64,000 bases of DNA from NCBI GenBank assembly GCA_937916515.1, contig CALFSX010000064.1, positions 62,001-126,000 on the forward strand, read 5' to 3'. The translations under genes were made by a program, and so were the position numbers. Positions 1 to 64,000 of the stretch are shown here, piece by piece (position 1 is the first letter of the stretch; each line of letters starts with the position of its first letter). This stretch comes from an uncultured Planctomycetaceae bacterium. GTDB taxonomy: Bacteria; Planctomycetota; Planctomycetia; Planctomycetales; Planctomycetaceae. The notes beneath the pieces were generated by a model. It made no database searches. It was given only the letters and a program-made list of their open reading frames with translations, and was not told the origin of the DNA.

Positions 1-542
1 AAGAAGCTGAATCCAAAGGATTCGATCTTGCCGCATCAAGACGTGCCTACCTTCAATTCCGATCAGCGTTTGGTGGAGTAGTCAATGGTCGCAACGCCGC
101 TGAATTCGCCAGAACGCAAGTTCCCGCAATCAACCCCGATGCACTTTATGCAGCCGGACACAGTTCGGCAGGAACGGTCGCACTTCTGGTGGCAGCTCAC
201 GACATTCCCATCAAAGGCGTGATGTCCTTCGCAGGCGTTTCGGACGTCGCCAAAGAAAACTATTCCCTCACAGGCAACGATGCTTCGTTCAAACCGGGAA
301 TCCATTCATTTCGAGTGAAGTCGTCGCCCATCACCCATGCGGACCAGGTGAACATACCAGTATTCCTGTATCACGGACGACAGGATGACACGGTGAATTA
401 TGCTCAATCACAAACCTTCGAAGGTGAACTCAAGGGTGCCGGCAAGCAGGTAACTCTGGTTTCCGTGGACAGCGCCGATCACTACGACGCCATGATTGAA
501 GACGGCATCCCGCAAGCCATTGAATGGCTAAATTCGCTTTGA
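1..542 (+). CDS. Alpha/beta hydrolase (prolyl oligopeptidase / dienelactone hydrolase type), 3' part
   Basis: The reading frame is already open at the left edge (first full codon at base 3), so the N-terminus is missing. The visible part shows the nucleophile elbow GHSSAG (bases ~162-179), an Asp in HGRQDDTVN at about base 384, and a His in SADHYD near base 480. In that order and spacing they form the Ser-Asp-His triad of alpha/beta hydrolases, and the C-terminal half resembles S9 peptidase or dienelactone-hydrolase-like enzymes. Substrate cannot be read. The nearest gene downstream is on the opposite strand, so this gene ends its transcript here. Confidence 0.8.
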   Translation, partial: EAESKGFDLAASRRAYLQFRSAFGGVVNGRNAAEFARTQVPAINPDALYAAGHSSAGTVALLVAAHDIPIKGVMSFAGVSDVAKENYSLTGNDASFKPGIHSFRVKSSPITHADQVNIPVFLYHGRQDDTVNYAQSQTFEGELKGAGKQVTLVSVDSADHYDAMIEDGIPQAIEWLNSL

Positions 543-734
543 CACACCCGCAGGCTTGATATGGAAACTTCCCTGTCGTTGCATGTAGCCGGAAAGCTTG
601 CAAGCAAAATCAACCGAGGGCAAATCACCCGGGCGTGCAGTAAAGCCACGAGGCCGGTAGATAGCCCATTTTAATTCGGCAAGTTTCCACGCCCAATTCC
701 CCCTAATCGGCGTATCGGGACGATGTTCCCAAAT

Positions 735-2270
735 CTATTTCAGAGCGGCTTCGCCAAATTTCTGTTTCAGTCGTTCCATGCCATTTTCTGTAATCTGGGT
801 ACGAAAGACAGTGAGTCTCGTCAAAGGCAAGAGGCACAGGTCTTCGATGGATTGGTCGGTGATCGGTGTATCATCTAATTTAAGATGCCGTAGCGACTCC
901 ATTTTGGTAAGCTGGCTAATGCCTTTGTCGTTAATGCGCGTGCCGCTTAGGTCCAGAAATTCCAGCGAGGCAAACGTGGCGACTTCAGTCAGTCCTTGAT
1001 CAGTCACCATTGTGCCAGCCAGTGACAAGACACTCAGATTCCGGAACACCTGCAACTCGCGTAGACCATCGTCAGTGATGGCGGTGTCGTGCAAATATAG
1101 GCTGGTCAAGCCTTCCAGCTGTCGCAGATATTGCAGGCCAGAGTTCGTTATTGAATCACCACTCAATTCCAGAAAGTTTAGTTTTTCCAATCGCCCAATC
1201 GACTTCATGCTATGGTCGGTTACCTGGCAGTTCATTACGGTAAGATGAGTCAGATTGCTCAAGACGCCAAAATATTCCAGTCCGTCATCGGTAATATGGC
1301 TGGCCCCTGCAACATACGTAAAACGCGAATCGGCCCTGGCTTTTTTTGTTGGGCAGTTGCCGAAGAGGTCAATCGCCGTGAGTTGTGGATGGCTGCGAAG
1401 GCTTTTCAGCCCATCGTTGGTGACGCCACATTTATCGAAGCCAATGCGAGTGACGCTTTGAGCATGTTTTCGAGTTGCCGCCAGCAAGGCGTCGATCGCC
1501 AACGGCCCCGTAAACGACAGGATTTCCAGGTTTCGGACTGCCTTGAACGCAGGAAGGTGAACCCCGGGAGACAGTTCCACACCCAATTCAGGATTTGCTT
1601 CCTGAAGTGTGATTATCAAATCTATGGTGACAAGAGGGCAATCATTCAGAGCCAAAGAGCGAAGTCCCGACAGTTGTGTTAACGTCTCCGCAGTGACGAG
1701 TTTGCAGCTATGAAGTTTAAGAGAGCGAAGGCTTGGTAATTGAGCTAATAATGCAAGCCCTTCATCGGTGACCAACGTGTCAACTAACCACAATTCGCTG
1801 ATTTGCCCGAGACCAACAAGCTTTCCAAGGGCGGCGTCCGTCACTTTCGCTCCTCGAAGCCTTAGCTTAGACAGTCCGGGAAACGCATGCAGCTGGTCAA
1901 GATCCTCAACCGAATGCGGATCCCACATCACGCTTTCGACGTCGCCGGAGTCGGCATACCAAGCGGGCATCAATCCAGAACCACCAAGATATCTGGTTAC
2001 ACGTCGGACGACGCCTGAACTTGAATTGGAATTCATCCGTGAGCCTCGATGCGCCACCCCACCGCGCTGCCTCACTTCTTCAACTGCTTGCCGCTGCCGC
2101 AACTCTTTATGAACTTCTCGGCTGATCAATACGACGAACACAGCTCCCACGGATACACCTGAGAGTACGAATAGCAGTAGCAGAGTATGTCGTCGATAGC
2201 GAAGTAGACGCCCCATAATGGGAACACTGATACCAAAGTCATAAGCTGCTTTCCCGAATCGACGAAGCAT
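735..2270 (-). CDS. Membrane-anchored leucine-rich-repeat protein
   Basis: 511 aa. A basic N-terminus is followed by one hydrophobic segment at about residues 29-50, which predicts a single membrane anchor. From about residue 120 to the end the protein is made of leucine-rich repeats of the form 'L..L.L.gt.ItD.GL..L', repeated at least twelve times, the cysteine-poor bacterial type common in Planctomycetota. Such repeats mediate protein binding; no catalytic motif is visible. It stands alone: divergent from the kinase gene to the right, convergent with the hydrolase to the left. The partner is unknown. Confidence 0.8.
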   Translation of the reverse strand: MLRRFGKAAYDFGISVPIMGRLLRYRRHTLLLLFVLSGVSVGAVFVVLISREVHKELRQRQAVEEVRQRGGVAHRGSRMNSNSSSGVVRRVTRYLGGSGLMPAWYADSGDVESVMWDPHSVEDLDQLHAFPGLSKLRLRGAKVTDAALGKLVGLGQISELWLVDTLVTDEGLALLAQLPSLRSLKLHSCKLVTAETLTQLSGLRSLALNDCPLVTIDLIITLQEANPELGVELSPGVHLPAFKAVRNLEILSFTGPLAIDALLAATRKHAQSVTRIGFDKCGVTNDGLKSLRSHPQLTAIDLFGNCPTKKARADSRFTYVAGASHITDDGLEYFGVLSNLTHLTVMNCQVTDHSMKSIGRLEKLNFLELSGDSITNSGLQYLRQLEGLTSLYLHDTAITDDGLRELQVFRNLSVLSLAGTMVTDQGLTEVATFASLEFLDLSGTRINDKGISQLTKMESLRHLKLDDTPITDQSIEDLCLLPLTRLTVFRTQITENGMERLKQKFGEAALK

Positions 2271-2589
2271 GTAAAAAGCCTTCCCCTGGCAATATCAGAC
2301 CTTGAGGCAAATAGCTGAGCAAGTCGAAAAGTGAACAAATCAAGGCTATCCATCCAGAGTTGCCCGCTTAACGGAAGCGGAATTCTTAACGAATAGTGGC
2401 CGCTGAATTAAACATGATGCGGTTTACACAAGGGACGTTATCGAAAAACACGAGTCAGAGAAGCGAGGGAGTCACCCACACTGATGATCGTCCATGCCCA
2501 CCTCCGGCCATACACAGACAGCTGTGATTCTTGGCAACGACAAATGCCCGCGCGAAATTTGACGCTACAGTCTACTTGGTAAATCGCCA

Positions 2590-2797
2590 GACGTGGGCCA
2601 TCCACCCGAAAAACTGCAAACAGGATGTGCTGAAAGCCAGGAGCTTCTGGTGACTTGCAAAGATTAGCCAGGCGTTAGTCCGCAGGAAACCGTTTTTCAT
2701 GCCTACCGCCGTTTTCTGAGGGTGCCCCTGCCTGTCCGCCAATCCGACTTCACGCAAACCCCGCACAATGATAGGCCACCAGACCGTTGAATGGCCC
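2590..2797 (+). repeat. Dispersed repeat DR1, copy A
   Basis: About 208 bp. It shares its length and a series of conserved blocks with 6628-6835 and 11559-11769. The best block, CCGCAGGAAACCGTTTTTC, is identical in all three copies (here 2690-2708). A second block, TGCCTGTCCGCCAATCC, follows about 30-40 bp later. All copies have the same orientation and lie between genes. Confidence 0.8.
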
Positions 2798-2817
2798 AGT
2801 TTCAACCGCCCCAACCG

Positions 2818-2967
2818 CTATCGAATGAGTTTACTGCGATGTTCGTAGTCGGTCCCCGTCAGCGGATCCTGCCCGCAAAGAAACGCTCGTCACACACAGG
2901 GGTCCACGCAATGCACGATTTGGACCTCACCATCCGCCAACACATGCCGCCGATTCGCTCGAGGCAT
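2818..2967 (-). pseudogene. Remnant of a Y1/HUH (IS200-like) transposase
   Basis: On the minus strand, ATG at 2967 opens a frame starting MPRANRRHV and continuing with VHCVDPCV. It is stopped by TGA at 2892-2890, then resumes in the same frame as RAFLCGQDPLTGTDYEHRS before a second stop at 2820-2818. This matches the N-terminal signature 'HCV.RCVRRAFLCG.D..TG..YEHRR' that I know from Y1-type transposase proteins. The first stop is one base from the expected Arg codon (CGA to TGA). Everything after the first ~50 residues, including the HUH motif and catalytic Tyr, is missing. DR1 copy A begins about 20 bp away. Confidence 0.7.
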
Positions 2968-3058
2968 TTTCAAGTTCTCCCACACTGTCATTCAACAATA
3001 CCTGACATCAACTTGACAAGCCACAAAGGATCGCACAGAAACTCCCATAAGGCTACTA

Positions 3059-3253
3059 ACCAAAAGGCTGGCCCCTATTCTTGTCGCGCAATTGCCGAGC
3101 CGCTTCGGCCAGAATCCAAAGGCGTTGATCGAGTTCAGCGATCGGATGCAGGCCCGCATCGCTGACGACATTTTCCCCGTCGAACATGATGGTGACCTGC
3201 TGTCTGCCAACTTCACAAAGTTCCAGCTGTGAATTACACCGTGTTTCTGAAAT
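3059..3253 (-). pseudogene. N-terminal remnant of an IS1380-type transposase
   Basis: A minus-strand frame encodes QVTIMFDGENVVSDAGL followed by AELDQRLWILAEAARQLRD. This resembles the start of IS1380-family DDE transposases ('..vdFdGg.vsSDaGlllLrelDrrLgl'). The frame ends about 60 residues in, without any DDE catalytic region, and no start codon with a ribosome binding site is evident. It lies next to the HUH transposase remnant, so the region is a graveyard of mobile elements. Confidence 0.55.
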
Positions 3254-3534
3254 CAATCGCCTCCCGAGCGTGTGAAGTAGCTGTTTTCCAAACTTAATTA
3301 GGCACGCGGAGGCTTTTCCGTTGAGAGACGGTGTGCAAAAGAGTTTAGATTTCCTGTCAGCACAGTAGAACACGGATCATATTGATCTGCCATGATTTTG
3401 GACTGTTTATGTTGGAGGCTAGTCGGTTCTAAACGATAATGGCGCTCTGGTTACGGGGGATCGGCAGAGCAGCCTTGAAGTATTTGGGGCTCGTTCTGGC
3501 TTTCCGTTCAGCAGATTCAGGAGACGCACGGGCC

Positions 3535-6516
3535 ATGCCAACTGATTCGCCGAACGAGCCTGAAGAAACGTTCATTGCGCCGTCTGCTGACGACAGCAAG
3601 TTCGAGCCTACAGGAAATCTGAGTGCCGATAACCAAACGGATGATGGTCGTCTGGCCGGTGGTAATCCGGAAAGCACTTTCATTCCGCTGGCAAGTTCGC
3701 AGTCGGGGCTTGTCATTGCTAATCGCTATGTGTTGAAAGAACGCCTGGGCGAAGGTGGCATGGGCGAAGTCTGGGTGGCCGCTCAAACAGAACCCGTCAA
3801 ACGGCACGTTGCCATCAAGCTGATTAAAGCCGGGATGGATTCCAGAGCCGTGCTGATGCGTTTCGAACAGGAACGTCAGGCTTTGGCGGTGATGAATCAT
3901 CCCAATATTGCTCGAGTCTATGATGCCGGTTTCACGCCGACAGGTCATCCGTTTTTCGCCATGGAACTGGTGGACGGTCAGACTCTGACAAAATATTGCG
4001 ATAGCAATCGGCTGTCACCGCGAGCTCGGCTGGAACTCTTCGTCCTGATTTGTCAGGCCATTCAGCACGCTCATCAAAAAGGAATTGTGCATCGCGACCT
4101 AAAGCCCGCCAATATTTTGGTGACGGTGGTGGATGGCAAACCTGTTCCGAAAGTTATCGACTTTGGCGTTGCGAAAGCAACAGGTGGCAAGCTGACCGAG
4201 GAGACCCTCTCCACTGGTCTCGGAGCGGTTGTCGGTACGCTGGAATACATGTCGCCCGAACAAGCTGGGACAACCGGGGCAGACGTTGACACGCGTGCGG
4301 ACATTTATTCGCTGGGGGTGGTGCTGTATGAACTGTTGACCGGCCTGCGTCCGTTTGATGGCGAACGTCTGCGTAAGGCCGCGTTGTCGGAAATGATTCG
4401 CATTATTCGCGAAGACGATCCTTCGCGGCCGAGCACTCGGCTTTCCACTGATGCAGCTTTACCATCCGTGGCCGCGCTGCGTCAGACTGAGCCTCGCCGA
4501 TTAATGGCTCAGCTGCGCGGAGAACTGGATTGGGTGGTGATGAAGTGTCTGGAGAAAAGCCGTGATCGTCGCTACGAAACGGCGACCGGGCTGGCCCGCG
4601 ATATCATGCGCTACCTGTCTGACGAACCTGTTGAAGCTCGGCCACCGTCTGCCGCCTATCGCATGCACAAGCTGTACACTCGCAATAAAGGGCGAGTGAT
4701 TGGAGCCGGGTTGTTACTGGTGACTTTGATCGCCGGAATCATCGGCACAACGCTGGGCTGGTTCGAAGCGCAGCGGCAAACGGCGACTGCCAGGATAAAA
4801 ACTGAAGAAGCCGAAATCGCACTTGCCGGGGAAGCCGAACAGCGTCAGGTGGCCGAACAGGCCAATCAGCTGGCGATTGATGCGTTGCAATCCTTCACAT
4901 CAAATTTCATGACCAAACTGTTGGGCGGTCGCACCGAGCTATCGGCAACAGAAGTCTCCATTCTGAATGATGCATTGAGCCAGTGGGAAGTGTTTGCTCA
5001 GTCACGCGGTACGTCTCCACAAGCCCGCCGCATCCGCGCGACCGGCGCCTCAAACGTTTCGACCATTCAGTTCAAACTGGGGATGATCAAAGAAGCCGAA
5101 GCCAACGACTGCAAGGCACTTAGTTTGTGGGAATCGCTGGTTGCGGAATCTTCTGGCAATCAGGCAGATCAACTGAACCTGGCCATCAGTCATCAGGAAC
5201 TGGGCGGAACTCTTCGAGGCATCGGACAGCGTCAGGAGGCAGGTGAGCATTTTCGCGCGGGCCTGCAGATTCTGGAATCGCTGCTGCTGAAAGATCCTTG
5301 CGACTCGCAATTGCGCAGACATGCGGGTGATGCCAATTTAAGCGTCGCCAATGCCGCGCGGGATGCCGGAGACTGGCCAGCTGCTCAATCGCACTATCTG
5401 CAGGCGTTGGCACTATTCGAACAGCTGGCGGATGAACTTCCCGCGAACCTTGATCATCAGCATTCCATGGCTGCGTGTCATTGGGGACTTGCGCTCAGGG
5501 GCAAACGGCTGGCGCAGGTCGATGAGGCGACCGGGCATTATCAAAAAGCGATTTCAATCTATCAGCAGCTTGTTGCACGGGACAGCGCGTCCGTCGACTA
5601 CCGAGAAGGGTTGGGTGGTCTTCATCGCGAATTCGGCGTGATGATTTCTGACGAAGGAAAAGACGCCGCCGGAGCCGAGCAATTACTACTGGCGATTCCT
5701 CTGTTGCAAGCCGTGGCTGACGAACTTCCGTCGGTTCCGCGGCATCGATACGACTACGCCAAAGCCATGCGTGACTACGCACAGATTCTGCGTTATCTGA
5801 AACAGCTTGAGCAGTCTCAGCAGTATTTTGATCAGGCGCTGCAAATTCAGAAAGTGCTGGTGGCAGACAACCCAACCAATGTTTCTTACAGCAACGATAT
5901 GGCCATTTCGTTGCGCATGATCGGCGATTTGTTGACCGATCAGCAGAAGCTCGAAGAAGCCCTGGCTGCTTACGGTCAGGCCATTCAGATTCTGACGACT
6001 GCCTTTGTTCAGGATCGAACGTATGTGTCCGTTCGCCGCAGTCTGGCGAATTGCCATTTGTATCGAGCGGAAACACTGGATGCCCTGGAACGTCGCGACG
6101 AAGCTTTACTGGACTGGGATAAAGCGCTGGAGTACTGCGACGCCCAAAAACGAAACAACATACGATTCGCAAGGATTGATTCCCGCATTCGCGCCGGAGC
6201 CGTGGTGGAATCCATCGACGAACTGCAGCAGCTGGCACGAATCGAAGTCTCGCACGCGTCGCATTATTTCGGCTTTGCCAGGTTATTCGCTATCGCCGCA
6301 AAAAGTTTGCCGGATCGCAATGAAGAACTCAGCCTGCGTTCCGTTGAGCTCTTACAAAAGGCCAGGGGACTGGGTTTCGATGACTTCGATCGACTGAGCG
6401 ATGATCGTGACCTGCAATACCTGGCCGAACGCGAAGATTTCAGGTCGCTGCTGGAATCGATTTCAGCAGCACCGAACGCGGACGGAAAATTACTGGACGC
6501 CAAACGGAGCGACTGA
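3535..6516 (+). CDS. Ser/Thr protein kinase with transmembrane segment and TPR domain
   Basis: 993 aa from ATG 3535, preferred because CAGGAGA lies about 10 bases upstream; the frame is open further up to 3439. Kinase signatures in order: glycine loop GEGGMGEVW (~residues 72-80), VAIKLI with the ATP Lys, HRDLKPAN catalytic loop (~186-193), DFG (~209-211) and GTLEYMSPEQ activation segment. A hydrophobic stretch at ~388-410 predicts a membrane anchor. The C-terminal ~550 residues are alpha-helical TPR-like repeats (A..hY..Al.i...L) and probably lie outside the cytoplasm. This is the PknB-like architecture frequent in Planctomycetota. Substrate and ligand are unknown. It has no sigma factor next to it. 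Confidence 0.9.
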   Translation: MPTDSPNEPEETFIAPSADDSKFEPTGNLSADNQTDDGRLAGGNPESTFIPLASSQSGLVIANRYVLKERLGEGGMGEVWVAAQTEPVKRHVAIKLIKAGMDSRAVLMRFEQERQALAVMNHPNIARVYDAGFTPTGHPFFAMELVDGQTLTKYCDSNRLSPRARLELFVLICQAIQHAHQKGIVHRDLKPANILVTVVDGKPVPKVIDFGVAKATGGKLTEETLSTGLGAVVGTLEYMSPEQAGTTGADVDTRADIYSLGVVLYELLTGLRPFDGERLRKAALSEMIRIIREDDPSRPSTRLSTDAALPSVAALRQTEPRRLMAQLRGELDWVVMKCLEKSRDRRYETATGLARDIMRYLSDEPVEARPPSAAYRMHKLYTRNKGRVIGAGLLLVTLIAGIIGTTLGWFEAQRQTATARIKTEEAEIALAGEAEQRQVAEQANQLAIDALQSFTSNFMTKLLGGRTELSATEVSILNDALSQWEVFAQSRGTSPQARRIRATGASNVSTIQFKLGMIKEAEANDCKALSLWESLVAESSGNQADQLNLAISHQELGGTLRGIGQRQEAGEHFRAGLQILESLLLKDPCDSQLRRHAGDANLSVANAARDAGDWPAAQSHYLQALALFEQLADELPANLDHQHSMAACHWGLALRGKRLAQVDEATGHYQKAISIYQQLVARDSASVDYREGLGGLHREFGVMISDEGKDAAGAEQLLLAIPLLQAVADELPSVPRHRYDYAKAMRDYAQILRYLKQLEQSQQYFDQALQIQKVLVADNPTNVSYSNDMAISLRMIGDLLTDQQKLEEALAAYGQAIQILTTAFVQDRTYVSVRRSLANCHLYRAETLDALERRDEALLDWDKALEYCDAQKRNNIRFARIDSRIRAGAVVESIDELQQLARIEVSHASHYFGFARLFAIAAKSLPDRNEELSLRSVELLQKARGLGFDDFDRLSDDRDLQYLAEREDFRSLLESISAAPNADGKLLDAKRSD

Positions 6517-7061
6517 ACTAAACATTAACGCAACTGGCAACACGACGAATGCTGTTAGACGTTCGAACTGAGATGTTGATTGTGGGAAACTCGCGTTGTT
6601 GACCACAATGTTTCCAGTGGGCTACAAGACGTGGTGCCATCCACCCTAAAAACAGCAAATAGGATCTATTCGAAGCGAGGGGCTCCTGGTGACATGCAAA
6701 ACTCAGCCAGGCGATATTCCGCAGGAAACCGTTTTTCGTGCCTGCCGCTGGTTCGTGGGAGTGCCCTGCCTGTCCGCCAATCCTACTTCACGCAAACTTG
6801 CACAGCGATAGGCCAAACGTCCGGTGGCTAGCCCCTGTTTTCAGCCCAGTTTGCAAGTCGGCAGGCCGGCAGTGAGCTTAAGCGGAACTCCATTTCCGCC
6901 CGGCGGTTAGTTCAAGGAATTGGCTTCAACAGGATTCCGTTTCAACGTGGCTTCCCCTTTGCTTTTTTCTCACGCTTCAGCTTTCCCAGTTGTCGGTCGC
7001 TTTATCTGCAGTTAAACCGTATTCTACAACCGGAGCAGACGAATCGATTTTTGGGTCCCTC
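6517..7061. other. Intergenic region containing DR1 copy B
   Basis: 545 bp between two genes on the same strand. DR1 copy B fills its middle. The rest shows no gene. The reading frame of the next gene stays open up to a TTG at 6990, but no ribosome binding site supports starting there. Confidence 0.6.
6628..6835 (+). repeat. Dispersed repeat DR1, copy B
   Basis: 208 bp, with the invariant block CCGCAGGAAACCGTTTTTC at 6719-6737 and TGCCTGTCCGCCAATCC downstream. It is more diverged than copies A and C in its central third. It carries stops in the frame that is open on the minus strand in copies A and C. Confidence 0.8.
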
Positions 7062-9884
7062 ATGGTCTTACTGAACTCAAATCAAGCTCGGCGCAATGTT
7101 GTCGTACTTTCTGGGCTGATTGCATTGGCCGTTATGTTTAGCGGTCCTTCTGCTTTCGCGTTAGACCAGCCAGTGTCAGAGGTCGTGTCGGCGGCTGACC
7201 TGGAGTTTTTTGAGAAGCATGTGCGTCCGTTGCTGGTGTCGAAATGCTATGAATGCCATTCGGCGTCAGACGTTAATGGTGGTCTGCGACTGGATAGCCT
7301 TCACGGCTTGCGGCGCGGCGGTGATTCCGGAGCAGTGATTGTTGCGAAGCAGCCAGATCACAGTCGACTGATTGAAGCCGTTCGCTATCAGAACCGTGAT
7401 ATGCAAATGCCGCCGGATGGCAGACTTGCCGATGCTCAAATCGCTGTCCTTGAAAAATGGGTGGCGATGGGAGCACCACATCCGGTTGATTCGACGCGGT
7501 CATCTAACGGTCGGGCTCCGACGGGTATGAGCGTCGAAGAAGGCAGGCAGTTCTGGAGTTTTCGACCAGTCGCGGACCCCGACGTGCCGTCCGTGTCACA
7601 AGCGGACTGGGTTGCGAACCCCATTGACGCGTTTGTCCTGAATCGTCTGGAGGAAGCGGGCCTTCGCCCAGCGTCTCGGGCTGACCGCCGCACTTTGATT
7701 CGCCGAGTCACTCTGGACCTGATCGGATTGCCGCTGACCATTAATGAAGTCGAAGCGTTTGTTGCCGACACGTCGGACGATGCGTTTGCTCAACTTGTTG
7801 ATCGACTGCTCGCATCGCCTCAGTATGGAGTTCGCTGGGGGCGGCATTGGTTGGATGTGGCAAGGTATGCAGATTCCAACGGCCTGGACGAAAACCTGGC
7901 ATTTGGCAATGCGTGGCGTTATCGCGATTACGTGATGCAGTCGTTCAACGACGACAAGCAGTTCAATCTTTTCGTCACCGAACAACTCGCCGGTGACCTG
8001 CTGCCGGACTCAACCCTCGAAGCCCGGACGGCAACAGGTTTTCTGGTGCTGGGAGCGAAGGTGCTGGCGGAACCCGACATGGAAAAGCTGGTGATGGATA
8101 CCGTCGACGAACAGTTGGACACGGTCGGCAAAGCGTTTATGGGAATGACGATTGGTTGCAGTCGCTGCCACGATCACAAATTCGATCCTCTGACGCAATC
8201 CGACTATTACGCTTTGGCGGCGATCTTCAAAAGCACAAAAACGTTTTCCGGTGGCAACACAGGGGCCATCAAGTATTGGAATGAACATTCCTTTGCGACA
8301 GAAGCCGAAAAAGAACAACTGAAAAATATAGACGCCGAAATCGCCGCGAAGAACAAAGCGGCGACGGCATTCGCCAATACAGCCAGAACAAACATCAGGA
8401 CGGAAGCCGAATCAAAGGCGGCCGAATATCTGTACGCGGCGACTCGATTTAACGCAGCGGCCACGTTGCGAGACATCGAAGCTATCGCCAATGAATTTAA
8501 TCTGCATGCTCGCATTCTGCACCACTGCCGCAAACATCTGGAATTCAATCACAATGGTTTCTTCCACGCATGGCATCGGCTTCACGAAGCCGGTGAGAAC
8601 GGGCAACTGCGGACGTACTACACCGCACTGATCAGCGCTGCGATGTCTGCGGACAAGTCCTCAGCAAAAGCCGCAACGTTTACATCCCAGGACATTGAAG
8701 CGGCTCGTGCGGCCGTGAAGGACGCGTCCGGTTTTTTGGCCGTTCCCCCCAAAGCCGACTACGCATTTGATACTGAAACACTTCTGGAATATTTCCGCCT
8801 TCAGGAAGAAGCCAGACTGGTGGAAAGCCGAGCGATGGACGAACCATCTGTGATGACCGTCGGTGAGGAAAAGATACTGACCAGTCTACCGATTCATATT
8901 CGCGGCAGTCACACCAATCTGGGCGAACCTGTGGCTCGCAATTTTCCTGCCGTTATGCGATCGGAATCCGGCACGTCGCTTCCGGAAGACCAAAGCGGCC
9001 GCCTGCAACTGGCGCAGTGGTTGACCAGCGAACAACATCCACTGACGGCTCGAGTATTCGTTAATCGAGTCTGGACGTGGCACTTTGGTAAAGGACTTGT
9101 TGGCACAACAGAAAACTTTGGCCGACTTGGAGACCGTCCCAGTCATCCGCAGTTGCTGGATTGGCTGGCTCGCGAATTTATGCGATCCGGGTGGTCGGTG
9201 AAACATTTGCACCGCCTGATTCTAAATTCCAGCACATGGCAAATGGCATCCACTACCTCCGAAGCCACTGCAGCCGAAGCCGAAGCCGTGGATCCGGAAA
9301 ACCGTTTGCTTTGGAAGTTTCGATTGCAGCGGCTTTCTGCCGAACAAATTCGCGATTCGTTGCTGCAGGTATCTGGTCGGCTGGACACATCGATCGGCGG
9401 GAAGTCTGTGCCGTTGCGTAACAAGCAGTTTGTGTTCAACCACACGTCCGAAGACCACACCAAATACGACAGCCTGCGGCGAGCCGCCTTTTTGCCGGTG
9501 ATTCGCAACAACCTGTACACCTTTTTCGAGCAGTTCGACTTTCCAGATCCAACCATGCCGACGGGGCATCGAAACACCACAACGGTTGCTCCTCAAACAC
9601 TGTTGATGATGAATTCTGAACTGGTCATGGACTCAGCGGATGCCTTTGCCAGAAAGCTGATCGACCAGTCATCGGATAATACTCAGCGCATCACCTTCGC
9701 TTATCAGGCCGCTTTCGGACGACATCCGACAGACATCGAAACCCAACAGGCGATGGCGTTTGTTGCGTTATTGAAGGCTGAGTCGTTTACGGCGGCTGGT
9801 CTTGATGCGAATGACGAACACCGGGCCTGGGCGACGTTTTGTCATAGCCTGTTTGCCAGCAACGAATTCATTTACGTGAAGTGA
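7062..9884 (+). CDS. PSD1 domain-containing planctomycete cytochrome C protein (DUF1549/DUF1553)
   Basis: 940 aa from ATG 7062 (an in-frame TTG at 6990 would add 24 residues). A hydrophobic segment near the N-terminus (NVVVLSGLIALAVMF) acts as signal or anchor. It is followed by a cytochrome-type CYECH motif (C62, C65, H66) in the 'planctomycete cytochrome C' domain, then DUF1549 with GCSRCHDHKFDP, and a C-terminal DUF1553 region (HPLTARVFVNRVWTWHFG). The family is secreted, and in Planctomycetota it usually travels with a DUF1501 gene, as here with stop and start overlapping. It is thought to bind heme; its electron partners and substrate are not established. Confidence 0.92.
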   Translation: MVLLNSNQARRNVVVLSGLIALAVMFSGPSAFALDQPVSEVVSAADLEFFEKHVRPLLVSKCYECHSASDVNGGLRLDSLHGLRRGGDSGAVIVAKQPDHSRLIEAVRYQNRDMQMPPDGRLADAQIAVLEKWVAMGAPHPVDSTRSSNGRAPTGMSVEEGRQFWSFRPVADPDVPSVSQADWVANPIDAFVLNRLEEAGLRPASRADRRTLIRRVTLDLIGLPLTINEVEAFVADTSDDAFAQLVDRLLASPQYGVRWGRHWLDVARYADSNGLDENLAFGNAWRYRDYVMQSFNDDKQFNLFVTEQLAGDLLPDSTLEARTATGFLVLGAKVLAEPDMEKLVMDTVDEQLDTVGKAFMGMTIGCSRCHDHKFDPLTQSDYYALAAIFKSTKTFSGGNTGAIKYWNEHSFATEAEKEQLKNIDAEIAAKNKAATAFANTARTNIRTEAESKAAEYLYAATRFNAAATLRDIEAIANEFNLHARILHHCRKHLEFNHNGFFHAWHRLHEAGENGQLRTYYTALISAAMSADKSSAKAATFTSQDIEAARAAVKDASGFLAVPPKADYAFDTETLLEYFRLQEEARLVESRAMDEPSVMTVGEEKILTSLPIHIRGSHTNLGEPVARNFPAVMRSESGTSLPEDQSGRLQLAQWLTSEQHPLTARVFVNRVWTWHFGKGLVGTTENFGRLGDRPSHPQLLDWLAREFMRSGWSVKHLHRLILNSSTWQMASTTSEATAAEAEAVDPENRLLWKFRLQRLSAEQIRDSLLQVSGRLDTSIGGKSVPLRNKQFVFNHTSEDHTKYDSLRRAAFLPVIRNNLYTFFEQFDFPDPTMPTGHRNTTTVAPQTLLMMNSELVMDSADAFARKLIDQSSDNTQRITFAYQAAFGRHPTDIETQQAMAFVALLKAESFTAAGLDANDEHRAWATFCHSLFASNEFIYVK

Positions 9885-9889
9885 TTCCG

Positions 9890-11305
9890 ATGTTTGATCG
9901 CCAACTCCAAAACCGAAGACAGATGCTGCAGACCTCGGCTGTGGGCTTCGGCGGCCTCGCGTTGAATGCATTGCTGGGCGGTGAAGCTCAGGCGGCAACT
10001 AAGGTGGAGGGTCCGCAGGCAGCAAAACTTCCAATGCTGGCCGCACGAGCCAAACGGATCGTGTTTTTGTTTATGAAAGGTGGTCCGTCGCACGTTGACA
10101 CTTTCGACCCTAAACCTCTGCTGACTCGCGATCACGGCAAGCCGCTGCCGTTTGATCTTCCGCGAGTTACCTTTGCCAAGCAGGGCAATCTGCTGAAGTC
10201 GCCGTGGAAGTTCAAACGTTTTGGCGAAAGCGGTTTGCCAGTGAGTGAACTGTTTCCCCACGTGGCCCAATGCGTCGACGATTTGTGCATCCTGCGTTCG
10301 GTGCACGGAACTAATCCAGCTCACGGAGGTGCGCTTCTGAAACTACACACCGGTACGGATCAGTTCGTGCGGCCAAGCATGGGGTCGTGGGTGGTTTACG
10401 GTTTGGGAACGGAAAACCAAAATTTGCCGGCCTTCGTAACCATCTGTCCAACTCTGGCTCACGGTGGAGTGAACAATTGGGGCTCGGCATTCCTGCCAGC
10501 TTATTGCCAGGGAACGCCTATCGGAAACGCCAGCCTTGCCGCATCGCAGGCGACGGTAAAGCACATTCGCAACAGTCGTCTTTCTGAAGACCAGCAGCGG
10601 CGGCAGCTGGAATTCATCGGGTCGCTAAATCAACATCATATGGAATCTGCCGGACGTAATCAGGCACTGGAAGGACGGCTGAATTCGTTCGAACTGGCCT
10701 TTCGCATGCAGGCAACGATGCCTGAAGTGCAGGACCTCTCGACCGAATCAGAATCGACACAGCGATTGTACGGCATCGACGATGCCGTCACCGAAGACTT
10801 TGGACGTCAGTGTTTGTTGGCTCGGCGGTTTTTGGAACGAGATGTCCGTTTCGTTCAGGTGACTCACAGCGACAGCGAAGTGCAGTGGGATCAGCATTCC
10901 AATCTGTATCACGGCCACACCAAGAATGCCGCAGAAGTTGACAAGCCAATTGCCGGGCTGCTGACAGACCTGAAAGCTCGCGGATTACTGGAAGACACTC
11001 TGGTGCTTTGGGGAGGCGAATTTGGTCGCACTCCCACAGCTCAGGGCAACAACGGTCGCGATCACAATCCTCACGGTTTCACCATGTGGATGGCCGGTGC
11101 TGGAGTCAAAGGTGGCTATGCCTACGGAGCGACTGACGACTACGGATATTATTCCACCGTCGACCGCATGCATATCCATGACCTGCACGCCACCATGCTG
11201 TATTTGCTGGGCTTGAACCATGAACGTTTGACGTTCCAATATGCTGGCCGCGACTTCCGTTTAACAGACGTCGCCGGAAATGTGGCTCATGATATTCTGG
11301 TGTAG
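9890..11305 (+). CDS. DUF1501 domain-containing secreted protein
   Basis: 471 aa from ATG 9890; GTG at 9881, overlapping the upstream stop, would add three residues. The N-terminus has a twin-arginine type signal (NRRQMLQTSAVGFGGLALNA), suggesting export of a folded protein. The body carries DUF1501 landmarks: KGGPSHVDTFDPKP near the start, THSDSEVQWDQHSN, and LWGGEFGRTPTAQGNNGRDHNP. The fold is related to the alkaline phosphatase/sulfatase superfamily, and the conserved His and Asp residues would fit metal binding. It is translationally coupled to the PSD1 gene and the two probably act together outside the cytoplasm. Activity unknown. Confidence 0.92.
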   Translation: MFDRQLQNRRQMLQTSAVGFGGLALNALLGGEAQAATKVEGPQAAKLPMLAARAKRIVFLFMKGGPSHVDTFDPKPLLTRDHGKPLPFDLPRVTFAKQGNLLKSPWKFKRFGESGLPVSELFPHVAQCVDDLCILRSVHGTNPAHGGALLKLHTGTDQFVRPSMGSWVVYGLGTENQNLPAFVTICPTLAHGGVNNWGSAFLPAYCQGTPIGNASLAASQATVKHIRNSRLSEDQQRRQLEFIGSLNQHHMESAGRNQALEGRLNSFELAFRMQATMPEVQDLSTESESTQRLYGIDDAVTEDFGRQCLLARRFLERDVRFVQVTHSDSEVQWDQHSNLYHGHTKNAAEVDKPIAGLLTDLKARGLLEDTLVLWGGEFGRTPTAQGNNGRDHNPHGFTMWMAGAGVKGGYAYGATDDYGYYSTVDRMHIHDLHATMLYLLGLNHERLTFQYAGRDFRLTDVAGNVAHDILV

Positions 11306-11354
11306 GCCCGGAAGAACCATCGCTGCGTCACCGCCAGGAATTCAGATTTGTCGC

Positions 11355-11405
11355 AGTGGATCTTGTGATAGATCCCGTGTCGCAGGATCTTTAACAAGAT
11401 CCACT
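11355..11405. repeat. Nested inverted repeat (cruciform-like)
   Basis: A perfect 12-bp stem, AGTGGATCTTGT (11355-11366) with ACAAGATCCACT (11394-11405), encloses a second 6-bp stem, AGATCC (11370-11375) with GGATCT (11385-11390). It lies about 50 bp after the DUF1501 stop. It could end or protect that transcript, but no T-tract follows. Confidence 0.7.
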
Positions 11406-11558
11406 ACCAGAAGATTGAGCTGTGACACAGCACCAGGCAGACGCAGCACCAGGACATGCATTTGAACTAGCCTCTGTATTGTTTGGGCTGTGGCTTTCAG
11501 CATGAAACACAGCCTTTTGTGGAAGAATTCTGGTGACGGTGGTTCGTGGTGGGCAAGA

Positions 11559-11769
11559 GACGTGGGCCATCCACCCTAAGAACAACAAATAGAGTGTGCT
11601 GCAAGCCGCGGGCTTTTGGTAGCTTGCGGAAATCAGCCGAGCGTTAGTCCGCAGGAAACCGTTTTTCTTGCCTGCTGCTGTTTTTCGAGGGTGCCCCTGC
11701 CTGCCCGCCAATCCTACTTCCCGCAAACACAGCATAGGGATCAATTCGCCACGGCCGGCTGGATGGCCC
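11559..11769 (+). repeat. Dispersed repeat DR1, copy C
   Basis: About 211 bp, with CCGCAGGAAACCGTTTTTC at 11649-11667 and TGCCTGCCCGCCAATCC downstream. On the minus strand, copies A and C both translate to LREVGLA.RQGHP.KTA.G then KNGFLRTNA, similar over ~60 residues. Copy B breaks this frame. Confidence 0.8.
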
Positions 11770-11830
11770 GCAGATTGATTTGGCTTGAACTCCTTAACCT
11801 AAAGTGAACAAGTCAGGTCCAACAAACAGT

Positions 11831-14149
11831 CTAATGTTCTCCCTCGACTCCCACGCCGGTTGTCAGTCGCTGCCAGCGATGATTGGCCATTAGATTTCCC
11901 AGGACGCCGTCGTCCCGGTCCTGAATGTACTTTCGCCAGCGAGTTTCTTCGGGAAAGAAAGTTGCGAGCACATAAGCTGCCTGAACTCGGTATTCTTCAA
12001 CCAGAAATTCATTCGCCAGCACCAGTTCTCTCAGGCGGCTATCCAGTTCTGGATAGCGTTGCCCCTTATCTGCCAGCTCCGTTAGTGTCAGGTCAAAATC
12101 AAATGTTGTCCACAATTGCTTCAGGCCAGCGGTTTCGGCAAGGTCGATCAATCTAGACATTGCGGCAAGCTGGTCGCTTCTGGACGGTTCAAGAACTGCA
12201 AGAGTTCTTAGCACTTCGCAGGCATGCTGGTTTGCTTCCGGGGTTTGCAGAGAACGCAATTTTGGCAGAGCAGACCGAGCTGGCAATCCGATGTTCCTGA
12301 TCGCGACAACCGCATTCGCTCCCAGGTTCCTGTCGGAGGAAAGCTGTATCAACTGCGGAAGGACGCTTGATGCATCCAGCTTTGGATTTGCCAACGCAGC
12401 AATCGCCGCTTGACTGACCGTCGTGCTGCCGTAAAAGTGATTTGAGATGGCGTACGAGAAATGCTCCTGGTCTTCCAGCAAGGATGCAATCGCGTTAACC
12501 GCCCGAGCGTCGCCCGTCCCGGCCAATTCGCCAACAGCCGCAGATCGAATCTGGGAGTCCTTGTCAGTGACGCACTTCAGCAATGCACTAACCGCCGCCG
12601 CGCCGAAGCAGCCAAGTCGATCAACAGCAACGTATTTTTCGCTCTCGCTACCAGAGGTTGCTTTCTCAACGAGCTGTTCAATGAGGACTTCTGGGGGATT
12701 GGTGATTTGGTTTAGCAAATTGCGCAAGTCACGTTCGGGCCAGTTTCGCCCCGTATGCCATTCAACGGGAGACGCCAGAATTCGTTTCAGGTGTGGGATT
12801 ATTTGTTCCTGCTGTTGAAACAACTGCCAGTGACTCTCACATGCTGCGATTGCAACAGACGTATTCAGCTCGCTCATCAAGGACAGCAACATGCCCGCTG
12901 CCGACGTTCTGGAATCCGGAGATGACTTCTTGAGAACACTCGCGAGTGCCCGGCGAGTTTCCACAGAGCGATCAGTCAGGTTTTGCAGCTTGCGGGCATC
13001 GAGTTCTTTACATTTCCCCAACGCAATCAGAGCAGCTTCGACAACTTCTTCTTTAGGTGAATCCAGTTGCTGATAGAGTTCCATTGACAGAGAGTCAATG
13101 GGAAATTCGCACACCTGTAAATATCCAAGAATCCGCGTGCGGGCTCTGAGACCAACCTGACTGGACCGCAGCCATGTTCCGATTTGAGGTAGTAGCGTTG
13201 GCCCGGCGTTCGGCAGGACCCTTCCGATGTAGGTATTCAGGCCCGTATCGAATTGAAAGAATCCTCCGTCCTGCAACTCGGGCTTTGCCTGCAGGCCAAT
13301 CAACAGAGCGTCACATGCAGCTGCAGCTCGTGGCCCGCTGTGTTTCAGGGCTTCCGCGATATTTTTCCGTAAGCTGTCAGAGCTTGACTCGACGAACATG
13401 TCGTTAAGAACATGAATCGGGGCCATCTCGTTTTCGTCAAGTATTAACATCGTTCCGGCCGCCGTAATCGCGACGTCAGTATTGGCATCCAGCAACAATG
13501 GTCGGCACTCTTCCAGCAAATCGACCGTCATCAGCTTTTCTGCGGCTTGTAGAGCAGCGATACGAACAGGGTGATCCACATGCTGTAAACCTTGCTTCAA
13601 ACAAGTCAAAACCTGAGGACCTGCAGACGGTAGCTTCGCCATCAAATGGAAGGCTGTTTCCACGTGAATCCAGTCTGAATGGGTGGAAAGCAAAATCAGT
13701 TGCGTTTCGGAACTCTGCGGCAGCTCATGAAACTGCTCCAGAACTTTCATGAAGCGCGGGAAGTGTAGCGGAAGGCTGCCTTCAACTGTGCCTAACAAAT
13801 CCTTTGTCGCGGCAAGTCTCAGATGCGGCCCAAGTGCCTTGCAGATATCCTCAAACTCTGTGTCGAATTCATAATCGCTTCGGTAACTGTATCGCTGAAG
13901 AGTAACCAACGCCTCAGCCACGCGAGTGTGGTTTCTGATCAGCTTCAAGCAAACATCACCACGGATATCACCGGGAATTTCATTCAGCGGGGCAATGTCG
14001 ATGGCACGAGGTTCTTTCTTCAACCGCTCGAACCACTGCTGCACGTCTGCTTGATATTCATCGCGTCGCTGTTGCTCGTCGATCAGCACTTCGTCGGCGA
14101 AGACGCTGCTGAATCCGAACACGCAGATTAAGGTCAGCAGTCGAAGCAT
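11831..14149 (-). CDS. Secreted HEAT-repeat protein
   Basis: 772 aa with a clear signal peptide (MLRLLTLICVFGFSSVFA, cleavage near residue 18). The remainder is a run of alpha-helical HEAT/PBS-lyase-like repeats, for example 'LLKCVTDKDSQIRSAAVGEL' near residue 535 and similar units throughout. Such solenoids bind proteins; no enzyme motif is seen. It is monocistronic, convergent with the DUF1501 gene and divergent from gatB. Its ligand cannot be read. Confidence 0.8.
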   Translation of the reverse strand: MLRLLTLICVFGFSSVFADEVLIDEQQRRDEYQADVQQWFERLKKEPRAIDIAPLNEIPGDIRGDVCLKLIRNHTRVAEALVTLQRYSYRSDYEFDTEFEDICKALGPHLRLAATKDLLGTVEGSLPLHFPRFMKVLEQFHELPQSSETQLILLSTHSDWIHVETAFHLMAKLPSAGPQVLTCLKQGLQHVDHPVRIAALQAAEKLMTVDLLEECRPLLLDANTDVAITAAGTMLILDENEMAPIHVLNDMFVESSSDSLRKNIAEALKHSGPRAAAACDALLIGLQAKPELQDGGFFQFDTGLNTYIGRVLPNAGPTLLPQIGTWLRSSQVGLRARTRILGYLQVCEFPIDSLSMELYQQLDSPKEEVVEAALIALGKCKELDARKLQNLTDRSVETRRALASVLKKSSPDSRTSAAGMLLSLMSELNTSVAIAACESHWQLFQQQEQIIPHLKRILASPVEWHTGRNWPERDLRNLLNQITNPPEVLIEQLVEKATSGSESEKYVAVDRLGCFGAAAVSALLKCVTDKDSQIRSAAVGELAGTGDARAVNAIASLLEDQEHFSYAISNHFYGSTTVSQAAIAALANPKLDASSVLPQLIQLSSDRNLGANAVVAIRNIGLPARSALPKLRSLQTPEANQHACEVLRTLAVLEPSRSDQLAAMSRLIDLAETAGLKQLWTTFDFDLTLTELADKGQRYPELDSRLRELVLANEFLVEEYRVQAAYVLATFFPEETRWRKYIQDRDDGVLGNLMANHRWQRLTTGVGVEGEH

Positions 14150-14652
14150 TTGAAACTAGTCAGGTTTAAGCCATAAAATCTGAGACACGGGTCACAACAG
14201 ATCCAGAGACAATCGCATCACTAAGCACTTCTGCTCCATTGCACCTTCCGCGTGGGACTTAGTCAAGGCTGTGTAATGCCGACTGAGACTCCCCCACAAG
14301 CAACGCCTTGTTGAAGTTCGTGAAGATGAACATCGCAAAACTCCAAACAGGGAATAGTGAATTCGGCGAAATTGCGATCAACCTGATAGAGAATCGCCAA
14401 TTGTTGCACCATCGGGACGTTTCAGATCTCAGCATTGGTGACTGTTCGTGACTGCTGCCTGAGCTCTTTTTCTCTGCCGCGAGGCTCTTCAACGTCAAAT
14501 ACTGCCTTGACCGCGCAGATCAGGGCGAAGCGTGGTGATTTCGAGCCGATTCAGTACACTGCTCGCTCAACGTGGTGAATTCGTGGCCTGTGAGGCACAT
14601 GGAAGAATTCGCCCCCAATATTCAGCACTGGTTCTAACTTGTTTCAACAGAC
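14150..14652. other. Intergenic region upstream of gatB
   Basis: 503 bp between divergent genes, so it should carry both promoters. No gene, riboswitch, tRNA or repeat was recognised. A short minus-strand frame (14259-14498) has no recognisable product or ribosome binding site. Confidence 0.5.
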
Positions 14653-16146
14653 ATGTCTGATTACACCGTCATCATTGGTTTGGAAGTTCACACGCAGCTA
14701 AAAACGCAATCGAAATTGTTTTGCGGCTGTGCCAACGAATTTAATCCTGACCATCCGAATTCACAAACCTGTCCCGTTTGCCTGGGACTTCCCGGTGCTT
14801 TGCCGGTGATGAACCGCCATGCCTTTGAACTGTCTTTGAAGACGGCTTTAGCGCTCAACTGCCATATTCCGCTGTTCACCAAGTGGGACCGGAAACAGTA
14901 TTACTATCCGGATTTGCCGAAGGCCTACCAGATCAGCCAGTTCGACCTGCCATTCAGCGAAAAAGGCTGGCTGGAAATCGCTAACGACGTTGAGGGCGAA
15001 CCCGTTCGGCGAATCAACATTACGCGAGCTCACCTGGAAGAAGACGCTGGCAAGAATGTTCACGACGAAAGTGGTCGAGGCGGTGACAGCTGTGTCGACT
15101 TGAATCGCACGGGAACCCCGCTGCTGGAAATCGTGAGCGAACCCGATTTGCGCAGCGCTTCGGAAGCTCGGCGTTATCTGGAAGAAATGCGAACGCTGCT
15201 GCTGTTTATCGGCGTTTCAGACTGCAACATGCAGGAAGGCTCGTTGCGTTGCGATGCCAACGTAAACCTGCACATCCACAATGCGGATGGCAGCAAGACG
15301 GCGACACCCATCGTCGAACTGAAAAACATGAACAGTTTTCGCAACGTCGAAATGGCAATCGAATACGAAGTGAAACGACAGTTCAAGGAATTTACAAAAA
15401 CAGGCAAGACAATCAACGATGCTCCCAAAGTCACGCGCGGCTGGGATGCAGACAAATCTGTCACGTTCGCTCAACGCGAAAAAGAAGACAGTTCCGATTA
15501 CCGATATTTCCCCGACCCGGACCTTGTGCCCGTCACGCTTAGTCAGTCCGAAATCGACGCGGTGAAAAATGCACTGCCCGAAACTCCCGCATTGAAACAA
15601 AGCCGTTTTCAATCGCAACTGGGACTCACCGAATACGATGCTTCTGTGATTATCGGACAGGGACCGGAACTTACGGCTTACTTCGAAACCGTTTCCAGCA
15701 ACTGCGGCGATGGAAAAACGGCAGCTAACTGGGTCACTCAGGAAATCCTTCGAGACCTGAACGCCACGAACACTGCTGTGGGCGACTTTGCCGTCACGTC
15801 TGAAGTGCTGGGCAACCTGCTGAAGTGGATTGTCGACGAACGCATTACCAACAAAAGTGCTCGCGACGTTTACGCGATTCTAAAAGAACGCGCCGCAGAC
15901 GGTGAAGCTCTGTCTTTAGACATGGTGGAAAAGCTGGCTGCCGAACGAGAAATCGTCAACGATACCGGTGCATTGGAAACAGCCATCACCGCCGCCATTG
16001 CCGCTCAACCGGCTGCTGTGGCTGACGTGAAGGAAGGCAAGATGCAGGCCATTGGACCGATGATGGGAATGATCATGAAGCAGGTCGCGGGAGCTGATCC
16101 GAAGACAGTGCGACAAATGCTGATCAAAATGATTCAGGACGCCTGA
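14653..16146 (+). CDS. gatB: Asp/Glu-tRNA amidotransferase subunit B
   Basis: 497 aa, full length for GatB. The N-terminal catalytic (kinase) domain starts with [21 protein letters not shown] and contains the conserved [29 protein letters not shown] and [17 protein letters not shown] segments. The C-terminal helical and YqeY-like tRNA-binding domain runs from about residue 330 to the end. With GatA and GatC it converts Glu-tRNA(Gln) or Asp-tRNA(Asn) to the amidated form in the cytoplasm. gatA and gatC are not adjacent. A gene of unknown function starts 7 bp downstream and is probably cotranscribed. Confidence 0.97.
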
Positions 16147-16153
16147 GGCCTTT

Positions 16154-17047
16154 ATGACAAGTTCAAACTCGATGTCGATGCCTCGGGAAGAGTACATCGA
16201 ACAGGAATACTTCTTTCGCGTTTATCGTGAAAGACTGCAACAGAACATGCCGTCGCAGGATATTCTGAAGACCGTTCACGAAGAAATTCTAAGCACCACC
16301 AGACTGCCGATGGCCGTCGACTTTATGCGTGCCGAAATTCTGCATACGGGAAGAATCGGCACGGCAATGGCTCGCCTGGCCCACTACTTTACGCCGTTTC
16401 AAACCTACGTAATTTCAATGGCAGAGGAAGAAGTTTCTCGCTTTGACCAAATCACCGCTCTGGAAATTCTGGAGCGAGAAGCCCGATACCGAGCCGACAA
16501 CGGCATGCCTGCTGGCGTGTTTGTGTATCAACTGGAATGCCTTTCGCGCAACCGGCTGGGCTATAGCGAGGGCCTGAAGGCGATGGCGGGAGACACCTGC
16601 TATGACGCTGACTGGAAGAAATGGATTCTTAGCCTGCGCAACGCGTTGGGAGTTTCTGAACTTTCCGAATTGATTTACCGTGTCTCAGACCACATCTGGA
16701 CGCGGCAACAACTGGAAAGCCGCGTGCCCGTCGATCCGAACGCACCTCGCCCACGCACATTGTTTGGGGAACAGGAAGGGCGAATTGCCAGGGCCAATAT
16801 TGGACGTGATCCGCTGTACTTCTTTTCCGCTTTACAGCGTCAGCTGAATTATCCCAAGGTGCCGCTGTCTAAACAGATATTCGACGAAAAGCTGCCTCCA
16901 TTTCTGGAAGCTCGACTGACCAAGATTGAGCAGCGCATGAAGATCGTTGAAATGGAACAGAAGGGCGGCATTGACCTGACCAGATTCTACAAGAAGCCGG
17001 ACGACACCGAACCGCCCGCTTTCACGGACGATGTCGGCATGAGATAA
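16154..17047 (+). CDS. Conserved hypothetical protein downstream of gatB
   Basis: 297 aa, not recognised. It starts 7 bp after the gatB stop. The sequence is soluble, rich in charged residues and mostly helical in appearance, without signal peptide, membrane segment or cysteine motif. Landmarks are EEYIEQEYFFRVYRERLQQN near the N-terminus, a central ALEILEREARYRADNGMPAG, and a linker rich in Pro and Arg (~residues 195-205, DPNAPRPRTLFGEQEGR). The tight spacing suggests coexpression with gatB, but this does not prove a role in translation. Confidence 0.75.
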   Translation: MTSSNSMSMPREEYIEQEYFFRVYRERLQQNMPSQDILKTVHEEILSTTRLPMAVDFMRAEILHTGRIGTAMARLAHYFTPFQTYVISMAEEEVSRFDQITALEILEREARYRADNGMPAGVFVYQLECLSRNRLGYSEGLKAMAGDTCYDADWKKWILSLRNALGVSELSELIYRVSDHIWTRQQLESRVPVDPNAPRPRTLFGEQEGRIARANIGRDPLYFFSALQRQLNYPKVPLSKQIFDEKLPPFLEARLTKIEQRMKIVEMEQKGGIDLTRFYKKPDDTEPPAFTDDVGMR

Positions 17048-17092
17048 GGCCGACATGCGATAAAGGTCGGCAGCTTCCTGGTCGACCGCGAC
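17048..17092. terminator. Short hairpin between convergent genes
   Basis: GCCGAC (17049-17054) can pair with GTCGGC (17066-17071) around an 11-base loop, between the stops of two convergent genes. The position fits a bidirectional terminator. The stem is short and no T-tract follows, so support is weak. Confidence 0.35.
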
Positions 17093-19309
17093 TTACGCTC
17101 GTTCAAAGATCGCCAGGCTTACAGCTTTGTTATCTGAACTGTCGAACGTTGTTGGTCTTGGAGCACCGATGTCTCCCTGACAATTTTGCAGCTTGCCGTC
17201 AACAAAGCGGACAAGGCCAAGATGTTTCTTGCCTTTGTCGGCACCTTCCTGCACGTGTTGATCCATGTGAGCCGGACTTTTTCGCAGGTCGATTTTCAGC
17301 GTGCCTGCCTCAACGGTTTTCCCGCCAACGGAGACGTTATAGTCGTTGCCTGTGATCTCAAAACTGATATCTGCCGACTTCATGTCTTCCGCTGCAGCAA
17401 AGTTACCGGCTTTGGCTACGGAGACCATTCTCCAGGTTCCTTGAAAATCGATTGGAGACAATCCCGAAGCTTCGCTGCCCGTTGCATTTGCCGACTTTTT
17501 AGGTCGCAATACCTCGCTGACGTCTTCCTCGTCTTCTGCAGCCTCAACGTCGTCCTTTGGCGCTTTGGTGATCTTCCAGGCCTTCAACGGACCAAACTTG
17601 TTAGAACACTTCGGGCACTTTGCCTTGGGCAGCCCCTTGCCTTTTGCACCGCCAAGTTTCTTGCGTGCTCTGGCTTCTTCCGTAATTGCGGAACCGCAGG
17701 TACCACAAATGAATCCGCTGACTTCCAATTCGTACGCAGGATCGATCTGGTAGTAGCTCACATTCTTCAGCGATTCAATCCTGGCTTCGCTTAAGAAACA
17801 CTTCAATGTATCGTACTCTTCCGTCGCAGGAACACCGTTGTCCTCAGCACCAAGCTTCAAGTCGAATCGATCTTCCAACTGCTCGGCAACGCCGCGATAA
17901 GTACTTAGCGGAAACGACAGATAAGCCTGCTTGCCGTCTGGCAGTTCCAGAGGCAGGTAGATGGCGATCTGCGATTCGCCAAACACAGACACTCCGGCAA
18001 ACATGCTTTCGTGGGCGTTGGCGACAGGCTGCACCAGCCGCAACTTATTGACGTCGGCTGCAGCGATTGAAAACAATTCGCCATGAGGCAGATTTGTGAC
18101 GGTACCCGTCTTCTGAACATGCTGGCGAACGGCTTGTTTCTGCCCCGCAATGTTTGGAATAACGCCGGAATTTTTGCCGAACAGGCGTTTTCTAGGCGCT
18201 GAATATTTGATCAGGAAGACGCCTGATTCCAGAACACAGACATCCACGGCCTGAAAAGACTTCTTGAGGCTGCCGGGAGTCAGCTTAATCTGAGTTGGTA
18301 CAACAAGATGCATGTGCAAGTCATCGAACCACTTCACATCGATTTGTGGAGTCGATTCCGCATCTTTCTTTTCTGACTTTTCCTTCTTTTTTATGACCGG
18401 CGCAACCATTGGCTTTTTGCATTGGGTGCAACGAACCACACGGCCGGTCTGGTCTTCGCGAACTCGCACCCACGCGCCGCAACTGCACGGCAGCAGGATG
18501 CGGCGTTTGCGAGCTTCTTCGATTTTATCTCGCTTGCGACGCCGTGTTTCTTTTTGATCCTGAAGAGCAATCCCCACAAGATCGTCGACGCCAAAATCGT
18601 CTAATGACTTTTTCTCGACAGCTTTCTGAACCGTTTGAGATTCCGCTTTATTGTCCGTGGCTGATTCCGCAGGAGCAGGCTTAGCTTTGTTTTCTTCAGG
18701 CTGTGCTGGCCGAGCGATGTCAGCACCATTTGTATTTGTAGCGGCTGTGTTTGGAGGCACAGTGGTGCCATTTGCCGAAGCTGCGGTGACTGCCGGAATT
18801 TCGGCTGCCGGAGTCTTATTCGCAGATGGGTTATGTGCTGCGGGCGACTGTCCCGTGGCGGGTTGCGCAGATGACGGTCCGCCGCTTAGCTGAAACTCAC
18901 TTTCGCCGGCCCGGAGACTGAATTCATTAATATCCGCATCAAACACGCGAGCGCGATATCCTTGTTTTGCACGCTCTTCAGCATCCAGATATTCGGTCCG
19001 CTGATCCTGTGGAATATCGCTGAAGATGATCTGCTGCGGAGTCGACTGCATCTTCTTGTAGCGAGCTTCAACGTCCGCACGCATGAAGGCATTGCAGTTG
19101 AAGCAGCGCACCAAACCTGAACGCACCTGTTCTCCGCAGTTGCGGCAGGTGTCGTACATCTGCTGATTCTTCAGTTCGCGTTGTTCGCGATTGGCGACGC
19201 TGATTTTCGCGCGAGTTTCATCGAATACATGCCCGCATTCCGGACACTCAGCGGTGTCGGATAAAATCAGGGACGTGCATCCGGGGCAGCTCTGGAACGT
19301 TGTGGCCAT
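17093..19309 (-). CDS. Multi-zinc-ribbon protein with C-terminal TIGR03067-like domain
   Basis: 738 aa. The N-terminus has two zinc ribbons (CPGC..CPEC, residues 8-25; CRNC..CFNC, 55-72). An Ala/Pro/Thr-rich linker (~145-225) is followed by a third ribbon (PCSCGAWVRVREDQTG with CTQC, ~275-300), a central globular region of ~200 residues, and a fourth ribbon (CGTCG with CPKC, ~535-570). The last ~105 residues, starting GTWRMVSVAKAG, resemble TIGR03067, a Planctomycetota domain of unknown function. No signal peptide, so probably cytoplasmic. The ribbons could bind nucleic acid or protein; the actual role is unknown. Convergent with the gene downstream of gatB. Confidence 0.75.
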   Translation of the reverse strand: MATTFQSCPGCTSLILSDTAECPECGHVFDETRAKISVANREQRELKNQQMYDTCRNCGEQVRSGLVRCFNCNAFMRADVEARYKKMQSTPQQIIFSDIPQDQRTEYLDAEERAKQGYRARVFDADINEFSLRAGESEFQLSGGPSSAQPATGQSPAAHNPSANKTPAAEIPAVTAASANGTTVPPNTAATNTNGADIARPAQPEENKAKPAPAESATDNKAESQTVQKAVEKKSLDDFGVDDLVGIALQDQKETRRRKRDKIEEARKRRILLPCSCGAWVRVREDQTGRVVRCTQCKKPMVAPVIKKKEKSEKKDAESTPQIDVKWFDDLHMHLVVPTQIKLTPGSLKKSFQAVDVCVLESGVFLIKYSAPRKRLFGKNSGVIPNIAGQKQAVRQHVQKTGTVTNLPHGELFSIAAADVNKLRLVQPVANAHESMFAGVSVFGESQIAIYLPLELPDGKQAYLSFPLSTYRGVAEQLEDRFDLKLGAEDNGVPATEEYDTLKCFLSEARIESLKNVSYYQIDPAYELEVSGFICGTCGSAITEEARARKKLGGAKGKGLPKAKCPKCSNKFGPLKAWKITKAPKDDVEAAEDEEDVSEVLRPKKSANATGSEASGLSPIDFQGTWRMVSVAKAGNFAAAEDMKSADISFEITGNDYNVSVGGKTVEAGTLKIDLRKSPAHMDQHVQEGADKGKKHLGLVRFVDGKLQNCQGDIGAPRPTTFDSSDNKAVSLAIFERA

Positions 19310-19734
19310 GTTAAAAAACGCGCTCCGACAGCAAATCAGCCCAAGGGACGTACCTGCCCAGAGGGTTAAGAAAAGATAAATGCAGTATTATTTTTGTATC
19401 AGGATTCTCACTACCAAGTTTCGCCGCAAAACCTTCGTGATGCAAATCTTCTATCTCTGCTTCTTTATGTGAACACCGAACACTCTGCAACCTGGTGGCA
19501 TAATCAACATTTACGCGACTATACCGTCAAAAAACGGGCTTTTTTTTGACGACTTTTTAATGATCGTCCAGTTTTGCGTAAAAATACGGGTTCTGGGGAT
19601 TATTTCATCAAATCTAATCCGGCAATTAACAGTTGAGCGAAGCCTAAGAGAAAGTTGAAGTAAACACGTCCGGTTTTTCCAGAAAACAAAGACGGTTTTG
19701 GGAATTTTGCTGTAAGACAATCCCAAATTCGCCT
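19310..19734. other. AT-rich intergenic region
   Basis: 425 bp between two minus-strand genes, visibly more AT-rich than its surroundings in its second half, with several A and T runs. It contains the A/T hairpin at 19525-19551. No gene was recognised; a minus-strand frame at 19511-19726 has no recognisable product. Confidence 0.5.
19525..19551 (-). terminator. Possible terminator of the DUF1570-like gene
   Basis: CGTCAAAAAA (19525-19534) pairs with TTTTTTGACG (19542-19551) around a 7-base GC-rich loop, about 185 bp past the minus-strand stop at 19735. On the minus strand it reads as an A-tract, GCCCG, then a T-tract. The distance and the A/T stem make this uncertain. Confidence 0.35.
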
Positions 19735-20958
19735 CTATCGCAGACGCAAACGGCTGACATGCCGTATCAGGCCTGATTCCGCTTCTTCTGCTGACAAATT
19801 CGTCGCCTCAGCAAAATTCTTCAGTCGATTTTCTGCCGTCACAGCGTGAAGTGGCTGTTGATGGCTGACTTTCTGCAGCAACTGATCGAAACCTTTCCGG
19901 TGACTTGTGATCAGAAAATGGGTTAACGCCCAACTCTCGCCATATGCGTCCGCCAGTTGATTCGCCGACAGAAACGGCTGATCGGAAGCGATCAGGTCAG
20001 CCAGCGGCAATCCCAGACCAGACCTGACATCAATTGTCGCCTTCAACCCCGGAAGATGCACGCCGCTGGGCTCGCCCGGTCGATTCCAAAACGTCGCACC
20101 TCGTCCGGAAGCCTGCTCAAAATAAACGGCCAGTCCTTCCGACAGCCACATCGAATTGTCAGCATAACGCACCATCACGCCAGTATTAAACGTTAGCTGA
20201 TGAATCGACTCGTGAACGATTGTTTCCACCTGTCGAGGATGTTTCCGTAACTCGCGAATCAATTCGCCATTCGACCGAAACTCCCGATCACCGGACAACC
20301 CGGCAATAAACATCTGGTTGTCTCGGATAGAATAATAGCCAGGCACCGTGGAAAAATCTGTTTCCGGATGCTGCTGCCTGGCGTGTTCCTGAAAAGCTAA
20401 AGAATCTCGAAAGATCACCACTGGCAGTCGAAAATCAGGAGCCTTCACAACGAACTCAGCTTCTTCGAAGAACTCAAGATATTCCACTAACACCTTTTCC
20501 AACAGCTTCCCGCAGAAGCTGGTATAAACGTCCGACGCATCAGAACAGATTGTGAAGTGTTCTGTTTGACGAATGCTGAAATTTGCCCCCGCAATTCGCA
20601 GCAGCTGCGCCGCCAAATCGTCGTCTGAAAGATATTGGAACGGCTGCTGCGTGGAAACCTGTTCCACGACATCGCGTTTGGTCAGCGTGTGAATTCGGTG
20701 AGCCGCGTCTTCCAGCAATAAGCCGCCGTCCTGTGCTTCAACAATCACCCTGCCGCGAACTTCACCCGCCGATTCGCCGGTCTTCACCACGCTGGTCTTC
20801 ACGACCGTAACGACTGCGACTGTTGCTGACGGACGTGGCTCATCACCGCTGGCCCATTCGCCTCGCAAGAAAAGTACGACCGCCACAACGACGCAAAAAG
20901 CATGAAAACGGCAGCTTGGTCTCAAGACCGGTCGCCACCAGATCGACACGTGTTTCAT
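19735..20958 (-). CDS. Secreted DUF1570-like metalloprotease
   Basis: 407 aa from ATG at 20958, supported by AGGAAA about 6 bases upstream; an upstream in-frame start at 20991 is less likely. A hydrophobic segment at residues ~20-33 is a signal peptide or anchor. The C-terminal half contains HESIH (residues 249-253) and, about 20 residues later, WLSEGLAVYFE, the HExxH...E arrangement of gluzincin metallopeptidases and the hallmark of the DUF1570/peptidase-MA-like group. His249, His253 and Glu274 would bind zinc. The N-terminal part (~60-110) may be a small beta domain. Natural substrate unknown. Confidence 0.8.
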   Translation of the reverse strand: MKHVSIWWRPVLRPSCRFHAFCVVVAVVLFLRGEWASGDEPRPSATVAVVTVVKTSVVKTGESAGEVRGRVIVEAQDGGLLLEDAAHRIHTLTKRDVVEQVSTQQPFQYLSDDDLAAQLLRIAGANFSIRQTEHFTICSDASDVYTSFCGKLLEKVLVEYLEFFEEAEFVVKAPDFRLPVVIFRDSLAFQEHARQQHPETDFSTVPGYYSIRDNQMFIAGLSGDREFRSNGELIRELRKHPRQVETIVHESIHQLTFNTGVMVRYADNSMWLSEGLAVYFEQASGRGATFWNRPGEPSGVHLPGLKATIDVRSGLGLPLADLIASDQPFLSANQLADAYGESWALTHFLITSHRKGFDQLLQKVSHQQPLHAVTAENRLKNFAEATNLSAEEAESGLIRHVSRLRLR

Positions 20959-21411
20959 GACGTTTCCTGCATCCCAACAACAAACACCCAACCCACAAAC
21001 CGTTCGCAGGATGTCCGATTGTTAATAAAAACTGACCGAAGCTGACAAGACATCAACGCCCGCCTTCTTCATGATACTATCGCAAACGAAGGTTTGATAA
21101 TATCCGCCCTAACAAGGGCTTCGCCCTTGACCCAGTGGCGTGGTTGGCTGGAAGACATGGAACGCTCGAATCGCCGAGCCGCTCCGTTGTCGCTACGACC
21201 AACATGCGCGCACCGTGCGCACATCATTTTGAGTAAAAATCTAAGTTCCACGAACAGGCGCTGAGAGGCTTTGAATTAATTTTAAGATCTGGCAAGGATG
21301 GCCAAAGCTGAAGCGAGGCACGAGTAAAACAGCACCTTCCTTTGTTCCGCTCAGTCCAAACCCGACCACCTATTAGTCTACTCACGACCTCTCAGCACAG
21401 CAGGTAATCCG
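20959..21411. other. Divergent intergenic region with DR2 copy 1
   Basis: 453 bp between divergent genes. It contains DR2 copy 1 in its middle; about 150 bp on each side is available for promoters. No other feature seen. Confidence 0.6.
21108..21240 (+). repeat. Dispersed repeat DR2, copy 1
   Basis: About 133 bp. It begins CCTAA, then the hairpin CAAGGGC-TTC-GCCCTTG. Next come CCCAGTGGCGTGG and a GC-rich block around GCCGAGCCGCTCCGTTGTCG, and it ends with ATTTTGAGTAAAAAT. The same order of blocks occurs at 26874-27010, 35682-35809 (inverted) and 44558-44690, with partial copies at 22549-22585 and 37992-38080. Unlike most copies, this hairpin is not next to a recognised gene end. Confidence 0.85.
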
Positions 21412-22440
21412 ATGCGAGCAATTCAACTTACAGAACCAAAACATTTTCAACAGATCGAAATTGACGATCCCGGACAGCCGGGCGTGGGACAGGCTTTGGT
21501 GAGAACTCACCGAATGGGAATTTGTGGAACCGACATCAGCGGTTTTCTCGGCAAAATGCCATTCTTCAGTTACCCGCGAATTCCGGGCCACGAACTTGGT
21601 GTGGAAGTGATCGCAGTCGGAGAAGGCGTTACCAACGTTAAGCCGGGAGACCGCTGCAGTGTCGAACCCTACATGAACTGCGGCAAGTGCTTTCCCTGTC
21701 GCAAAGACGCAGGAAACTGCTGCGAGAAACTTAACGTCATCGGCGTGATGGTCGACGGCGGATTGTGCGAACGCTTTATGATTCGCGCCGAAAAGCTGCA
21801 TCCTTCGGCAAAGCTGACCATGGAACAACTGGCTCTTGTTGAAACGCTTGCCATTGGCTGCCACGCCAACGATCGAGGTAACCCGCAGCAGGGCGAACAT
21901 GCCTTGATTATTGGAGCCGGCCCAATCGGACTTTCAACCCTGGAATTCACTCGACTTACCGGTGCCACCATCACCGTGATGGACATGAATCCCGATCGCC
22001 TGGAATTCTGCAAAAAGAATTATGGCATCGAACACACAATTCAGTTCAAAGGCGACGGAAGCGAATTGGAACAGGCCCTGGCCATCACCGGCGGAGATAA
22101 ATATTCTGTCGTCACAGACGCAACCGGCAGCAACAAGTCAATGTCAACTGCCTTCAGCTATGTGGCCCACACCGGATCGCTGGTGTATGTCGGCATCACA
22201 ACTCAGGACGTAACATTCCTGCATCCCACATTACATCGCCCGGAAATCACACTGAAGGCGTCTCGCAACGCTTTGCCTGCCGACTTTGGTCGCATTATCG
22301 GATTAATCGAAGACGGAACCATCAACACCGATCCATGGGTCACTCACAGAACAACCTTCGACACCGTCATCGCAGACTTCGAGACGTTGACCAAGCCGGA
22401 AACCGGCGTGATCAAGGCTGTCATTGAAGTGGCCAACTAA
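21412..22440 (+). CDS. Zinc-dependent medium-chain alcohol/polyol dehydrogenase
   Basis: 342 aa, typical MDR length. Catalytic zinc ligands are Cys38 (GICGTD) and the GHE pair (His60, Glu61). The structural zinc lobe has Cys90, 93, 96 and 104 (CGKCFPC...CC). The nucleotide-binding Rossmann motif IIGAGPIGL lies near residue 168 and is followed by VMDMNPDRL, whose Asp suggests NAD. The family includes sorbitol, threonine and sugar-acid dehydrogenases. The next gene encodes a tagaturonate-epimerase-like protein, so a substrate from hexuronate/hexonate metabolism is a reasonable inference, not shown by sequence. Confidence 0.85.
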   Translation: MRAIQLTEPKHFQQIEIDDPGQPGVGQALVRTHRMGICGTDISGFLGKMPFFSYPRIPGHELGVEVIAVGEGVTNVKPGDRCSVEPYMNCGKCFPCRKDAGNCCEKLNVIGVMVDGGLCERFMIRAEKLHPSAKLTMEQLALVETLAIGCHANDRGNPQQGEHALIIGAGPIGLSTLEFTRLTGATITVMDMNPDRLEFCKKNYGIEHTIQFKGDGSELEQALAITGGDKYSVVTDATGSNKSMSTAFSYVAHTGSLVYVGITTQDVTFLHPTLHRPEITLKASRNALPADFGRIIGLIEDGTINTDPWVTHRTTFDTVIADFETLTKPETGVIKAVIEVAN

Positions 22441-22548
22441 CACCTTCATGTACCAACAACGCGACCTGTTTCTATTCAAAAACAACACAGCCGTTTAACC
22501 CATGGTCGCAGACCAGGCCGACACGGTTGCGCCCACGTATTTCCCCAT

Positions 22549-22585
22549 CCCACGCCACCAGGTCAAGGGCGATGCCCTTGCTAGG
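22549..22585 (-). repeat. Dispersed repeat DR2, 5' fragment (copy 2)
   Basis: Only the first ~37 bp of the repeat are present, inverted. On the minus strand it reads the hairpin CAAGGGC-ATC-GCCCTTG followed by ACCTGGTGGCGTGG. The stem is intact while the loop differs from copy 1 (ATC instead of TTC). It lies between the dehydrogenase and the epimerase-like gene. Confidence 0.7.
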
Positions 22586-22622
22586 CTTCTTCCTGACCAG
22601 CAAAACAGAACTGTAAACGATT

Positions 22623-23888
22623 ATGTCATGTCAACCACTCGGACTTGCACCTTCATTTGGCTTTGGAGATCGTATCGGCCTTGCCACGGCTGGCCATGTT
22701 GAGTCAATGAATCGAGCAGGCAGCGGAATCGAACCGATTTATCCGCAGCAGTCAATTCGCGAAATGACTCGCACCCAAAGAACGGCTCAACAGGTCATGG
22801 ACGACGCTGTCAACGGAGCAAAAGCGGCTGGCTGGAAAGGAAAAATCGGAGCTGACGCGGATCACCTGAAGACTCCCGCCGATGTCGATGTGACCGCCGC
22901 TGTGGGATTCACGTTTTTCACAATCGACCCGTCTGACGATGTCGATCAGGCCGCCGACGATTATTCCGAAGCCGTGGTCCGCGAAAAGTTCGAAGGCGTG
23001 CGAGATATCGTCAGCTGGTACAGCGACTACGTTGGCAAAAGCGTGGGGCTATCCACTGGCACTTCGATTGAACTGACCGAAGAAGCCTGCATGAGAGCCG
23101 CCGTAAAATACGGCAAAGCGATCGCTCGAACTTTGGCGATGGGAGACTACATCAAGCAGGTTCACGAAGCTGCCGGAAAAGACTATGAAATCGAACTTTC
23201 TGTCGACGAAACAGAACAACCGACAACTCTGGCTGAACACTACATCATCGCCGATCAATGTCTGAAGGGCGGCTTAAAGCTGGTCAGCCTGGCCCCACGA
23301 TTCATCGGCGACCTTGAAAAGGGTGTCGACTACAAAGGCGACCTGAAAGCATTGGAAGCCTCACTGGGAGAACACTCCGCCATCGCTGCCCTTCTGGGCG
23401 GTTACAAAATGAGCCTGCATTCTGGTTCTGACAAAGTGTCGATGTATTCGCTGTTGTCAAAGCAGACGAAGGGCCAGTTCCACGTCAAGACGGCTGGCAC
23501 CAGTTACCTGGAAGCTTTGCGAGTTGTCGCTCGGCACGACGAATCGCTGTTCCGCGAAATCATTGATTTCGGTCGTTCCCGCTACGACGTTGACAAGGCA
23601 ACTTATCACGTCTCAGCAACTCTGGCTTCGGCACCGGCTCCTGCCGATGTCAGCAGTGTTCTGGAACTGGAACGCGAATACCTGGAACTGTGGTCGGAAG
23701 TGCCAGAAGGCAAGGGCTTCACCAAGCCGGGGCGACAGATTCTGCACTGCACATTCGGTTCGACGTTGACCGACGCCAAACTGGGGCCAGCCGTTCGTTC
23801 GGTTTTGGAATCACACCCCGACACCTACACCGAAGTTCTGGCCGACCACTTCGAACGCCATCTGCGAGCACTTCAAGCTGGCATGTAA
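22623..23888 (+). CDS. Tagaturonate epimerase family protein (UxaE-like)
   Basis: 421 aa. The N-terminal FGFGDRIGLATAGHV, the internal GADADHLKTPADVD and the later FHVKTAGTSYLEALRVVARHD match my recollection of the UxaE family, metal-dependent enzymes that interconvert tagaturonate and fructuronate in galacturonate breakdown. Conserved Asp, His and Lys residues in those segments would bind metal and substrate. Length fits. It follows a zinc dehydrogenase gene on the same strand with a 182-bp gap interrupted by a DR2 fragment. Paralogues with another sugar acid as substrate remain possible. Confidence 0.7.
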   Translation: MSCQPLGLAPSFGFGDRIGLATAGHVESMNRAGSGIEPIYPQQSIREMTRTQRTAQQVMDDAVNGAKAAGWKGKIGADADHLKTPADVDVTAAVGFTFFTIDPSDDVDQAADDYSEAVVREKFEGVRDIVSWYSDYVGKSVGLSTGTSIELTEEACMRAAVKYGKAIARTLAMGDYIKQVHEAAGKDYEIELSVDETEQPTTLAEHYIIADQCLKGGLKLVSLAPRFIGDLEKGVDYKGDLKALEASLGEHSAIAALLGGYKMSLHSGSDKVSMYSLLSKQTKGQFHVKTAGTSYLEALRVVARHDESLFREIIDFGRSRYDVDKATYHVSATLASAPAPADVSSVLELEREYLELWSEVPEGKGFTKPGRQILHCTFGSTLTDAKLGPAVRSVLESHPDTYTEVLADHFERHLRALQAGM

Positions 23889-23929
23889 CGTGCGTTTCCA
23901 AAACTAAATGATCAGCGTCTGACGCATCT

Positions 23930-23986
23930 GTAGGGCCGGTTCCTACCGGCCATCTGTATCAAGTGGCCGGTGGGAACCGGCCCTAC
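23930..23986. repeat. REP-like long palindrome between convergent genes
   Basis: Arms of 23 bp (23930-23952 and 23964-23986) are inverted repeats with a single mismatch, around an 11-bp loop. Each arm is itself palindromic (GGCCGGT...ACCGGCC), the design of paired REP elements. It lies 42 bp after the epimerase-like stop and 5 bp before the stop of the convergent sulfatase gene, so it may also work as a bidirectional terminator. Confidence 0.8.
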
Positions 23987-23990
23987 GTGA

Positions 23991-25901
23991 TTATGGCACA
24001 GCGTTGGATGTGCCTTCCAGGTCATTCAGAGCTTTGTTCAGGACTCGGACGGCATACTTTCCGTCCGCCACAAAGCCTTTGCGGTTGACGTTATTGCGTT
24101 TCATCACGCCAATTGCGGGGCGGGCCGCTTCTTCCATTTCGTCCAACACAATGGCGGCGTGCACGCGAGCCCACTGAGTGCCGTTATCAAGCACATCCCC
24201 CAAGGCACTCAAAGCCGCCGGTGCTTCGCCAGCTCCAGCGAGTGTTCGAGCTGCAACGACACGAACGTTTTCCGATTCGTCGCTTAGAAGTTTCTGCAGC
24301 GGGCCGATGGCCGCTGACCAGTCGCCACCTGCTGCCACGCGGTTACCAATTCCCGTCGCTGCCCAATACCGGACAGTGGAATCGGAATGACCTAACCACT
24401 GAATAAGTCGAGCTTGATCGCGATCGCCTGTGCCTCCGGCCAGCACGGCAGCATCTCTGATTTCTTCCATCTTCGAAGTCGCGCCTTCACCGGAATTCAG
24501 GATCGCCCATTCAGAACCCAACACCTTTCGCAGCCTGTGCAGTTCGGCTTCGGGAATCAGCCCCAGATCTCGGGTTTCCACAACCCAGTTCAAATGCTGT
24601 TGACGCAATTCATCCAGTTTTTCAGCGTAAGCCGGTTCGTTGGCCAGGTTGTGTAATTCGTGAGGATCGTTGTTCACATCGTACAGTTCTTCCAGAGGTT
24701 TCCGTGGTTGCAGGAACTGCGCTACTTCCGGAGCAGCGGTGCCGCGTTCGGCCTCGCGAATTTCCAGCATCGTGCGACCTTTCTCCGGCGTGTTCATATA
24801 CTGATACCAGGTCTTGTAAGGCTCATAATTGCGGATGTAGCGAAACTGCTGATCTCGAACCATACGGATAATGTCGTAGCGTTCGTCCATGCGATCGCGA
24901 GCTCCAAAGATATAGCTGCGAGGTTCCGTCGCAAACGGCCCCAGAAATGCCTCGCCCTGCATGTGTGCTGGAGTTTCAACGCCAGCCAGGCTCAACATAC
25001 TGGGCCCCAGATCAATCATACTCACCATGCGTTTGCTGCGAGTACCAGGCAACATATCGGGGCCAGCCAGTGCTTGCCATTTCCTGGGGACGCGGATAAT
25101 CAAAGGGACATGAGTTCCACTTTCGTACAGCCAGCGTTTTGCTCGTGGCAGCCCGACTCCATGATCGGACCAATAAACAACAATTGTGTCTTCTTCCAGG
25201 CCAGCATCGGCAAGTCGTTGCAGATGTTCACCGACCCATGTATCCATGGCGGTAATGACGTCGTAGTATCGCCCCCAGTCGTCACGAGTAACGGCAGTAT
25301 CCGGATAGTATGGCGGCAGGCTTGCAGCCACAACGTCTCGATCGTGCACCTTCCCTTCGCCAACAACCTGCTTGTACTTCGTCGTGCTTTCGATTCCAGA
25401 TTCGTGGCAGCCCGTGAAATTGAATACAGAAAAGAAAGGCTGATCATCGTTGGGGCGATTCTGCCAGTCTGCCTTGCCGCTGGATTCGTGCCACGTACTT
25501 TTAGTGGTTTTGAACTGATAATCCTGTTTGCTGTTGTTTGTGCAATAGTAGCCAGCCTGCTTCATCCAGACAGTGAACGGTTTTACGTGTTCGGGCAGCA
25601 ACGCTTCGCAACGCATGTGCTGAGTACCAATGGACGTTTGGTACATGCCGGTAATGATGGCCGACCGACACGGAGCGCAAACTCCGGCAGTTGTGTAAGC
25701 GTGTTCGAACAGAACGGATTCTTTGGCAAAGTCGTCCAGCACGGGCGTGGTTGCGTTGGGATAGCCATAACATCCCAGGTGCGGACTGATATCTTCGCAG
25801 CTAAGCCAAAGAATGTTCGGCTGTTTTTGTTCCGCCTGCACAACGCATTGAGCGGCGGCCAACAGAAGAAATATCAGAAGTCGGGGTCGAGGAAGACTCA
25901 T
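23991..25901 (-). CDS. Secreted type I sulfatase with C-terminal HEAT repeats
   Basis: 636 aa from ATG at 25901 (GTG at 25910 also possible). A signal peptide covers about the first 23 residues. The sulfatase domain begins PNILWLSCEDISPHLGCYG with metal-binding Asp, and carries the formylglycine motif CAPCR (Cys75, Pro77, Arg79) in VCAPCRSAIITGMYQT. VYWSDHGVGLPRAKRWLYESG supplies further active-site residues. The overall pattern resembles N-sulfoglucosamine sulfohydrolase-like enzymes. The last ~130 residues look like HEAT repeats. It would cleave sulfate esters or N-sulfates from extracellular polysaccharide. It needs a formylglycine-generating enzyme, not encoded here. Confidence 0.92.
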   Translation of the reverse strand: MSLPRPRLLIFLLLAAAQCVVQAEQKQPNILWLSCEDISPHLGCYGYPNATTPVLDDFAKESVLFEHAYTTAGVCAPCRSAIITGMYQTSIGTQHMRCEALLPEHVKPFTVWMKQAGYYCTNNSKQDYQFKTTKSTWHESSGKADWQNRPNDDQPFFSVFNFTGCHESGIESTTKYKQVVGEGKVHDRDVVAASLPPYYPDTAVTRDDWGRYYDVITAMDTWVGEHLQRLADAGLEEDTIVVYWSDHGVGLPRAKRWLYESGTHVPLIIRVPRKWQALAGPDMLPGTRSKRMVSMIDLGPSMLSLAGVETPAHMQGEAFLGPFATEPRSYIFGARDRMDERYDIIRMVRDQQFRYIRNYEPYKTWYQYMNTPEKGRTMLEIREAERGTAAPEVAQFLQPRKPLEELYDVNNDPHELHNLANEPAYAEKLDELRQQHLNWVVETRDLGLIPEAELHRLRKVLGSEWAILNSGEGATSKMEEIRDAAVLAGGTGDRDQARLIQWLGHSDSTVRYWAATGIGNRVAAGGDWSAAIGPLQKLLSDESENVRVVAARTLAGAGEAPAALSALGDVLDNGTQWARVHAAIVLDEMEEAARPAIGVMKRNNVNRKGFVADGKYAVRVLNKALNDLEGTSNAVP

Positions 25902-26201
25902 TGGGAACACTTCAAGCTACATCAATTGGAATGAACGACATTTGCCGACCGGCAGCTCATCAGTGTAAGCGGCCTCAGGTAAAAAATCGACAAACGGCCA
26001 AAAAACCACGCCTAAACAAAGTGCTGTGGCCTAAGTTGCGGCCAATCTGCTAACCTTCCAGGGAATCGTTCTTTGCCCATTTCAATGAAAAATGACCGCT
26101 TCACCGCGATTCCGCTTCTGCGTTTCATACAACGACCTGCTTCTGGAACTTCAACAAGACAAGCTCGACTGATCGCCACAGGCTTCAGGCATTTCACTAC
26201 C

Positions 26202-26873
26202 ATGAAACAGTCGCTTTCAATCACATTTTTACTGACAATCGCAGCCTGCATGCTGTGCGGCTGTCAACTGAATGCCCGACAGGCTGCCATCGAGGAAGAA
26301 TCCCGACGGCAGGAAGCAACCATCCGCGAGCTTCGTTTGCAAGTTGAAGAAACGGAACAAATGCTGGCAAAGCAGGATCGCGAAATCGAAGCGCTCCGCC
26401 ATGCTGATGCTGATTCATTATCAACGACATCCGGCAAGGCAATTCAGCTGGCCTCAGCCACCGAAGAAACTCAGGTTAACTGGGGCAGTGTCAACGCGTT
26501 GCAGATACACCGACTAACATCGGGACTTGTCCAAAACCCATCCGGAAACGGAAGCCTGCTGAACGTCGTGCTGCAACCCGTCGATGAAGACGCGGAACTT
26601 GTTAAAGTTGCTGGAGCTCTAACCTTAAATGTGTCCGCAGTGCAGGAAGATGGTTCGTCAGTATCCATGGCTGACCAATCGTGGTCGATTACTGAAAGCC
26701 GAAAACTGTGGACTCGCGGTTTGGTATCGTCTGGTTTTCACCTGCGGTTGCAAATTCCCGACTCCGCTGAAGTCAGCAGTAGCGTCCAGCCAAACAAGCT
26801 GCTGGTGACATGCACACTGGACCTTGGTGCCAACCGCCGGTTTTCCACAACCGAATTGTTCGACGTTGAGTAA
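26202..26873 (+). CDS. Lipoprotein with N-terminal coiled coil
   Basis: 223 aa. ATG 26202 is chosen because MKQSLSITFLLTIAACMLCGC is a classic lipoprotein signal with lipobox LCGC; the frame is open further upstream. Residues ~25-65 (QAAIEEESRRQEATIRELRL) form a heptad-like coiled coil. The rest is a beta-rich region (~85-220) of unknown function, with 'LQIHRLTSGLVQNPSGNGSL' and 'SWSITESRKLWTRGLVSSGFHLRLQ' where strands are likely. DR2 copy 3 begins at the base after the stop codon. Not recognised as a named family. Confidence 0.75.
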   Translation: MKQSLSITFLLTIAACMLCGCQLNARQAAIEEESRRQEATIRELRLQVEETEQMLAKQDREIEALRHADADSLSTTSGKAIQLASATEETQVNWGSVNALQIHRLTSGLVQNPSGNGSLLNVVLQPVDEDAELVKVAGALTLNVSAVQEDGSSVSMADQSWSITESRKLWTRGLVSSGFHLRLQIPDSAEVSSSVQPNKLLVTCTLDLGANRRFSTTELFDVE

Positions 26874-27010
26874 CCTAACAAGGGTATCGCCCTTGCCCCT
26901 GTGGCGTGGCACGCAGGAAGACGTAGAACACTCGAATCGCCGAGCCGCTCCATTGTCGCTACAGCCTACATGCCCGCACCGTGCTCGCATTATTTTGAGT
27001 AAGACTCTAA
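26874..27010 (+). repeat. Dispersed repeat DR2, copy 3
   Basis: About 137 bp, starting immediately after a stop codon with CCTAACAAGGG. The hairpin is CAAGGGT-ATC-GCCCTTG, whose last pair is a T·G wobble. It is followed by the CCTGTGGCGTGG and GCCGAGCCGCTCCATTGTCG blocks and ends ATTTTGAGTAAGACTCTAA. The remaining ~190 bp up to the next stop codon shows no gene. Confidence 0.85.
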
Positions 27011-27201
27011 CGAGGCAGTGCCTCAGACCATTCGAACTGCCGCTCGGAAACGCTCCGCTGTCGCTCGGAAAACTTGACTCAATGAGAACAAGTTTCGTGA
27101 AATAAGAAGTCTAATCGCGCGTTCTGCCTGCCTGCTCTGACCGCGTGACCAATCCAGCACGCTGCACCGTGAAACGTCGAAATCAGTCAACGCAGCGGAA
27201 C

Positions 27202-27735
27202 TCACCACACGCTTTGCTTCGGCAGTTCAATTACCCAGTCGCTCCGCACAAATTCCGGCACAATGCCAAACGTGGCTCGACCGTCGGCCCATTGTAAAAC
27301 ATCTTTCCTTTTGGCCGCTTCTGTGCAAAGCTTGTCTGGGTGAGGCGTAATACCCACGCGTCCAAGGTCCAGACGATCGGAATCCCAGCAGGTTTGAATC
27401 GTCACGTCAGAATGCGTCCGTTCATGAGTATTCCCTTCGCAGGCTTTATACAGCAGGTCGAATTCTTCATCGGAAAGCTCGTATGCAACGCCACGCAGTT
27501 CGGCGGCCAGTTCTGCGCCTCGCAAACCGTGATCCGGGTCCGTACATTCGTTAACTCGTCTGGCATCGTGAAACAAAGCGAACAGAGAAACGACATTTAC
27601 GCGCGCCTTGGTAAGTTCACACAACCGAAGACCGTTTTCCAGCACTCGCGCCCAGTGTGCGACACCATGATCACCGTCAATTGGCAGGCGGTAGTCCATC
27701 AAAATTCTTGAAATGATTGGTTTGAATTGATTCAT
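27202..27735 (-). CDS. HD-superfamily-like hydrolase
   Basis: 177 aa from ATG 27735 (a TTG at 27747 precedes it in frame). The pattern GDHGVAHWARV (His23, His27), LFALFHDARRVNE (His56, Asp57) and DPDHGLRGAELA (His69) is the metal-binding arrangement of HD-domain proteins: paired His, the HD dyad, then another His. Such proteins hydrolyse phosphate esters of nucleotides or act in signalling. There is no signal peptide or extra domain. Divergent from an ECF sigma gene with ~200 bp between starts. Substrate unknown. Confidence 0.75.
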   Translation of the reverse strand: MNQFKPIISRILMDYRLPIDGDHGVAHWARVLENGLRLCELTKARVNVVSLFALFHDARRVNECTDPDHGLRGAELAAELRGVAYELSDEEFDLLYKACEGNTHERTHSDVTIQTCWDSDRLDLGRVGITPHPDKLCTEAAKRKDVLQWADGRATFGIVPEFVRSDWVIELPKQSVW

Positions 27736-27942
27736 ATCTATTGTCAATCAAGTCACGATATCGTTTGTGTCTAATCGTTACTCAGAGTACCGGAAACAGC
27801 GAGGCTGAAATCTTCAGCAACGATGTGATCAAATCGGTATACTTTCCATCGCCATGCTTAGTCATAAACTGGCATTTTAGCAGACGCTTATCAAGCAGAA
27901 GAAACGAAACTCACACTTCCGGGCTTTTCGTTGCAAGCATTT

Positions 27943-28680
27943 ATGTCAGACCCATTTCACACAACTCGATGGAGCATAGTGCTGGCCGCAGGAAACAGCG
28001 ACGATCAACACGGAAGCAAGGCTGGTCAGGCATTGGAAACACTGTGCCAAACCTATTGGTTTCCGTTATACGCGTATATTCGAAGGCGTTGCGGAGATGA
28101 ACATCAGGCTCAGGATTTGACTCAGGCATTTTTTCATCACATTCTGGATAAGGCAACGCTGGCAGACGCCAATCCACAGCGAGGACGATTTCGATCGTTT
28201 CTGCTGACCGCCTGCAAACACTTCATTACGAACGAATGGGATCGTGAAAACGCTAAAAAGCGTGGCGGCGACGTCGGCACACTTCAACTGGACTTTAAGT
28301 ATGCCGAATCCAACTACCGCATTGAACCATCCGACCCAATCACTCCGGAGATCATCTTTGAACGGGAATGGGCGATTGCCTTACTGAATTCGGTTTTAGA
28401 CTTATTGAAACAGGACTACCGAGTTCGAGGCAAAGAGGCTGATTTTGACCTGCTGAAGCCGTTTCTTCAGGGCAACAAGTCAGCAACATATTCCACAGTT
28501 GCCGCTGAAATGGGAACTACGGAAGGTTCTGTGAAGGTGGCCGTTCATCGTCTGCGAACTCGTTATCGCGAACTGATTCGAGCGGAAATTGAACAAACGG
28601 TTGAGTCGTCGGAACACGTCGAAGACGAGATTCGGCGGCTTTTCGAAGTTCTGTCAGAAAAATCCGGCAAATTTCTGTAA
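27943..28680 (+). CDS. ECF-type RNA polymerase sigma factor, kinase-linked group
   Basis: 245 aa from ATG 27943. It begins FHTTRWSIVLAAG, shows the region 2 core (ALETLCQTYWFPLYAYIRRR then DLTQAFFHHIL) and ends with region 4 (YSTVAAEMGTTEGSVKVAVHRLR), a helix-turn-helix for -35 recognition. This form, longer between regions 2 and 4, is typical of ECF groups found in Planctomycetota next to Ser/Thr kinase genes; the kinase gene starts 252 bp downstream on the same strand. Activity is therefore probably controlled by phosphorylation, an inference from context. Confidence 0.9.
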   Translation: MSDPFHTTRWSIVLAAGNSDDQHGSKAGQALETLCQTYWFPLYAYIRRRCGDEHQAQDLTQAFFHHILDKATLADANPQRGRFRSFLLTACKHFITNEWDRENAKKRGGDVGTLQLDFKYAESNYRIEPSDPITPEIIFEREWAIALLNSVLDLLKQDYRVRGKEADFDLLKPFLQGNKSATYSTVAAEMGTTEGSVKVAVHRLRTRYRELIRAEIEQTVESSEHVEDEIRRLFEVLSEKSGKFL

Positions 28681-28932
28681 CCATTGGTGAACTCTTCTGT
28701 AGAGATAGTCAGAGGCTTCAGTCTTCGCGGAAAACGGAAGCTGAAACGCTCGAAAACTTCGCGAACACAGGCGAGGCCCAAGAACAACTTCCAATCGTTT
28801 CAATTGCAGTCGTTTTTTGAATGTGCCCATTGCGAAAGCCAACACGGGGCTCGTTTTTTTTGCGAAGACGACTTGTGACTAATGGTCACGTCGCTGCAGG
28901 GCGACTGTAAACACAGATTAAGAAGTATCACA

Positions 28933-30603
28933 ATGTCAGCTACCAGCGAATGCCCTGAATGTGGAAATTCCGTATCGCGTGATTCCGCCGATGGGCTCTG
29001 CCCTCGATGCCTGATGGCCGCTGTCATGCAGGACGACGACGAACTCCCGTCTGGCCCGGAATACGCACAAACCATGAAATCGAAGCAACAATTTGTACCG
29101 CCAACCGCTGAATCTCTGGCTCAGTCATTTCCGCATCTGGAAATTCTGGGAACGCTTGGCTATGGCGGAATGGGAGCGGTTTACAAAGCCCGTCAAAAGA
29201 AACTGGATCGAATTGTCGCGTTGAAGATTGTCCGCCCGGACACATCGGATGACCCGATGTTTACGGAACGATTTGATCGAGAAGCCAAAGCATTGGCGCG
29301 TTTGAATCACCCAAACATCGTTGGCGTTTTTGACTTTGGAGACGTCGATTATATTGACGAGCACGGACAACCAAACGGAGTACTTTATTACTTTCTGATG
29401 GAGTACGTTGACGGAGTCAATCTCCGTCGCGTAATCCAATCGGGAACAACAAAAGCACCTCAGGCATTGTCGATTGTGATGCAGATTTGCGAGGCGTTGC
29501 AATATGCTCACGATCAGGGAATTGTGCATCGGGACATCAAGCCGGAAAATATTCTTCTGGACTCAAAAGGGCAGCTGAAGATTGCCGACTTTGGGCTCGC
29601 AAAACTTGGCGGTGACGCCGGATCCGACCTGCATCTCACGGGCACGCGGCAGATTCTTGGAACCGTGCAGTACATGGCTCCGGAACAGATGACTCAGTCA
29701 AAAACCGTTGACCATCGAGCCGACATTTATTCCACAGGTGTCGTACTGTACGAAATGCTGACTGGTGAAATTCCGGCTGGCGCATTCGAACCTCCATCAC
29801 GACGTGCCGCTATTGATACTCGCCTGGATGAAGTGGTCATGCGAGCTCTGGCCAGTGATCCGTCCAACCGATATCAGCGTGCCAGCGATGTTGGCCGACA
29901 CATCAGCAGCATTTCTTCAAGTATTGAAGACGGCACGTTAAGCAGCCAGGATGGCTATGCTCAGCAAGCTTACACGCCGGGACCATCAACAATTATGGAA
30001 AACGGAGTCGCTGCTGTGGTTGCAGGCGTACGAGGCCTGTGGAGTCCTGCAGACGTAGACGAGGAAGTTTCCGGTTCCACGGATGTTGTCCTGGACCTTG
30101 AACAAGTCACCTCCGACCAGCTTCCCAATGTGTGCGTCGTTTGCGGAAAGGAAACACGTCGGCGAGTCTGCAAAGAGTTCAACCATACTTCTGAACTGCC
30201 CGGTGTGATTATTGTTATTTTCATGATCCTCTTTTTTCCAATCGGCATCCTGTGCGCCGTATTGATGACAAAAAAGGTCCTCGCAACACTGCCAGTCTGC
30301 GTCAACGATCGTAACCACTGGTCCAAACTCGGCTGGTTCGCAGGCCTTGGCTGGTTGATTATTCTGGTGGGCGTCTTTGCGGGACTCTGGCTGGGCAACT
30401 TCTTCGGGCACGGAAACGACAACCCGGGATTGTTGGTGGGCTTCATTCTGACTTCAATTGCTGCCTACGTTATTCCGCTGGTGTATCTGGCAAGCAGTCG
30501 CGTCACCGCCACAAACATCACTGCAACGACAATCACTCTTAAACGAGTGTCGATCCCGTTTTCGAGAGCCGCCGTGAAGACACCATCACTCGGCCGAAAA
30601 TGA
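28933..30603 (+). CDS. Ser/Thr protein kinase with N-terminal zinc ribbon and C-terminal membrane segments
   Basis: 556 aa from ATG 28933; the frame is open up to 28882 but MSATSECPECG is the natural start. Residues 7-26 hold two CPxC knuckles (a zinc ribbon). The kinase domain (~68-340) has GYGGMGAVYKA, VALKIV with Lys98, HRDIKPENIL (199-208), DFG (219-221) and GTVQYMAPEQ. The C-terminus has a small CVVCGKETRRRVC cluster and three or four hydrophobic segments (~440-550), anchoring it in the membrane. This is the expected partner of the ECF sigma factor upstream; the zinc ribbon may mediate their contact (inference). Confidence 0.92.
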   Translation: MSATSECPECGNSVSRDSADGLCPRCLMAAVMQDDDELPSGPEYAQTMKSKQQFVPPTAESLAQSFPHLEILGTLGYGGMGAVYKARQKKLDRIVALKIVRPDTSDDPMFTERFDREAKALARLNHPNIVGVFDFGDVDYIDEHGQPNGVLYYFLMEYVDGVNLRRVIQSGTTKAPQALSIVMQICEALQYAHDQGIVHRDIKPENILLDSKGQLKIADFGLAKLGGDAGSDLHLTGTRQILGTVQYMAPEQMTQSKTVDHRADIYSTGVVLYEMLTGEIPAGAFEPPSRRAAIDTRLDEVVMRALASDPSNRYQRASDVGRHISSISSSIEDGTLSSQDGYAQQAYTPGPSTIMENGVAAVVAGVRGLWSPADVDEEVSGSTDVVLDLEQVTSDQLPNVCVVCGKETRRRVCKEFNHTSELPGVIIVIFMILFFPIGILCAVLMTKKVLATLPVCVNDRNHWSKLGWFAGLGWLIILVGVFAGLWLGNFFGHGNDNPGLLVGFILTSIAAYVIPLVYLASSRVTATNITATTITLKRVSIPFSRAAVKTPSLGRK

Positions 30604-30658
30604 ATAATCGGCAATCAGGCAATGCATCCTCACAACACGATGAAACGAAAGCGGCAAC

Positions 30659-31396
30659 TTGTCGGAAACTCAATTGCTTGTGGGGGCAGTACTGATTGCG
30701 GCGGGATTCGTGCGCGGTGCTGTAGGATTTGGTGACGCGTTGCTGGCAATGCCTTTGTTAGCCTTGCTGATACCTGTACAGTCGGCCGCGCCACTGGTAG
30801 CGATGACGGGGCTTCTGATTGCCATTGTCATACTGTTTAAAGAGTGGAGGCACATCGAATTCCAGACAACACTTGTGCTGACAACCTGTGGGCTTCTGGC
30901 GATTCCCGTCGGTGTTTGGATTCTGAAGTTCGGAAATGAGCAGATAGTTAAACCGATACTGGCCTGCGTCGTGATTGTCTATTCCATTTGGTCTTTGTGG
31001 CGACCGACGAGCCTGGAACTGAAGTCGGACAAGCTGGCTCCGGTATTCGGCATTGCTGCGGGCCTGCTTGGTGGAGCCTACAATACGTCAGGACCGCCAT
31101 TGGTCATCTACGGAACTCTGAGACGTTGGCCTCAACAACAGTTGCGAGCCATGTTGCAGGCCTATTGCCTTATTGGCAGCATCTGGATCGTGTGCAACCA
31201 TTCCTTACACGGACTGCTGACATTAAGCCTGCTGAAACAATTCGCCACTGCTGCCCCCCTGATTGTAGCGGCTACCAGTTTGGGCCAATTCATCACCCGA
31301 GATCTGCCACGCCAGAAATTTGCCGCATGGGTCAACTTTTCGCTGTTGATTAGCGGAGCCATACTGCTGCTATCGTGCCTTAATGCGTCCGGATGA
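30659..31396 (+). CDS. TauE/SafE-family membrane permease
   Basis: 245 aa, with no ATG near the start: TTG at 30659, TTG at 30674 or GTG at 30680 are the choices. About seven or eight hydrophobic segments run through the protein. The first repeat motif GFVRGAVGFGDALLAMPLL and the second AAGLLGGAYNTSGPPLVIYG are the paired signatures of the TauE/SafE (DUF81) family, which exports sulfite, sulfoacetate or related organic anions. It lies 55 bp after the kinase gene, with no obvious functional link. Substrate cannot be read from sequence. Confidence 0.85.
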   Translation: MSETQLLVGAVLIAAGFVRGAVGFGDALLAMPLLALLIPVQSAAPLVAMTGLLIAIVILFKEWRHIEFQTTLVLTTCGLLAIPVGVWILKFGNEQIVKPILACVVIVYSIWSLWRPTSLELKSDKLAPVFGIAAGLLGGAYNTSGPPLVIYGTLRRWPQQQLRAMLQAYCLIGSIWIVCNHSLHGLLTLSLLKQFATAAPLIVAATSLGQFITRDLPRQKFAAWVNFSLLISGAILLLSCLNASG

Positions 31397-31538
31397 ATGC
31401 TGGTTTGCCGCCGGACACTGAATATTCCACAAATGTGGGGCGAATTTCCAGGAAACATTCCGGCAGCTACAATTCTCGGCAACTGAAGGCCTATCGCCTG
31501 TCTTCGTTCGCAATTTTCGGCCCTAAATCGTTGTTCTC

Positions 31539-32054
31539 ATGAGCCCTCAACTGCTGTTCCTCGAAAACGAAAGCTGGCTTAGAACGGTTGTTCGCAGCCG
31601 CGTCAGCGAGTCTGAGGCGGTCGACGACATCATGCAGAATATCGCTCTGGCGCTGGTTCGGCAGCGAGATTCCATTGCAGAAATCAACCGCATGGGAGCG
31701 TGGCTGTACCAGGTCGCCGTAAAGCAGGTGCTGATGTATCGGCGAACCAAAGGGCGACGCCGACGCTTCGAAGATCGCCTGGCAAACGAAACTCCGTCGG
31801 TGGCGTCTGCTGCTCAGGACATGGGGCCCGTTGAACGAGTTCTGGCAGCAGAAAAGCAAGCTCACGTTCAATCGGCGATGAATCAGCTGGATGAACTGGA
31901 TCGTCAAATTCTGATGCTAAAGTATTCCGACGGCTGGTCGTACAGGCAACTATCTGAACATATGGGAGTCAAGGAAGACACAATCGAATATCGACTTGTG
32001 AAAGCTCGACGTAAACTTCGACGAATACTTTCTTCGTCTCTGGGTGAGGTCTGA
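31539..32054 (+). CDS. ECF-type RNA polymerase sigma factor
   Basis: 171 aa from ATG 31539. Region 2 is ESWLRTVVRSRVSESEAVDDIMQNIALALVRQ; region 4 is QILMLKYSDGWSYRQLSEHMGVKEDTIEYRLVKARRKLR, a clear helix-turn-helix. Size and layout are those of minimal ECF sigma factors. The next gene starts 5 bp downstream and encodes a small protein with one membrane segment, the usual place for an anti-sigma factor. The third gene encodes a PDZ protein, so the operon probably responds to an envelope signal. Confidence 0.9.
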   Translation: MSPQLLFLENESWLRTVVRSRVSESEAVDDIMQNIALALVRQRDSIAEINRMGAWLYQVAVKQVLMYRRTKGRRRRFEDRLANETPSVASAAQDMGPVERVLAAEKQAHVQSAMNQLDELDRQILMLKYSDGWSYRQLSEHMGVKEDTIEYRLVKARRKLRRILSSSLGEV

Positions 32055-32059
32055 AGGTC

Positions 32060-32734
32060 ATGATGAATCAACGTGATGAATTACTGATTCAACGCTGTGT
32101 TGACAATGAATGCACGGAAGACGAACGCCAGCAGCTGCTGAAGCGTCTTGACGAAATTCCGGACGGCTGGAAAAACCTGGCATGCACATACATGGAAGAA
32201 CAGCTGTTCGCCGCCGCCTGTGTTGCAGAACTTCACGCCGCCCCCGCCACATTAAAAAAGGCCGATCAACAAGCGAGAACGCCCAATGCTCGCACGCGTC
32301 ACTGGTTTTATCATCCCTACGTTTCGTTGGCGCTGACATCATGTGTCATGTTTTTAATTGGCGTGATTTTTCGGGGAGAACTTCTGCCTGGTGACCGTTT
32401 TCAACCACCGGATTCGCGTTCACCGTTGGTCACAAACAACAATCAGTCGCCGCCATCAACGTACAGCCGGTCCGCACAGGCGGCACCTGCCTATACCATG
32501 CAGTTTGAATCAGACGGCATGGCACCTCAACAGCTGCCGGTCTACGAAGACGTTGCAGAATTTTTTTCTGTCTACGAGCAGTTTCAACAACGAGACCTAC
32601 GGCAAATTCCGGCCAGCCTGCGTTACGCTGGCGGTCGACAATCTGAATTAAAATTTCTGCGAGTTCCAACAGACGAAGGCCACAGCATTGTTGTTCCTGT
32701 TCAGGAATTTCAGGTTGCTCCAAGATTCCAATAA
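32060..32734 (+). CDS. Single-pass membrane protein, probable anti-sigma factor
   Basis: 224 aa from ATG 32060 (ATG 32063 has better spacing to GAAGG). The N-terminal ~60 residues (ELLIQRCVDNECTEDERQQLL) look like the acidic helical sigma-binding segment seen in planctomycete anti-sigma factors. A membrane segment at ~residues 92-108 (VSLALTSCVMFLIGVIF) follows. The periplasmic tail is Pro/Ser-rich, then a short conserved-looking domain. It lacks the zinc-binding HxxxCxxC motif of ZAS-type anti-sigma factors. Role inferred from position between sigma factor and PDZ gene. Confidence 0.65.
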   Translation: MMNQRDELLIQRCVDNECTEDERQQLLKRLDEIPDGWKNLACTYMEEQLFAAACVAELHAAPATLKKADQQARTPNARTRHWFYHPYVSLALTSCVMFLIGVIFRGELLPGDRFQPPDSRSPLVTNNNQSPPSTYSRSAQAAPAYTMQFESDGMAPQQLPVYEDVAEFFSVYEQFQQRDLRQIPASLRYAGGRQSELKFLRVPTDEGHSIVVPVQEFQVAPRFQ

Positions 32735-32776
32735 CCCACTCCCACGGCTCAAGTAGAATTTCAAGGAAACACAAGG

Positions 32777-33796
32777 ATGAATCTTAAGTTCACATACTCA
32801 CTGGCAGCCCTGTTGCTTGCCGTTTCGCCAATGACCGCATTGCGTGCTGACGCAGATGAACCGAAAGACACCAAGGTTGAAAAGACGACAACGTCAGAAC
32901 CCAAGTCGCAAAGCGTGTCAGTCAGCGTTAAGTCATCAAGCGTATCGAACGGTGAAGGCGAAGACGTAAAGACGGAAATCACCGGCAAGATGATCATCGT
33001 CGGACCTGACGGCAAGAAAACAGAGATCAACCTTGGCGATAAGTTGCCTGAAGGCATTGAGCTTCCTGAAGGAATCAAAATGCACTTTTCAGGAAAGGAC
33101 GGCGACAAGTCTTCCGTCATGATGTGGAACGGCTTGTCCAAGGGGCCTCGATACATGATTGGAGTCATTTGTGAACCGGCCGATGAAGTTCTGCGAGCTC
33201 ACATGGAACTTGGCGACGTGGGACTTGTCGTCACCAGCATTTCCGACGAAATGCCTGCCGCAAAAGCTGGAATAGCTCAGGGGGACATTTTGCTTTCCAT
33301 CGGCGACAAAAAGCTGACAAAGGTTGATGACCTTGTTACGGCGGTCACGAAATCAGAAGGCAAACCGCTGGAATTCTACGTTTTGAAGAAGGGCAAAAAA
33401 TCAGCGGTGTCCGTGACACCCAAAGAACAGACAGACGAAGACGCCATGAAGGCGTTTGCTTTTGAAGTTGACGATGATGTAATCGTTGAACTAAAGAATC
33501 TTGAAAACAGTGGTTCGCTCACCGACAAGAATATCGTCTTCCGCCGTTTCGGTCCTGGACTTCGAGTCGAAAATGGCAAGCCTTTTGAAATTCATGCAGA
33601 AAGCATTGAAGCTCTGAAAAAGGCAGCAGCCGAAGCGGCTGGCACGGCAAAACAGCCTGCCAAAGTACACGCCGAACTTGCCAGGCGACGATCCAGCCAA
33701 TTGCAGGAAGAAGTTGAACGCCTGCAACAACGCCTGAATGCTTTGGAAAAGCAGATGCAGAGCCTTAACAAAACGGCTGACGGCGAAAAAGAATAA
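32777..33796 (+). CDS. Secreted PDZ-domain protein with C-terminal coiled coil
   Basis: 339 aa. A signal peptide covers residues 1-23; AAGGA precedes ATG 32777 at good spacing. After a Ser/Lys-rich stretch comes a PDZ domain at ~125-215 (GLVVTSISDEMPAAKAGIAQ then GDILLSIGDKKL). The C-terminal ~50 residues (QLQEEVERLQQRLNALEKQM) form a strong coiled coil. There is no protease domain, so this is a PDZ-only adaptor, possibly a sensor for misfolded envelope protein. Third gene of the sigma/anti-sigma operon (42 bp gap), closed by a terminator right after it. Confidence 0.8.
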   Translation: MNLKFTYSLAALLLAVSPMTALRADADEPKDTKVEKTTTSEPKSQSVSVSVKSSSVSNGEGEDVKTEITGKMIIVGPDGKKTEINLGDKLPEGIELPEGIKMHFSGKDGDKSSVMMWNGLSKGPRYMIGVICEPADEVLRAHMELGDVGLVVTSISDEMPAAKAGIAQGDILLSIGDKKLTKVDDLVTAVTKSEGKPLEFYVLKKGKKSAVSVTPKEQTDEDAMKAFAFEVDDDVIVELKNLENSGSLTDKNIVFRRFGPGLRVENGKPFEIHAESIEALKKAAAEAAGTAKQPAKVHAELARRRSSQLQEEVERLQQRLNALEKQMQSLNKTADGEKE

Positions 33797-33825
33797 ACTC
33801 GTTCGACAGTTAACCCCGTTTCGAG

Positions 33826-33860
33826 AGCCCGCAACATCATTGGTGTTGCGGGCTTTTTTA
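33826..33860 (+). terminator. Rho-independent terminator of the ECF/PDZ operon
   Basis: A perfect 11-bp stem, AGCCCGCAACA (33826-33836) with TGTTGCGGGCT (33844-33854), has a 7-base loop and is followed by a run of six Ts. It lies 30 bp after the PDZ gene stop. Confidence 0.93.
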
Positions 33861-33872
33861 TTTTGGCAACAA

Positions 33873-34178
33873 CTAATCGACGTATGCATCAAAGACACGA
33901 ACCTTGTCCCAGTTCTCTTTTCCCAACGCAATAAATTCCAGATGTTTTTCCGACACCTGATAAACATCGTGAGCTTCTTTGGTGTCGAACACCACGTTTA
34001 GTGCGATATGAAATTCGCGATCATTAACGGGACGATCATATTCCGCAGCCAGCTTCCCAATCCCAAAGTAGGCGATACCATCATGAGGTTTCAGAAATTT
34101 GTGAGCTGCATCAACCAGAAATTGACACGCGGCGTCTGACGAATCTTTCAAAGTAAAAAACACGGTATGCGAAAGCAT
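33873..34178 (-). CDS. Dabb (stress-responsive alpha/beta barrel) domain protein
   Basis: 101 aa from ATG 34178, chosen because AGGAAAG lies just upstream and MLSHTVFFTLKD is a typical Dabb start; the frame is open further upstream to 34304. The domain features are the N-terminal HTVFFTLK strand, GIAYFGIGKLAAEYDRPVND, FHIALNVVFDTKEAHDVYQV and a C-terminal VRVFDAYVD strand. These small proteins form ferredoxin-like dimers; some have catalytic roles in cyclisation or degradation, many are uncharacterised. Convergent with the PDZ operon; alone in its transcript. Confidence 0.85.
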   Translation of the reverse strand: MLSHTVFFTLKDSSDAACQFLVDAAHKFLKPHDGIAYFGIGKLAAEYDRPVNDREFHIALNVVFDTKEAHDVYQVSEKHLEFIALGKENWDKVRVFDAYVD

Positions 34179-34532
34179 CGAAACTTCTTTCCTGATCTTG
34201 TTATTGCAGCGAACAGCATGCTGCGGACTTGTTTTCTGTGAACTGAAATTTTCAAACGCGCCAATCACGACAACAAACAGGCGTTTGCACCAGCCAGGAT
34301 ACAATCTGACTCTGGTTTCACAGGCGGCATTATGACGGCTTAATCGTTCATACTCAATTCCGTCGGTTTCATTAAACCGGAACGGACGCTGTTTGTTGTC
34401 TGCGGAAGGCTGGCATGTTAGCCTGAACAGGGCAGGGCAGAAGCTCGCCGCCCATATATGCCAGTGCAGCGAAATGCTCAGGCTACTTAATACACCGATT
34501 CCTCAGACAGCCAATCCGAAAACGAAACCAGG

Positions 34533-35576
34533 ATGTACCAGACCTTGCATTGGAAGGGCGACGCAAACGGGTCGCTGTTCTTAATTGACCAGACTTTGTT
34601 GCCAACGGAATTCAAGGAAATTGAATGCCTAACGGCCCAGAATGTTTGGGAAGCCATCAAAGTGCTGCAAGTTCGGGGAGCTCCCGCAATTGGAGTATCC
34701 GCAGCTTACGGCGTCGTTATTGGCCTGCAGGAATTCCGCCAGACAGACCGTTCGGCTTTTGACGCAAAACTGACCGAAGTGACAGGCTATCTTGCCAGCA
34801 GTCGCCCCACAGCCGTGAATCTGTTCTGGGCATTGGACCGCATGTCAGCCGTCGCCATAGCGAACCAGCATCTGACATCAGCTGACATGCATGATCGACT
34901 GTTCCAGGAAGCCAATGCCATCAACGACGAAGACCGTGAAATGTGCCTTGCGATCGGGCGTCACGGAAGCCAGCTTATCGAAAATGGTACCGGAGTTCTG
35001 ACTCACTGCAACGCTGGAGCTTTGGCCACTGCGGGAGAAGGCACCGCGCTGTCGGTATTTTTTGCGGCAGCCGCACAAGGCAAAACAATCCGCGTCTACG
35101 CCGATGAAACTCGACCGCTGCTTCAGGGAGCCAGACTCACGGCCTGGGAACTGCAACAGCGAAACATTCCCGTGACTGTCATTTGCGACAACATGGCCGC
35201 TCAGGTCATGAAAGAAGGCAAGATCAACGCGGTGGTGACCGGTGCTGATCGCATCGCCGCCAATGGCGATTCGGCCAATAAAATTGGCACATATGGAGTT
35301 GCCGTATTGGCCAGAGCACACAACATCCCGTTCTACGTTGCAGCTCCGTCCAGCACATTTGACCTGAGCCTGGCTCACGGCGACAGCATTCCAATCGAAC
35401 AGCGATCACGGGATGAAGTCGCCCTGGGATTTGGACGCCAGACTGTTCCTGACAATGTTGACGTTTACAATCCCGCGTTTGACGTGACGCCCGCAAACCT
35501 GATCACAGCCATCATCACAGAACGAGGCATCATTCGAAATCCATCCGCAGAAAGCGTCGCCACACATCTATCGTAA
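34533..35576 (+). CDS. mtnA: S-methyl-5-thioribose-1-phosphate isomerase
   Basis: 347 aa, full length. Signature segments are VRGAPAIGVSAAYG, the TAVNLFWALDRM segment, THCNAGALATAGEGTAL with the catalytic Cys, ETRPLLQGARLTAWEL, and VVTGADRIAANGDSANKIGT with the catalytic Asp. It isomerises methylthioribose-1-phosphate to methylthioribulose-1-phosphate in methionine salvage, in the cytoplasm. It is related to eIF2B alpha subunits but the isomerase-specific residues are present. Other mtn genes are not in the window. Confidence 0.95.
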   Translation: MYQTLHWKGDANGSLFLIDQTLLPTEFKEIECLTAQNVWEAIKVLQVRGAPAIGVSAAYGVVIGLQEFRQTDRSAFDAKLTEVTGYLASSRPTAVNLFWALDRMSAVAIANQHLTSADMHDRLFQEANAINDEDREMCLAIGRHGSQLIENGTGVLTHCNAGALATAGEGTALSVFFAAAAQGKTIRVYADETRPLLQGARLTAWELQQRNIPVTVICDNMAAQVMKEGKINAVVTGADRIAANGDSANKIGTYGVAVLARAHNIPFYVAAPSSTFDLSLAHGDSIPIEQRSRDEVALGFGRQTVPDNVDVYNPAFDVTPANLITAIITERGIIRNPSAESVATHLS

Positions 35577-35681
35577 AGCAAATTTCAGGCGAAAGCCTTC
35601 GCAGCAACAATTGGTAGCGTCAAAGATACAACCGACTTTGTGGAACAAACCATGAAATGCAATCCGTTGTCGTTCATTATG

Positions 35682-35809
35682 GTCTTACTTAAAATAAGCC
35701 GAGCACGGTGCGCGCATGTTGGTCATAGCGACAACGGAGCGGCTCGGCGATTCGAGCCCTCTACGCCTTTCTGCGGACCACGCCACTGGGTCAAGGGCCC
35801 TGCCCTTGT
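35682..35809 (-). repeat. Dispersed repeat DR2, copy 4 (inverted)
   Basis: About 128 bp in minus orientation: the hairpin end (CAAGGGC-AGG-GCCCTTG on the minus strand) is at the high-coordinate side and abuts the GTG at 35808. The body shows CCCAGTGGCGTGG and GCCGAGCCGCTCCGTTGTCG on the minus strand, and the tail ATTTTAAGTAAG faces left. The element carries no stop in the downstream gene's frame. Confidence 0.85.
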
Positions 35810-37124
35810 GAGAACATGCGTGATAACATCCTGCGTTGTTCTGTTTTCGCTTGGCGAAGTGCTCACGACCACAGCTTCGGCATGCACAACAGCTGTGGTC
35901 AGTGGGCGGGTCACCAACGATGGACGGCCCTTGCTTTGGAAGAATCGAGATTTTTCGCAAAAGCACAACGAAGTGATCCGACTCACGGGTGGCACTTACA
36001 ACGCGATCGGTGTCGTTAACGCAGGCAGTCGAACGTCCGTTTGGATGGGAACCAATGACGCTGGCTTCTGCATTGAAAATTCTCTGTCGCTCGACCTGAA
36101 CAGCAAGACAACAACAAAGGGCCCCGGCAACGGATCATTGATGCGTCGTGCCCTGGAATCTTGTGCCACAATTGATGACTTCATTAAGCTGTTGAACGAA
36201 ACAGAAAAGACGGGGCGAGTCACGTGCGGCAACTTCGGCGTCATTGACGCCAATGGTGGAGCGGCAATGTTCGAAGTCAGTCGAACCGGACACACCATGT
36301 TTGACGCCAACGATCCCAACACGGCTCCTCACGGCTATATCGTACGTGCAAATTTTTCCACAACAGGACAAAAGCTTCCTCCACTTCCGACGCCGTCGCA
36401 ACTGGCAGGTATTTCATCAGCCGGGCGATACCTGAGAGCTTGCAGTTTGCTGGATTCTCAAACAGACGCGAAGATTTCGGCGGAATTCCTGATTCGAAAT
36501 TGTGCTCGAGACTTGGCTGGACCTGATGGTACATGCTATTCGGGTACAGTGAATTCCACGGAGCCAGATCTGCCGACCGAGATTCCCACAGCCGAAACAA
36601 TCAGCCGCTTCACAACCGTTTCGGCCGCCGTTTTTCATGGAGTCAAGGACGGCGAAGATGCATCACTCACGACGATGTTTGTTTTTCTGGGTGATCCAAA
36701 ATTTTCGATCGCCGTACCATGCTGGGCCGCCGTCTCGGAAATCCCCGACGCACTTCAGGACAAAAGTGGCGGAGAAATCGGCGAAGTCGCTCTCACACTG
36801 CGAGAATGGGGATTCGACTCCAGTGAAGACAAAACTCTCGACACCACCAATCTTCAGGGAATCTGGCAAGACGTGTGGAACGTGGAAGACCAAGTACTTC
36901 TTGACGCGCGAGCAATAAAAGACGCATCCAGCAAAGCTGACGTCGCCGCAAAGGTGCTCGCCGAATTCAGCCATCACACGGCCGCACTGGCAATGAAAAC
37001 CATGCAACAGGAATTGATTCAAGTCAAGAATGCCGCCCTGTCGCTTAACGCTCCTGCAGCGCCAACGTTCGCCGACCGCCCGTCCACGAACGAACCGCAT
37101 CAGCCGGCATTGACTATTGAATAG
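35808..37124 (+). CDS. Secreted C45-type amide hydrolase / acyltransferase (Ntn hydrolase)
   Basis: 438 aa from GTG 35808, or GTG 35820. Either gives a normal signal peptide ending TTTASA, with Cys26 exposed as the new N-terminus (CTTAVVSGRV). An N-terminal Cys nucleophile followed by LLWKNRDFS is the pattern of the C45/C59 linear-amide hydrolase and acyltransferase group. The frame is open back to 35640, but that extension is encoded by DR2 copy 4 and would put ~50 extra residues before the signal peptide. Start choice is thus uncertain. Likely periplasmic; substrate unknown. The next gene starts 97 bp downstream. Confidence 0.8.
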   Translation: MRTCVITSCVVLFSLGEVLTTTASACTTAVVSGRVTNDGRPLLWKNRDFSQKHNEVIRLTGGTYNAIGVVNAGSRTSVWMGTNDAGFCIENSLSLDLNSKTTTKGPGNGSLMRRALESCATIDDFIKLLNETEKTGRVTCGNFGVIDANGGAAMFEVSRTGHTMFDANDPNTAPHGYIVRANFSTTGQKLPPLPTPSQLAGISSAGRYLRACSLLDSQTDAKISAEFLIRNCARDLAGPDGTCYSGTVNSTEPDLPTEIPTAETISRFTTVSAAVFHGVKDGEDASLTTMFVFLGDPKFSIAVPCWAAVSEIPDALQDKSGGEIGEVALTLREWGFDSSEDKTLDTTNLQGIWQDVWNVEDQVLLDARAIKDASSKADVAAKVLAEFSHHTAALAMKTMQQELIQVKNAALSLNAPAAPTFADRPSTNEPHQPALTIE

Positions 37125-37221
37125 CCAAAGTCGCCCAACAGACGTTCTCAACCAATCGGCTCGATCAACGAGACAACGGGCGACTGAAGCATTCGCTGAT
37201 TCTCTGAGAAAGCAACCACTC

Positions 37222-38010
37222 ATGAACTACAGAATTCCATCACTGGCAATTGGGCTCACTCTCAGCTTGTGTGCACAATTTTGTGTCCTTTCGGCCGACG
37301 AACAACAGACGTCCGTTTCGCCGAAGACTGCACGAATCGCAATTTACGACCATTCGGATGGTAGTGCCAATGGCCCAAAAAACCTGATGCAGTTTCTGAC
37401 TGCTGAAGCCGGCTTCGAATGTAAGCGGGTGACACCGAAAGAAATCCAGGAAGGCGTATTGCGAGACTTCGATACTTTGATCATGCCAGGAGGTTCGGGC
37501 AGTTTGCAGTCAAGCAAACTGGGAGAACAAGGTCTAAAGCACGTTCAGGAATTTGTCCGAGATGGCGGCGGCTACGTGGGAATCTGCGCTGGCTCGTACC
37601 TGGCAACGACTCATTATTCATGGTCTCTGGGACTGTTGAATGCAAAAGTCTGGGACCGAACCCATTGGGCACGCGGCAATGGTGAAGTCACGCTTGCACT
37701 TAGCGACAAAGGGTGTCAGCTTCTGGACGCTGAACAAGCAGAACTGGACGTGCTGTACGCTCAGGGACCGCTATTGGTCCCCGACAACAAAGCTGAACTG
37801 CCGGGCTATGAAGTGCTGGCAACTTTCAAAACAGAAGTCGCTACAAAGGGAGCTCAAGAAGGTTCGATGACGGGTACTCACGCAATCGTACGAACCATGT
37901 TTGGCAAAGGCCGAGTCATCTGCTTTAGTCCGCACCCGGAATCCAGCGGCGGCCCACGAACAATCATGACTGCAGGCGTTCGCTGGGCTTCGCAAGGGCT
38001 TCGCCCTTAA
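37222..38010 (+). CDS. Secreted class I glutamine-amidotransferase-like protein (BPL_N type)
   Basis: 262 aa from ATG 37222, which opens a signal peptide (SLAIGLTLSLCAQFCVLSA); the frame is open further up into the previous gene. The fold signature is IAIYDHSDGSANGPKN, FDTLIMPGGSGSLQ and GGGYVGICAGSYLA with nucleophile-elbow Cys122. This matches the biotin-protein-ligase N-terminal-like (BPL_N) group of class I amidotransferase domains. FGKGRVICFSPHPESSGGPR supplies the late His. The last residues, QGLRP and the stop codon, are encoded by DR2 copy 5. Probably cotranscribed with the C45 hydrolase gene. Substrate unknown. Confidence 0.8.
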   Translation: MNYRIPSLAIGLTLSLCAQFCVLSADEQQTSVSPKTARIAIYDHSDGSANGPKNLMQFLTAEAGFECKRVTPKEIQEGVLRDFDTLIMPGGSGSLQSSKLGEQGLKHVQEFVRDGGGYVGICAGSYLATTHYSWSLGLLNAKVWDRTHWARGNGEVTLALSDKGCQLLDAEQAELDVLYAQGPLLVPDNKAELPGYEVLATFKTEVATKGAQEGSMTGTHAIVRTMFGKGRVICFSPHPESSGGPRTIMTAGVRWASQGLRP

Positions 38011-38080
38011 CCCGGTGGCGTGGCATAAGGAAAGACGTGGGACGCGTTGATCAACGGACAGCGCCGGTGTCGCTACGACA
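37992..38080 (+). repeat. Dispersed repeat DR2, copy 5 (partial)
   Basis: It begins with the hairpin CAAGGGC-TTC-GCCCTTA, which forms the 3' end of the preceding reading frame, followed by CCGGTGGCGTGG and a diverged version of the GC-rich block. The tail seen in the other copies is not recognisable. With copy 4 it makes an inverted pair around two genes. Confidence 0.7.
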
Positions 38081-38183
38081 TTAAACTTGACGAATCGCTA
38101 CGATACGATTTGGACACAGGGATCCATTGGAACGCATCAATTCAGGTACTGGCAAAATTCCAAACAGAAAATGAACCATAAAC

Positions 38184-38831
38184 TTAACGTCGCGTTCTAT
38201 TGAAACGGATGCCGCAACCACGTGCTCCAGCTTTTTCGATTTCAGGCCGGACACCCATCAAGCCAGCCGCCACAGCAAGTTCGACGTACTTCACCTGCAC
38301 CTTGTCAGCGACCGTGGCATCATCCAACGCACCTCGGTAGATAATCACTCGATCCTTGTTGAGCACATAGAATTCCGGCGTGTAAATTGCGTCGTAGGCT
38401 TTGGCCACGGTTTGAGATTCGTCCCAAAGATATGGGAAGTTGAACTTCTTCTGCGCAGCTCGCTCTTTCATTTTATCCATCCTGTCCGCCGGAACGGTGT
38501 TGGCGTTAATCGCCACCAGCTGAGCACTCAACCCTTCCTTCACAAACTTAGTCTGCAATGCGATCAATCGATCTTCGTAGTCAGACGCATATGGGCAACT
38601 GTTGCAGGTAAAGCAAACCACGACGACGTCCTTGCTGCGCAGTGATTCCAGCGAATGAACCTTATCATCGGTCCCGGGCAGATCGACCCACGCGGGAGCC
38701 TTGTCACCAATTGCCGGCGGCCGGGGCTCATCCTCACCGAACGTCGGCTGCCCCCAGTTGAAGCACAACAATACAACCAGCAGTGATAAGCGAACTGCGA
38801 AGTTTGGTTGAATGATCTTCGATGTGGTCAT
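38184..38831 (-). CDS. Secreted thioredoxin-fold redoxin
   Basis: 215 aa. A hydrophobic N-terminal segment (FAVRLSLLVVLLCFNW) acts as signal peptide. The thioredoxin fold shows IGDKAPAW near residue 40, VVVCFTCNSCPYASDYEDR with the CxxC pair CNSC, then VAKAYDAIYTPEFYVL with the cis-Pro, and IYRGALDD. It belongs to the AhpC/TSA-redoxin group; the FTCNSCPYA form is common in Planctomycetota. The C-terminal GCGIRFNR adds one more Cys. Probably a periplasmic disulfide or peroxide reductase. Alone in its transcript. Confidence 0.85.
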   Translation of the reverse strand: MTTSKIIQPNFAVRLSLLVVLLCFNWGQPTFGEDEPRPPAIGDKAPAWVDLPGTDDKVHSLESLRSKDVVVVCFTCNSCPYASDYEDRLIALQTKFVKEGLSAQLVAINANTVPADRMDKMKERAAQKKFNFPYLWDESQTVAKAYDAIYTPEFYVLNKDRVIIYRGALDDATVADKVQVKYVELAVAAGLMGVRPEIEKAGARGCGIRFNRTRR

Positions 38832-39336
38832 CAGGAACTTTCCGATAGCAAAACAGGATCAATCGTGGAGTAGCCCACATGGCAACACGCAATTGGCAGA
38901 AGCCCTGCGAAGAATAGTCCGCCAGCAGCGCCCGAATTTTTCTGATTGTACACGCTGTGCTCCAAACTTCACGACAGCCGGTGAAATCCTGCCGCCGCGA
39001 TTGAAAATGGCGAGTCAGCTGCGACAACCTGCTACGAGGCGTCAAATTCAGATCTACTGACCGTCTGCAATCGCACGTCGGCAAAGGAACGGGCTTGAGT
39101 TCTTCGCATTTTTTTGCCGGTGCGTCCGAAACGTTCGGCGAATCCCGCCGCAGAAAAGTGGCAGACTCAGAGTACTTGAATCGCCGAGTGGAACAACTTG
39201 AATGATTTCTGAGTTTTTTTTGCTTTCGGTTCAGGTTCACCAGCCACGATTCCGATTAGGACGACAAGGTAACCTTCAATTGTGAGATCTGGTCAGACAC
39301 CGCAACCCGCTGTCCAGTGACGAGGAATTTGGAAAC
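38832..39336. other. Intergenic region between divergent genes
   Basis: 505 bp upstream of both the redoxin and the Tyr/Gln-rich protein gene. Frames open on either strand give no recognisable product. No repeat copy or strong hairpin was seen. Confidence 0.5.
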
Positions 39337-40137
39337 ATGAAACGCACGACATCTATCGCAGCAATGACGCTGATTGTCCTCTGTTCAACCGCTTCAACTT
39401 CACATGCATGCTTTTGCATGCCGTGGCTAAATCCGTTTAACTGGCTGGGATTTCATGGATGCGGCAACTACGGCGGTTGTGGTTATCAGACTTACGGATA
39501 TCAGCAGCCAATTTATAGCGGCTATCAGCAGCCAATGTACGCTGCTCCTCAGATGCTCAACTATCCAGTTGCCCCAACGTCTCCGGGCTGCGGATGTACA
39601 GGTGCCGTTCAGCCTCAGCAAACCATGTCTGCCGTTCGAGTTCCCGTGACGAACTATCGAGCCGTCACGCAATATGTGCCTCAAACGACTTATCAAACGC
39701 AGTACCAGTATTCGACCCAGCAAGCGGTTGCCTACGCTCAGCCGACGATGAGTTACGCTCAACCATCAATCGCCTACTCACAACCTTCGGTGGCGTACGA
39801 CGCCTATGGTCAAAACTCTCTGGCCTATGGAGTTCCAAGCTACAACACGGCGGCATTGCCGATGCCGATGCCAGAAGGTACCAGCTACCCTCCAACAATG
39901 ACGCCACCAACCTATCCAGCTCCGATGTATTCTGCCCCAACCATTTTCCAGGCGTCACCTAACGTTGCGACCCCGAGCTATTCCGGCGACGTTCACGGCG
40001 ATCACGAATACCCCAGCCAGTCGGCAGTAACGCCTAGCGCACCTATTCAGTGGTACCAAAACAAAAACGCAATTCGTCCTGTTTCATACAGCGTTAGCCC
40101 TGTATCCGCGAAGTCGTACTCAGCAACTGTCCGCTAA
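39337..40137 (+). CDS. Secreted Tyr/Gln/Pro-rich repetitive protein
   Basis: 266 aa. A signal peptide ends near residue 24 (STASTSHA), followed by a Cys-containing segment CFCMPWLNPFNWLGFHGCG and a Gly/Tyr-rich stretch. The central part is built from short degenerate units such as YQQPIYSG/YQQPMYAA and YAQPTMS/YAQPSIA/YSQPSVA. The composition suggests an extended, low-complexity surface or matrix protein. No family recognised. It has its own terminator immediately downstream and stands alone between intergenic regions of 0.5 and 0.9 kb. Confidence 0.8.
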   Translation: MKRTTSIAAMTLIVLCSTASTSHACFCMPWLNPFNWLGFHGCGNYGGCGYQTYGYQQPIYSGYQQPMYAAPQMLNYPVAPTSPGCGCTGAVQPQQTMSAVRVPVTNYRAVTQYVPQTTYQTQYQYSTQQAVAYAQPTMSYAQPSIAYSQPSVAYDAYGQNSLAYGVPSYNTAALPMPMPEGTSYPPTMTPPTYPAPMYSAPTIFQASPNVATPSYSGDVHGDHEYPSQSAVTPSAPIQWYQNKNAIRPVSYSVSPVSAKSYSATVR

Positions 40138-40169
40138 GCGAAACTGGCAATCCACCGATCAACGAATTA

Positions 40170-40208
40170 AACACTGTCGAGCCCCTGCGGTTTCGACAGT
40201 GTTTTTTT
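40170..40208 (+). terminator. Rho-independent terminator of the Tyr/Gln-rich protein gene
   Basis: A perfect 11-bp stem, AACACTGTCGA (40170-40180) with TCGACAGTGTT (40193-40203), has a 12-base loop and runs into seven Ts. It lies 32 bp after the stop codon. Confidence 0.93.
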
Positions 40209-41086
40209 GTGCGCCGATGTACGAAAATTGCGAAACATCTGGCTTGTCTCTGTGCGATATGTCACGCCTTGATTGTGCGAGCCCACACCCGCCGTGCGAA
40301 TACGCACGCCGCCGATGCTTCCCGCGACTTCAGTCGACGTTGTTCTGGCAAATGAGAACCGGAGATCCTGAACCAGGATGCGGCCAATTGCGGCTGAGAA
40401 ACTCTTCGAATCGGATTGGTTCGATTCAACTGAATTCTCGTGCAAATGCGGCGCCCCAAACACACTTACGCTGCAAGCCTTTGCTAAACCACTATCGTTG
40501 CACGCCGTGCTTCCGCCTTTACTTCGCGACGACTGAGTAAACAACACGACATGCTTCCATTGGCGGTCGCGCACGCAACTGCTGAATCGAGGCCTGTTGC
40601 GTGAATCGTCGGCATTCGCCGCTGACGGCCAGAACGCGAACGAGCCCGGTCAAAGTCTGCTGGACCGGGCTCGTTCGCGGTCAATCATCTGGATGCCACG
40701 GCAAACGCTGACAAATATTGCATCAGGCGATGCGCAACGAAGCACGACACTCAGACCGAAAAATGCCCGCTGCATGCCCGCCAGCATCACTCAAGCGACA
40801 TGGCAATTTCCACCAAACGCGACAAGCATCGATTTCCAATTCGAATCGAAGGAAGTTGTGCAGGAATTGGCACACAGACTGCTTAGAGCCAATCGATCGA
40901 GGATAAGTCCGTGATCGACGTCAAAACCCGTTACGAGTTTGCTATCGACACGAATTTGCTATTGTAGAACTGTGCATACATCGTTAGCCACTTTCGGCTT
41001 CGACGACGTTGTGAGATCGTGGTTCAGCTTCAGGTCTGTTTTGGCAGATGCAGATTCCGCACAGGAATTTCCGGTACACAGGATAG
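40209..41086. other. Long intergenic region upstream of the cbb3 cluster
   Basis: About 880 bp. Apart from the perfect hairpin at 40635-40679 no gene or RNA is recognised; several short overlapping frames exist on both strands with no recognisable products. It should contain the promoter of the oxidase cluster. No clear FNR/ANR-type box (TTGAT-N4-ATCAA) was found by eye. Confidence 0.5.
40635..40679. repeat. Perfect 17-bp inverted repeat
   Basis: CGCGAACGAGCCCGGTC (40635-40651) and its exact reverse complement (40663-40679) flank an 11-base loop. No T-tract lies on either side, it is over 400 bp from the nearest gene start or stop, and it is unrelated to DR1 or DR2. Confidence 0.85.
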
Positions 41087-42283
41087 ATGATGCCCCTTCA
41101 TTCAAATTCGATCGCTTCCGGGCGACTCAACGCTTCATGGTTGCAGACAACCTCTGACCTGTCACTGAACGCTTCAGCGACAACATGTCGTCGCCTGCGT
41201 GTCAGTTCAGCATTCACTAAGCTGTCACTTGCACTGTGCATGTTTGCAGCGGTCGGGTGCGAGCGTGCTGAACCGATTCGGTGGACCCCCAGCGCTCTGG
41301 TCGGCGAATTGCCTGACCAGGAATTGCAGGATCAACTGAACGGGATCGTGAAGGAGAATTCAGGCACTGCTGCAGAGCCTCGCCTTGTGAGTCACCCCAA
41401 AGAAGACTTTGATTTCGAGTTACAGCTAAAACTGGGCCAGGCTGTTTACATGAAGCGGTGCGTGCAGTGCCATGGAATCAACGGCGACGGCAATGGACAC
41501 ATTGCGGATTCGCTGTACCCTCGGCCTCGTGACTACACCCGTGGAATGTTTAAATTCACATCAACGCCGTACGGCACCAAGCCTCGCCATGAAGACCTGG
41601 TTTCGACAATTCGCAAGGGCATTGCCGGAACGTCAATGCCGCGATTTAATCGTATTCCAGACAAAGAAGTCAATGCTGTTGTTGAATACGTCATGGTGCT
41701 TGCTCAACGTGGCGAACTGGAATACCAACTTGCAAGTGAAGCAGAAGCCGCCGAAGAACTGGATCCTGACTACATCCCGGATTTCGTAGATGACGTCATC
41801 AACAGATGGGCGGTTGCCAAAACCAGCCTCACGCAGCCTCTCACTCCTCAACCGGAACTAACACCAGAACGTGCTGTTTTGGGGCGAGAAGCATTTCTGC
41901 AGAAGGGATGCAGCAAATGTCACGGCGAAGACGGTCGCGGACACACCAAAGACAACATTGGCAAAGATTCGTGGGGCAATCCGACGCGAGCCGCCGACCT
42001 CACATCCGGCATGCTGCACGGCGGACAGGAACCGATTGACATTTACCGTCGCATCCTGAACGGGATCAACGGAACTCCCATGCCAGGCTTCAAAAGTGCT
42101 TTGCAGAATGAGCCTGAAACCATTTGGAATCTGGTGTCGTACGTTCTGGAAATTTCCAATCGCCGTCGGTTTGGGGAAAAAATTCCGGCTGGATTAATGA
42201 AGCCGTATGACACAAAGGCGAACATGGCAAAGAGCGAGCCTGAGACCACTGGTGAATTCGACAGCACGTCAGAAGAAGAATAG
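41087..42283 (+). CDS. Di-heme cytochrome c lipoprotein (CcoP-like)
   Basis: 398 aa from ATG 41087 or 41090. A basic stretch (RRLRVSSAFTKLSLAL) leads to the lipobox AAVGC with Cys58, so the mature protein is lipid-anchored. The signal region is unusually long, and a TTG at 41141 could be the true start. The first heme c domain has CVQCH (Cys125, 128, His129) with Met184 in TSMPRF; the second has CSKCH (275-279) with Met332 in TPMPGF. Two class I domains in tandem match the CcoP subunit, but without its usual transmembrane N-terminus. First gene of the cbb3 cluster; likely electron input to CcoN/CcoO. Confidence 0.85.
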   Translation: MMPLHSNSIASGRLNASWLQTTSDLSLNASATTCRRLRVSSAFTKLSLALCMFAAVGCERAEPIRWTPSALVGELPDQELQDQLNGIVKENSGTAAEPRLVSHPKEDFDFELQLKLGQAVYMKRCVQCHGINGDGNGHIADSLYPRPRDYTRGMFKFTSTPYGTKPRHEDLVSTIRKGIAGTSMPRFNRIPDKEVNAVVEYVMVLAQRGELEYQLASEAEAAEELDPDYIPDFVDDVINRWAVAKTSLTQPLTPQPELTPERAVLGREAFLQKGCSKCHGEDGRGHTKDNIGKDSWGNPTRAADLTSGMLHGGQEPIDIYRRILNGINGTPMPGFKSALQNEPETIWNLVSYVLEISNRRRFGEKIPAGLMKPYDTKANMAKSEPETTGEFDSTSEEE

Positions 42284-42349
42284 TTTCGCCTTCCGCTTCA
42301 GCCTTTTCATTCGCCGATCGCTGCCAACAGATATTTTCGAGACAGGTTT

Positions 42350-43024
42350 ATGACAACAGACTTGAAACAGAAACAGCTTGAGCTAACCCAGCTGAAACAG
42401 AAGGTGGCATCGCTGGAGGCCGAAGTGTCTACAGCGACCGCCAGTGACCAATGGAACCATGACAAGTTCTACGGAACGTATTATGGAACTGTAGGCTTCG
42501 TCTTCGGCGGATTTGCGGCAATGGCCTCGCTGCTGTTCAATGTTGTTGGATCAACGATCGCTGGAAAGCATCCTCTGGAAATCATTCGCGTTTACATGAC
42601 CTTTCCTCTGGGCAAAAAAGCGTTGGCTTTGGCGACCTCTGAAGGAACCAAGATGGTCATCAGCGATGGAGTCATTTTGGCACTGGGATGTTGCCTGTAC
42701 ATCGGCACCGGAACCGTGCTGGGCGTTTTGTTTCACTGGGTCATCTGTCGCTTCGCTCTGAAAGCTTCACTTGCGACTCGCCTGTTGTGGGGCACTGCAC
42801 TGGCCGGCGCAATGTGGATTGTGAATTTTTACGGAATCCTGTCCTGGTTGCAGCCAGCATTATTCGGTGGCAACTGGATCACAAACGGTGAATACATGGA
42901 ATGGTGGGTGGCCCTGGCAACTCATCTGGTCTTCGGCTGGACGATGGCCCTGATTGCACCACTGGGTGCGTTTGAGCCCTATAAACGCCCAACCGAACAA
43001 ACGCCGGCAGTGACTGGCATGTAA
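42350..43024 (+). CDS. Multi-pass membrane protein of the cbb3 cluster, unknown
   Basis: 224 aa, not recognised. The first ~35 residues (LKQKQLELTQLKQKVASLEA) are a cytoplasmic-looking coiled coil. Four or five hydrophobic segments follow (about residues 48-70, 105-135, 140-160 and 185-205). No heme or copper ligands are clear. It lies 66 bp after the di-heme cytochrome gene and 110 bp before ccoN, so it is probably a subunit or assembly factor of the same complex; this is inference from position only. Confidence 0.75.
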   Translation: MTTDLKQKQLELTQLKQKVASLEAEVSTATASDQWNHDKFYGTYYGTVGFVFGGFAAMASLLFNVVGSTIAGKHPLEIIRVYMTFPLGKKALALATSEGTKMVISDGVILALGCCLYIGTGTVLGVLFHWVICRFALKASLATRLLWGTALAGAMWIVNFYGILSWLQPALFGGNWITNGEYMEWWVALATHLVFGWTMALIAPLGAFEPYKRPTEQTPAVTGM

Positions 43025-43134
43025 ACTGGCTTAAAGAACGTCAACAGAGTGATTCCGAGCGGCAGCTCGCCCCCCAAAAGCAAGAGCCATTCTCTTGCTG
43101 GTTTGAACTCATTCAAGAGATTTGAAATCGATTC

Positions 43135-44562
43135 ATGTCTGAAGCATTAAACGAAGCTGTGACGACCAGTCACGAAGAAGTGAAGTCCAGCGAAGAACTG
43201 GTAGACCAGACGCTGGTCAAACTCTACTTCTGTACAGCACTTACGTTTCTTACGGTTGCTATGCTGGCAGGGCTGTTGATGGCCTTTCAGCTGATTCGCC
43301 ATAACCCATTGCGAGGCATTGAACTGTTTTCGCCGGGACGCTGGCGAATGGTACACACCAACGCAATTGCGTATGGTTTTCTGGCAAACGGATTTATTGG
43401 AGCGTTGCACTGGATTGTGCCCCGCCTGACTCTGCAGCCTGTTTTCAGCAAAAAGCTGTCATGGCTGATCTATGCCGCCTGGCAGGGAGTTGTGGGAGCA
43501 ACCGCTGTTGGAATTCTGCTTGGTGAAGCTCAGGGGCTTGAGTGGGGCGAAACTCCTGTTTGGGTGGACCCTTTTGCACAGCTTGGACTTGGCCTGCTGG
43601 CATTAAACTTCATGCCACCGATTGCTCGCATGAAAGGTCCGATTTATGTCACGCTGTGGTACTTCATGGCCATGTTTGTCTGGACATTCCTGACATACGC
43701 CATGGGCAACTTTGTGCCTGAATACTTTGTCACCGGCACCAGCGCTGGTGCCGTGGGTGGTTTGTTCATCCATGACCTTGTCGGTTTGTTCGTAACGCCT
43801 CTGGGATGGGGCATGATGTACTACTTCGTTCCGATCCTGCTGAAGAAGCCAATCTGGAGTCACGGGCTTTCGCTTGTTGGCTTCTGGGGACTGGCCTTCT
43901 TTTATCCGTTGCAGGGCATTCACCATTTTCTATACACGCCCATCCCTATGTTTCTGCAGTATGGAGCCGTGGTTTCCACAATCGCGGTGGAACTGGTTGT
44001 CACCACAGTGATTGTCAACTTCTTTGGAACACTGTGGGGATCTGGTAGTGCAGTAAAAACCAATCTTCCCATTCGCTGGTTCTATACCGGAATGATCTTC
44101 TACTTCCTGACATGTCTGCAGTGTGCGTTTCAGGTGACATTGACATTTCAAAAGATCATCCACTTTACCGACTGGGTGGTCGGACACGCTCATATGGTGA
44201 TGTTTGGCGTATTTACAATGTGGATTATGGGCATGATGACTTACCTGTTTCCGCGACTGTTAAACCGAGGATGGTACAGCCTCAAAGCCTGCGAATGGCA
44301 CTACTGGCTGTCCACAATCGGAATCGCAGTCATGTCTGCAGACCTGTTTTTACTGGGATTGTTTCAAGGATGGTCGTGGGCAGCGTTGGAGCCGTGGGAC
44401 GCATCCGTTGAAATCTCCTATCCATTCTGGATTTTGCGGACGATCGCTGGCTTGTCGATGTTCGCCGGGCTTCTTGTATTCTTGTGGAACCTGCTGAAGA
44501 CATGGACTTCAGTTCCTGAACAAACGGCTGTCGCTGACGTTTCAAATGCTGCAACAGCCTAA
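43135..44562 (+). CDS. ccoN: cbb3-type cytochrome c oxidase subunit I
   Basis: 475 aa with twelve predicted membrane segments. Expected ligands are visible: His74 (RMVHTNAIAYGF) for low-spin heme b, His213 (IHDLVGLFVTPLGWGMMYYF) and the His263-His264 pair (QGIHHFLY) for CuB, and GHAHMVMFG with His351 and His353 for the high- and low-spin hemes. This is the catalytic subunit that reduces oxygen with high affinity in the inner membrane. The stop codon lies inside the first bases of DR2 copy 6, which separates it from ccoO. Confidence 0.95.
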   Translation: MSEALNEAVTTSHEEVKSSEELVDQTLVKLYFCTALTFLTVAMLAGLLMAFQLIRHNPLRGIELFSPGRWRMVHTNAIAYGFLANGFIGALHWIVPRLTLQPVFSKKLSWLIYAAWQGVVGATAVGILLGEAQGLEWGETPVWVDPFAQLGLGLLALNFMPPIARMKGPIYVTLWYFMAMFVWTFLTYAMGNFVPEYFVTGTSAGAVGGLFIHDLVGLFVTPLGWGMMYYFVPILLKKPIWSHGLSLVGFWGLAFFYPLQGIHHFLYTPIPMFLQYGAVVSTIAVELVVTTVIVNFFGTLWGSGSAVKTNLPIRWFYTGMIFYFLTCLQCAFQVTLTFQKIIHFTDWVVGHAHMVMFGVFTMWIMGMMTYLFPRLLNRGWYSLKACEWHYWLSTIGIAVMSADLFLLGLFQGWSWAALEPWDASVEISYPFWILRTIAGLSMFAGLLVFLWNLLKTWTSVPEQTAVADVSNAATA

Positions 44563-44690
44563 CAAGGGCTTCGCCCTTGCCCCAGTGGCGTGGCCTGCGT
44601 GAGAACCTGGAAAGTTCTAGTCGCCAGGCCGCTCCGTTGTCGCTGCGAAAAGATCCGCACCGAGTGTGCATCATATCGAATAAGATTCCA
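44558..44690 (+). repeat. Dispersed repeat DR2, copy 6, between ccoN and ccoO
   Basis: About 133 bp. It starts CCTAA, where TAA is the ccoN stop, then the hairpin CAAGGGC-TTC-GCCCTTG, CCCCAGTGGCGTGG, a diverged GC-rich block and an AATAAGATTC tail. It occupies most of the 202-bp gap between the two oxidase subunit genes. Confidence 0.85.
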
Positions 44691-44764
44691 AGAACAGTTG
44701 GCAACCAGTTAACTACAAACCATCGCGTAATATCAATTCGTCTTCACAGATTTGAAATACAGTC

Positions 44765-45493
44765 ATGTTCGAAAGCAAAGCAGGCATTCTTTACATCGCC
44801 GGGATCGGCTTCTTTGTGTTGGCCTTCGTGTCCAACGCATTGGTGCCGGCACTGATGTACAACGACCTTCCGGAACAAACCGTCGAAGAACTGATTAACA
44901 GTAACCTGCGATATCAGTTTGAAGATCTGGCACGCCGCTATCCGGATTCATTCAAGGAAGCGTACGGAGAATCACCTGGCGGTGAAGCCGAACACGATGC
45001 CTGGTGGAACGAAAAATGTGCAGAAGCTCTGCGATATGGCCGCAAGCTGTATGTCGGAGAAGGTTGCTGGCATTGTCACAGCCAGTTTGTTCGACCGGTA
45101 TCGAACGAAGAACAGCGTTGGGGACCGGTATCGCGTTCGGCAGAATATCAAAACGAACTGCAGCGACCCGTGATGTTTGGCACACGCCGAGTCGGTCCAG
45201 ACCTGTCGCGTGAAGGCGGACGACGCAGCAACGATTGGCACACGGTACACTTCTTTCGGCCACTGGATCTGTCCGAAGGATCGCCAATGCCTGAATATCC
45301 GTGGTTCTTTGACGGATCGCCCGATAAGCCGAACGCTCGTGGGCTGGCCATTATCACCTATGTGCAATGGCTTGGATCATGGCAGGAAAGCTACCCATAC
45401 TATGAAGACTACGTTCCATCCAGAGAGCGTCCTGAAGAAGAAGAAGACGCCGAGGCGGATAACGAAGATGCTGCCGCTGAAGACGACGCCTAG
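44765..45493 (+). CDS. ccoO: cbb3-type cytochrome c oxidase subunit II (mono-heme)
   Basis: 242 aa. One N-terminal membrane anchor (residues ~8-30) and a periplasmic heme c domain with CWHCH (Cys101, Cys104, His105) in GEGCWHCHSQFVRPV, the CcoO signature, plus RRVGPDLSREGGRRSNDWH and a late Met in SPMPEYPW. The C-terminus is very acidic (EEEEDAEADNEDAAAEDDA). It passes electrons to CcoN. The start region shares AGATTTGAAAT and TCATG with the ccoN leader. Confidence 0.94.
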   Translation: MFESKAGILYIAGIGFFVLAFVSNALVPALMYNDLPEQTVEELINSNLRYQFEDLARRYPDSFKEAYGESPGGEAEHDAWWNEKCAEALRYGRKLYVGEGCWHCHSQFVRPVSNEEQRWGPVSRSAEYQNELQRPVMFGTRRVGPDLSREGGRRSNDWHTVHFFRPLDLSEGSPMPEYPWFFDGSPDKPNARGLAIITYVQWLGSWQESYPYYEDYVPSRERPEEEEDAEADNEDAAAEDDA

Positions 45494-45587
45494 CGATACT
45501 TCCAGACTGGCAACCCATAGGGTCTTATCGGCTGCCGCAACACATCTGAAATCATTCCAAAACGTTACGTACTCGTAAAGACAAATC

Positions 45588-45935
45588 ATGTCCGGCAATA
45601 CTGAAACCACGCAGAGTACCGATCCCCAACAGACGCCTCGTCGGCGAGGTGTCGCGTGGATCATTACGATCGTATTTGCGGTGTTGATTCTGATTCCCAG
45701 CATGCTGGGATTCGTCATGAAGTTTATGGAACTCATCCACCTGACTCAGGGAGAAACGGACGGAGGATTCGCGATCACTCCGGTTGTAAACTACCTGCTT
45801 GCCAGCGCCGGATTTTTCTTCATGCTGCTGTGGGCTGGAGCAAACGGAATGTTTAACGACCTCGAAAAACCCAAATACTTTATGCTCGAAAACGAAAGCC
45901 GACTGGACGAACTGGACAACTACGTCGAGCGCTGA
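45588..45935 (+). CDS. Small membrane protein of the cbb3 cluster, unknown
   Basis: 115 aa with two hydrophobic segments, about residues 22-48 (ITIVFAVLILIPSMLGF) and 62-84 (NYLLASAGFFFMLLWAG). No cysteine pairs, heme or copper motif. Polar ends carry a basic N-terminal RRRG before the first helix. It lies 94 bp after ccoO and 230 bp before a 64-aa single-TM protein gene. The position suggests a small oxidase subunit or assembly protein; not recognised as CcoH or CcoQ. Confidence 0.75.
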   Translation: MSGNTETTQSTDPQQTPRRRGVAWIITIVFAVLILIPSMLGFVMKFMELIHLTQGETDGGFAITPVVNYLLASAGFFFMLLWAGANGMFNDLEKPKYFMLENESRLDELDNYVER

Positions 45936-46165
45936 TTTCCCACAAACAGCGGACACACTCACCGAATCGCATTGAACGAACTGCTTTCCCCATGCAACTT
46001 GTGAGCTGCCCAAAGTGTTGACCTGCATCGACCGGCGCAATGAAATTAGCTGAACCACCACGATCGCCGTCAGTTCAATAATACATCAGTGAGCGTGCAG
46101 CACTGAATTGAACAGTTGGCCGGAATCGAATCAAACATATTCAAAACAGAAACCTGCGATCAGCC

Positions 46166-46360
46166 ATGATTGAAGTCACAAACAGCGAAACCGTTGAGCA
46201 ACCAGCTGCGGAACACGAGCATACATTCCACCACTATCGCGGCAACGCCATTCCATGGTATGTGCGAGCCATTTGGTTGGGCTTCTGGATATTCGCTGTC
46301 TACTACATCATTACCTACTTTTTTCCGGCCATGCAGATCGAGCTTATTTCGCCTCCGTAA
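46166..46360 (+). CDS. Single-TM peptide resembling the N-terminus of CcoP (or CcoQ)
   Basis: 64 aa. A polar His-rich N-terminus (EHEHTFHHYRGNAIPWY) leads into one membrane helix (VRAIWLGFWIFAVYYIITYF). The 'G..IPWYV..IWLGFWIFAVYY' pattern resembles the N-terminal anchor of CcoP, which precedes the two hemes in classical proteins. Here the hemes are in a separate lipoprotein at the start of the cluster. It lies 38 bp before the ccoI-like gene. CcoQ is the alternative; sequence cannot separate them. Confidence 0.7.
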   Translation: MIEVTNSETVEQPAAEHEHTFHHYRGNAIPWYVRAIWLGFWIFAVYYIITYFFPAMQIELISPP

Positions 46361-46398
46361 ACGCCGTTTAGCTTTGAAACAGTTCGGGAGAACTTGAA

Positions 46399-48861
46399 AT
46401 GAGCGACGCCGGGACAGACATGCAAATCAACAAACCGCAGACTCAACAAGCGGTCGCGGCAGATTGCTGTACCTGGTGCGGACTTCCGGCTGGCGTCGCC
46501 AAACCCGTTGCTGATGAAAATGCACCAAAGCACCGGCAAAAGCCTGATCCAGAAAACATCTATTGTTGTTACGGCTGCCGATTTGCTCATGCAGTTGTAA
46601 AAGAGCAGGGGGCTGAAGGCGCCATTCGCTGGACCGTTATTCGTCTTGGTTTGGCCATATTCTTCACGATGAATCTGATGGCATTCACAATGACCATGTG
46701 GTCGCTGGATGTCTATAACGTGGAAGCCGATCCGTTTCAGCAAACGCTGTTTGAAGTGTTTCGCTGGCTAAGCATGGTGCTGGCCCTCCCGGTGTTGCTG
46801 CTGCTGGGAATTCCGCTGCTGCAAAACGCGATCGCCAGTTGGCGGCAGAAAATCTATTCCACAGACCTACTGATCGCATTGGCTGTTGCTGCCGCCTACG
46901 TCATCTCTGCTGTCAACGTTGTTCGAGAAACCGGGACGATCTATTTCGAAGTCGGCGCCACTGTTCTGGTGATGATCACGCTTGGCCGCTGGATTGAAGC
47001 AGTTGGCAAACAGAAAGCGACGGAAGCTCTGGACAAGCTGATGGCGCTGCTGCCGGACTTTGTGTCCAAAGTAAGTGATGCTGAAGCAGATCAGGAAATT
47101 TCCATCGCAGCAACGGACGTTGTTGCAGGCGACATATTACACGTTAGAGCCGGAGAGCGCTTCGCCGTTGACTCACAGATTCTGCGTGGGCAAACTTCGG
47201 TTGATGAACAGGTCTTTACGGGAGAAAGTCTGCCAGTACCCAAATCCGCAGGTGATTCCGTTTTAGCAGGCACAGTCAACCTCGACGGTGACATTCTGGT
47301 GCAGGCGACTTCCGCACTTCGTGAGGGTTCGTTCGGCCGCCTGCTTGATGTTCTAAGAGAAGCACGAAACGCACGCGGCTATTACCAGCGCATGGCTGAC
47401 AAAGCGGCTTCTGTTTTCTTCCCGCTGATCACGCTTGTTGCAGCTAGTGCCTTTGCGTGGCACCTGTCGGCCGGAATCGACGTCGCGTTGCAGGTTGCAA
47501 TGTCCGTACTGTTAATTGCGTGCCCGTGTGCTCTGGGACTTGCTACGCCGCTGGCTGTATGGACAGCGTTAAGCACTGCAGTGAAACATCAGGTTTTGTT
47601 TCGAAGCGGAGAAGCAATCGAACGCCTGGCCCAAGTCAAAGCTGTTTGCTGCGACAAGACAGGAACACTGACAACCGGCAATCCACGAGTTTTTCAAACT
47701 GCGTTTTTTTCCGGCTCTGACCGCCAGCAGGCAATGGCTTTGGCGGAACATCTGGCAAACCTTTCGTCTCATCCGTTTTCGCGAGCTGTTGCGACGTGCA
47801 TCAGCCAGCAAACTTCAGAAGACAGCTTGCCCGCAATTATCGTGGGAATCGAAAACCTGATTTCGTCAGTCCGTACAATCAGTGGTGGAGGCGTGGAAGC
47901 CGTTGGTGACAATGGTCGGCTGTTCCGTTTGGGAAGCGTGGAATTCAGCTGCTGCAGCCTTCACCAGACGCAGCAGTCATCCGTTGCCGCTCCGGAACTT
48001 TGCGTCACATGCAGGTCGGGTGTGCCGCTGGGCGTGCGAGTGCAACTGGATAGACTGCGGATGGCGGCTGATCAGCAGGCCGCGTCAATCGTACTATTGT
48101 CCATTGATCGAGCCCCCGCTGTAGGCTTTCTAATTGCAGAATCAATTCGCCCCGACGCGACAAACGCATTGAAGGAACTGTCGAAGCAGGTTGACGAACT
48201 GCTGGTACTGTCAGGCGATCGTCCGGCAAAGGGTCGATTTCTGAAAGAACAGCTGAACGTCGCCGGCCTGACGGTCGAATGTGGCCTGAATCCACAACAG
48301 AAAGTCGACAAGGTACTGGAAACACGCAGTAAATTCGGCACCACGGTAATGGTGGGTGATGGCATCAACGATGCTCCCGCGCTGGCCGCCAGCGACGTCG
48401 GCATTGCGATGGGTTGCGGTACAGATGTCTCGCGAGATTCAGCGCAGGTCTGCCTGCTTAGCAACGACCTGTCTCGTATTCCGTGGGCAATCGATTTAGC
48501 TCGACGAACCCGCACCGTGATTCGCCAAAATCTGTTTTGGGCGTTTGGATATAATTCCATCGGTGTCTGCCTGGCTGCATCAGGACGCCTGAACCCAGCG
48601 ACTGCCGCGGGCTTGATGATTGCCAGCAGCCTATTGGTGATTTCCAATTCACTAAGACTGCTTAACGCAAAAACAACGGTCACCGGGGAAACACCGAAAG
48701 GCATAGAAGACAATGATGATTCCGGGCAGCGCACGGCAAACGATCAACAGCCCCTGGAAAGCAACACAGCCACCGCAACTGATGGCGAAATAACATTTGT
48801 GGCTCACACAAACCTGAATGATAGTCAGACCAAAACGGCGATGGCCGAGGTGTTGCCGTGA
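46399..48861 (+). CDS. ccoI: Copper-translocating P1B-type ATPase of the cbb3 assembly type
   Basis: 820 aa. The N-terminus has the metal-binding domain typical of FixI/CcoI: CTWCGLP (Cys24, Cys27) and YCCYGCRFAH (Cys56, 57, 60). Then come six to eight membrane helices, the actuator TGES loop, the ion-path motif ACPCALGLATP, the phosphorylation motif DKTGTLT, and GDGINDAPALAASDVG. This subgroup exports Cu(I) to supply the CuB centre of cbb3 oxidase. The C-terminal ~70 residues are a polar extension. The next gene starts inside its stop codon (4-bp overlap), so the two are translationally coupled. Confidence 0.93.
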   Translation: MSDAGTDMQINKPQTQQAVAADCCTWCGLPAGVAKPVADENAPKHRQKPDPENIYCCYGCRFAHAVVKEQGAEGAIRWTVIRLGLAIFFTMNLMAFTMTMWSLDVYNVEADPFQQTLFEVFRWLSMVLALPVLLLLGIPLLQNAIASWRQKIYSTDLLIALAVAAAYVISAVNVVRETGTIYFEVGATVLVMITLGRWIEAVGKQKATEALDKLMALLPDFVSKVSDAEADQEISIAATDVVAGDILHVRAGERFAVDSQILRGQTSVDEQVFTGESLPVPKSAGDSVLAGTVNLDGDILVQATSALREGSFGRLLDVLREARNARGYYQRMADKAASVFFPLITLVAASAFAWHLSAGIDVALQVAMSVLLIACPCALGLATPLAVWTALSTAVKHQVLFRSGEAIERLAQVKAVCCDKTGTLTTGNPRVFQTAFFSGSDRQQAMALAEHLANLSSHPFSRAVATCISQQTSEDSLPAIIVGIENLISSVRTISGGGVEAVGDNGRLFRLGSVEFSCCSLHQTQQSSVAAPELCVTCRSGVPLGVRVQLDRLRMAADQQAASIVLLSIDRAPAVGFLIAESIRPDATNALKELSKQVDELLVLSGDRPAKGRFLKEQLNVAGLTVECGLNPQQKVDKVLETRSKFGTTVMVGDGINDAPALAASDVGIAMGCGTDVSRDSAQVCLLSNDLSRIPWAIDLARRTRTVIRQNLFWAFGYNSIGVCLAASGRLNPATAAGLMIASSLLVISNSLRLLNAKTTVTGETPKGIEDNDDSGQRTANDQQPLESNTATATDGEITFVAHTNLNDSQTKTAMAEVLP

Positions 48862-49616
48862 ATTCCCTTGTCTATGAACTGCCACTTGTATTCGTAAGTG
48901 GCGTGCTGGGTTCGGCTCATTGCATCGGCATGTGCGGAGCAATTTCCGCGACGATGAACATCGGCGCCAAAGGAATTCAGGGAGCGCTGATACGGCAGAT
49001 ACTGTGGAGCATCGGGCGAACATTTACCTATGCGTTTTTGGGAATGCTGGCCGGATTTTCAGGAGCTCGCTTAACCAGATCCGACTACTTGTCAGCACAA
49101 ACAAGCGTTATTAACTATCAAGCCGCGTTTGCAATACTGGCGGGCTTGCTGCTGATGATGCAGGGTCTAATCGCGACGGGCTGGATACGCAGACGAAAGA
49201 ACATCAGGCAAATCGGCGGACAAACGTCCTGCCTGACTGCCAGCATTTTCGGCTCCTTTCTTCGAGGAGGTTCCAACGTGGGCGTGTTTGTTGCAGGTAT
49301 CCTGACTGGTTTTCTGCCGTGTGGCCTGGTGTATTCATTTCTGGCTCTGGCAGCTGCCACAGCCAGCGTGTGGAAAGCCCCGCTTCTGATGACCGCCTTC
49401 GGTTTGGGAACCGTGCCCGTGATGTTGGTTACAGGAGTCGGATTAACTATGGCGTCATTGAAGATGAGGCAACGACTGATGAAAGCCGCCGCTGTCTGCG
49501 TGCTGGTGACAGGCGTTCTGGCGGTTGGCCGTGGCATCGCGTTCGCCGCAAATTCGAATTCAGAAAAACCACAGGAAGCATGCCCCTTTTGCGCGGCGAA
49601 AGACAGTGCTCCCTGA
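48858..49616 (+). CDS. SafE/CcdA-like membrane protein of cbb3 assembly
   Basis: 252 aa from GTG 48858, overlapping the upstream TGA by four bases. About six membrane segments. Landmarks are GVLGSAHCIGMCGAISATM near the N-terminus and AGILTGFLPCGLVYSFLALA, the paired motifs (one with HC..MCG, one with PCG) of the 'sulfite exporter TauE/SafE' proteins related to the cytochrome c biogenesis transmembrane family. Such genes commonly follow ccoI. It probably helps in copper or heme delivery to the oxidase; the exact function is not established. The C-terminus ends with CPFCAAK. Confidence 0.85.
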   Translation: MNSLVYELPLVFVSGVLGSAHCIGMCGAISATMNIGAKGIQGALIRQILWSIGRTFTYAFLGMLAGFSGARLTRSDYLSAQTSVINYQAAFAILAGLLLMMQGLIATGWIRRRKNIRQIGGQTSCLTASIFGSFLRGGSNVGVFVAGILTGFLPCGLVYSFLALAAATASVWKAPLLMTAFGLGTVPVMLVTGVGLTMASLKMRQRLMKAAAVCVLVTGVLAVGRGIAFAANSNSEKPQEACPFCAAKDSAP

Positions 49617-49691
49617 GTCGAAAAGTGCACGCCCATTCGGTACGGTGTTCACCGAATCGCAGAAAATGAATTTTATGGATTACCGAGCCTG

Positions 49692-50231
49692 ATGTCTGAA
49701 AACCCAGAGTCTCCCACCGAAACAGCCCCAACGCCCGCGACGCCACTGAACAGCATTGCCGCCAGCAGCCGCGGTCGCAAGCAGCCACTGCTGCACCATG
49801 ACGACCACGAACACACTCATGCTCCCGCAAATCAATCCGCTGGACGCATCTCAAAGACGCTGGTCAACTTCTGGCTGGACGGTCTGCTGAGCATTGTCTT
49901 TGTGAATCTGTGCATCATCGCCGTAATTGTGCAATTCGTTTTTCCACCGGGCATCGCCGCCAGGGGAGTCACATTGTGGGGCATGAATTATGGCCAATGG
50001 TGCAGTATACAATTTGCAGTGTTGGCATTTCTGGGACTGGGTATTCTGCTGCACGTAATGTTGCACTGGACATGGGTGTGCAGCGTGTTGGCCAAACGCG
50101 TTCTGGGTAAAAATGAAGTTCCCGACGACGGCATCCGCACGCTGTACGGCGTTGGACTGCTGATCGGCCTGTTGTTAACGGGAGCCGTCACAGTGGGGAT
50201 TGCTCAGTGGATGATCGTGATACCGCAATGA
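49692..50231 (+). CDS. Three-helix membrane protein, DUF4405-like
   Basis: 179 aa. A polar, His-rich N-terminus (HHDDHEHTHAP, ~residues 35-45) could bind metal. Three membrane segments follow (~65-85, 105-130 and 152-175). In the middle one, GILLHVMLHWTWVCSVLAK resembles the 'H...HW.W' helix of DUF4405/cytochrome-b561-like proteins, so heme binding is conceivable. It lies 75 bp after the SafE-like gene on the same strand and ends the cluster. Function unknown. Confidence 0.7.
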   Translation: MSENPESPTETAPTPATPLNSIAASSRGRKQPLLHHDDHEHTHAPANQSAGRISKTLVNFWLDGLLSIVFVNLCIIAVIVQFVFPPGIAARGVTLWGMNYGQWCSIQFAVLAFLGLGILLHVMLHWTWVCSVLAKRVLGKNEVPDDGIRTLYGVGLLIGLLLTGAVTVGIAQWMIVIPQ

Positions 50232-50273
50232 TCGTGCGGAACAGCAGATGCCCGTCAAAAGCGTCATCTGAAA

Positions 50274-51320
50274 CTATTTCTGACCGCTGATCACATGGCA
50301 GTGCACAAGAGTCGGTACGGGTGACGAAACGCTAAGCCCGGCTTCTGTCATCCACGATGAGTACTCCGCCGCGGAGTACGCTCGACCTTCAGTTAAAGTG
50401 AACAAGGCTGCTGAATACAGAGCAATGGGTAGAGGCCCGGTTAGTTCATCGTTCAACAGAACATCATGAATCAACAATCGCCCGCCAGGGTTAAGAGCAT
50501 CCACGCAACGTTGCACAAGCGTCTGACATTCGCTCACATCCCAATCGTGCAGAATATTGGAAAGCAGAACAACATCTGATTTGGGAAGTTCGCTGGTGAA
50601 CATATCGCCAGCCAGCAACGACATTCGATCACCAATCTCATATTCTTCAGCAAATTGCCTGGCAGTCTTTAGAACTTCCGGATGGTCCATCACAACGGCC
50701 GTCAAAGCGGGATTCTTCTTAAGCAACCCGATGCTGTAGATTCCCGTGCCGCCCCCCACGTCAAGCAGTGTTGAACACCCGTCCAGCGAAACGGCATCCG
50801 CAAGGTAAGGAGCAACATTTTTTGCTCGCCCCGATAGCGCCAGGGTGAAGTGCTGAGCCAACAGCGACTTATCCATGGCCGACTTCATACCGCTGCGAAA
50901 AATAAAGGCTGCTCCATCAGTATCGTGGTTTGCTGGCCGAGACGTCTTCAGCCGCTCGACCATTTCCAAAACACCTGGCGACGTCGCTGCCAGGCCGATG
51001 TAGCTGCCAACATCGAAGGCTGCACCGGGCACAAGATGCTCAGCAGCCAGCTCGGTTAACTCAAGCTGCTGCTGGCTGCCATGCTTCAAGAAGCCCATCG
51101 CCAACAACGCCGTCGTCAGCACCGAAGTTGCTCGTTCTGACAGCTGCAGCGATGTTGCAAGCTGTTGACGTGTTTGGGGTTGTCTGGCCAGCCGACCAAA
51201 GACGTCAAAGTGAGCAACGGCTGCAGTCAGCAGTTCCGAGCCGTAGACTCCGCGGTACAGTTCAAAAATCGGCGTGGGGTCAATTGTCGGTCTGTCGATT
51301 GCCAAAGTGCCGTCAGTCAT
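50274..51320 (-). CDS. SAM-dependent O-methyltransferase (acetylserotonin/hydroxyneurosporene type)
   Basis: 348 aa. The N-terminal ~100 residues form the winged-helix dimerisation domain (IFELYRGVYGSELLTAAVAHFDVF, then AAEHLVPG). The methyltransferase core has the SAM motif LLDVGGGTGIYSIGLLKKNP (~residues 178-197), AVVMDHPEV, VLLSNILHDW (substrate/catalytic His) and GGRLLIHDVLL. This is the small-molecule O-methyltransferase family 2 (ASMT/CrtF-like). The substrate cannot be read and no biosynthesis genes are adjacent. Convergent with the cbb3 cluster. Confidence 0.88.
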   Translation of the reverse strand: MTDGTLAIDRPTIDPTPIFELYRGVYGSELLTAAVAHFDVFGRLARQPQTRQQLATSLQLSERATSVLTTALLAMGFLKHGSQQQLELTELAAEHLVPGAAFDVGSYIGLAATSPGVLEMVERLKTSRPANHDTDGAAFIFRSGMKSAMDKSLLAQHFTLALSGRAKNVAPYLADAVSLDGCSTLLDVGGGTGIYSIGLLKKNPALTAVVMDHPEVLKTARQFAEEYEIGDRMSLLAGDMFTSELPKSDVVLLSNILHDWDVSECQTLVQRCVDALNPGGRLLIHDVLLNDELTGPLPIALYSAALFTLTEGRAYSAAEYSSWMTEAGLSVSSPVPTLVHCHVISGQK

Positions 51321-52371
51321 TTCAGGTCCGGATCAGATTTAAGGAAAACATCATTTGAAACATTGAGGCGACCTTCGTCACCCTTTCCAGCAAAACTGCG
51401 AGTTGCCAGAAACCGATTGCCACTGGCGCCACAACGTTGCTCAATAGAAAAGGCATAGCACACATGATACCAGAGCCTTTAGAGCAACTTACTTATTGTT
51501 GTGGACGGTTCTGGCTCGTGGGCAACCGCCCACATAGTCCAATTCGCGTTCTCCGCAGCCACAAGTCAGCGAAAATCGCTGTGGCCTTTCGCTGGCATAT
51601 CAGTTCATGGCAGTTCGCGGTCGGAATTCTGTGGTGGTGCCAATTCTGTACAGTTGGGCAATCGCGTTGAATCCATGAAGCCCGCCGGAATGCAAAGTTT
51701 CAACAGATGTTGCAAAAAATTCCAAAGATGTTCACCGACTGAATATTCGTGACAGACGGCTCAACAAATGGGACCACGTCAAATGACAATTTCATTCTGA
51801 CCGCTCGCAACGACACGCTGGAGCACGATTTTCCCAGCGTTTTTCGAACAGGAGGCAACGTCGTTCTCCAAAAACCCCCGTTTGGTAAGCTTGGTAAGAT
51901 ATTACAGATCTGACCGTTATGTCCATTTGACCATTCGGCTAAACCTTGACGGAAACAACTGTTTGACCATCTGTAAAACCCGCCATATAGTCGAGTTGTT
52001 CCCGGAAAGTCTAAGAACGCAACCATAGACTGACGGGGCAAGTTTCGGAAAGGGTTGAGGTATCGAACAGCAATGCTGCCCCTTGGCAACCTGTTCGCCA
52101 GGAAGAATGGTGTCTTCCACACGTCGGCCCGGTGAGGTGAAGATCAAATGATGTTATTGCACCACACATTCGGAGCTACTACTTTTTCGCCCTTTGCTGT
52201 GGTTTAATTTACCACGCCAAATGGACAACAACGGAACGCTGATGCGGTTCGCTGAGGTTGGTTACGGACGACATTAAGTTTGCATGACGCAAAACTCGCG
52301 GGACATCCGCTGAAGCAGGTCTTACTTCAGGCTGTATCAGTACTGAATGGGGCTTGAGGGGAAAAATCGTC
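51321..52371. other. Long intergenic region without recognised features
   Basis: About 1.05 kb between divergent genes. Short frames on both strands (for example minus strand 51700-52122) have no recognisable product. No DR1 or DR2 copy, tRNA or strong hairpin was found. A degraded gene too diverged to recognise is possible. Confidence 0.5.
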
Positions 52372-54111
52372 ATGCATTGTACGTTCGCTTCAAAACTTAA
52401 TTCTGCTAAATCCGCAATCTCCAGAGGCCTGCTGGCAGCAATTGTGGGACTGTCTTCTGCGACATCTGCTTATGCAGACACGCAGATTTCGTCGCAGAAA
52501 ACGATCTATTCGATTCTGAATTCCAGCGACGTGCCCGATATCACAACGTTGGTGAAAACCATCGAAGAGAAGTCGTGGACAGAATCAGAAATTCTGGATG
52601 TCGGAGAAGCCTTCGAACAGACTCGACAATGGGTCAACGCCATTCGCGTTTACGAAGCCGCCACAGAAGACAACGTTTATCCTGACGCCAAAGGACTGAC
52701 CTACGCGTTACGGCGAACTCGAGTTCACTTTGGGATCGACCGACGATATTCCGACAGCAGCTTCGAAGAGCAGATGCTAAGGCAAAGCCGATCGGAAGCA
52801 CTCGACCTGCTGGAAGACGTGATGACTCGCGTGCAGCTGGAATACGTTGACGCCATCGCAGCTACAAAATTCATCGCTCACGGCACTGAGAGCTTTTATA
52901 TGGCTCTTGGCAACGACCGTTTCCTGAAGGCTCACATGGCCGGCGACCAGTCGGCTGCGGCAGAGCGACTTCGAAAAATGCTGATCGAAAAATACTGGAA
53001 TCGACGCGTGTCAACTCGGATTGAAGCTCGCATGCTGGTGACTGAAGTTTGCGAAGCTGCCGCCGCAGAAGCTCGTATTCCTGCAGGTGCCGTGGTTATG
53101 GAATATCTGTTTGGGGGCTGCAACGCTTTAGACGACTACAGCAACTTCCTGACGCCAGACCGCTACAACGACCTGTTCGGAAGCATTCAGGGCGAATTCG
53201 TGGGAATCGGTATCGAAATGGAAGCCGAAAAAGGTCGGGGAATGCATCTGGTCAACGTTCTGCTGGACAGCCCTGCAGAAGCTGGCGGACTTTTACCGGG
53301 AGACTTTATTGTTGAAATCGACGGACATGACTGTCGCAACCAAACCACCGACGAAGCAGCCCGACTGCTGCGAGGCACGCGAGGCAGTCAGGTTGGCCTG
53401 GTGTTTGAATCTCCCGAAGGAAAATCAAGCAGAGCAACCTTAACACGCCGACCTGTTCAGGTTCGAAGCGTTACTCGAACCTTGATTCTGGATGCTGAAG
53501 AAGGCATCGGCTACATCAAAATGACCGGTTTCCAGAACTCGACTGAGCAGGAACTGGATGCAGCGTTACGCGACCTGGAACAACAGGGCATGCGATCACT
53601 CATCTGGGACCTTCGCGGTAATCCAGGCGGACTGCTGGATACGGCTGCGGCGGTGATTGACCGCTTCATCGACAACGGTGTACTGGTTTCCACAGAAGGT
53701 CGATCTTACGATCAAAACCAAACCTTCACGGCCAAAACCTACAACACATTAACCATGCCACTAGTGCTGCTGGTTGACGAAAACAGTGCCAGTGCCAGTG
53801 AAATTGTGGCCGGAGCCATCAACGACCACAAACGCGGTCAGATTGTAGGACGCAAAACATATGGTAAGTGGTCGGTGCAAAGCATCATTCACCTGCCTGG
53901 TGGAACAGGTTTAAAACTGACAACCGCCAAATTCTATTCGCCAAGCCACCAAAACTATGCGGGTGTTGGCATTCAACCTCACGTCACCGTCCCGCTACCA
54001 GAAAACGTTCGTGTCACGGCTTTCCGAGGTCGTACCAGCGACGAGATTCGAGTCGACCCGGACGTCGCTCGAGCGATCGATATTCTGGATAGACGCTACA
54101 CGAAAAACTAA
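52372..54111 (+). CDS. Secreted S41 (carboxyl-terminal processing) peptidase
   Basis: 579 aa from ATG 52372, with GAGGGGA upstream; a TTG six codons earlier is in frame. A signal peptide covers about residues 1-35. An alpha-helical N-terminal domain (~50-265) precedes a PDZ domain (~275-350: FVGIGIEMEAEKGRGMHLVN, SPAEAGGLLPGDFIVEIDG) and the S41 core with WDLRGNPGGLLDTA, ENSASASEIVAGAI (catalytic Ser474) and GRKTYGKWSVQS (catalytic Lys499, 25 residues later as in CtpA/Prc). It cleaves proteins at their C-terminus in the periplasm. Stands alone; a hairpin follows. Confidence 0.92.
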   Translation: MHCTFASKLNSAKSAISRGLLAAIVGLSSATSAYADTQISSQKTIYSILNSSDVPDITTLVKTIEEKSWTESEILDVGEAFEQTRQWVNAIRVYEAATEDNVYPDAKGLTYALRRTRVHFGIDRRYSDSSFEEQMLRQSRSEALDLLEDVMTRVQLEYVDAIAATKFIAHGTESFYMALGNDRFLKAHMAGDQSAAAERLRKMLIEKYWNRRVSTRIEARMLVTEVCEAAAAEARIPAGAVVMEYLFGGCNALDDYSNFLTPDRYNDLFGSIQGEFVGIGIEMEAEKGRGMHLVNVLLDSPAEAGGLLPGDFIVEIDGHDCRNQTTDEAARLLRGTRGSQVGLVFESPEGKSSRATLTRRPVQVRSVTRTLILDAEEGIGYIKMTGFQNSTEQELDAALRDLEQQGMRSLIWDLRGNPGGLLDTAAAVIDRFIDNGVLVSTEGRSYDQNQTFTAKTYNTLTMPLVLLVDENSASASEIVAGAINDHKRGQIVGRKTYGKWSVQSIIHLPGGTGLKLTTAKFYSPSHQNYAGVGIQPHVTVPLPENVRVTAFRGRTSDEIRVDPDVARAIDILDRRYTKN

Positions 54112-54461
54112 ACATTCGCGTCAAAGCGAACGCCTTTCCAAGGCGATCGAAGCCCGGCATTTCCCAAAGATGTCGGGCTTCTGCTTGCGCTGGCAGTAAC
54201 GAAGAACGAAAACAGCGCCGACAGACATCATGGCGTGGCGATGTTTGATGTCGCCAACAACTGAACTCAGGCGTCGTGCTCAGGCTGTGTTGTGCAACGC
54301 CGTCAGCGCTCTTCAACAAACACGCGAGGCTTTCACCAAACTCTCGGCAGGCAACGCCCGTCGATGATGCCACCACAGCAAACGCGGCACCGGCGCAACC
54401 GCTGAGTTGCGATTATCTGCCACACTGCCGCCCGTCGCCAACCTGCCGCGCCAAACGCCGA
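54112..54461. other. Intergenic region between convergent genes
   Basis: 350 bp between the S41 peptidase and pyrG stops. Besides the hairpin at 54149-54181 nothing is recognised. Confidence 0.5.
54149..54181. terminator. Possible terminator after the S41 peptidase gene
   Basis: GAAGCCCGGCAT (54149-54160) pairs with ATGTCGGGCTTC (54170-54181) with one G·U, around a 9-base loop, 38 bp after the stop codon. There is no T-tract, so it may be a weak terminator or an mRNA 3' end stabiliser. Confidence 0.5.
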
Positions 54462-56075
54462 CTACTTCGTCCGCAACTGACGTTGTTCCAGAGCAGCACC
54501 GATGAAGCCACAGAACAACGGATGAGCGTTGTGCGGCTGCGACTTGAACTCAGGGTGATACTGAACGGCCACGTACCACGGATGATCGGGCACTTCGACG
54601 ATTTCAACCAAACTGCCGTCGGGACTTGTTCCCACTGGTGACATGCCAGCCGCAACGAACTGATCGCGATACCGTGAATTGAATTCGTAGCGATGCCGAT
54701 GACGTTCGTGAATCTCCTGCATGCCATAGGCTTCCAGAGAACGAGAACCATCTGCCAACAAGCATGGCTGCGAACCAAGCCGCATCGTACCGCCTTTGTC
54801 TTCAACCGTTGATTGTTCTTCCAGAAGGCAGATGACGGGGTTTTGCGTGTCCGCCTGAAACTCCGTACTGTTGGCGTCTGTCATGCCCATCACGTTGCGA
54901 GCAAACTCAATCACAGAACACTGCATTCCCAGGCAGATTCCGAAGTAAGGCATCTTGTTTTCACGAGCAAACCGAATCGCCTGAATCTTACCTTCAACGC
55001 CACGCATTCCGAAACCGCCAGGAATCAGCAGCCCATCAACTCCCGCCAGCAGCGAAGCCGCGTCATGACGCTGGAAGTCTTCCGCTTCAATTCGCTTGGC
55101 GATGACTCGCGTGGAATGGTGAAAGCCGGCGTGGTCCAATGATTCGTAAATCGACTTGTACGCATCACGGTGCTCAATGTACTTGCCAACAACAGCAATC
55201 GTGACTTCGTGGCGTGGGTTGCGAATGCGATGAATAAGGTCGCGGTAGTCGTCGAGCTGAAGAGGCCCCGCTTCCATTCCAAGCTTCTCAATGATCAATT
55301 CATCAAGCTTATGCTCAACAAGGCCCATCGGCACTTCGTAAATCGAATACTCCTTATCGACTTCTTCGATAACGGCACGTTTTTCAACGTTACAGAACAA
55401 TGCAATTTTGTCGGTATGCTCTCTACCGATCGGGCGTTCTGTCCGACAAACCAGGATATCTGGTTGGATACCGATTGTTCGCAGTTGCTGCACGCTGTGT
55501 TGAGTCGGCTTGGTCTTCGCTTCGCGAGCGGCCTTTAAGTAGGGCACCAGCGTTAAGTGGATGAACAAACAGTTCTCTTTGCCGATATCCAACGGAATCT
55601 GGCGTATTGCTTCCAGAAACGGCAGGCCTTCAATATCCCCAATTGTGCCGCCAAGTTCAGTGATCACCACGTCAACATCCGGTGAGGCCAGGCGTCGAAT
55701 GCTTTGTTTGATTTCGTCGGTAATATGCGGCACCACCTGAACTGTGTGACCGAGATATTCCCCACGACGCTCTTTGTTGATAACCGACTGGTAAATCTGA
55801 CCAGTAGTATAATTGCTGTCACGATTCAAAATGCTGGACGTGAATCGCTCGTAGTGCCCGAGGTCCAGGTCGGTTTCAGACCCGTCGTCCAACACATAGA
55901 CTTCGCCGTGCTGAAAGGGGCTCATTGTGCCCGGATCGACGTTAATGTACGGATCCAGTTTTTGCATGCGGACAGTCAGACCGCGACGTTCCAGCAACAT
56001 GCCGATGGAGGCGGACGTCAATCCCTTGCCAAGAGAGCTGACCACGCCGCCGGTTACGAAAATATGCCGAGTCAT
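54462..56075 (-). CDS. pyrG: CTP synthase
   Basis: 537 aa, full length. The N-terminal synthetase domain starts [20 protein letters not shown] (P-loop) and contains [16 protein letters not shown] and [16 protein letters not shown]. The C-terminal glutaminase domain (~300-535) has [18 protein letters not shown] with the nucleophile Cys, and VQYHPEF with the catalytic His. It makes CTP from UTP with glutamine as nitrogen donor. CAGGGAAAT precedes the ATG at 56075. It is monocistronic. Confidence 0.97.
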
Positions 56076-56729
56076 GTCGTTCTGATTTCCCTGATGATGC
56101 AGTTCGACAAACCGCGTCGAACTTCTGCGTTTTCTTGATTCCGTTCAGTATTTGCCAAGGAATTACGACAAATCGCTGGATGTTTGGCGACTAACGATTC
56201 AGGGCAAATGTCCTCAGCTCAGCTATTAAAGCGTGTCTGAAAAAGTCCTCAACGCCACCACCAATCAATCCTCAATAAGAGCCGAAAATGGGATTCCGAA
56301 CCTGCAGAACACGAACTCAGACAGAACCCGGCGGCCAAAATTTGTCAGAGCTTCAACCCGATTATTGGCATATTGGGTTGACGTTTTCAAAATACCGAAG
56401 CCCCAACTCACCAGACCACATTCCCCTATAGGCTCGGCCAGGCGCTGAAATAATTCCGCGTAGAGCAATTGAATCACCCCTGGGACTCACTCAAACTGAT
56501 ACACTGCCGAAGGCGATCCACGTCGATCACAAACCTACCGCAGCAGTTCTTCAATTCCCGGAATTTGCCGCGACAAGCAAAAATGTGATCCGAAAAAGAA
56601 CTCGCGGAAACGGATACCTAAGCCACAAAGCCGTTTCAACAAGCAATGCAGTTTCTAAAACAGATCATGCTGCAACTCTTCAAAATGCAAAACGACGGCA
56701 ATCGATTGCCCCCGAATCGATGGAATATC
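56076..56729. other. Intergenic region between divergent genes
   Basis: About 650 bp upstream of pyrG and of the small lipoprotein gene. Small frames at 56233-56448 (+) and 56265-56477 (-) have no recognisable product. The lipoprotein frame stays open up to 56646 but without signal-peptide character there. Confidence 0.5.
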
Positions 56730-57137
56730 ATGAAACCACTTCGCTCGCAAATCAGAATCTGTCTCATTTGCATAACAGTCACCTGCGTCGCCGTCGGATG
56801 TGGCGGAAATTCCGGACCAGCCAGAATGCCGATTAACGGCACTGTCACAGCTACTGCCATTACCGAAAAACTGAACGGAACAATTGCCGTGCTTCCTGCG
56901 GGGTCGACAAAAGGGCCAGCTGCAAATGGAACCATCAACGACGGGCTGTATCATTTTTCCAGCGACAACGGCCCAACTGTCGGAACTCACCACGTAATTA
57001 TTGATATCGAACCGCCTCGCGGCAAAATGGATAACTCAGCCGCCGCGAAGGTTCAGTGGAAATTCGAATTCGATATCGATGTGCCGGAGTCGCCGCCATT
57101 CTTATTCGACTTCGAACTTATTCGGGACACAGAATAA
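56730..57137 (+). CDS. Small lipoprotein upstream of a DUF1559 gene
   Basis: 135 aa from ATG 56730, which gives the lipoprotein signal IRICLICITVTCVAVGC with lipobox AVGC. The mature part looks like one immunoglobulin-like beta domain: INGTVTATAITEKLNGTIAV, GLYHFSSDNGPTVGTHHVII, FEFDIDVPESPPFLFDFEL. Such 'carboxypeptidase-regulatory-like' lipoproteins often accompany DUF1559 genes in Planctomycetota. Its stop codon is followed directly by the ATG of the DUF1559 gene, so the two are cotranscribed. Function unknown. Confidence 0.8.
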   Translation: MKPLRSQIRICLICITVTCVAVGCGGNSGPARMPINGTVTATAITEKLNGTIAVLPAGSTKGPAANGTINDGLYHFSSDNGPTVGTHHVIIDIEPPRGKMDNSAAAKVQWKFEFDIDVPESPPFLFDFELIRDTE

Positions 57138-58118
57138 ATGATGCCGAACGAACAGAGTGTCGCCGCTTTTCGCGTAATAAGCACGACCTCAAACACTGCC
57201 AAAGCAAAACGGCAGTGGACATCACAACGCAATGCAATCAGCGGCGGTTTTACACTGATTGAACTGCTGGTTGTGATCGCCGTGATTTCCGTGTTAATTG
57301 CCTTGCTGATTCCCGCCGTTCAACAGGCACGAGAAGCTGCCAGACGCACCCAGTGCAAAAACAATCTCAAACAAATTGGCATCGCGATGCACGGCTATCA
57401 CGATGTACACAAAGTATTCCCCATGGGCAGCACAACAGAATCGCTGCCTGGAGCCTGGGGCATGATGGCTCAGATGTTGCCGTACCTTGAAATGGCAAAC
57501 GCTTACAATCTGATCGACTTTGAAGCCGCAGGATGTTGTGACTCAGTCAGGTCACTTCAGGAAGCGTTGCCGCCCAAAGAAGATCCGTCGTCGAATCCGA
57601 TGAATGTGTTCTTTTGTTCAAGCGATTTCAATTCCGGACAACAACTGCTAAGCGGGCCGTTGGGACCGAATCCCAACACATATCCATGCGGCAAACTATA
57701 TTCAGGCGACTACCTTGGAATCAGCGGCGACAAAGAGGGCTCGCCCGGCTGCTCCGGCATCATAAAGGGAAACGGTACGTTTTATTCGCTCAGCAAAATT
57801 CGTATTAGCAACATAACAGACGGAACGTCCAACACGATGGTGATTGGTGAACGCGGAATCCCCAGCGACCTCGGCTGGGGTTGGTATCTGTGCGGTGGCA
57901 CAGAATGCGAGCACTATGTCAGCACAGAACGCGGCTTAAGCCCCGGACAGAATGTTCCGTCGTGGCAGGGCACGCTACGTCGTTTTTGGAGTTGGCATCC
58001 CGGCGGCACCCACTTTCTTATGGGAGACGGTTCCGTTCAGTTTTTCAGCTACAACATGGATTTCAACACTTACAAGGCAATGTCATCTCGGGCTGGCAAG
58101 GAAGTCGTGTCGTTTTGA
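57138..58118 (+). CDS. DUF1559 prepilin-type secreted protein
   Basis: 326 aa. The leader is about 37 residues long and ends at the type IV prepilin site GG|FTLIELLVVIAVISVLIALL, with Glu at +5 of the mature protein. Next come IPAVQQAREAARRTQCKNNL and GYHDVHKVFPMGS, typical of DUF1559, and a C-terminal H-x9-DG tail (HPGGTHFLMGDG). The family is hugely expanded in Planctomycetota; members are pseudopilin-like, their role is unknown. It follows its lipoprotein partner with no gap and is convergent with fliS. Confidence 0.92.
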   Translation: MMPNEQSVAAFRVISTTSNTAKAKRQWTSQRNAISGGFTLIELLVVIAVISVLIALLIPAVQQAREAARRTQCKNNLKQIGIAMHGYHDVHKVFPMGSTTESLPGAWGMMAQMLPYLEMANAYNLIDFEAAGCCDSVRSLQEALPPKEDPSSNPMNVFFCSSDFNSGQQLLSGPLGPNPNTYPCGKLYSGDYLGISGDKEGSPGCSGIIKGNGTFYSLSKIRISNITDGTSNTMVIGERGIPSDLGWGWYLCGGTECEHYVSTERGLSPGQNVPSWQGTLRRFWSWHPGGTHFLMGDGSVQFFSYNMDFNTYKAMSSRAGKEVVSF

Positions 58119-58197
58119 TTTTTCCCAGTACCGGATGGGCAGAACAAAATCGAAAGCCAACGCGAGTTAACTGATTAGACCTTGCAGTTCGCCTGCC

Positions 58198-58602
58198 TTA
58201 AGCAACGCCAGCAAAGTTGACCGCTGGAATCTGTCCGCAGGCTTCCGCCGCATTGGCTTCGTCGCGGATTTCTTCGAACCCGCTTCTGACAGTCGCCAGC
58301 AATTGCGCGGAATGACTCCACGCTGCTGCGTCGTTTGTGTAGATTCGATCCATGACGAAAGTACACAGTCGAAGGATGTTTTGAGGAAGTTCGCCAGCTT
58401 CCAGGGCAAGACCATCCACAATCAGCATGACTCTTTCACTGGCATCGCGGCGAAACGAACCTTCGTTCAAGTTTTTACCCGCGTTCAGGGCTGCAGCACC
58501 GGCTTCAAGTGAGCTGATGGCATGGTCATAGATGTGAATCAACATATCGATTCGGGTCCATGATTGAGCTTGAGTTGTCTTGTACCGAAGGCGAGGGTCC
58601 AT
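58198..58602 (-). CDS. fliS: Flagellar export chaperone FliS-like protein
   Basis: 134 aa, the usual size. It begins RLRYKTTQAQSWTRIDMLIHIYDHAISSL, matching the FliS helical start ('Y....v.tasp.eLi.mLYegai..l'), and continues as helices to RIYTNDAAAWSHSAQLLATV. It should bind the flagellin C-terminus and prevent premature assembly in the cytoplasm. AGGAG lies upstream of the ATG. It follows fliD on the same strand with a 176-bp gap. Confidence 0.75.
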   Translation of the reverse strand: MDPRLRYKTTQAQSWTRIDMLIHIYDHAISSLEAGAAALNAGKNLNEGSFRRDASERVMLIVDGLALEAGELPQNILRLCTFVMDRIYTNDAAAWSHSAQLLATVRSGFEEIRDEANAAEACGQIPAVNFAGVA

Positions 58603-58778
58603 ACTGATCCATTCTCCTGTGTCGTCAACGCCGACGAATCTTGTTCGCGGGGTTGGATAAAAAAATAAGTCACTACTCTGAAATAAACTAGTTTGTGCGA
58701 AGCCGAACGAACCGGTGACGGCATTTCAGATCGTCAACATTAACCCCTGCAACCAATTCTCAGGCGTCTTAAAACTCG

Positions 58779-60773
58779 TTACTTGTTCTGCAGGGAAAGC
58801 AATTGCGTGCTAAGAAAATTCCCAGTTGATGTCAGCTCACTCATGGCTGTTTCCAGATCAACGAATTGCTGAACCAGCTGTTCTCGTTGCAGATCAAACA
58901 AGACTTTTTGCCGATCAAACGAAGTCTGCAGGCTTTTAATCTCGTCATCAAAACTATCGTCCAGAATCGATAGCGTTCCTGTCTTTGCTTCCAGCAGTCC
59001 ACCAATAACCTTATCCAGCGTAGCTCCAATTCCCCGAGTCACCGAAAGGTCAGCTTCAACGCCAGCACCAATCTGCGAGGCATCAAGTGTGATCTGCAGC
59101 TGCAGGTCGGCGGTGTGAGAATTCTCGGAACGGCCGGTTAACGTTTGCCCCTTGCCAGTAGCCAATTCAACTTCACCATCAACCAGGAAAGAACCGGCAA
59201 CGTTAACACCCTGATCTTCTTCGCCGCCGGCAAATCCCAGAGTCGCAAGGCTGCTTCCACTGTCAATCTTAACCGACGACGTAGAGCCGTAGGCCGCAGA
59301 CGTAACCGACAGCTTGTCGCCGACAAGTCCAACTCGAACAGTTCGCCCCTTCAGTTCGGATGACTGATTAATCGTATCCTGAAGATTTTCAGCCAGCTCC
59401 GCCCTGGTGAATGTTCCTTCCCCAAGGCTGACTGTAGCGTCTGCCCCATCAATACTTAAAGTCAACTCTCGATTGCTGGAATCGATAACTATCGAACCGG
59501 CAAGATCAGTACCGGCTGTGATCGAAGCTCTTTCCGCGGCCTGAGTGATATTTACCTTGTAGCTGGACGTATCCGAAGGCAGAGTCTTTGTGCTGGCCCT
59601 GACAAAGCGAATACCAGAAATTGATGCATCCGCCTGGGTCGCAAACAAGTCTTTTAACTGCTCGGAGCCAACTCCACTTACATCACCATTCAAGACGCTT
59701 TGAAGCTTTGCTTCATTCAACGACAGCATCCCGGTGTCAGTGACGGATACGCCTATGGCCGATAAGCGGTTCAGGGATTGCGACACGCCCGGAACTGAAC
59801 CCAAAACAGAATCACGAATTGTTTGCTGCAGCGAAAAGACTGAGCGATTCCCCTGTAGAATACCCGCCTGATTGGACGCCGGATCGTATTTCGACAGCGT
59901 TTCAATCTGCCCCATCAGAGAATTGAATGAGTTCACGAAATTTTTCACGCCGTCAATGGCCGACTTGTTATCGCCCTTAACGGTAACTGAAATCTCGTCT
60001 CCGTCCGTCGCATTAATTACGTCAAGTCGAACGCCCGCGATCAGATCACTGAATTCGTTGGTTGAACTTTCAACGCTGATTGCCCCAACTCCACTTCCCA
60101 GTGTAATCGAAGCATTGGACGCAGCCTGTACGGGAGTGCCCAGATCGAATTCAATTTTCGATGCACTGCCCGAAGCCGCAGCCAGATTGTTTGTAATGCT
60201 GATTTCGTTGTCCGCCCCGGTCTTCGAAGACGATAACAGGATGCGATGCGAATTCGCCCCTCCTGAGGAATCGACAACAATCGACGCGGATACTCCGGAA
60301 TTGGAACTGTTAATCTCTTCAACAAGCCCTGCCAGAGTGTTGTTTGATGAATCAATGGTGATCGTTCGAAGGTCCCCGGAACCGACTCGCAGTTCCAGCG
60401 TTCCAGTCGTGATCTCTGCGTCGGCGTCAGAAACACCTTGAGAAGCAACCTGATGAGCACGCGCCACGTTATTAACGGTTAGTCGATAGATCCCGTTGGC
60501 CGCTGTTTCTTTGGCTGTGGCAACCAGTTTGCTATCGTCGCTTACAGTTGCCGTCTTGCGTGAGAACGGGTTTTCGTTGGGGCGCGAAAGATTTGTCGCA
60601 GTAGAACGCAGCCCCAGCAGATTCGCTTCCAGCGTGGCAAATGCTGACTGCTTCTTTACAACTTCACTCTGATTGAATTCAATGCGATCAAGCTGCGTCT
60701 GCTGAATCTGCAACAACCCAGTAATGATCGATTCGCTGTCGATTCCGGTAACAAGTCCGTCAATTGTTGGCAT
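58779..60773 (-). CDS. fliD: Flagellar hook-associated protein 2 (filament cap)
   Basis: 664 aa, longer than the ~470 aa of enterobacterial FliD. The N-terminal domain is canonical: IDGLVTGIDSESIITGLLQI, QTQLDRIEFNQSEVVKKQSA, then LLGLRSTATNLSRP and NPFSRKTATVSDD. The C-terminal coiled coil (~600-660: SLQTSFDRQKVLFDLQREQL, LVQQFVDLETAMSELTSTGNFL) is also typical. The middle carries two flagellin hook-IN type repeats (for example ~125-200 and ~400-475), explaining the length. It caps the filament and helps flagellin fold. Flagellin is encoded just upstream. Confidence 0.92.
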   Translation of the reverse strand: MPTIDGLVTGIDSESIITGLLQIQQTQLDRIEFNQSEVVKKQSAFATLEANLLGLRSTATNLSRPNENPFSRKTATVSDDSKLVATAKETAANGIYRLTVNNVARAHQVASQGVSDADAEITTGTLELRVGSGDLRTITIDSSNNTLAGLVEEINSSNSGVSASIVVDSSGGANSHRILLSSSKTGADNEISITNNLAAASGSASKIEFDLGTPVQAASNASITLGSGVGAISVESSTNEFSDLIAGVRLDVINATDGDEISVTVKGDNKSAIDGVKNFVNSFNSLMGQIETLSKYDPASNQAGILQGNRSVFSLQQTIRDSVLGSVPGVSQSLNRLSAIGVSVTDTGMLSLNEAKLQSVLNGDVSGVGSEQLKDLFATQADASISGIRFVRASTKTLPSDTSSYKVNITQAAERASITAGTDLAGSIVIDSSNRELTLSIDGADATVSLGEGTFTRAELAENLQDTINQSSELKGRTVRVGLVGDKLSVTSAAYGSTSSVKIDSGSSLATLGFAGGEEDQGVNVAGSFLVDGEVELATGKGQTLTGRSENSHTADLQLQITLDASQIGAGVEADLSVTRGIGATLDKVIGGLLEAKTGTLSILDDSFDDEIKSLQTSFDRQKVLFDLQREQLVQQFVDLETAMSELTSTGNFLSTQLLSLQNK

Positions 60774-61117
60774 GGATCAATCCCCGCACACACGTTTTGA
60801 GACTGTGCCTCAAAACACATTCGCTACCGTTCAGAAACACGACCGTATCGCTGCCGATAAAATCAATATGACACTCTTCGCCGCAGACGGAAGTCTTCAG
60901 CCCTGCGACCAGGCGACGCGTCAACCTGTTCATTCGCCAATGCCCCTTCGATCTACACAACAACGTCCGGCTGATCAACACGTTTTATCGCGTGATCAAC
61001 CGGACGTGTCTTCAATCGTTTTCATTCGCCGACTGTCCAGAGTCAGCTTCGCGTCTACATCAAATCATTGCTGCAAACCGAAACCTGTTTCCCCGATTTA
61101 GGCGGCGGCTTCCACTA
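60774..61117. other. Gap between flagellin and fliD
   Basis: 344 bp. It contains the inverted repeat at 60963-61007. A small minus-strand frame (60760-60981) would encode a basic 73-residue protein of no known family and is probably not a gene. Confidence 0.5.
60963..61007 (-). terminator. Inverted repeat downstream of flagellin
   Basis: ACGTCCGGCTGATCA (60963-60977) pairs with TGATCAACCGGACGT (60993-61007). The one imperfect position is a G·U wobble only on the minus strand, which fits a structure in the flagellin mRNA. It lies about 110 bp past the flagellin stop. No strong T-tract follows. Confidence 0.5.
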
Positions 61118-62536
61118 CTAACCAAGCAGCGACAGCACCAGCTGTGGCAACTGATTGGCGTTTCCAAGAACCGATGTACCAGCCTGAACGAGTACCTGAT
61201 TCTTTGTAAAGTTGGCAATTTCTTCTGCGAAGTCTGTGTCGCGAATTACCGACTCGGCATTCACAGTATTTTCCAAAGTTGAACGCAGGTTGTTGGCTGT
61301 CGATTCCAGCGTGTTTTGCTGGAACGCACCCAACGTACCGCGAAGAGTTGAAACAGTGTTAATGGCACTATCAATGATTCCGATGGCATCCTGAGCACCT
61401 GAAGCCGTGGAAACATCAATTTCAGCAAGACTTGCGAACTGGTTATCAGCCACGCCTGTTCCCAGCGATGCTGCACTGGTATTGGCAATGCTGATCTTAG
61501 CCGTTTGATTCTGGTTCGCACCGATCTGGAACACCAATGATGAGTCTTCAACGACAACATTGCCCTGTGCCCCCGTCACGGACTTCAACAGGTCTGTGCC
61601 GTCTTCGGCAATGCTTAATGTCAAACCATTTGCATCACCTGTATTGGCAGTCAGAGTAGTGCCGAGTCCTGTTGCCGCGTCACCGTCAATTGTGCCTTCA
61701 ATATCAACGCCGTCATCGGTGAGTGCGGTCGTTCCAATGCCACTGGTGTCACCAGCCGCTGCCACGTCGGACTCAGCGGAGATTGTTGCGGCAGATCCGA
61801 ATTCAGATGAATAAAGTCGAGTTGCGCCACCAGCACCATTTTTGTCTGCAATCACGCCGGTGTTCGCAGATTCCGCGTTAATTTTCGCAACAACAGCGTC
61901 CTGGTCATCACCGGTCGTCAAGTTGATTGTGACGCCGTTAATCGTCAGAACTTCGTCAGCGGCCAGAGTTGTTGTTTGAGCAGTTGCGTCAACTGTGGCT
62001 CGCTCAGCTTCAGTCGTCACTTCCACGGCGTAAGTGCCAGCCTGTGTATCTGTGGTGCCTGACACATCTGTGACATTTGCACTGGAAGGAGTTGTGCTCA
62101 GGCCGGCTGCATCACCGTTAAGAAGCTTCTTGGAACCGAACTGAGTATTCGTTGAAATTCGAGTAACGGTCTCCAGAGCATTAGCGATTTCAGCTTGATT
62201 CGCTGCTAATGCATCCGCATCGTTAACGCCGGAGTTCGCTGAGTCGATTGCAAGACTACGAACTTTTGTCAGCAGGGAGTTGATTTCGTTAAGAGCACCT
62301 TCTGCAGTCTGAACAAGCGAGACAGCTTTTTCCGAGTTGTCGATTGCCTGACGAAGACCGGCAATCTGAGCTCTCTGCTTTTCAGAAATCACAAGTGCAG
62401 CAGGGCCGTCTGCACCGCGGTTAACCTTCAGGCCGCTGGAAAGTCTTTCGACAGACTTCGCAACGGAGGACGATGCCCGCGTAAGATTGTGCTGGGCGTT
62501 TAGAGATGAAACATTGTTCGCAATTGACAGAGCCAT
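61118..62536 (-). CDS. Flagellin
   Basis: 472 aa. The N-terminal D0/D1 region is clear: SLNAQHNLTRASSSVAKSVE, RLSSGLKVNRGADGPAALVI, then QIAGLRQAIDNSEKAVSLVQ. The C-terminal D0/D1 region matches too: LGAFQQNTLESTANNLRSTL, ENTVNAESVIRDTDFAEEIA, LVQAGTSVLGNANQLPQLVL. The variable centre (~150-385) is rich in Thr, Ala and Asp and has beta-strand patterns including a hook-IN-like motif. GAGAGG precedes the ATG. It is the filament subunit; fliD and fliS follow on the same strand. Confidence 0.95.
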   Translation of the reverse strand: MALSIANNVSSLNAQHNLTRASSSVAKSVERLSSGLKVNRGADGPAALVISEKQRAQIAGLRQAIDNSEKAVSLVQTAEGALNEINSLLTKVRSLAIDSANSGVNDADALAANQAEIANALETVTRISTNTQFGSKKLLNGDAAGLSTTPSSANVTDVSGTTDTQAGTYAVEVTTEAERATVDATAQTTTLAADEVLTINGVTINLTTGDDQDAVVAKINAESANTGVIADKNGAGGATRLYSSEFGSAATISAESDVAAAGDTSGIGTTALTDDGVDIEGTIDGDAATGLGTTLTANTGDANGLTLSIAEDGTDLLKSVTGAQGNVVVEDSSLVFQIGANQNQTAKISIANTSAASLGTGVADNQFASLAEIDVSTASGAQDAIGIIDSAINTVSTLRGTLGAFQQNTLESTANNLRSTLENTVNAESVIRDTDFAEEIANFTKNQVLVQAGTSVLGNANQLPQLVLSLLG

Positions 62537-63008
62537 TAATCAGACCTCTCGTGTGGTGGTTTTTCTATCAGGCCCGTCGTTAACAACAAAGAGCCTATTC
62601 TCTGCTTTGGCTTCCTTGCCAGTTAAAATCGCGGACTCAATTCCATGATTTCGAATTAGTTTTGTAGACGTCGGTCTGAGGGGAGATCTCGTAACGTTTG
62701 CCACCGATTGCCTTACGATGCGTCCATGTTTCGAAGCTTTCGGAAAAATGTGAAAGCCGCGCTGACAGGACAGTTACCCCCATCCAACGCTTCAGGGAAA
62801 CTACGTATGTCCTAACCAGTAGAAGCCGAATCCTTCCGACTCGCAGTCTCTATCGAGGACTGTTTCCGGGGCTTGCGAAATCTTTTTTGATTCACTTCTG
62901 AATGCCGCCTGACCGATGAGCCTGTAACGAACAGGAAAGGTTCGCAGGTGAAGATGGTTATAACGATTAACGATCACGCACCAGAGCACGTTCAGGAAGG
63001 ACACGGCT
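62537..63008. other. Intergenic region between flagellin and a divergent gene
   Basis: About 470 bp, upstream of both neighbours. No convincing sigma-28 (TAAA-N15-GCCGATAA) or sigma-54 (-24/-12 GG/GC) promoter was found on the flagellin side by eye. No repeats or RNA genes seen. Confidence 0.5.
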
Positions 63009-64000
63009 TTGAATATTCGCAGGCTATTACCAGGTTTCGCAGTACTGACCGCTTTGGCGATCGGTGTTGGCGTCGGTACGTGGCTAACGAAGTCTGCACC
63101 GGAAGAAACCAGCAACCCTGAGGAAACCGCCTCATCCGTGAGTGAAATCCCTCAAGCTGAAAGCGGCGATTCTTCACAGACTTCAACACCCTTGTCGCCT
63201 CTGGATTCAAATCCATTTCTGACGAATGACTTGTCACTTGAAGCGAAGACCGAAACATCCACTACCGGTGATATTGCTGACACAGCCGATCCGGGCAGCA
63301 ACGATTCTATCGCCCGTCAGATTTTACTGGCTGACGAATGGTTAAGTACTGGATATTTTCCCAGAGCAAAAGCCGGCTACCACGCAGTTCTTCCAGAAGT
63401 CACCGGTCACGCAATCGATGGTCTGATGTTTCGCATCGCGTTGTGTTCAGAACTGATCGGCGACTATCCGCAGGCTTTGTCGGAATACCAAACGCTGTCA
63501 ACGCGATCCACCTCGTCCGTCTGGAGCAGTGCCTCACGTCTGGGCGAAGCACGATGCCTGGCAGCCACCGGAAGAACAGAACTACTGCGCACTGAAATGC
63601 TGCCGATGGCGATTCTGGACGAAACCGCATTCCCGGTCTGGATTGTTGGGGAAATGATGCACCTTGCCGGGCGCTCCATCATTCCTGAGTTTTCTGATAT
63701 GACGTCGCTGCAGTCTCGACAACGTCTGTTGACCGACGACGGGCTGGCCATTCCAGGCATGCAGGTAGAACCCGAAGAACTGCTTGCATTGATGGATTCT
63801 CGCCGTAACGACACCTACGCCAACAATGGCCCACCATTGTTTCGACTCCTGCAGCGTACGGGAGGCGTGCCGGACGGATGCTATCTGCAACTGCAGCAAC
63901 GAAACGTAGCCGTTCGATCTCTGCTGGATGCAATCCTTAACGAATGCGGCTTTACCGCGGATGTATCCAACGCCGCTGAAACTGCCATCGGCCAACACGG
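63009..64000 (+). CDS. Secreted or membrane-anchored protein with STN-like segment, 5' part
   Basis: A frame starting at TTG 63009 is open to the right edge (330 codons, incomplete). AGGAAGG at 62994-63000, 8 bases upstream, strongly supports this rare start. The N-terminus NIRRLLPGFAVLTALAIGVG is a signal peptide or anchor. Next is a Ser/Thr/Glu-rich linker (~30-95), then a helical TPR-like stretch (ILLADEWLSTGYFPRAKAGY, ELIGDYPQALSEYQ, ~100-175). Near the edge, LQQRNVAVRSLLDAILNECG resembles an STN/secretin N-terminal segment. It may be a planctomycete TPR protein with a secretin-like part; the product remains unknown. Confidence 0.75.
   Translation, partial: MNIRRLLPGFAVLTALAIGVGVGTWLTKSAPEETSNPEETASSVSEIPQAESGDSSQTSTPLSPLDSNPFLTNDLSLEAKTETSTTGDIADTADPGSNDSIARQILLADEWLSTGYFPRAKAGYHAVLPEVTGHAIDGLMFRIALCSELIGDYPQALSEYQTLSTRSTSSVWSSASRLGEARCLAATGRTELLRTEMLPMAILDETAFPVWIVGEMMHLAGRSIIPEFSDMTSLQSRQRLLTDDGLAIPGMQVEPEELLALMDSRRNDTYANNGPPLFRLLQRTGGVPDGCYLQLQQRNVAVRSLLDAILNECGFTADVSNAAETAIGQH

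Follow-up and report, generated by a model that had tools for sequence, protein, structure and literature searches.

A planctomycete cbb3-type oxidase cluster in which a diheme lipoprotein and a free anchor-like peptide probably share the work of CcoP

CcoP is regarded as a defining subunit of cbb3 oxidases, a group that Ducluzeau and co-workers reportedly surveyed in 2008. The canonical planctomycete loci pair a fused CcoNO with a one-heme CcoP (16/16 loci, chosen from FixP_N matches). The cbb3 oxidase of Nitrospina gracilis, as described in PMC3578206, is a fusion of subunits I, II and III, and it shares Gly203 with an extra Sinorhizobium oxidase according to the same paper. The NCBIfam family NF011054 (PRK14486), named as a putative bifunctional CcoO/cytochrome c, joins CcoO and c domains. 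The diheme chain of 6h5l, which we take from the PDB title and Table 1 of PMC6423088 to be Kustc0457, is part of an anammox HAO-like complex.

The locus described here lies in a window of 64,000 nucleotides (the whole stretch of DNA that was analysed) from an uncultured Planctomycetaceae bacterium. It resembles the canonical CcoNO(Q)P/FixNOQP clusters in the fold, ligands and tyrosine of CcoN, and in its CcoO, CcoI, CcoS-like and DsbD_2 proteins. Unlike them, it has no one-chain CcoP, a diheme cytochrome (LipC) and a 64-residue peptide (S64) are encoded separately, and in CcoN a Glu is replaced by Gln and a Trp by Gly. The cluster probably represents a C-family (cbb3-type) oxygen reductase in which S64 and LipC divide the two jobs of CcoP. 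The initial annotation had reported CcoN and CcoO without a standard CcoP, and a protein with two CxxCH motifs opening the cluster; the gene positions bear this out (Table 1), with Cys58 of LipC behind a hydrophobic stretch. The genes for M224 and M115 are members of the cluster too, in addition to those named earlier.

Table 1. Genes of the oxidase cluster, with positions in the window.
Feature	Position	Strand	Remarks
LipC: diheme c-type cytochrome	41087..42283	+	398 aa, two CxxCH; start codon uncertain
M224: membrane protein, 224 aa	42350..43024	+	predicted helix bundle, N-terminal helix long
CcoN: catalytic subunit, divergent C-family clade	43135..44562	+	
CcoO: monoheme subunit (FixO)	44765..45493	+	FixO E 5.8e-33
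M115: two-helix protein, 115 aa, CcoS-like C-terminal part	45588..45935	+	
S64: 64-aa FixP_N-like (CcoP anchor) membrane peptide, free	46166..46360	+	
CcoI: copper P-type ATPase	46399..48861	+	
DsbD_2 / TauE-SafE-like membrane protein	48858..49616	+	
DUF4405-like membrane protein	49692..50231	+	present in 41/80 related loci

Synteny in other Planctomycetota indicates that the cluster is real and conserved. The usual order among the best 80 related loci is LipC, M224, ccoN, ccoO, ccoS-like, S64, ccoI, DsbD_2 (family counts retain the single best family per ORF). Bythopirellula polymerisocia (L222), Lacipirellula limnantheis (L246) and Aquisphaera insulae (L226) are among the species that carry it. 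S64 is kept in 66 of the 68 loci whose sequence extends far enough downstream, and LipC in 61 of the 66 that extend far enough upstream; LipC is absent and S64 retained in the other five of these 66 clusters and in L054. M224 is found in 77/80 loci and is missing from several distant clusters, while the synteny of S64 and LipC extends to distant planctomycetes. A search of 58 genomes gave an S64 match in 20, the genome of origin included (E 1.9e-41 to 1.9e-8), and wherever the neighbourhood is complete the neighbours are CcoN, CcoO and CcoI genes; the genes of the cluster are therefore more than chance occurrences.

By its sequence, CcoN is a member of a deep C-family clade. The histidine ligands and the tyrosine of the oxidase site are kept in 95/95 clade rows, and a NO-reductase reading is not favoured, the tyrosine being invariant in them. 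The Glu of the TFEGP motif, presumably Glu323 (by offset), is Gln in 95/95 clade rows vs Glu in 20/20 canonical rows, and Gly stands in place of Trp203; the Gln is residue 329 in the CcoN studied here. In the CcoN tree, which is unrooted, includes 16/79 clade rows drawn at random and carries a long-branch warning, the Sinorhizobium oxidase L171 lies on the same side as the window protein; it shares both the Gln and the Gly. It differs, as does the Nitrospina enzyme (known from the literature alone), in bearing the diheme unit covalently on CcoO and not as a separate lipoprotein. The CcoN alignment left out ORFs of 400 aa or less (1/80 loci, L176, and 3/15 distant hits), canonical sequences were trimmed to their first 560 residues, and rows L111 and L239 are identical.

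At the family level, S64 is best read from its sequence as a free FixP_N (CcoP anchor) peptide, in line with the initial annotation, which had likened the small protein before ccoI to the CcoP anchor. The hhalign scores of S64 against FixP_N are 28.7 and 26.5, and 81 control membrane windows, all drawn from seven cluster proteins, do not exceed 21.2 and 17.5; in the reverse direction S64 reaches 23.2 and 27.2 vs 20.5 for the best control, a small margin. The strongest connection comes from L301, a related planctomycete cluster whose free 55-aa peptide matches both profiles above controls and scores 30.3 bits with FixP_N, over the gathering score of 24.9. The peptides of L301, L302 and L308 exceed 5913 control ORFs with both the S64 and the FixP_N profiles. 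Adding the bridging peptides did not raise the score (30.4 vs 33.1). The window S64 alone has no match to FixP_N (PF14715), nor does any member from its genus match singly; three of 67 S64 members match at E up to 1, the best at 0.015, and as many match one other family. The S64 profile matched nothing in the PDB. Rhizobial peptides are not matched by planctomycete-only S64 profiles, and the two rhizobial peptides were included in the wider profile A6, so that their S64b scores arise by construction; in Paraburkholderia L169 a search for a peptide resembling S64 gave none. We met no description of a free CcoP-anchor peptide in the literature searched, although CcoP-less clusters may have been noticed earlier.

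That an ordinary full-length ccoP is located elsewhere in the genome is scarcely credible: the assembly is split over 343 contigs, which could hide such a gene, but it is 99.34% complete and yields no FixP_N over the cut-off, only two sub-threshold matches (E 0.37 and 0.54), the better of which is a membrane ORF without CxxCH (the second, L002, was inspected as DNA only). No chain combining a FixP_N anchor with a heme c domain was found in this genome, the two being separate genes in the window. FixP_N is likewise absent at E 0.001 from 20/20 S64-bearing genomes, including G004, G011 and G038, whose single contigs already contradict such a gene. TIGR00782 (ccoP) has no match over its cut-off in 5/5 genomes; against the equivalog cut-off of 179.95 bits, LipC reaches only 55.4 bits and S64 gives no match. 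In a phylum sample of 294 genomes, FixP_N occurs in 56 and S64 in 24 with no overlap (hypergeometric 0.005, kinship ignored); the wider profile A6 matches 41 genomes, and the one shared with FixP_N (G171) has as its FixP_N match a free 55-aa peptide. It is also improbable, if less so, that S64 has no kinship with CcoP and serves as a small factor for assembly or stability, akin to CcoQ or CcoH, with LipC alone replacing CcoP. The low FixP_N scores of single S64 proteins (scored among ORFs of 45 to 140 aa) would fit such a factor, as would the position directly before ccoI, which ccoH occupies in the canonical clusters L172 and L173. Against it stand the L301 peptide, which exceeds the FixP_N cut-off, and the hhalign scores of S64 with CcoQ, CcoH and CcoS, which are lower than those with FixP_N at 8.7 to 17.0 (sets of 4, 11 and 4 sequences). 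The score with CcoQ, to which S64 proves no closer, is 15.9, below the control maximum (CcoQ set of four sequences only), and that with the CcoH N-terminus is 11.6, not above controls (11 sequences). FixQ is not among the families matched by profile A6, CcoQ (PF05545) has no match in the genome of origin at E 0.1, and CcoH (PF05751) has one, in which a 946-aa frame on a different contig aligns with the latter half of the profile only.

The LipC alignment (A4), comprising the window protein and 48 of 52 candidates, all required to hold exactly two CxxCH, has Gly57-Cys58 (lipobox-like), Met184 and Met332 invariant in the 49 rows. LipC-type diheme tails are carried on CcoO in L169, L170 and L171 (rhizobia and Paraburkholderia; LipC profile E 1.3e-28 to 2e-53) and in two planctomycete loci, L301 and L308. 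Given such fusions in these bacteria, LipC very likely feeds electrons to CcoO, as judged from sequence comparison. LipC scores 45.9 bits with NF011054, far under the 447-bit cut-off, and is a separate chain. A paralog precedes CoxB (with a CuA motif) and CoxA of an A-type oxidase in the same genome, in G038 and in G073; because this paralog accompanies a CuA oxidase, the LipC family can apparently act without replacing a CcoP. The same paralog is a point in favour of LipC being a dedicated donor cytochrome and not a subunit, with a core of CcoN and CcoO holding one heme c and with LipC-type proteins also serving the A-type oxidase, as are the five cbb3 clusters without LipC. The tight synteny of LipC and the covalent fusions to CcoO speak against this arrangement, which we consider unlikely.

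Descent of LipC from the heme half of CcoP, separated from its anchor, is very improbable and not supported. TIGR00782 is the best NCBIfam family of LipC and CcoP chains rank second in the PDB profile search, but 6h5l_B is much closer in sequence (1.5e-50 vs 9.8e-11). The predicted LipC model shares with 6h5l_B the two-domain diheme fold and its arrangement (Z 23.2, rmsd 2.1, 215 of 220 residues), vs Z 11.5 over 89 residues for 3mk7_C (CcoP); most rows of the VIA-align structure list for LipC test well only one domain. In a weakly resolved heme-domain tree, the 16 CcoP domains, from 8/16 canonical planctomycete loci and four plasmids, are separated from the rest by one branch (SH-aLRT 95, 120 columns). 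The occurrence of the same module with a CuA-bearing A-type oxidase also counts against such descent. Of the proposal in the initial annotation that LipC and S64 are a split CcoP, the electron-entry role of LipC is supported by synteny and the CcoO fusions, while its origin from CcoP is not. Lipid anchoring in place of a helix is not clade-wide: with N-termini judged by eye, L114 and L117 are without a lipobox, L112 has none that is clear, and L120 seems helix-anchored.

In the assembly that we propose, S64 would be a FixP_N helix on a chain of its own, crossing the membrane with its N-terminus on the cytoplasmic side and lying against CcoN at the site of the CcoP anchor. LipC would be the diheme module through which electrons enter, of the same type as 6h5l_B and tethered by a lipid to the outer face of the membrane. 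Electrons from a donor in the periplasm would reach the LipC hemes first, continue to the heme c of CcoO and go on to heme b and the heme b3-CuB site in CcoN; CcoI would serve assembly, together with the CcoS-like and DsbD_2 proteins. That LipC and S64 bind CcoN and CcoO, how the parts are oriented in the membrane and which way electrons flow are what we infer in this scheme.

The membrane and redox roles of CcoP look separable here, and relatives of the module that fills the redox role occur next to an A-type oxidase and, in the case of 6h5l, as partners of an HAO-like enzyme and not of an oxidase. The cluster may thus offer a natural experiment on the function of the CcoP helix alone, and its split layout would explain why ccoP is missed by family models in these planctomycetes. 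The odd oxidases of Sinorhizobium and, by the literature, Nitrospina appear tied to a large clade of planctomycete enzymes in which the surroundings of the active site are altered. A conserved layout of this kind suggests that respiratory enzymes can be assembled from exchangeable parts. More tentatively, the clade could be a class of C-family oxidases in its own right, recognisable by Gln at Glu323 and Gly at Trp203 and put together from interchangeable parts. Its unfused arrangement, with the FixP_N helix free and the diheme module either a lipoprotein or a tail on CcoO, could conceivably be the older one in the unrooted tree, and the one-chain CcoP could have arisen later, when a FixP_N helix was fused to another heme c domain.

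The remaining small proteins have less clear relatives. M224, aligned as the window protein with 57 of 68 candidates (A5), has no family in Pfam, NCBIfam or PHROGs and no convincing PDB profile match, and Foldseek returned nothing below E 0.001 for its AlphaFold model (pLDDT 89.8). M115 matches FixS at E 0.0066, under the cut-off, and its hhalign scores (CcoS 20.4, FixP_N 20.6, CcoQ 19.9) do not separate the families; its profile matches short CcoS-sized ORFs in 5/16 canonical planctomycete loci (2e-4 to 4e-4). A DsbD_2-type protein also follows ccoS in the canonical Shewanella cluster L173.

The cluster encodes, in order and all on the + strand, the diheme lipoprotein LipC, the 224-aa membrane protein M224, CcoN, CcoO, the 115-aa two-helix protein M115, the 64-aa membrane peptide S64, CcoI, a DsbD_2 protein and a DUF4405-like protein. 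Its ccoN is one of four COX1-family genes in its own genome (GCA_937916515.1). The S64 profile matched 20 of 58 genomes, own genome counted, with E-values ≤1.9e-8; any match with E up to 1 was found in 34 of 58, and those beyond the 20 genomes are taken as noise. Among the window's S64 neighbourhood and 19 others, those without contig-end cuts kept the order from LipC to CcoI with three exceptions, including S64 placed after the DsbD_2 gene (L050) and a cluster without LipC (L054); CcoI was searched for without a match in the neighbourhood of L038. A CcoN search of genome contigs gave at least 574 relatives, of which the best 80 loci were used (79 record titles naming planctomycetes and one merely a 'bacterium'). 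Family matches to S64 and to LipC were each found at 69 of these 80, or at 66/68 and 61/66 loci with sufficient DNA, respectively, and no ORF had FixP_N, the CcoP anchor family (Pfam PF14715), as its best family. LipC and S64 are retained in most sufficiently long loci of more distant planctomycetes, where M224 is frequently missing. The split cluster described in the initial annotation stands and is syntenic in other planctomycetes; the separate anchor/diheme layout is usual within the clade, and no description of it was found in the literature searched. M224, which adjoins CcoN in the clusters of 77/80 loci, is absent from several distant planctomycete clusters; its predicted model is confident (pLDDT 89.8), with no known family and no fold match. 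M115 looks like CcoS plus an extra helix on modest evidence, hhalign not setting CcoS apart from other candidates.

Coordinates of features in the window and at related loci
Feature	Location	Coordinates	Strand	Remark
LipC	window	41087-42283	+	diheme lipoprotein
M224	window	42350-43024	+	membrane protein
CcoN	window	43135-44562	+	catalytic subunit
S64	window	46166-46360	+	membrane peptide
Dispersed repeat	window	44559-44680		ccoN-ccoO gap
Repeat copy	window	35727-35812		inverted
LipC-family diheme lipoprotein-like cytochrome	L276, contig C185, own genome	7346-8794		upstream of A-type oxidase CoxB, CoxA
LipC-type gene	L120	10582-12255		four CxxCH; beside CcoN and S64
LipC-type gene frame	L302	3715-5457		seven CxxCH; beside CcoN and S64

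No full-length ccoP was found elsewhere: the own genome gave two FixP_N matches, both sub-threshold, all 20 S64-bearing genomes searched lacked any at E 0.001, and ccoP (TIGR00782) had none above cut-off in five of five. In a 294-genome phylum sample, FixP_N occurred in 56 genomes (E up to 0.001; 53 above cut-off) and S64 in 24, with zero overlap (hypergeometric 0.005, uncorrected for kinship). The broader profile A6, which includes two rhizobial peptides, placed S64 in 41 genomes; one (G171) also had a FixP_N match, a free 55-aa peptide. The canonical cbb3 of other planctomycetes combines a CcoN + CcoO single chain with a one-heme CcoP at 16/16 loci, all picked via FixP_N matches.

The CcoP anchor most likely survives as S64, judging from profile comparisons. 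In hhalign, 19 S64 sequences scored 28.7 (77%) against 34 FixP_N segments, whereas the best of 81 control membrane windows from other proteins of the cluster reached 21.2; with distant S64 added, the values were 26.5 (63%) and 17.5, and with the two rhizobial peptides S64 scored 33.1 (89%). With FixP_N querying, S64 scored 23.2 and 27.2 (top control 20.5). The alternative that S64 is a CcoQ found no better alignment, CcoQ, CcoH and CcoS giving 8.7 to 17.0. No individual S64 scores high with the FixP_N profile (13.5 bits at best; area under the curve 0.76 when set against other membrane ORFs), yet 19 of the top 30 among 5981 short ORFs were S64 (68 in all). Pfam placed FixP_N in 3 of 67 S64 members, making it the joint most frequent family and the one with the lowest E-value; that value, 0.015, belongs to a rhizobial peptide that was chosen by eye and had no match from planctomycete-only S64 profiles. 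An Arg at the helix start suggests that the N-terminus of S64 is cytoplasmic.

The weightiest link of S64 to FixP_N is a free 55-aa peptide of L301, whose cluster also contains CcoI, a gene resembling M115 and CcoO fused to a diheme unit. It matches FixP_N at 30.3 bits, above the 24.9-bit cut-off, and with the planctomycete S64 profile (A1) it ranked above all 5913 controls (12.5 bits vs 6.5), as did the peptides of L302 (16.2) and L308 (21.9). Scores from the FixP_N profile were 27.4, 14.4 and 13.3, respectively, against 8.4 for the best control. Adding the three peptides to the S64 profile did not raise its hhalign score to FixP_N (30.4).

The initial annotation had proposed that CcoP is split in two. 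The membrane part of that proposal is supported at family level by the resemblance of S64 to FixP_N, but descent of the heme part from CcoP is not, LipC being nearer to 6h5l_B, the diheme chain of the anammox HAO-like complex. Both domains of the LipC model (pLDDT 85.3) align with 6h5l_B (Z 23.2; 215 residues at 2.1 A), and 89 residues align with the CcoP of 3mk7 (Z 11.5); the profile search concurs (1.5e-50 vs 9.8e-11). In a heme-domain tree (120 columns, no bootstrap), a branch with SH-aLRT 95 separates 16/16 CcoP domains from the LipC, fused and A-type-linked domains; LipC second domains are dispersed. In the own genome, a paralog of LipC that has a lipobox-like Cys lies upstream of CoxA and of a CoxB with a CuA motif. 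Two genomes with no LipC in their cbb3 clusters, G038 and G073, likewise have their best LipC match within the A-type cluster. A LipC-type diheme unit also forms the tail of CcoO in L169 (Paraburkholderia), L170, L171 (Sinorhizobium), L301 and L308; at an E limit of 1e-40, 39 plasmid records carry the Sinorhizobium form, 34 of them from Sinorhizobium, 4 from Rhizobium and 1 from Phyllobacterium. From the 6h5l_B likeness, the tree, the A-type paralog and the CcoO fusions, LipC is therefore most likely a mobile electron-entry module rather than a CcoP fragment, and would most likely feed CcoO. The heme role of CcoP has most likely been taken over by a diheme module from another lineage. Gly57-Cys58 and both Met ligands of LipC are invariant in 49/49 rows, as are the CxxCH pairs, two CxxCH being a criterion of row selection.

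CcoN ligands and Tyr are retained in 95 clade rows (the window, 79 loci, 12 more distant planctomycetes, two rhizobia and Paraburkholderia). Codon 329 is Gln in 95/95 clade rows and Glu in 20/20 canonical rows, while codon 209 is Gly in 94/95 and Trp in canonical rows; this Gly and Gln mark the whole clade. An unrooted CcoN tree separates clade from canonical rows at 100/100, with long branches making the placements of the rhizobia and Paraburkholderia less certain. PMC3578206 reports His202, Gly203 and Tyr208 for Nitrospina and Sinorhizobium, and subunits I, II and III fused in one chain for Nitrospina; of these residues, Gly203 is common to the planctomycete clade, whereas His202 and Tyr208 are not.

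A dispersed repeat, roughly 85 to 118 bases long, sits in the ccoN-ccoO gap; its inverted copy in the window is 74% alike. At least 52 matches, own copy counted, were found in the own genome (40 of 578 candidates scored), including a tandem run on contig C318.
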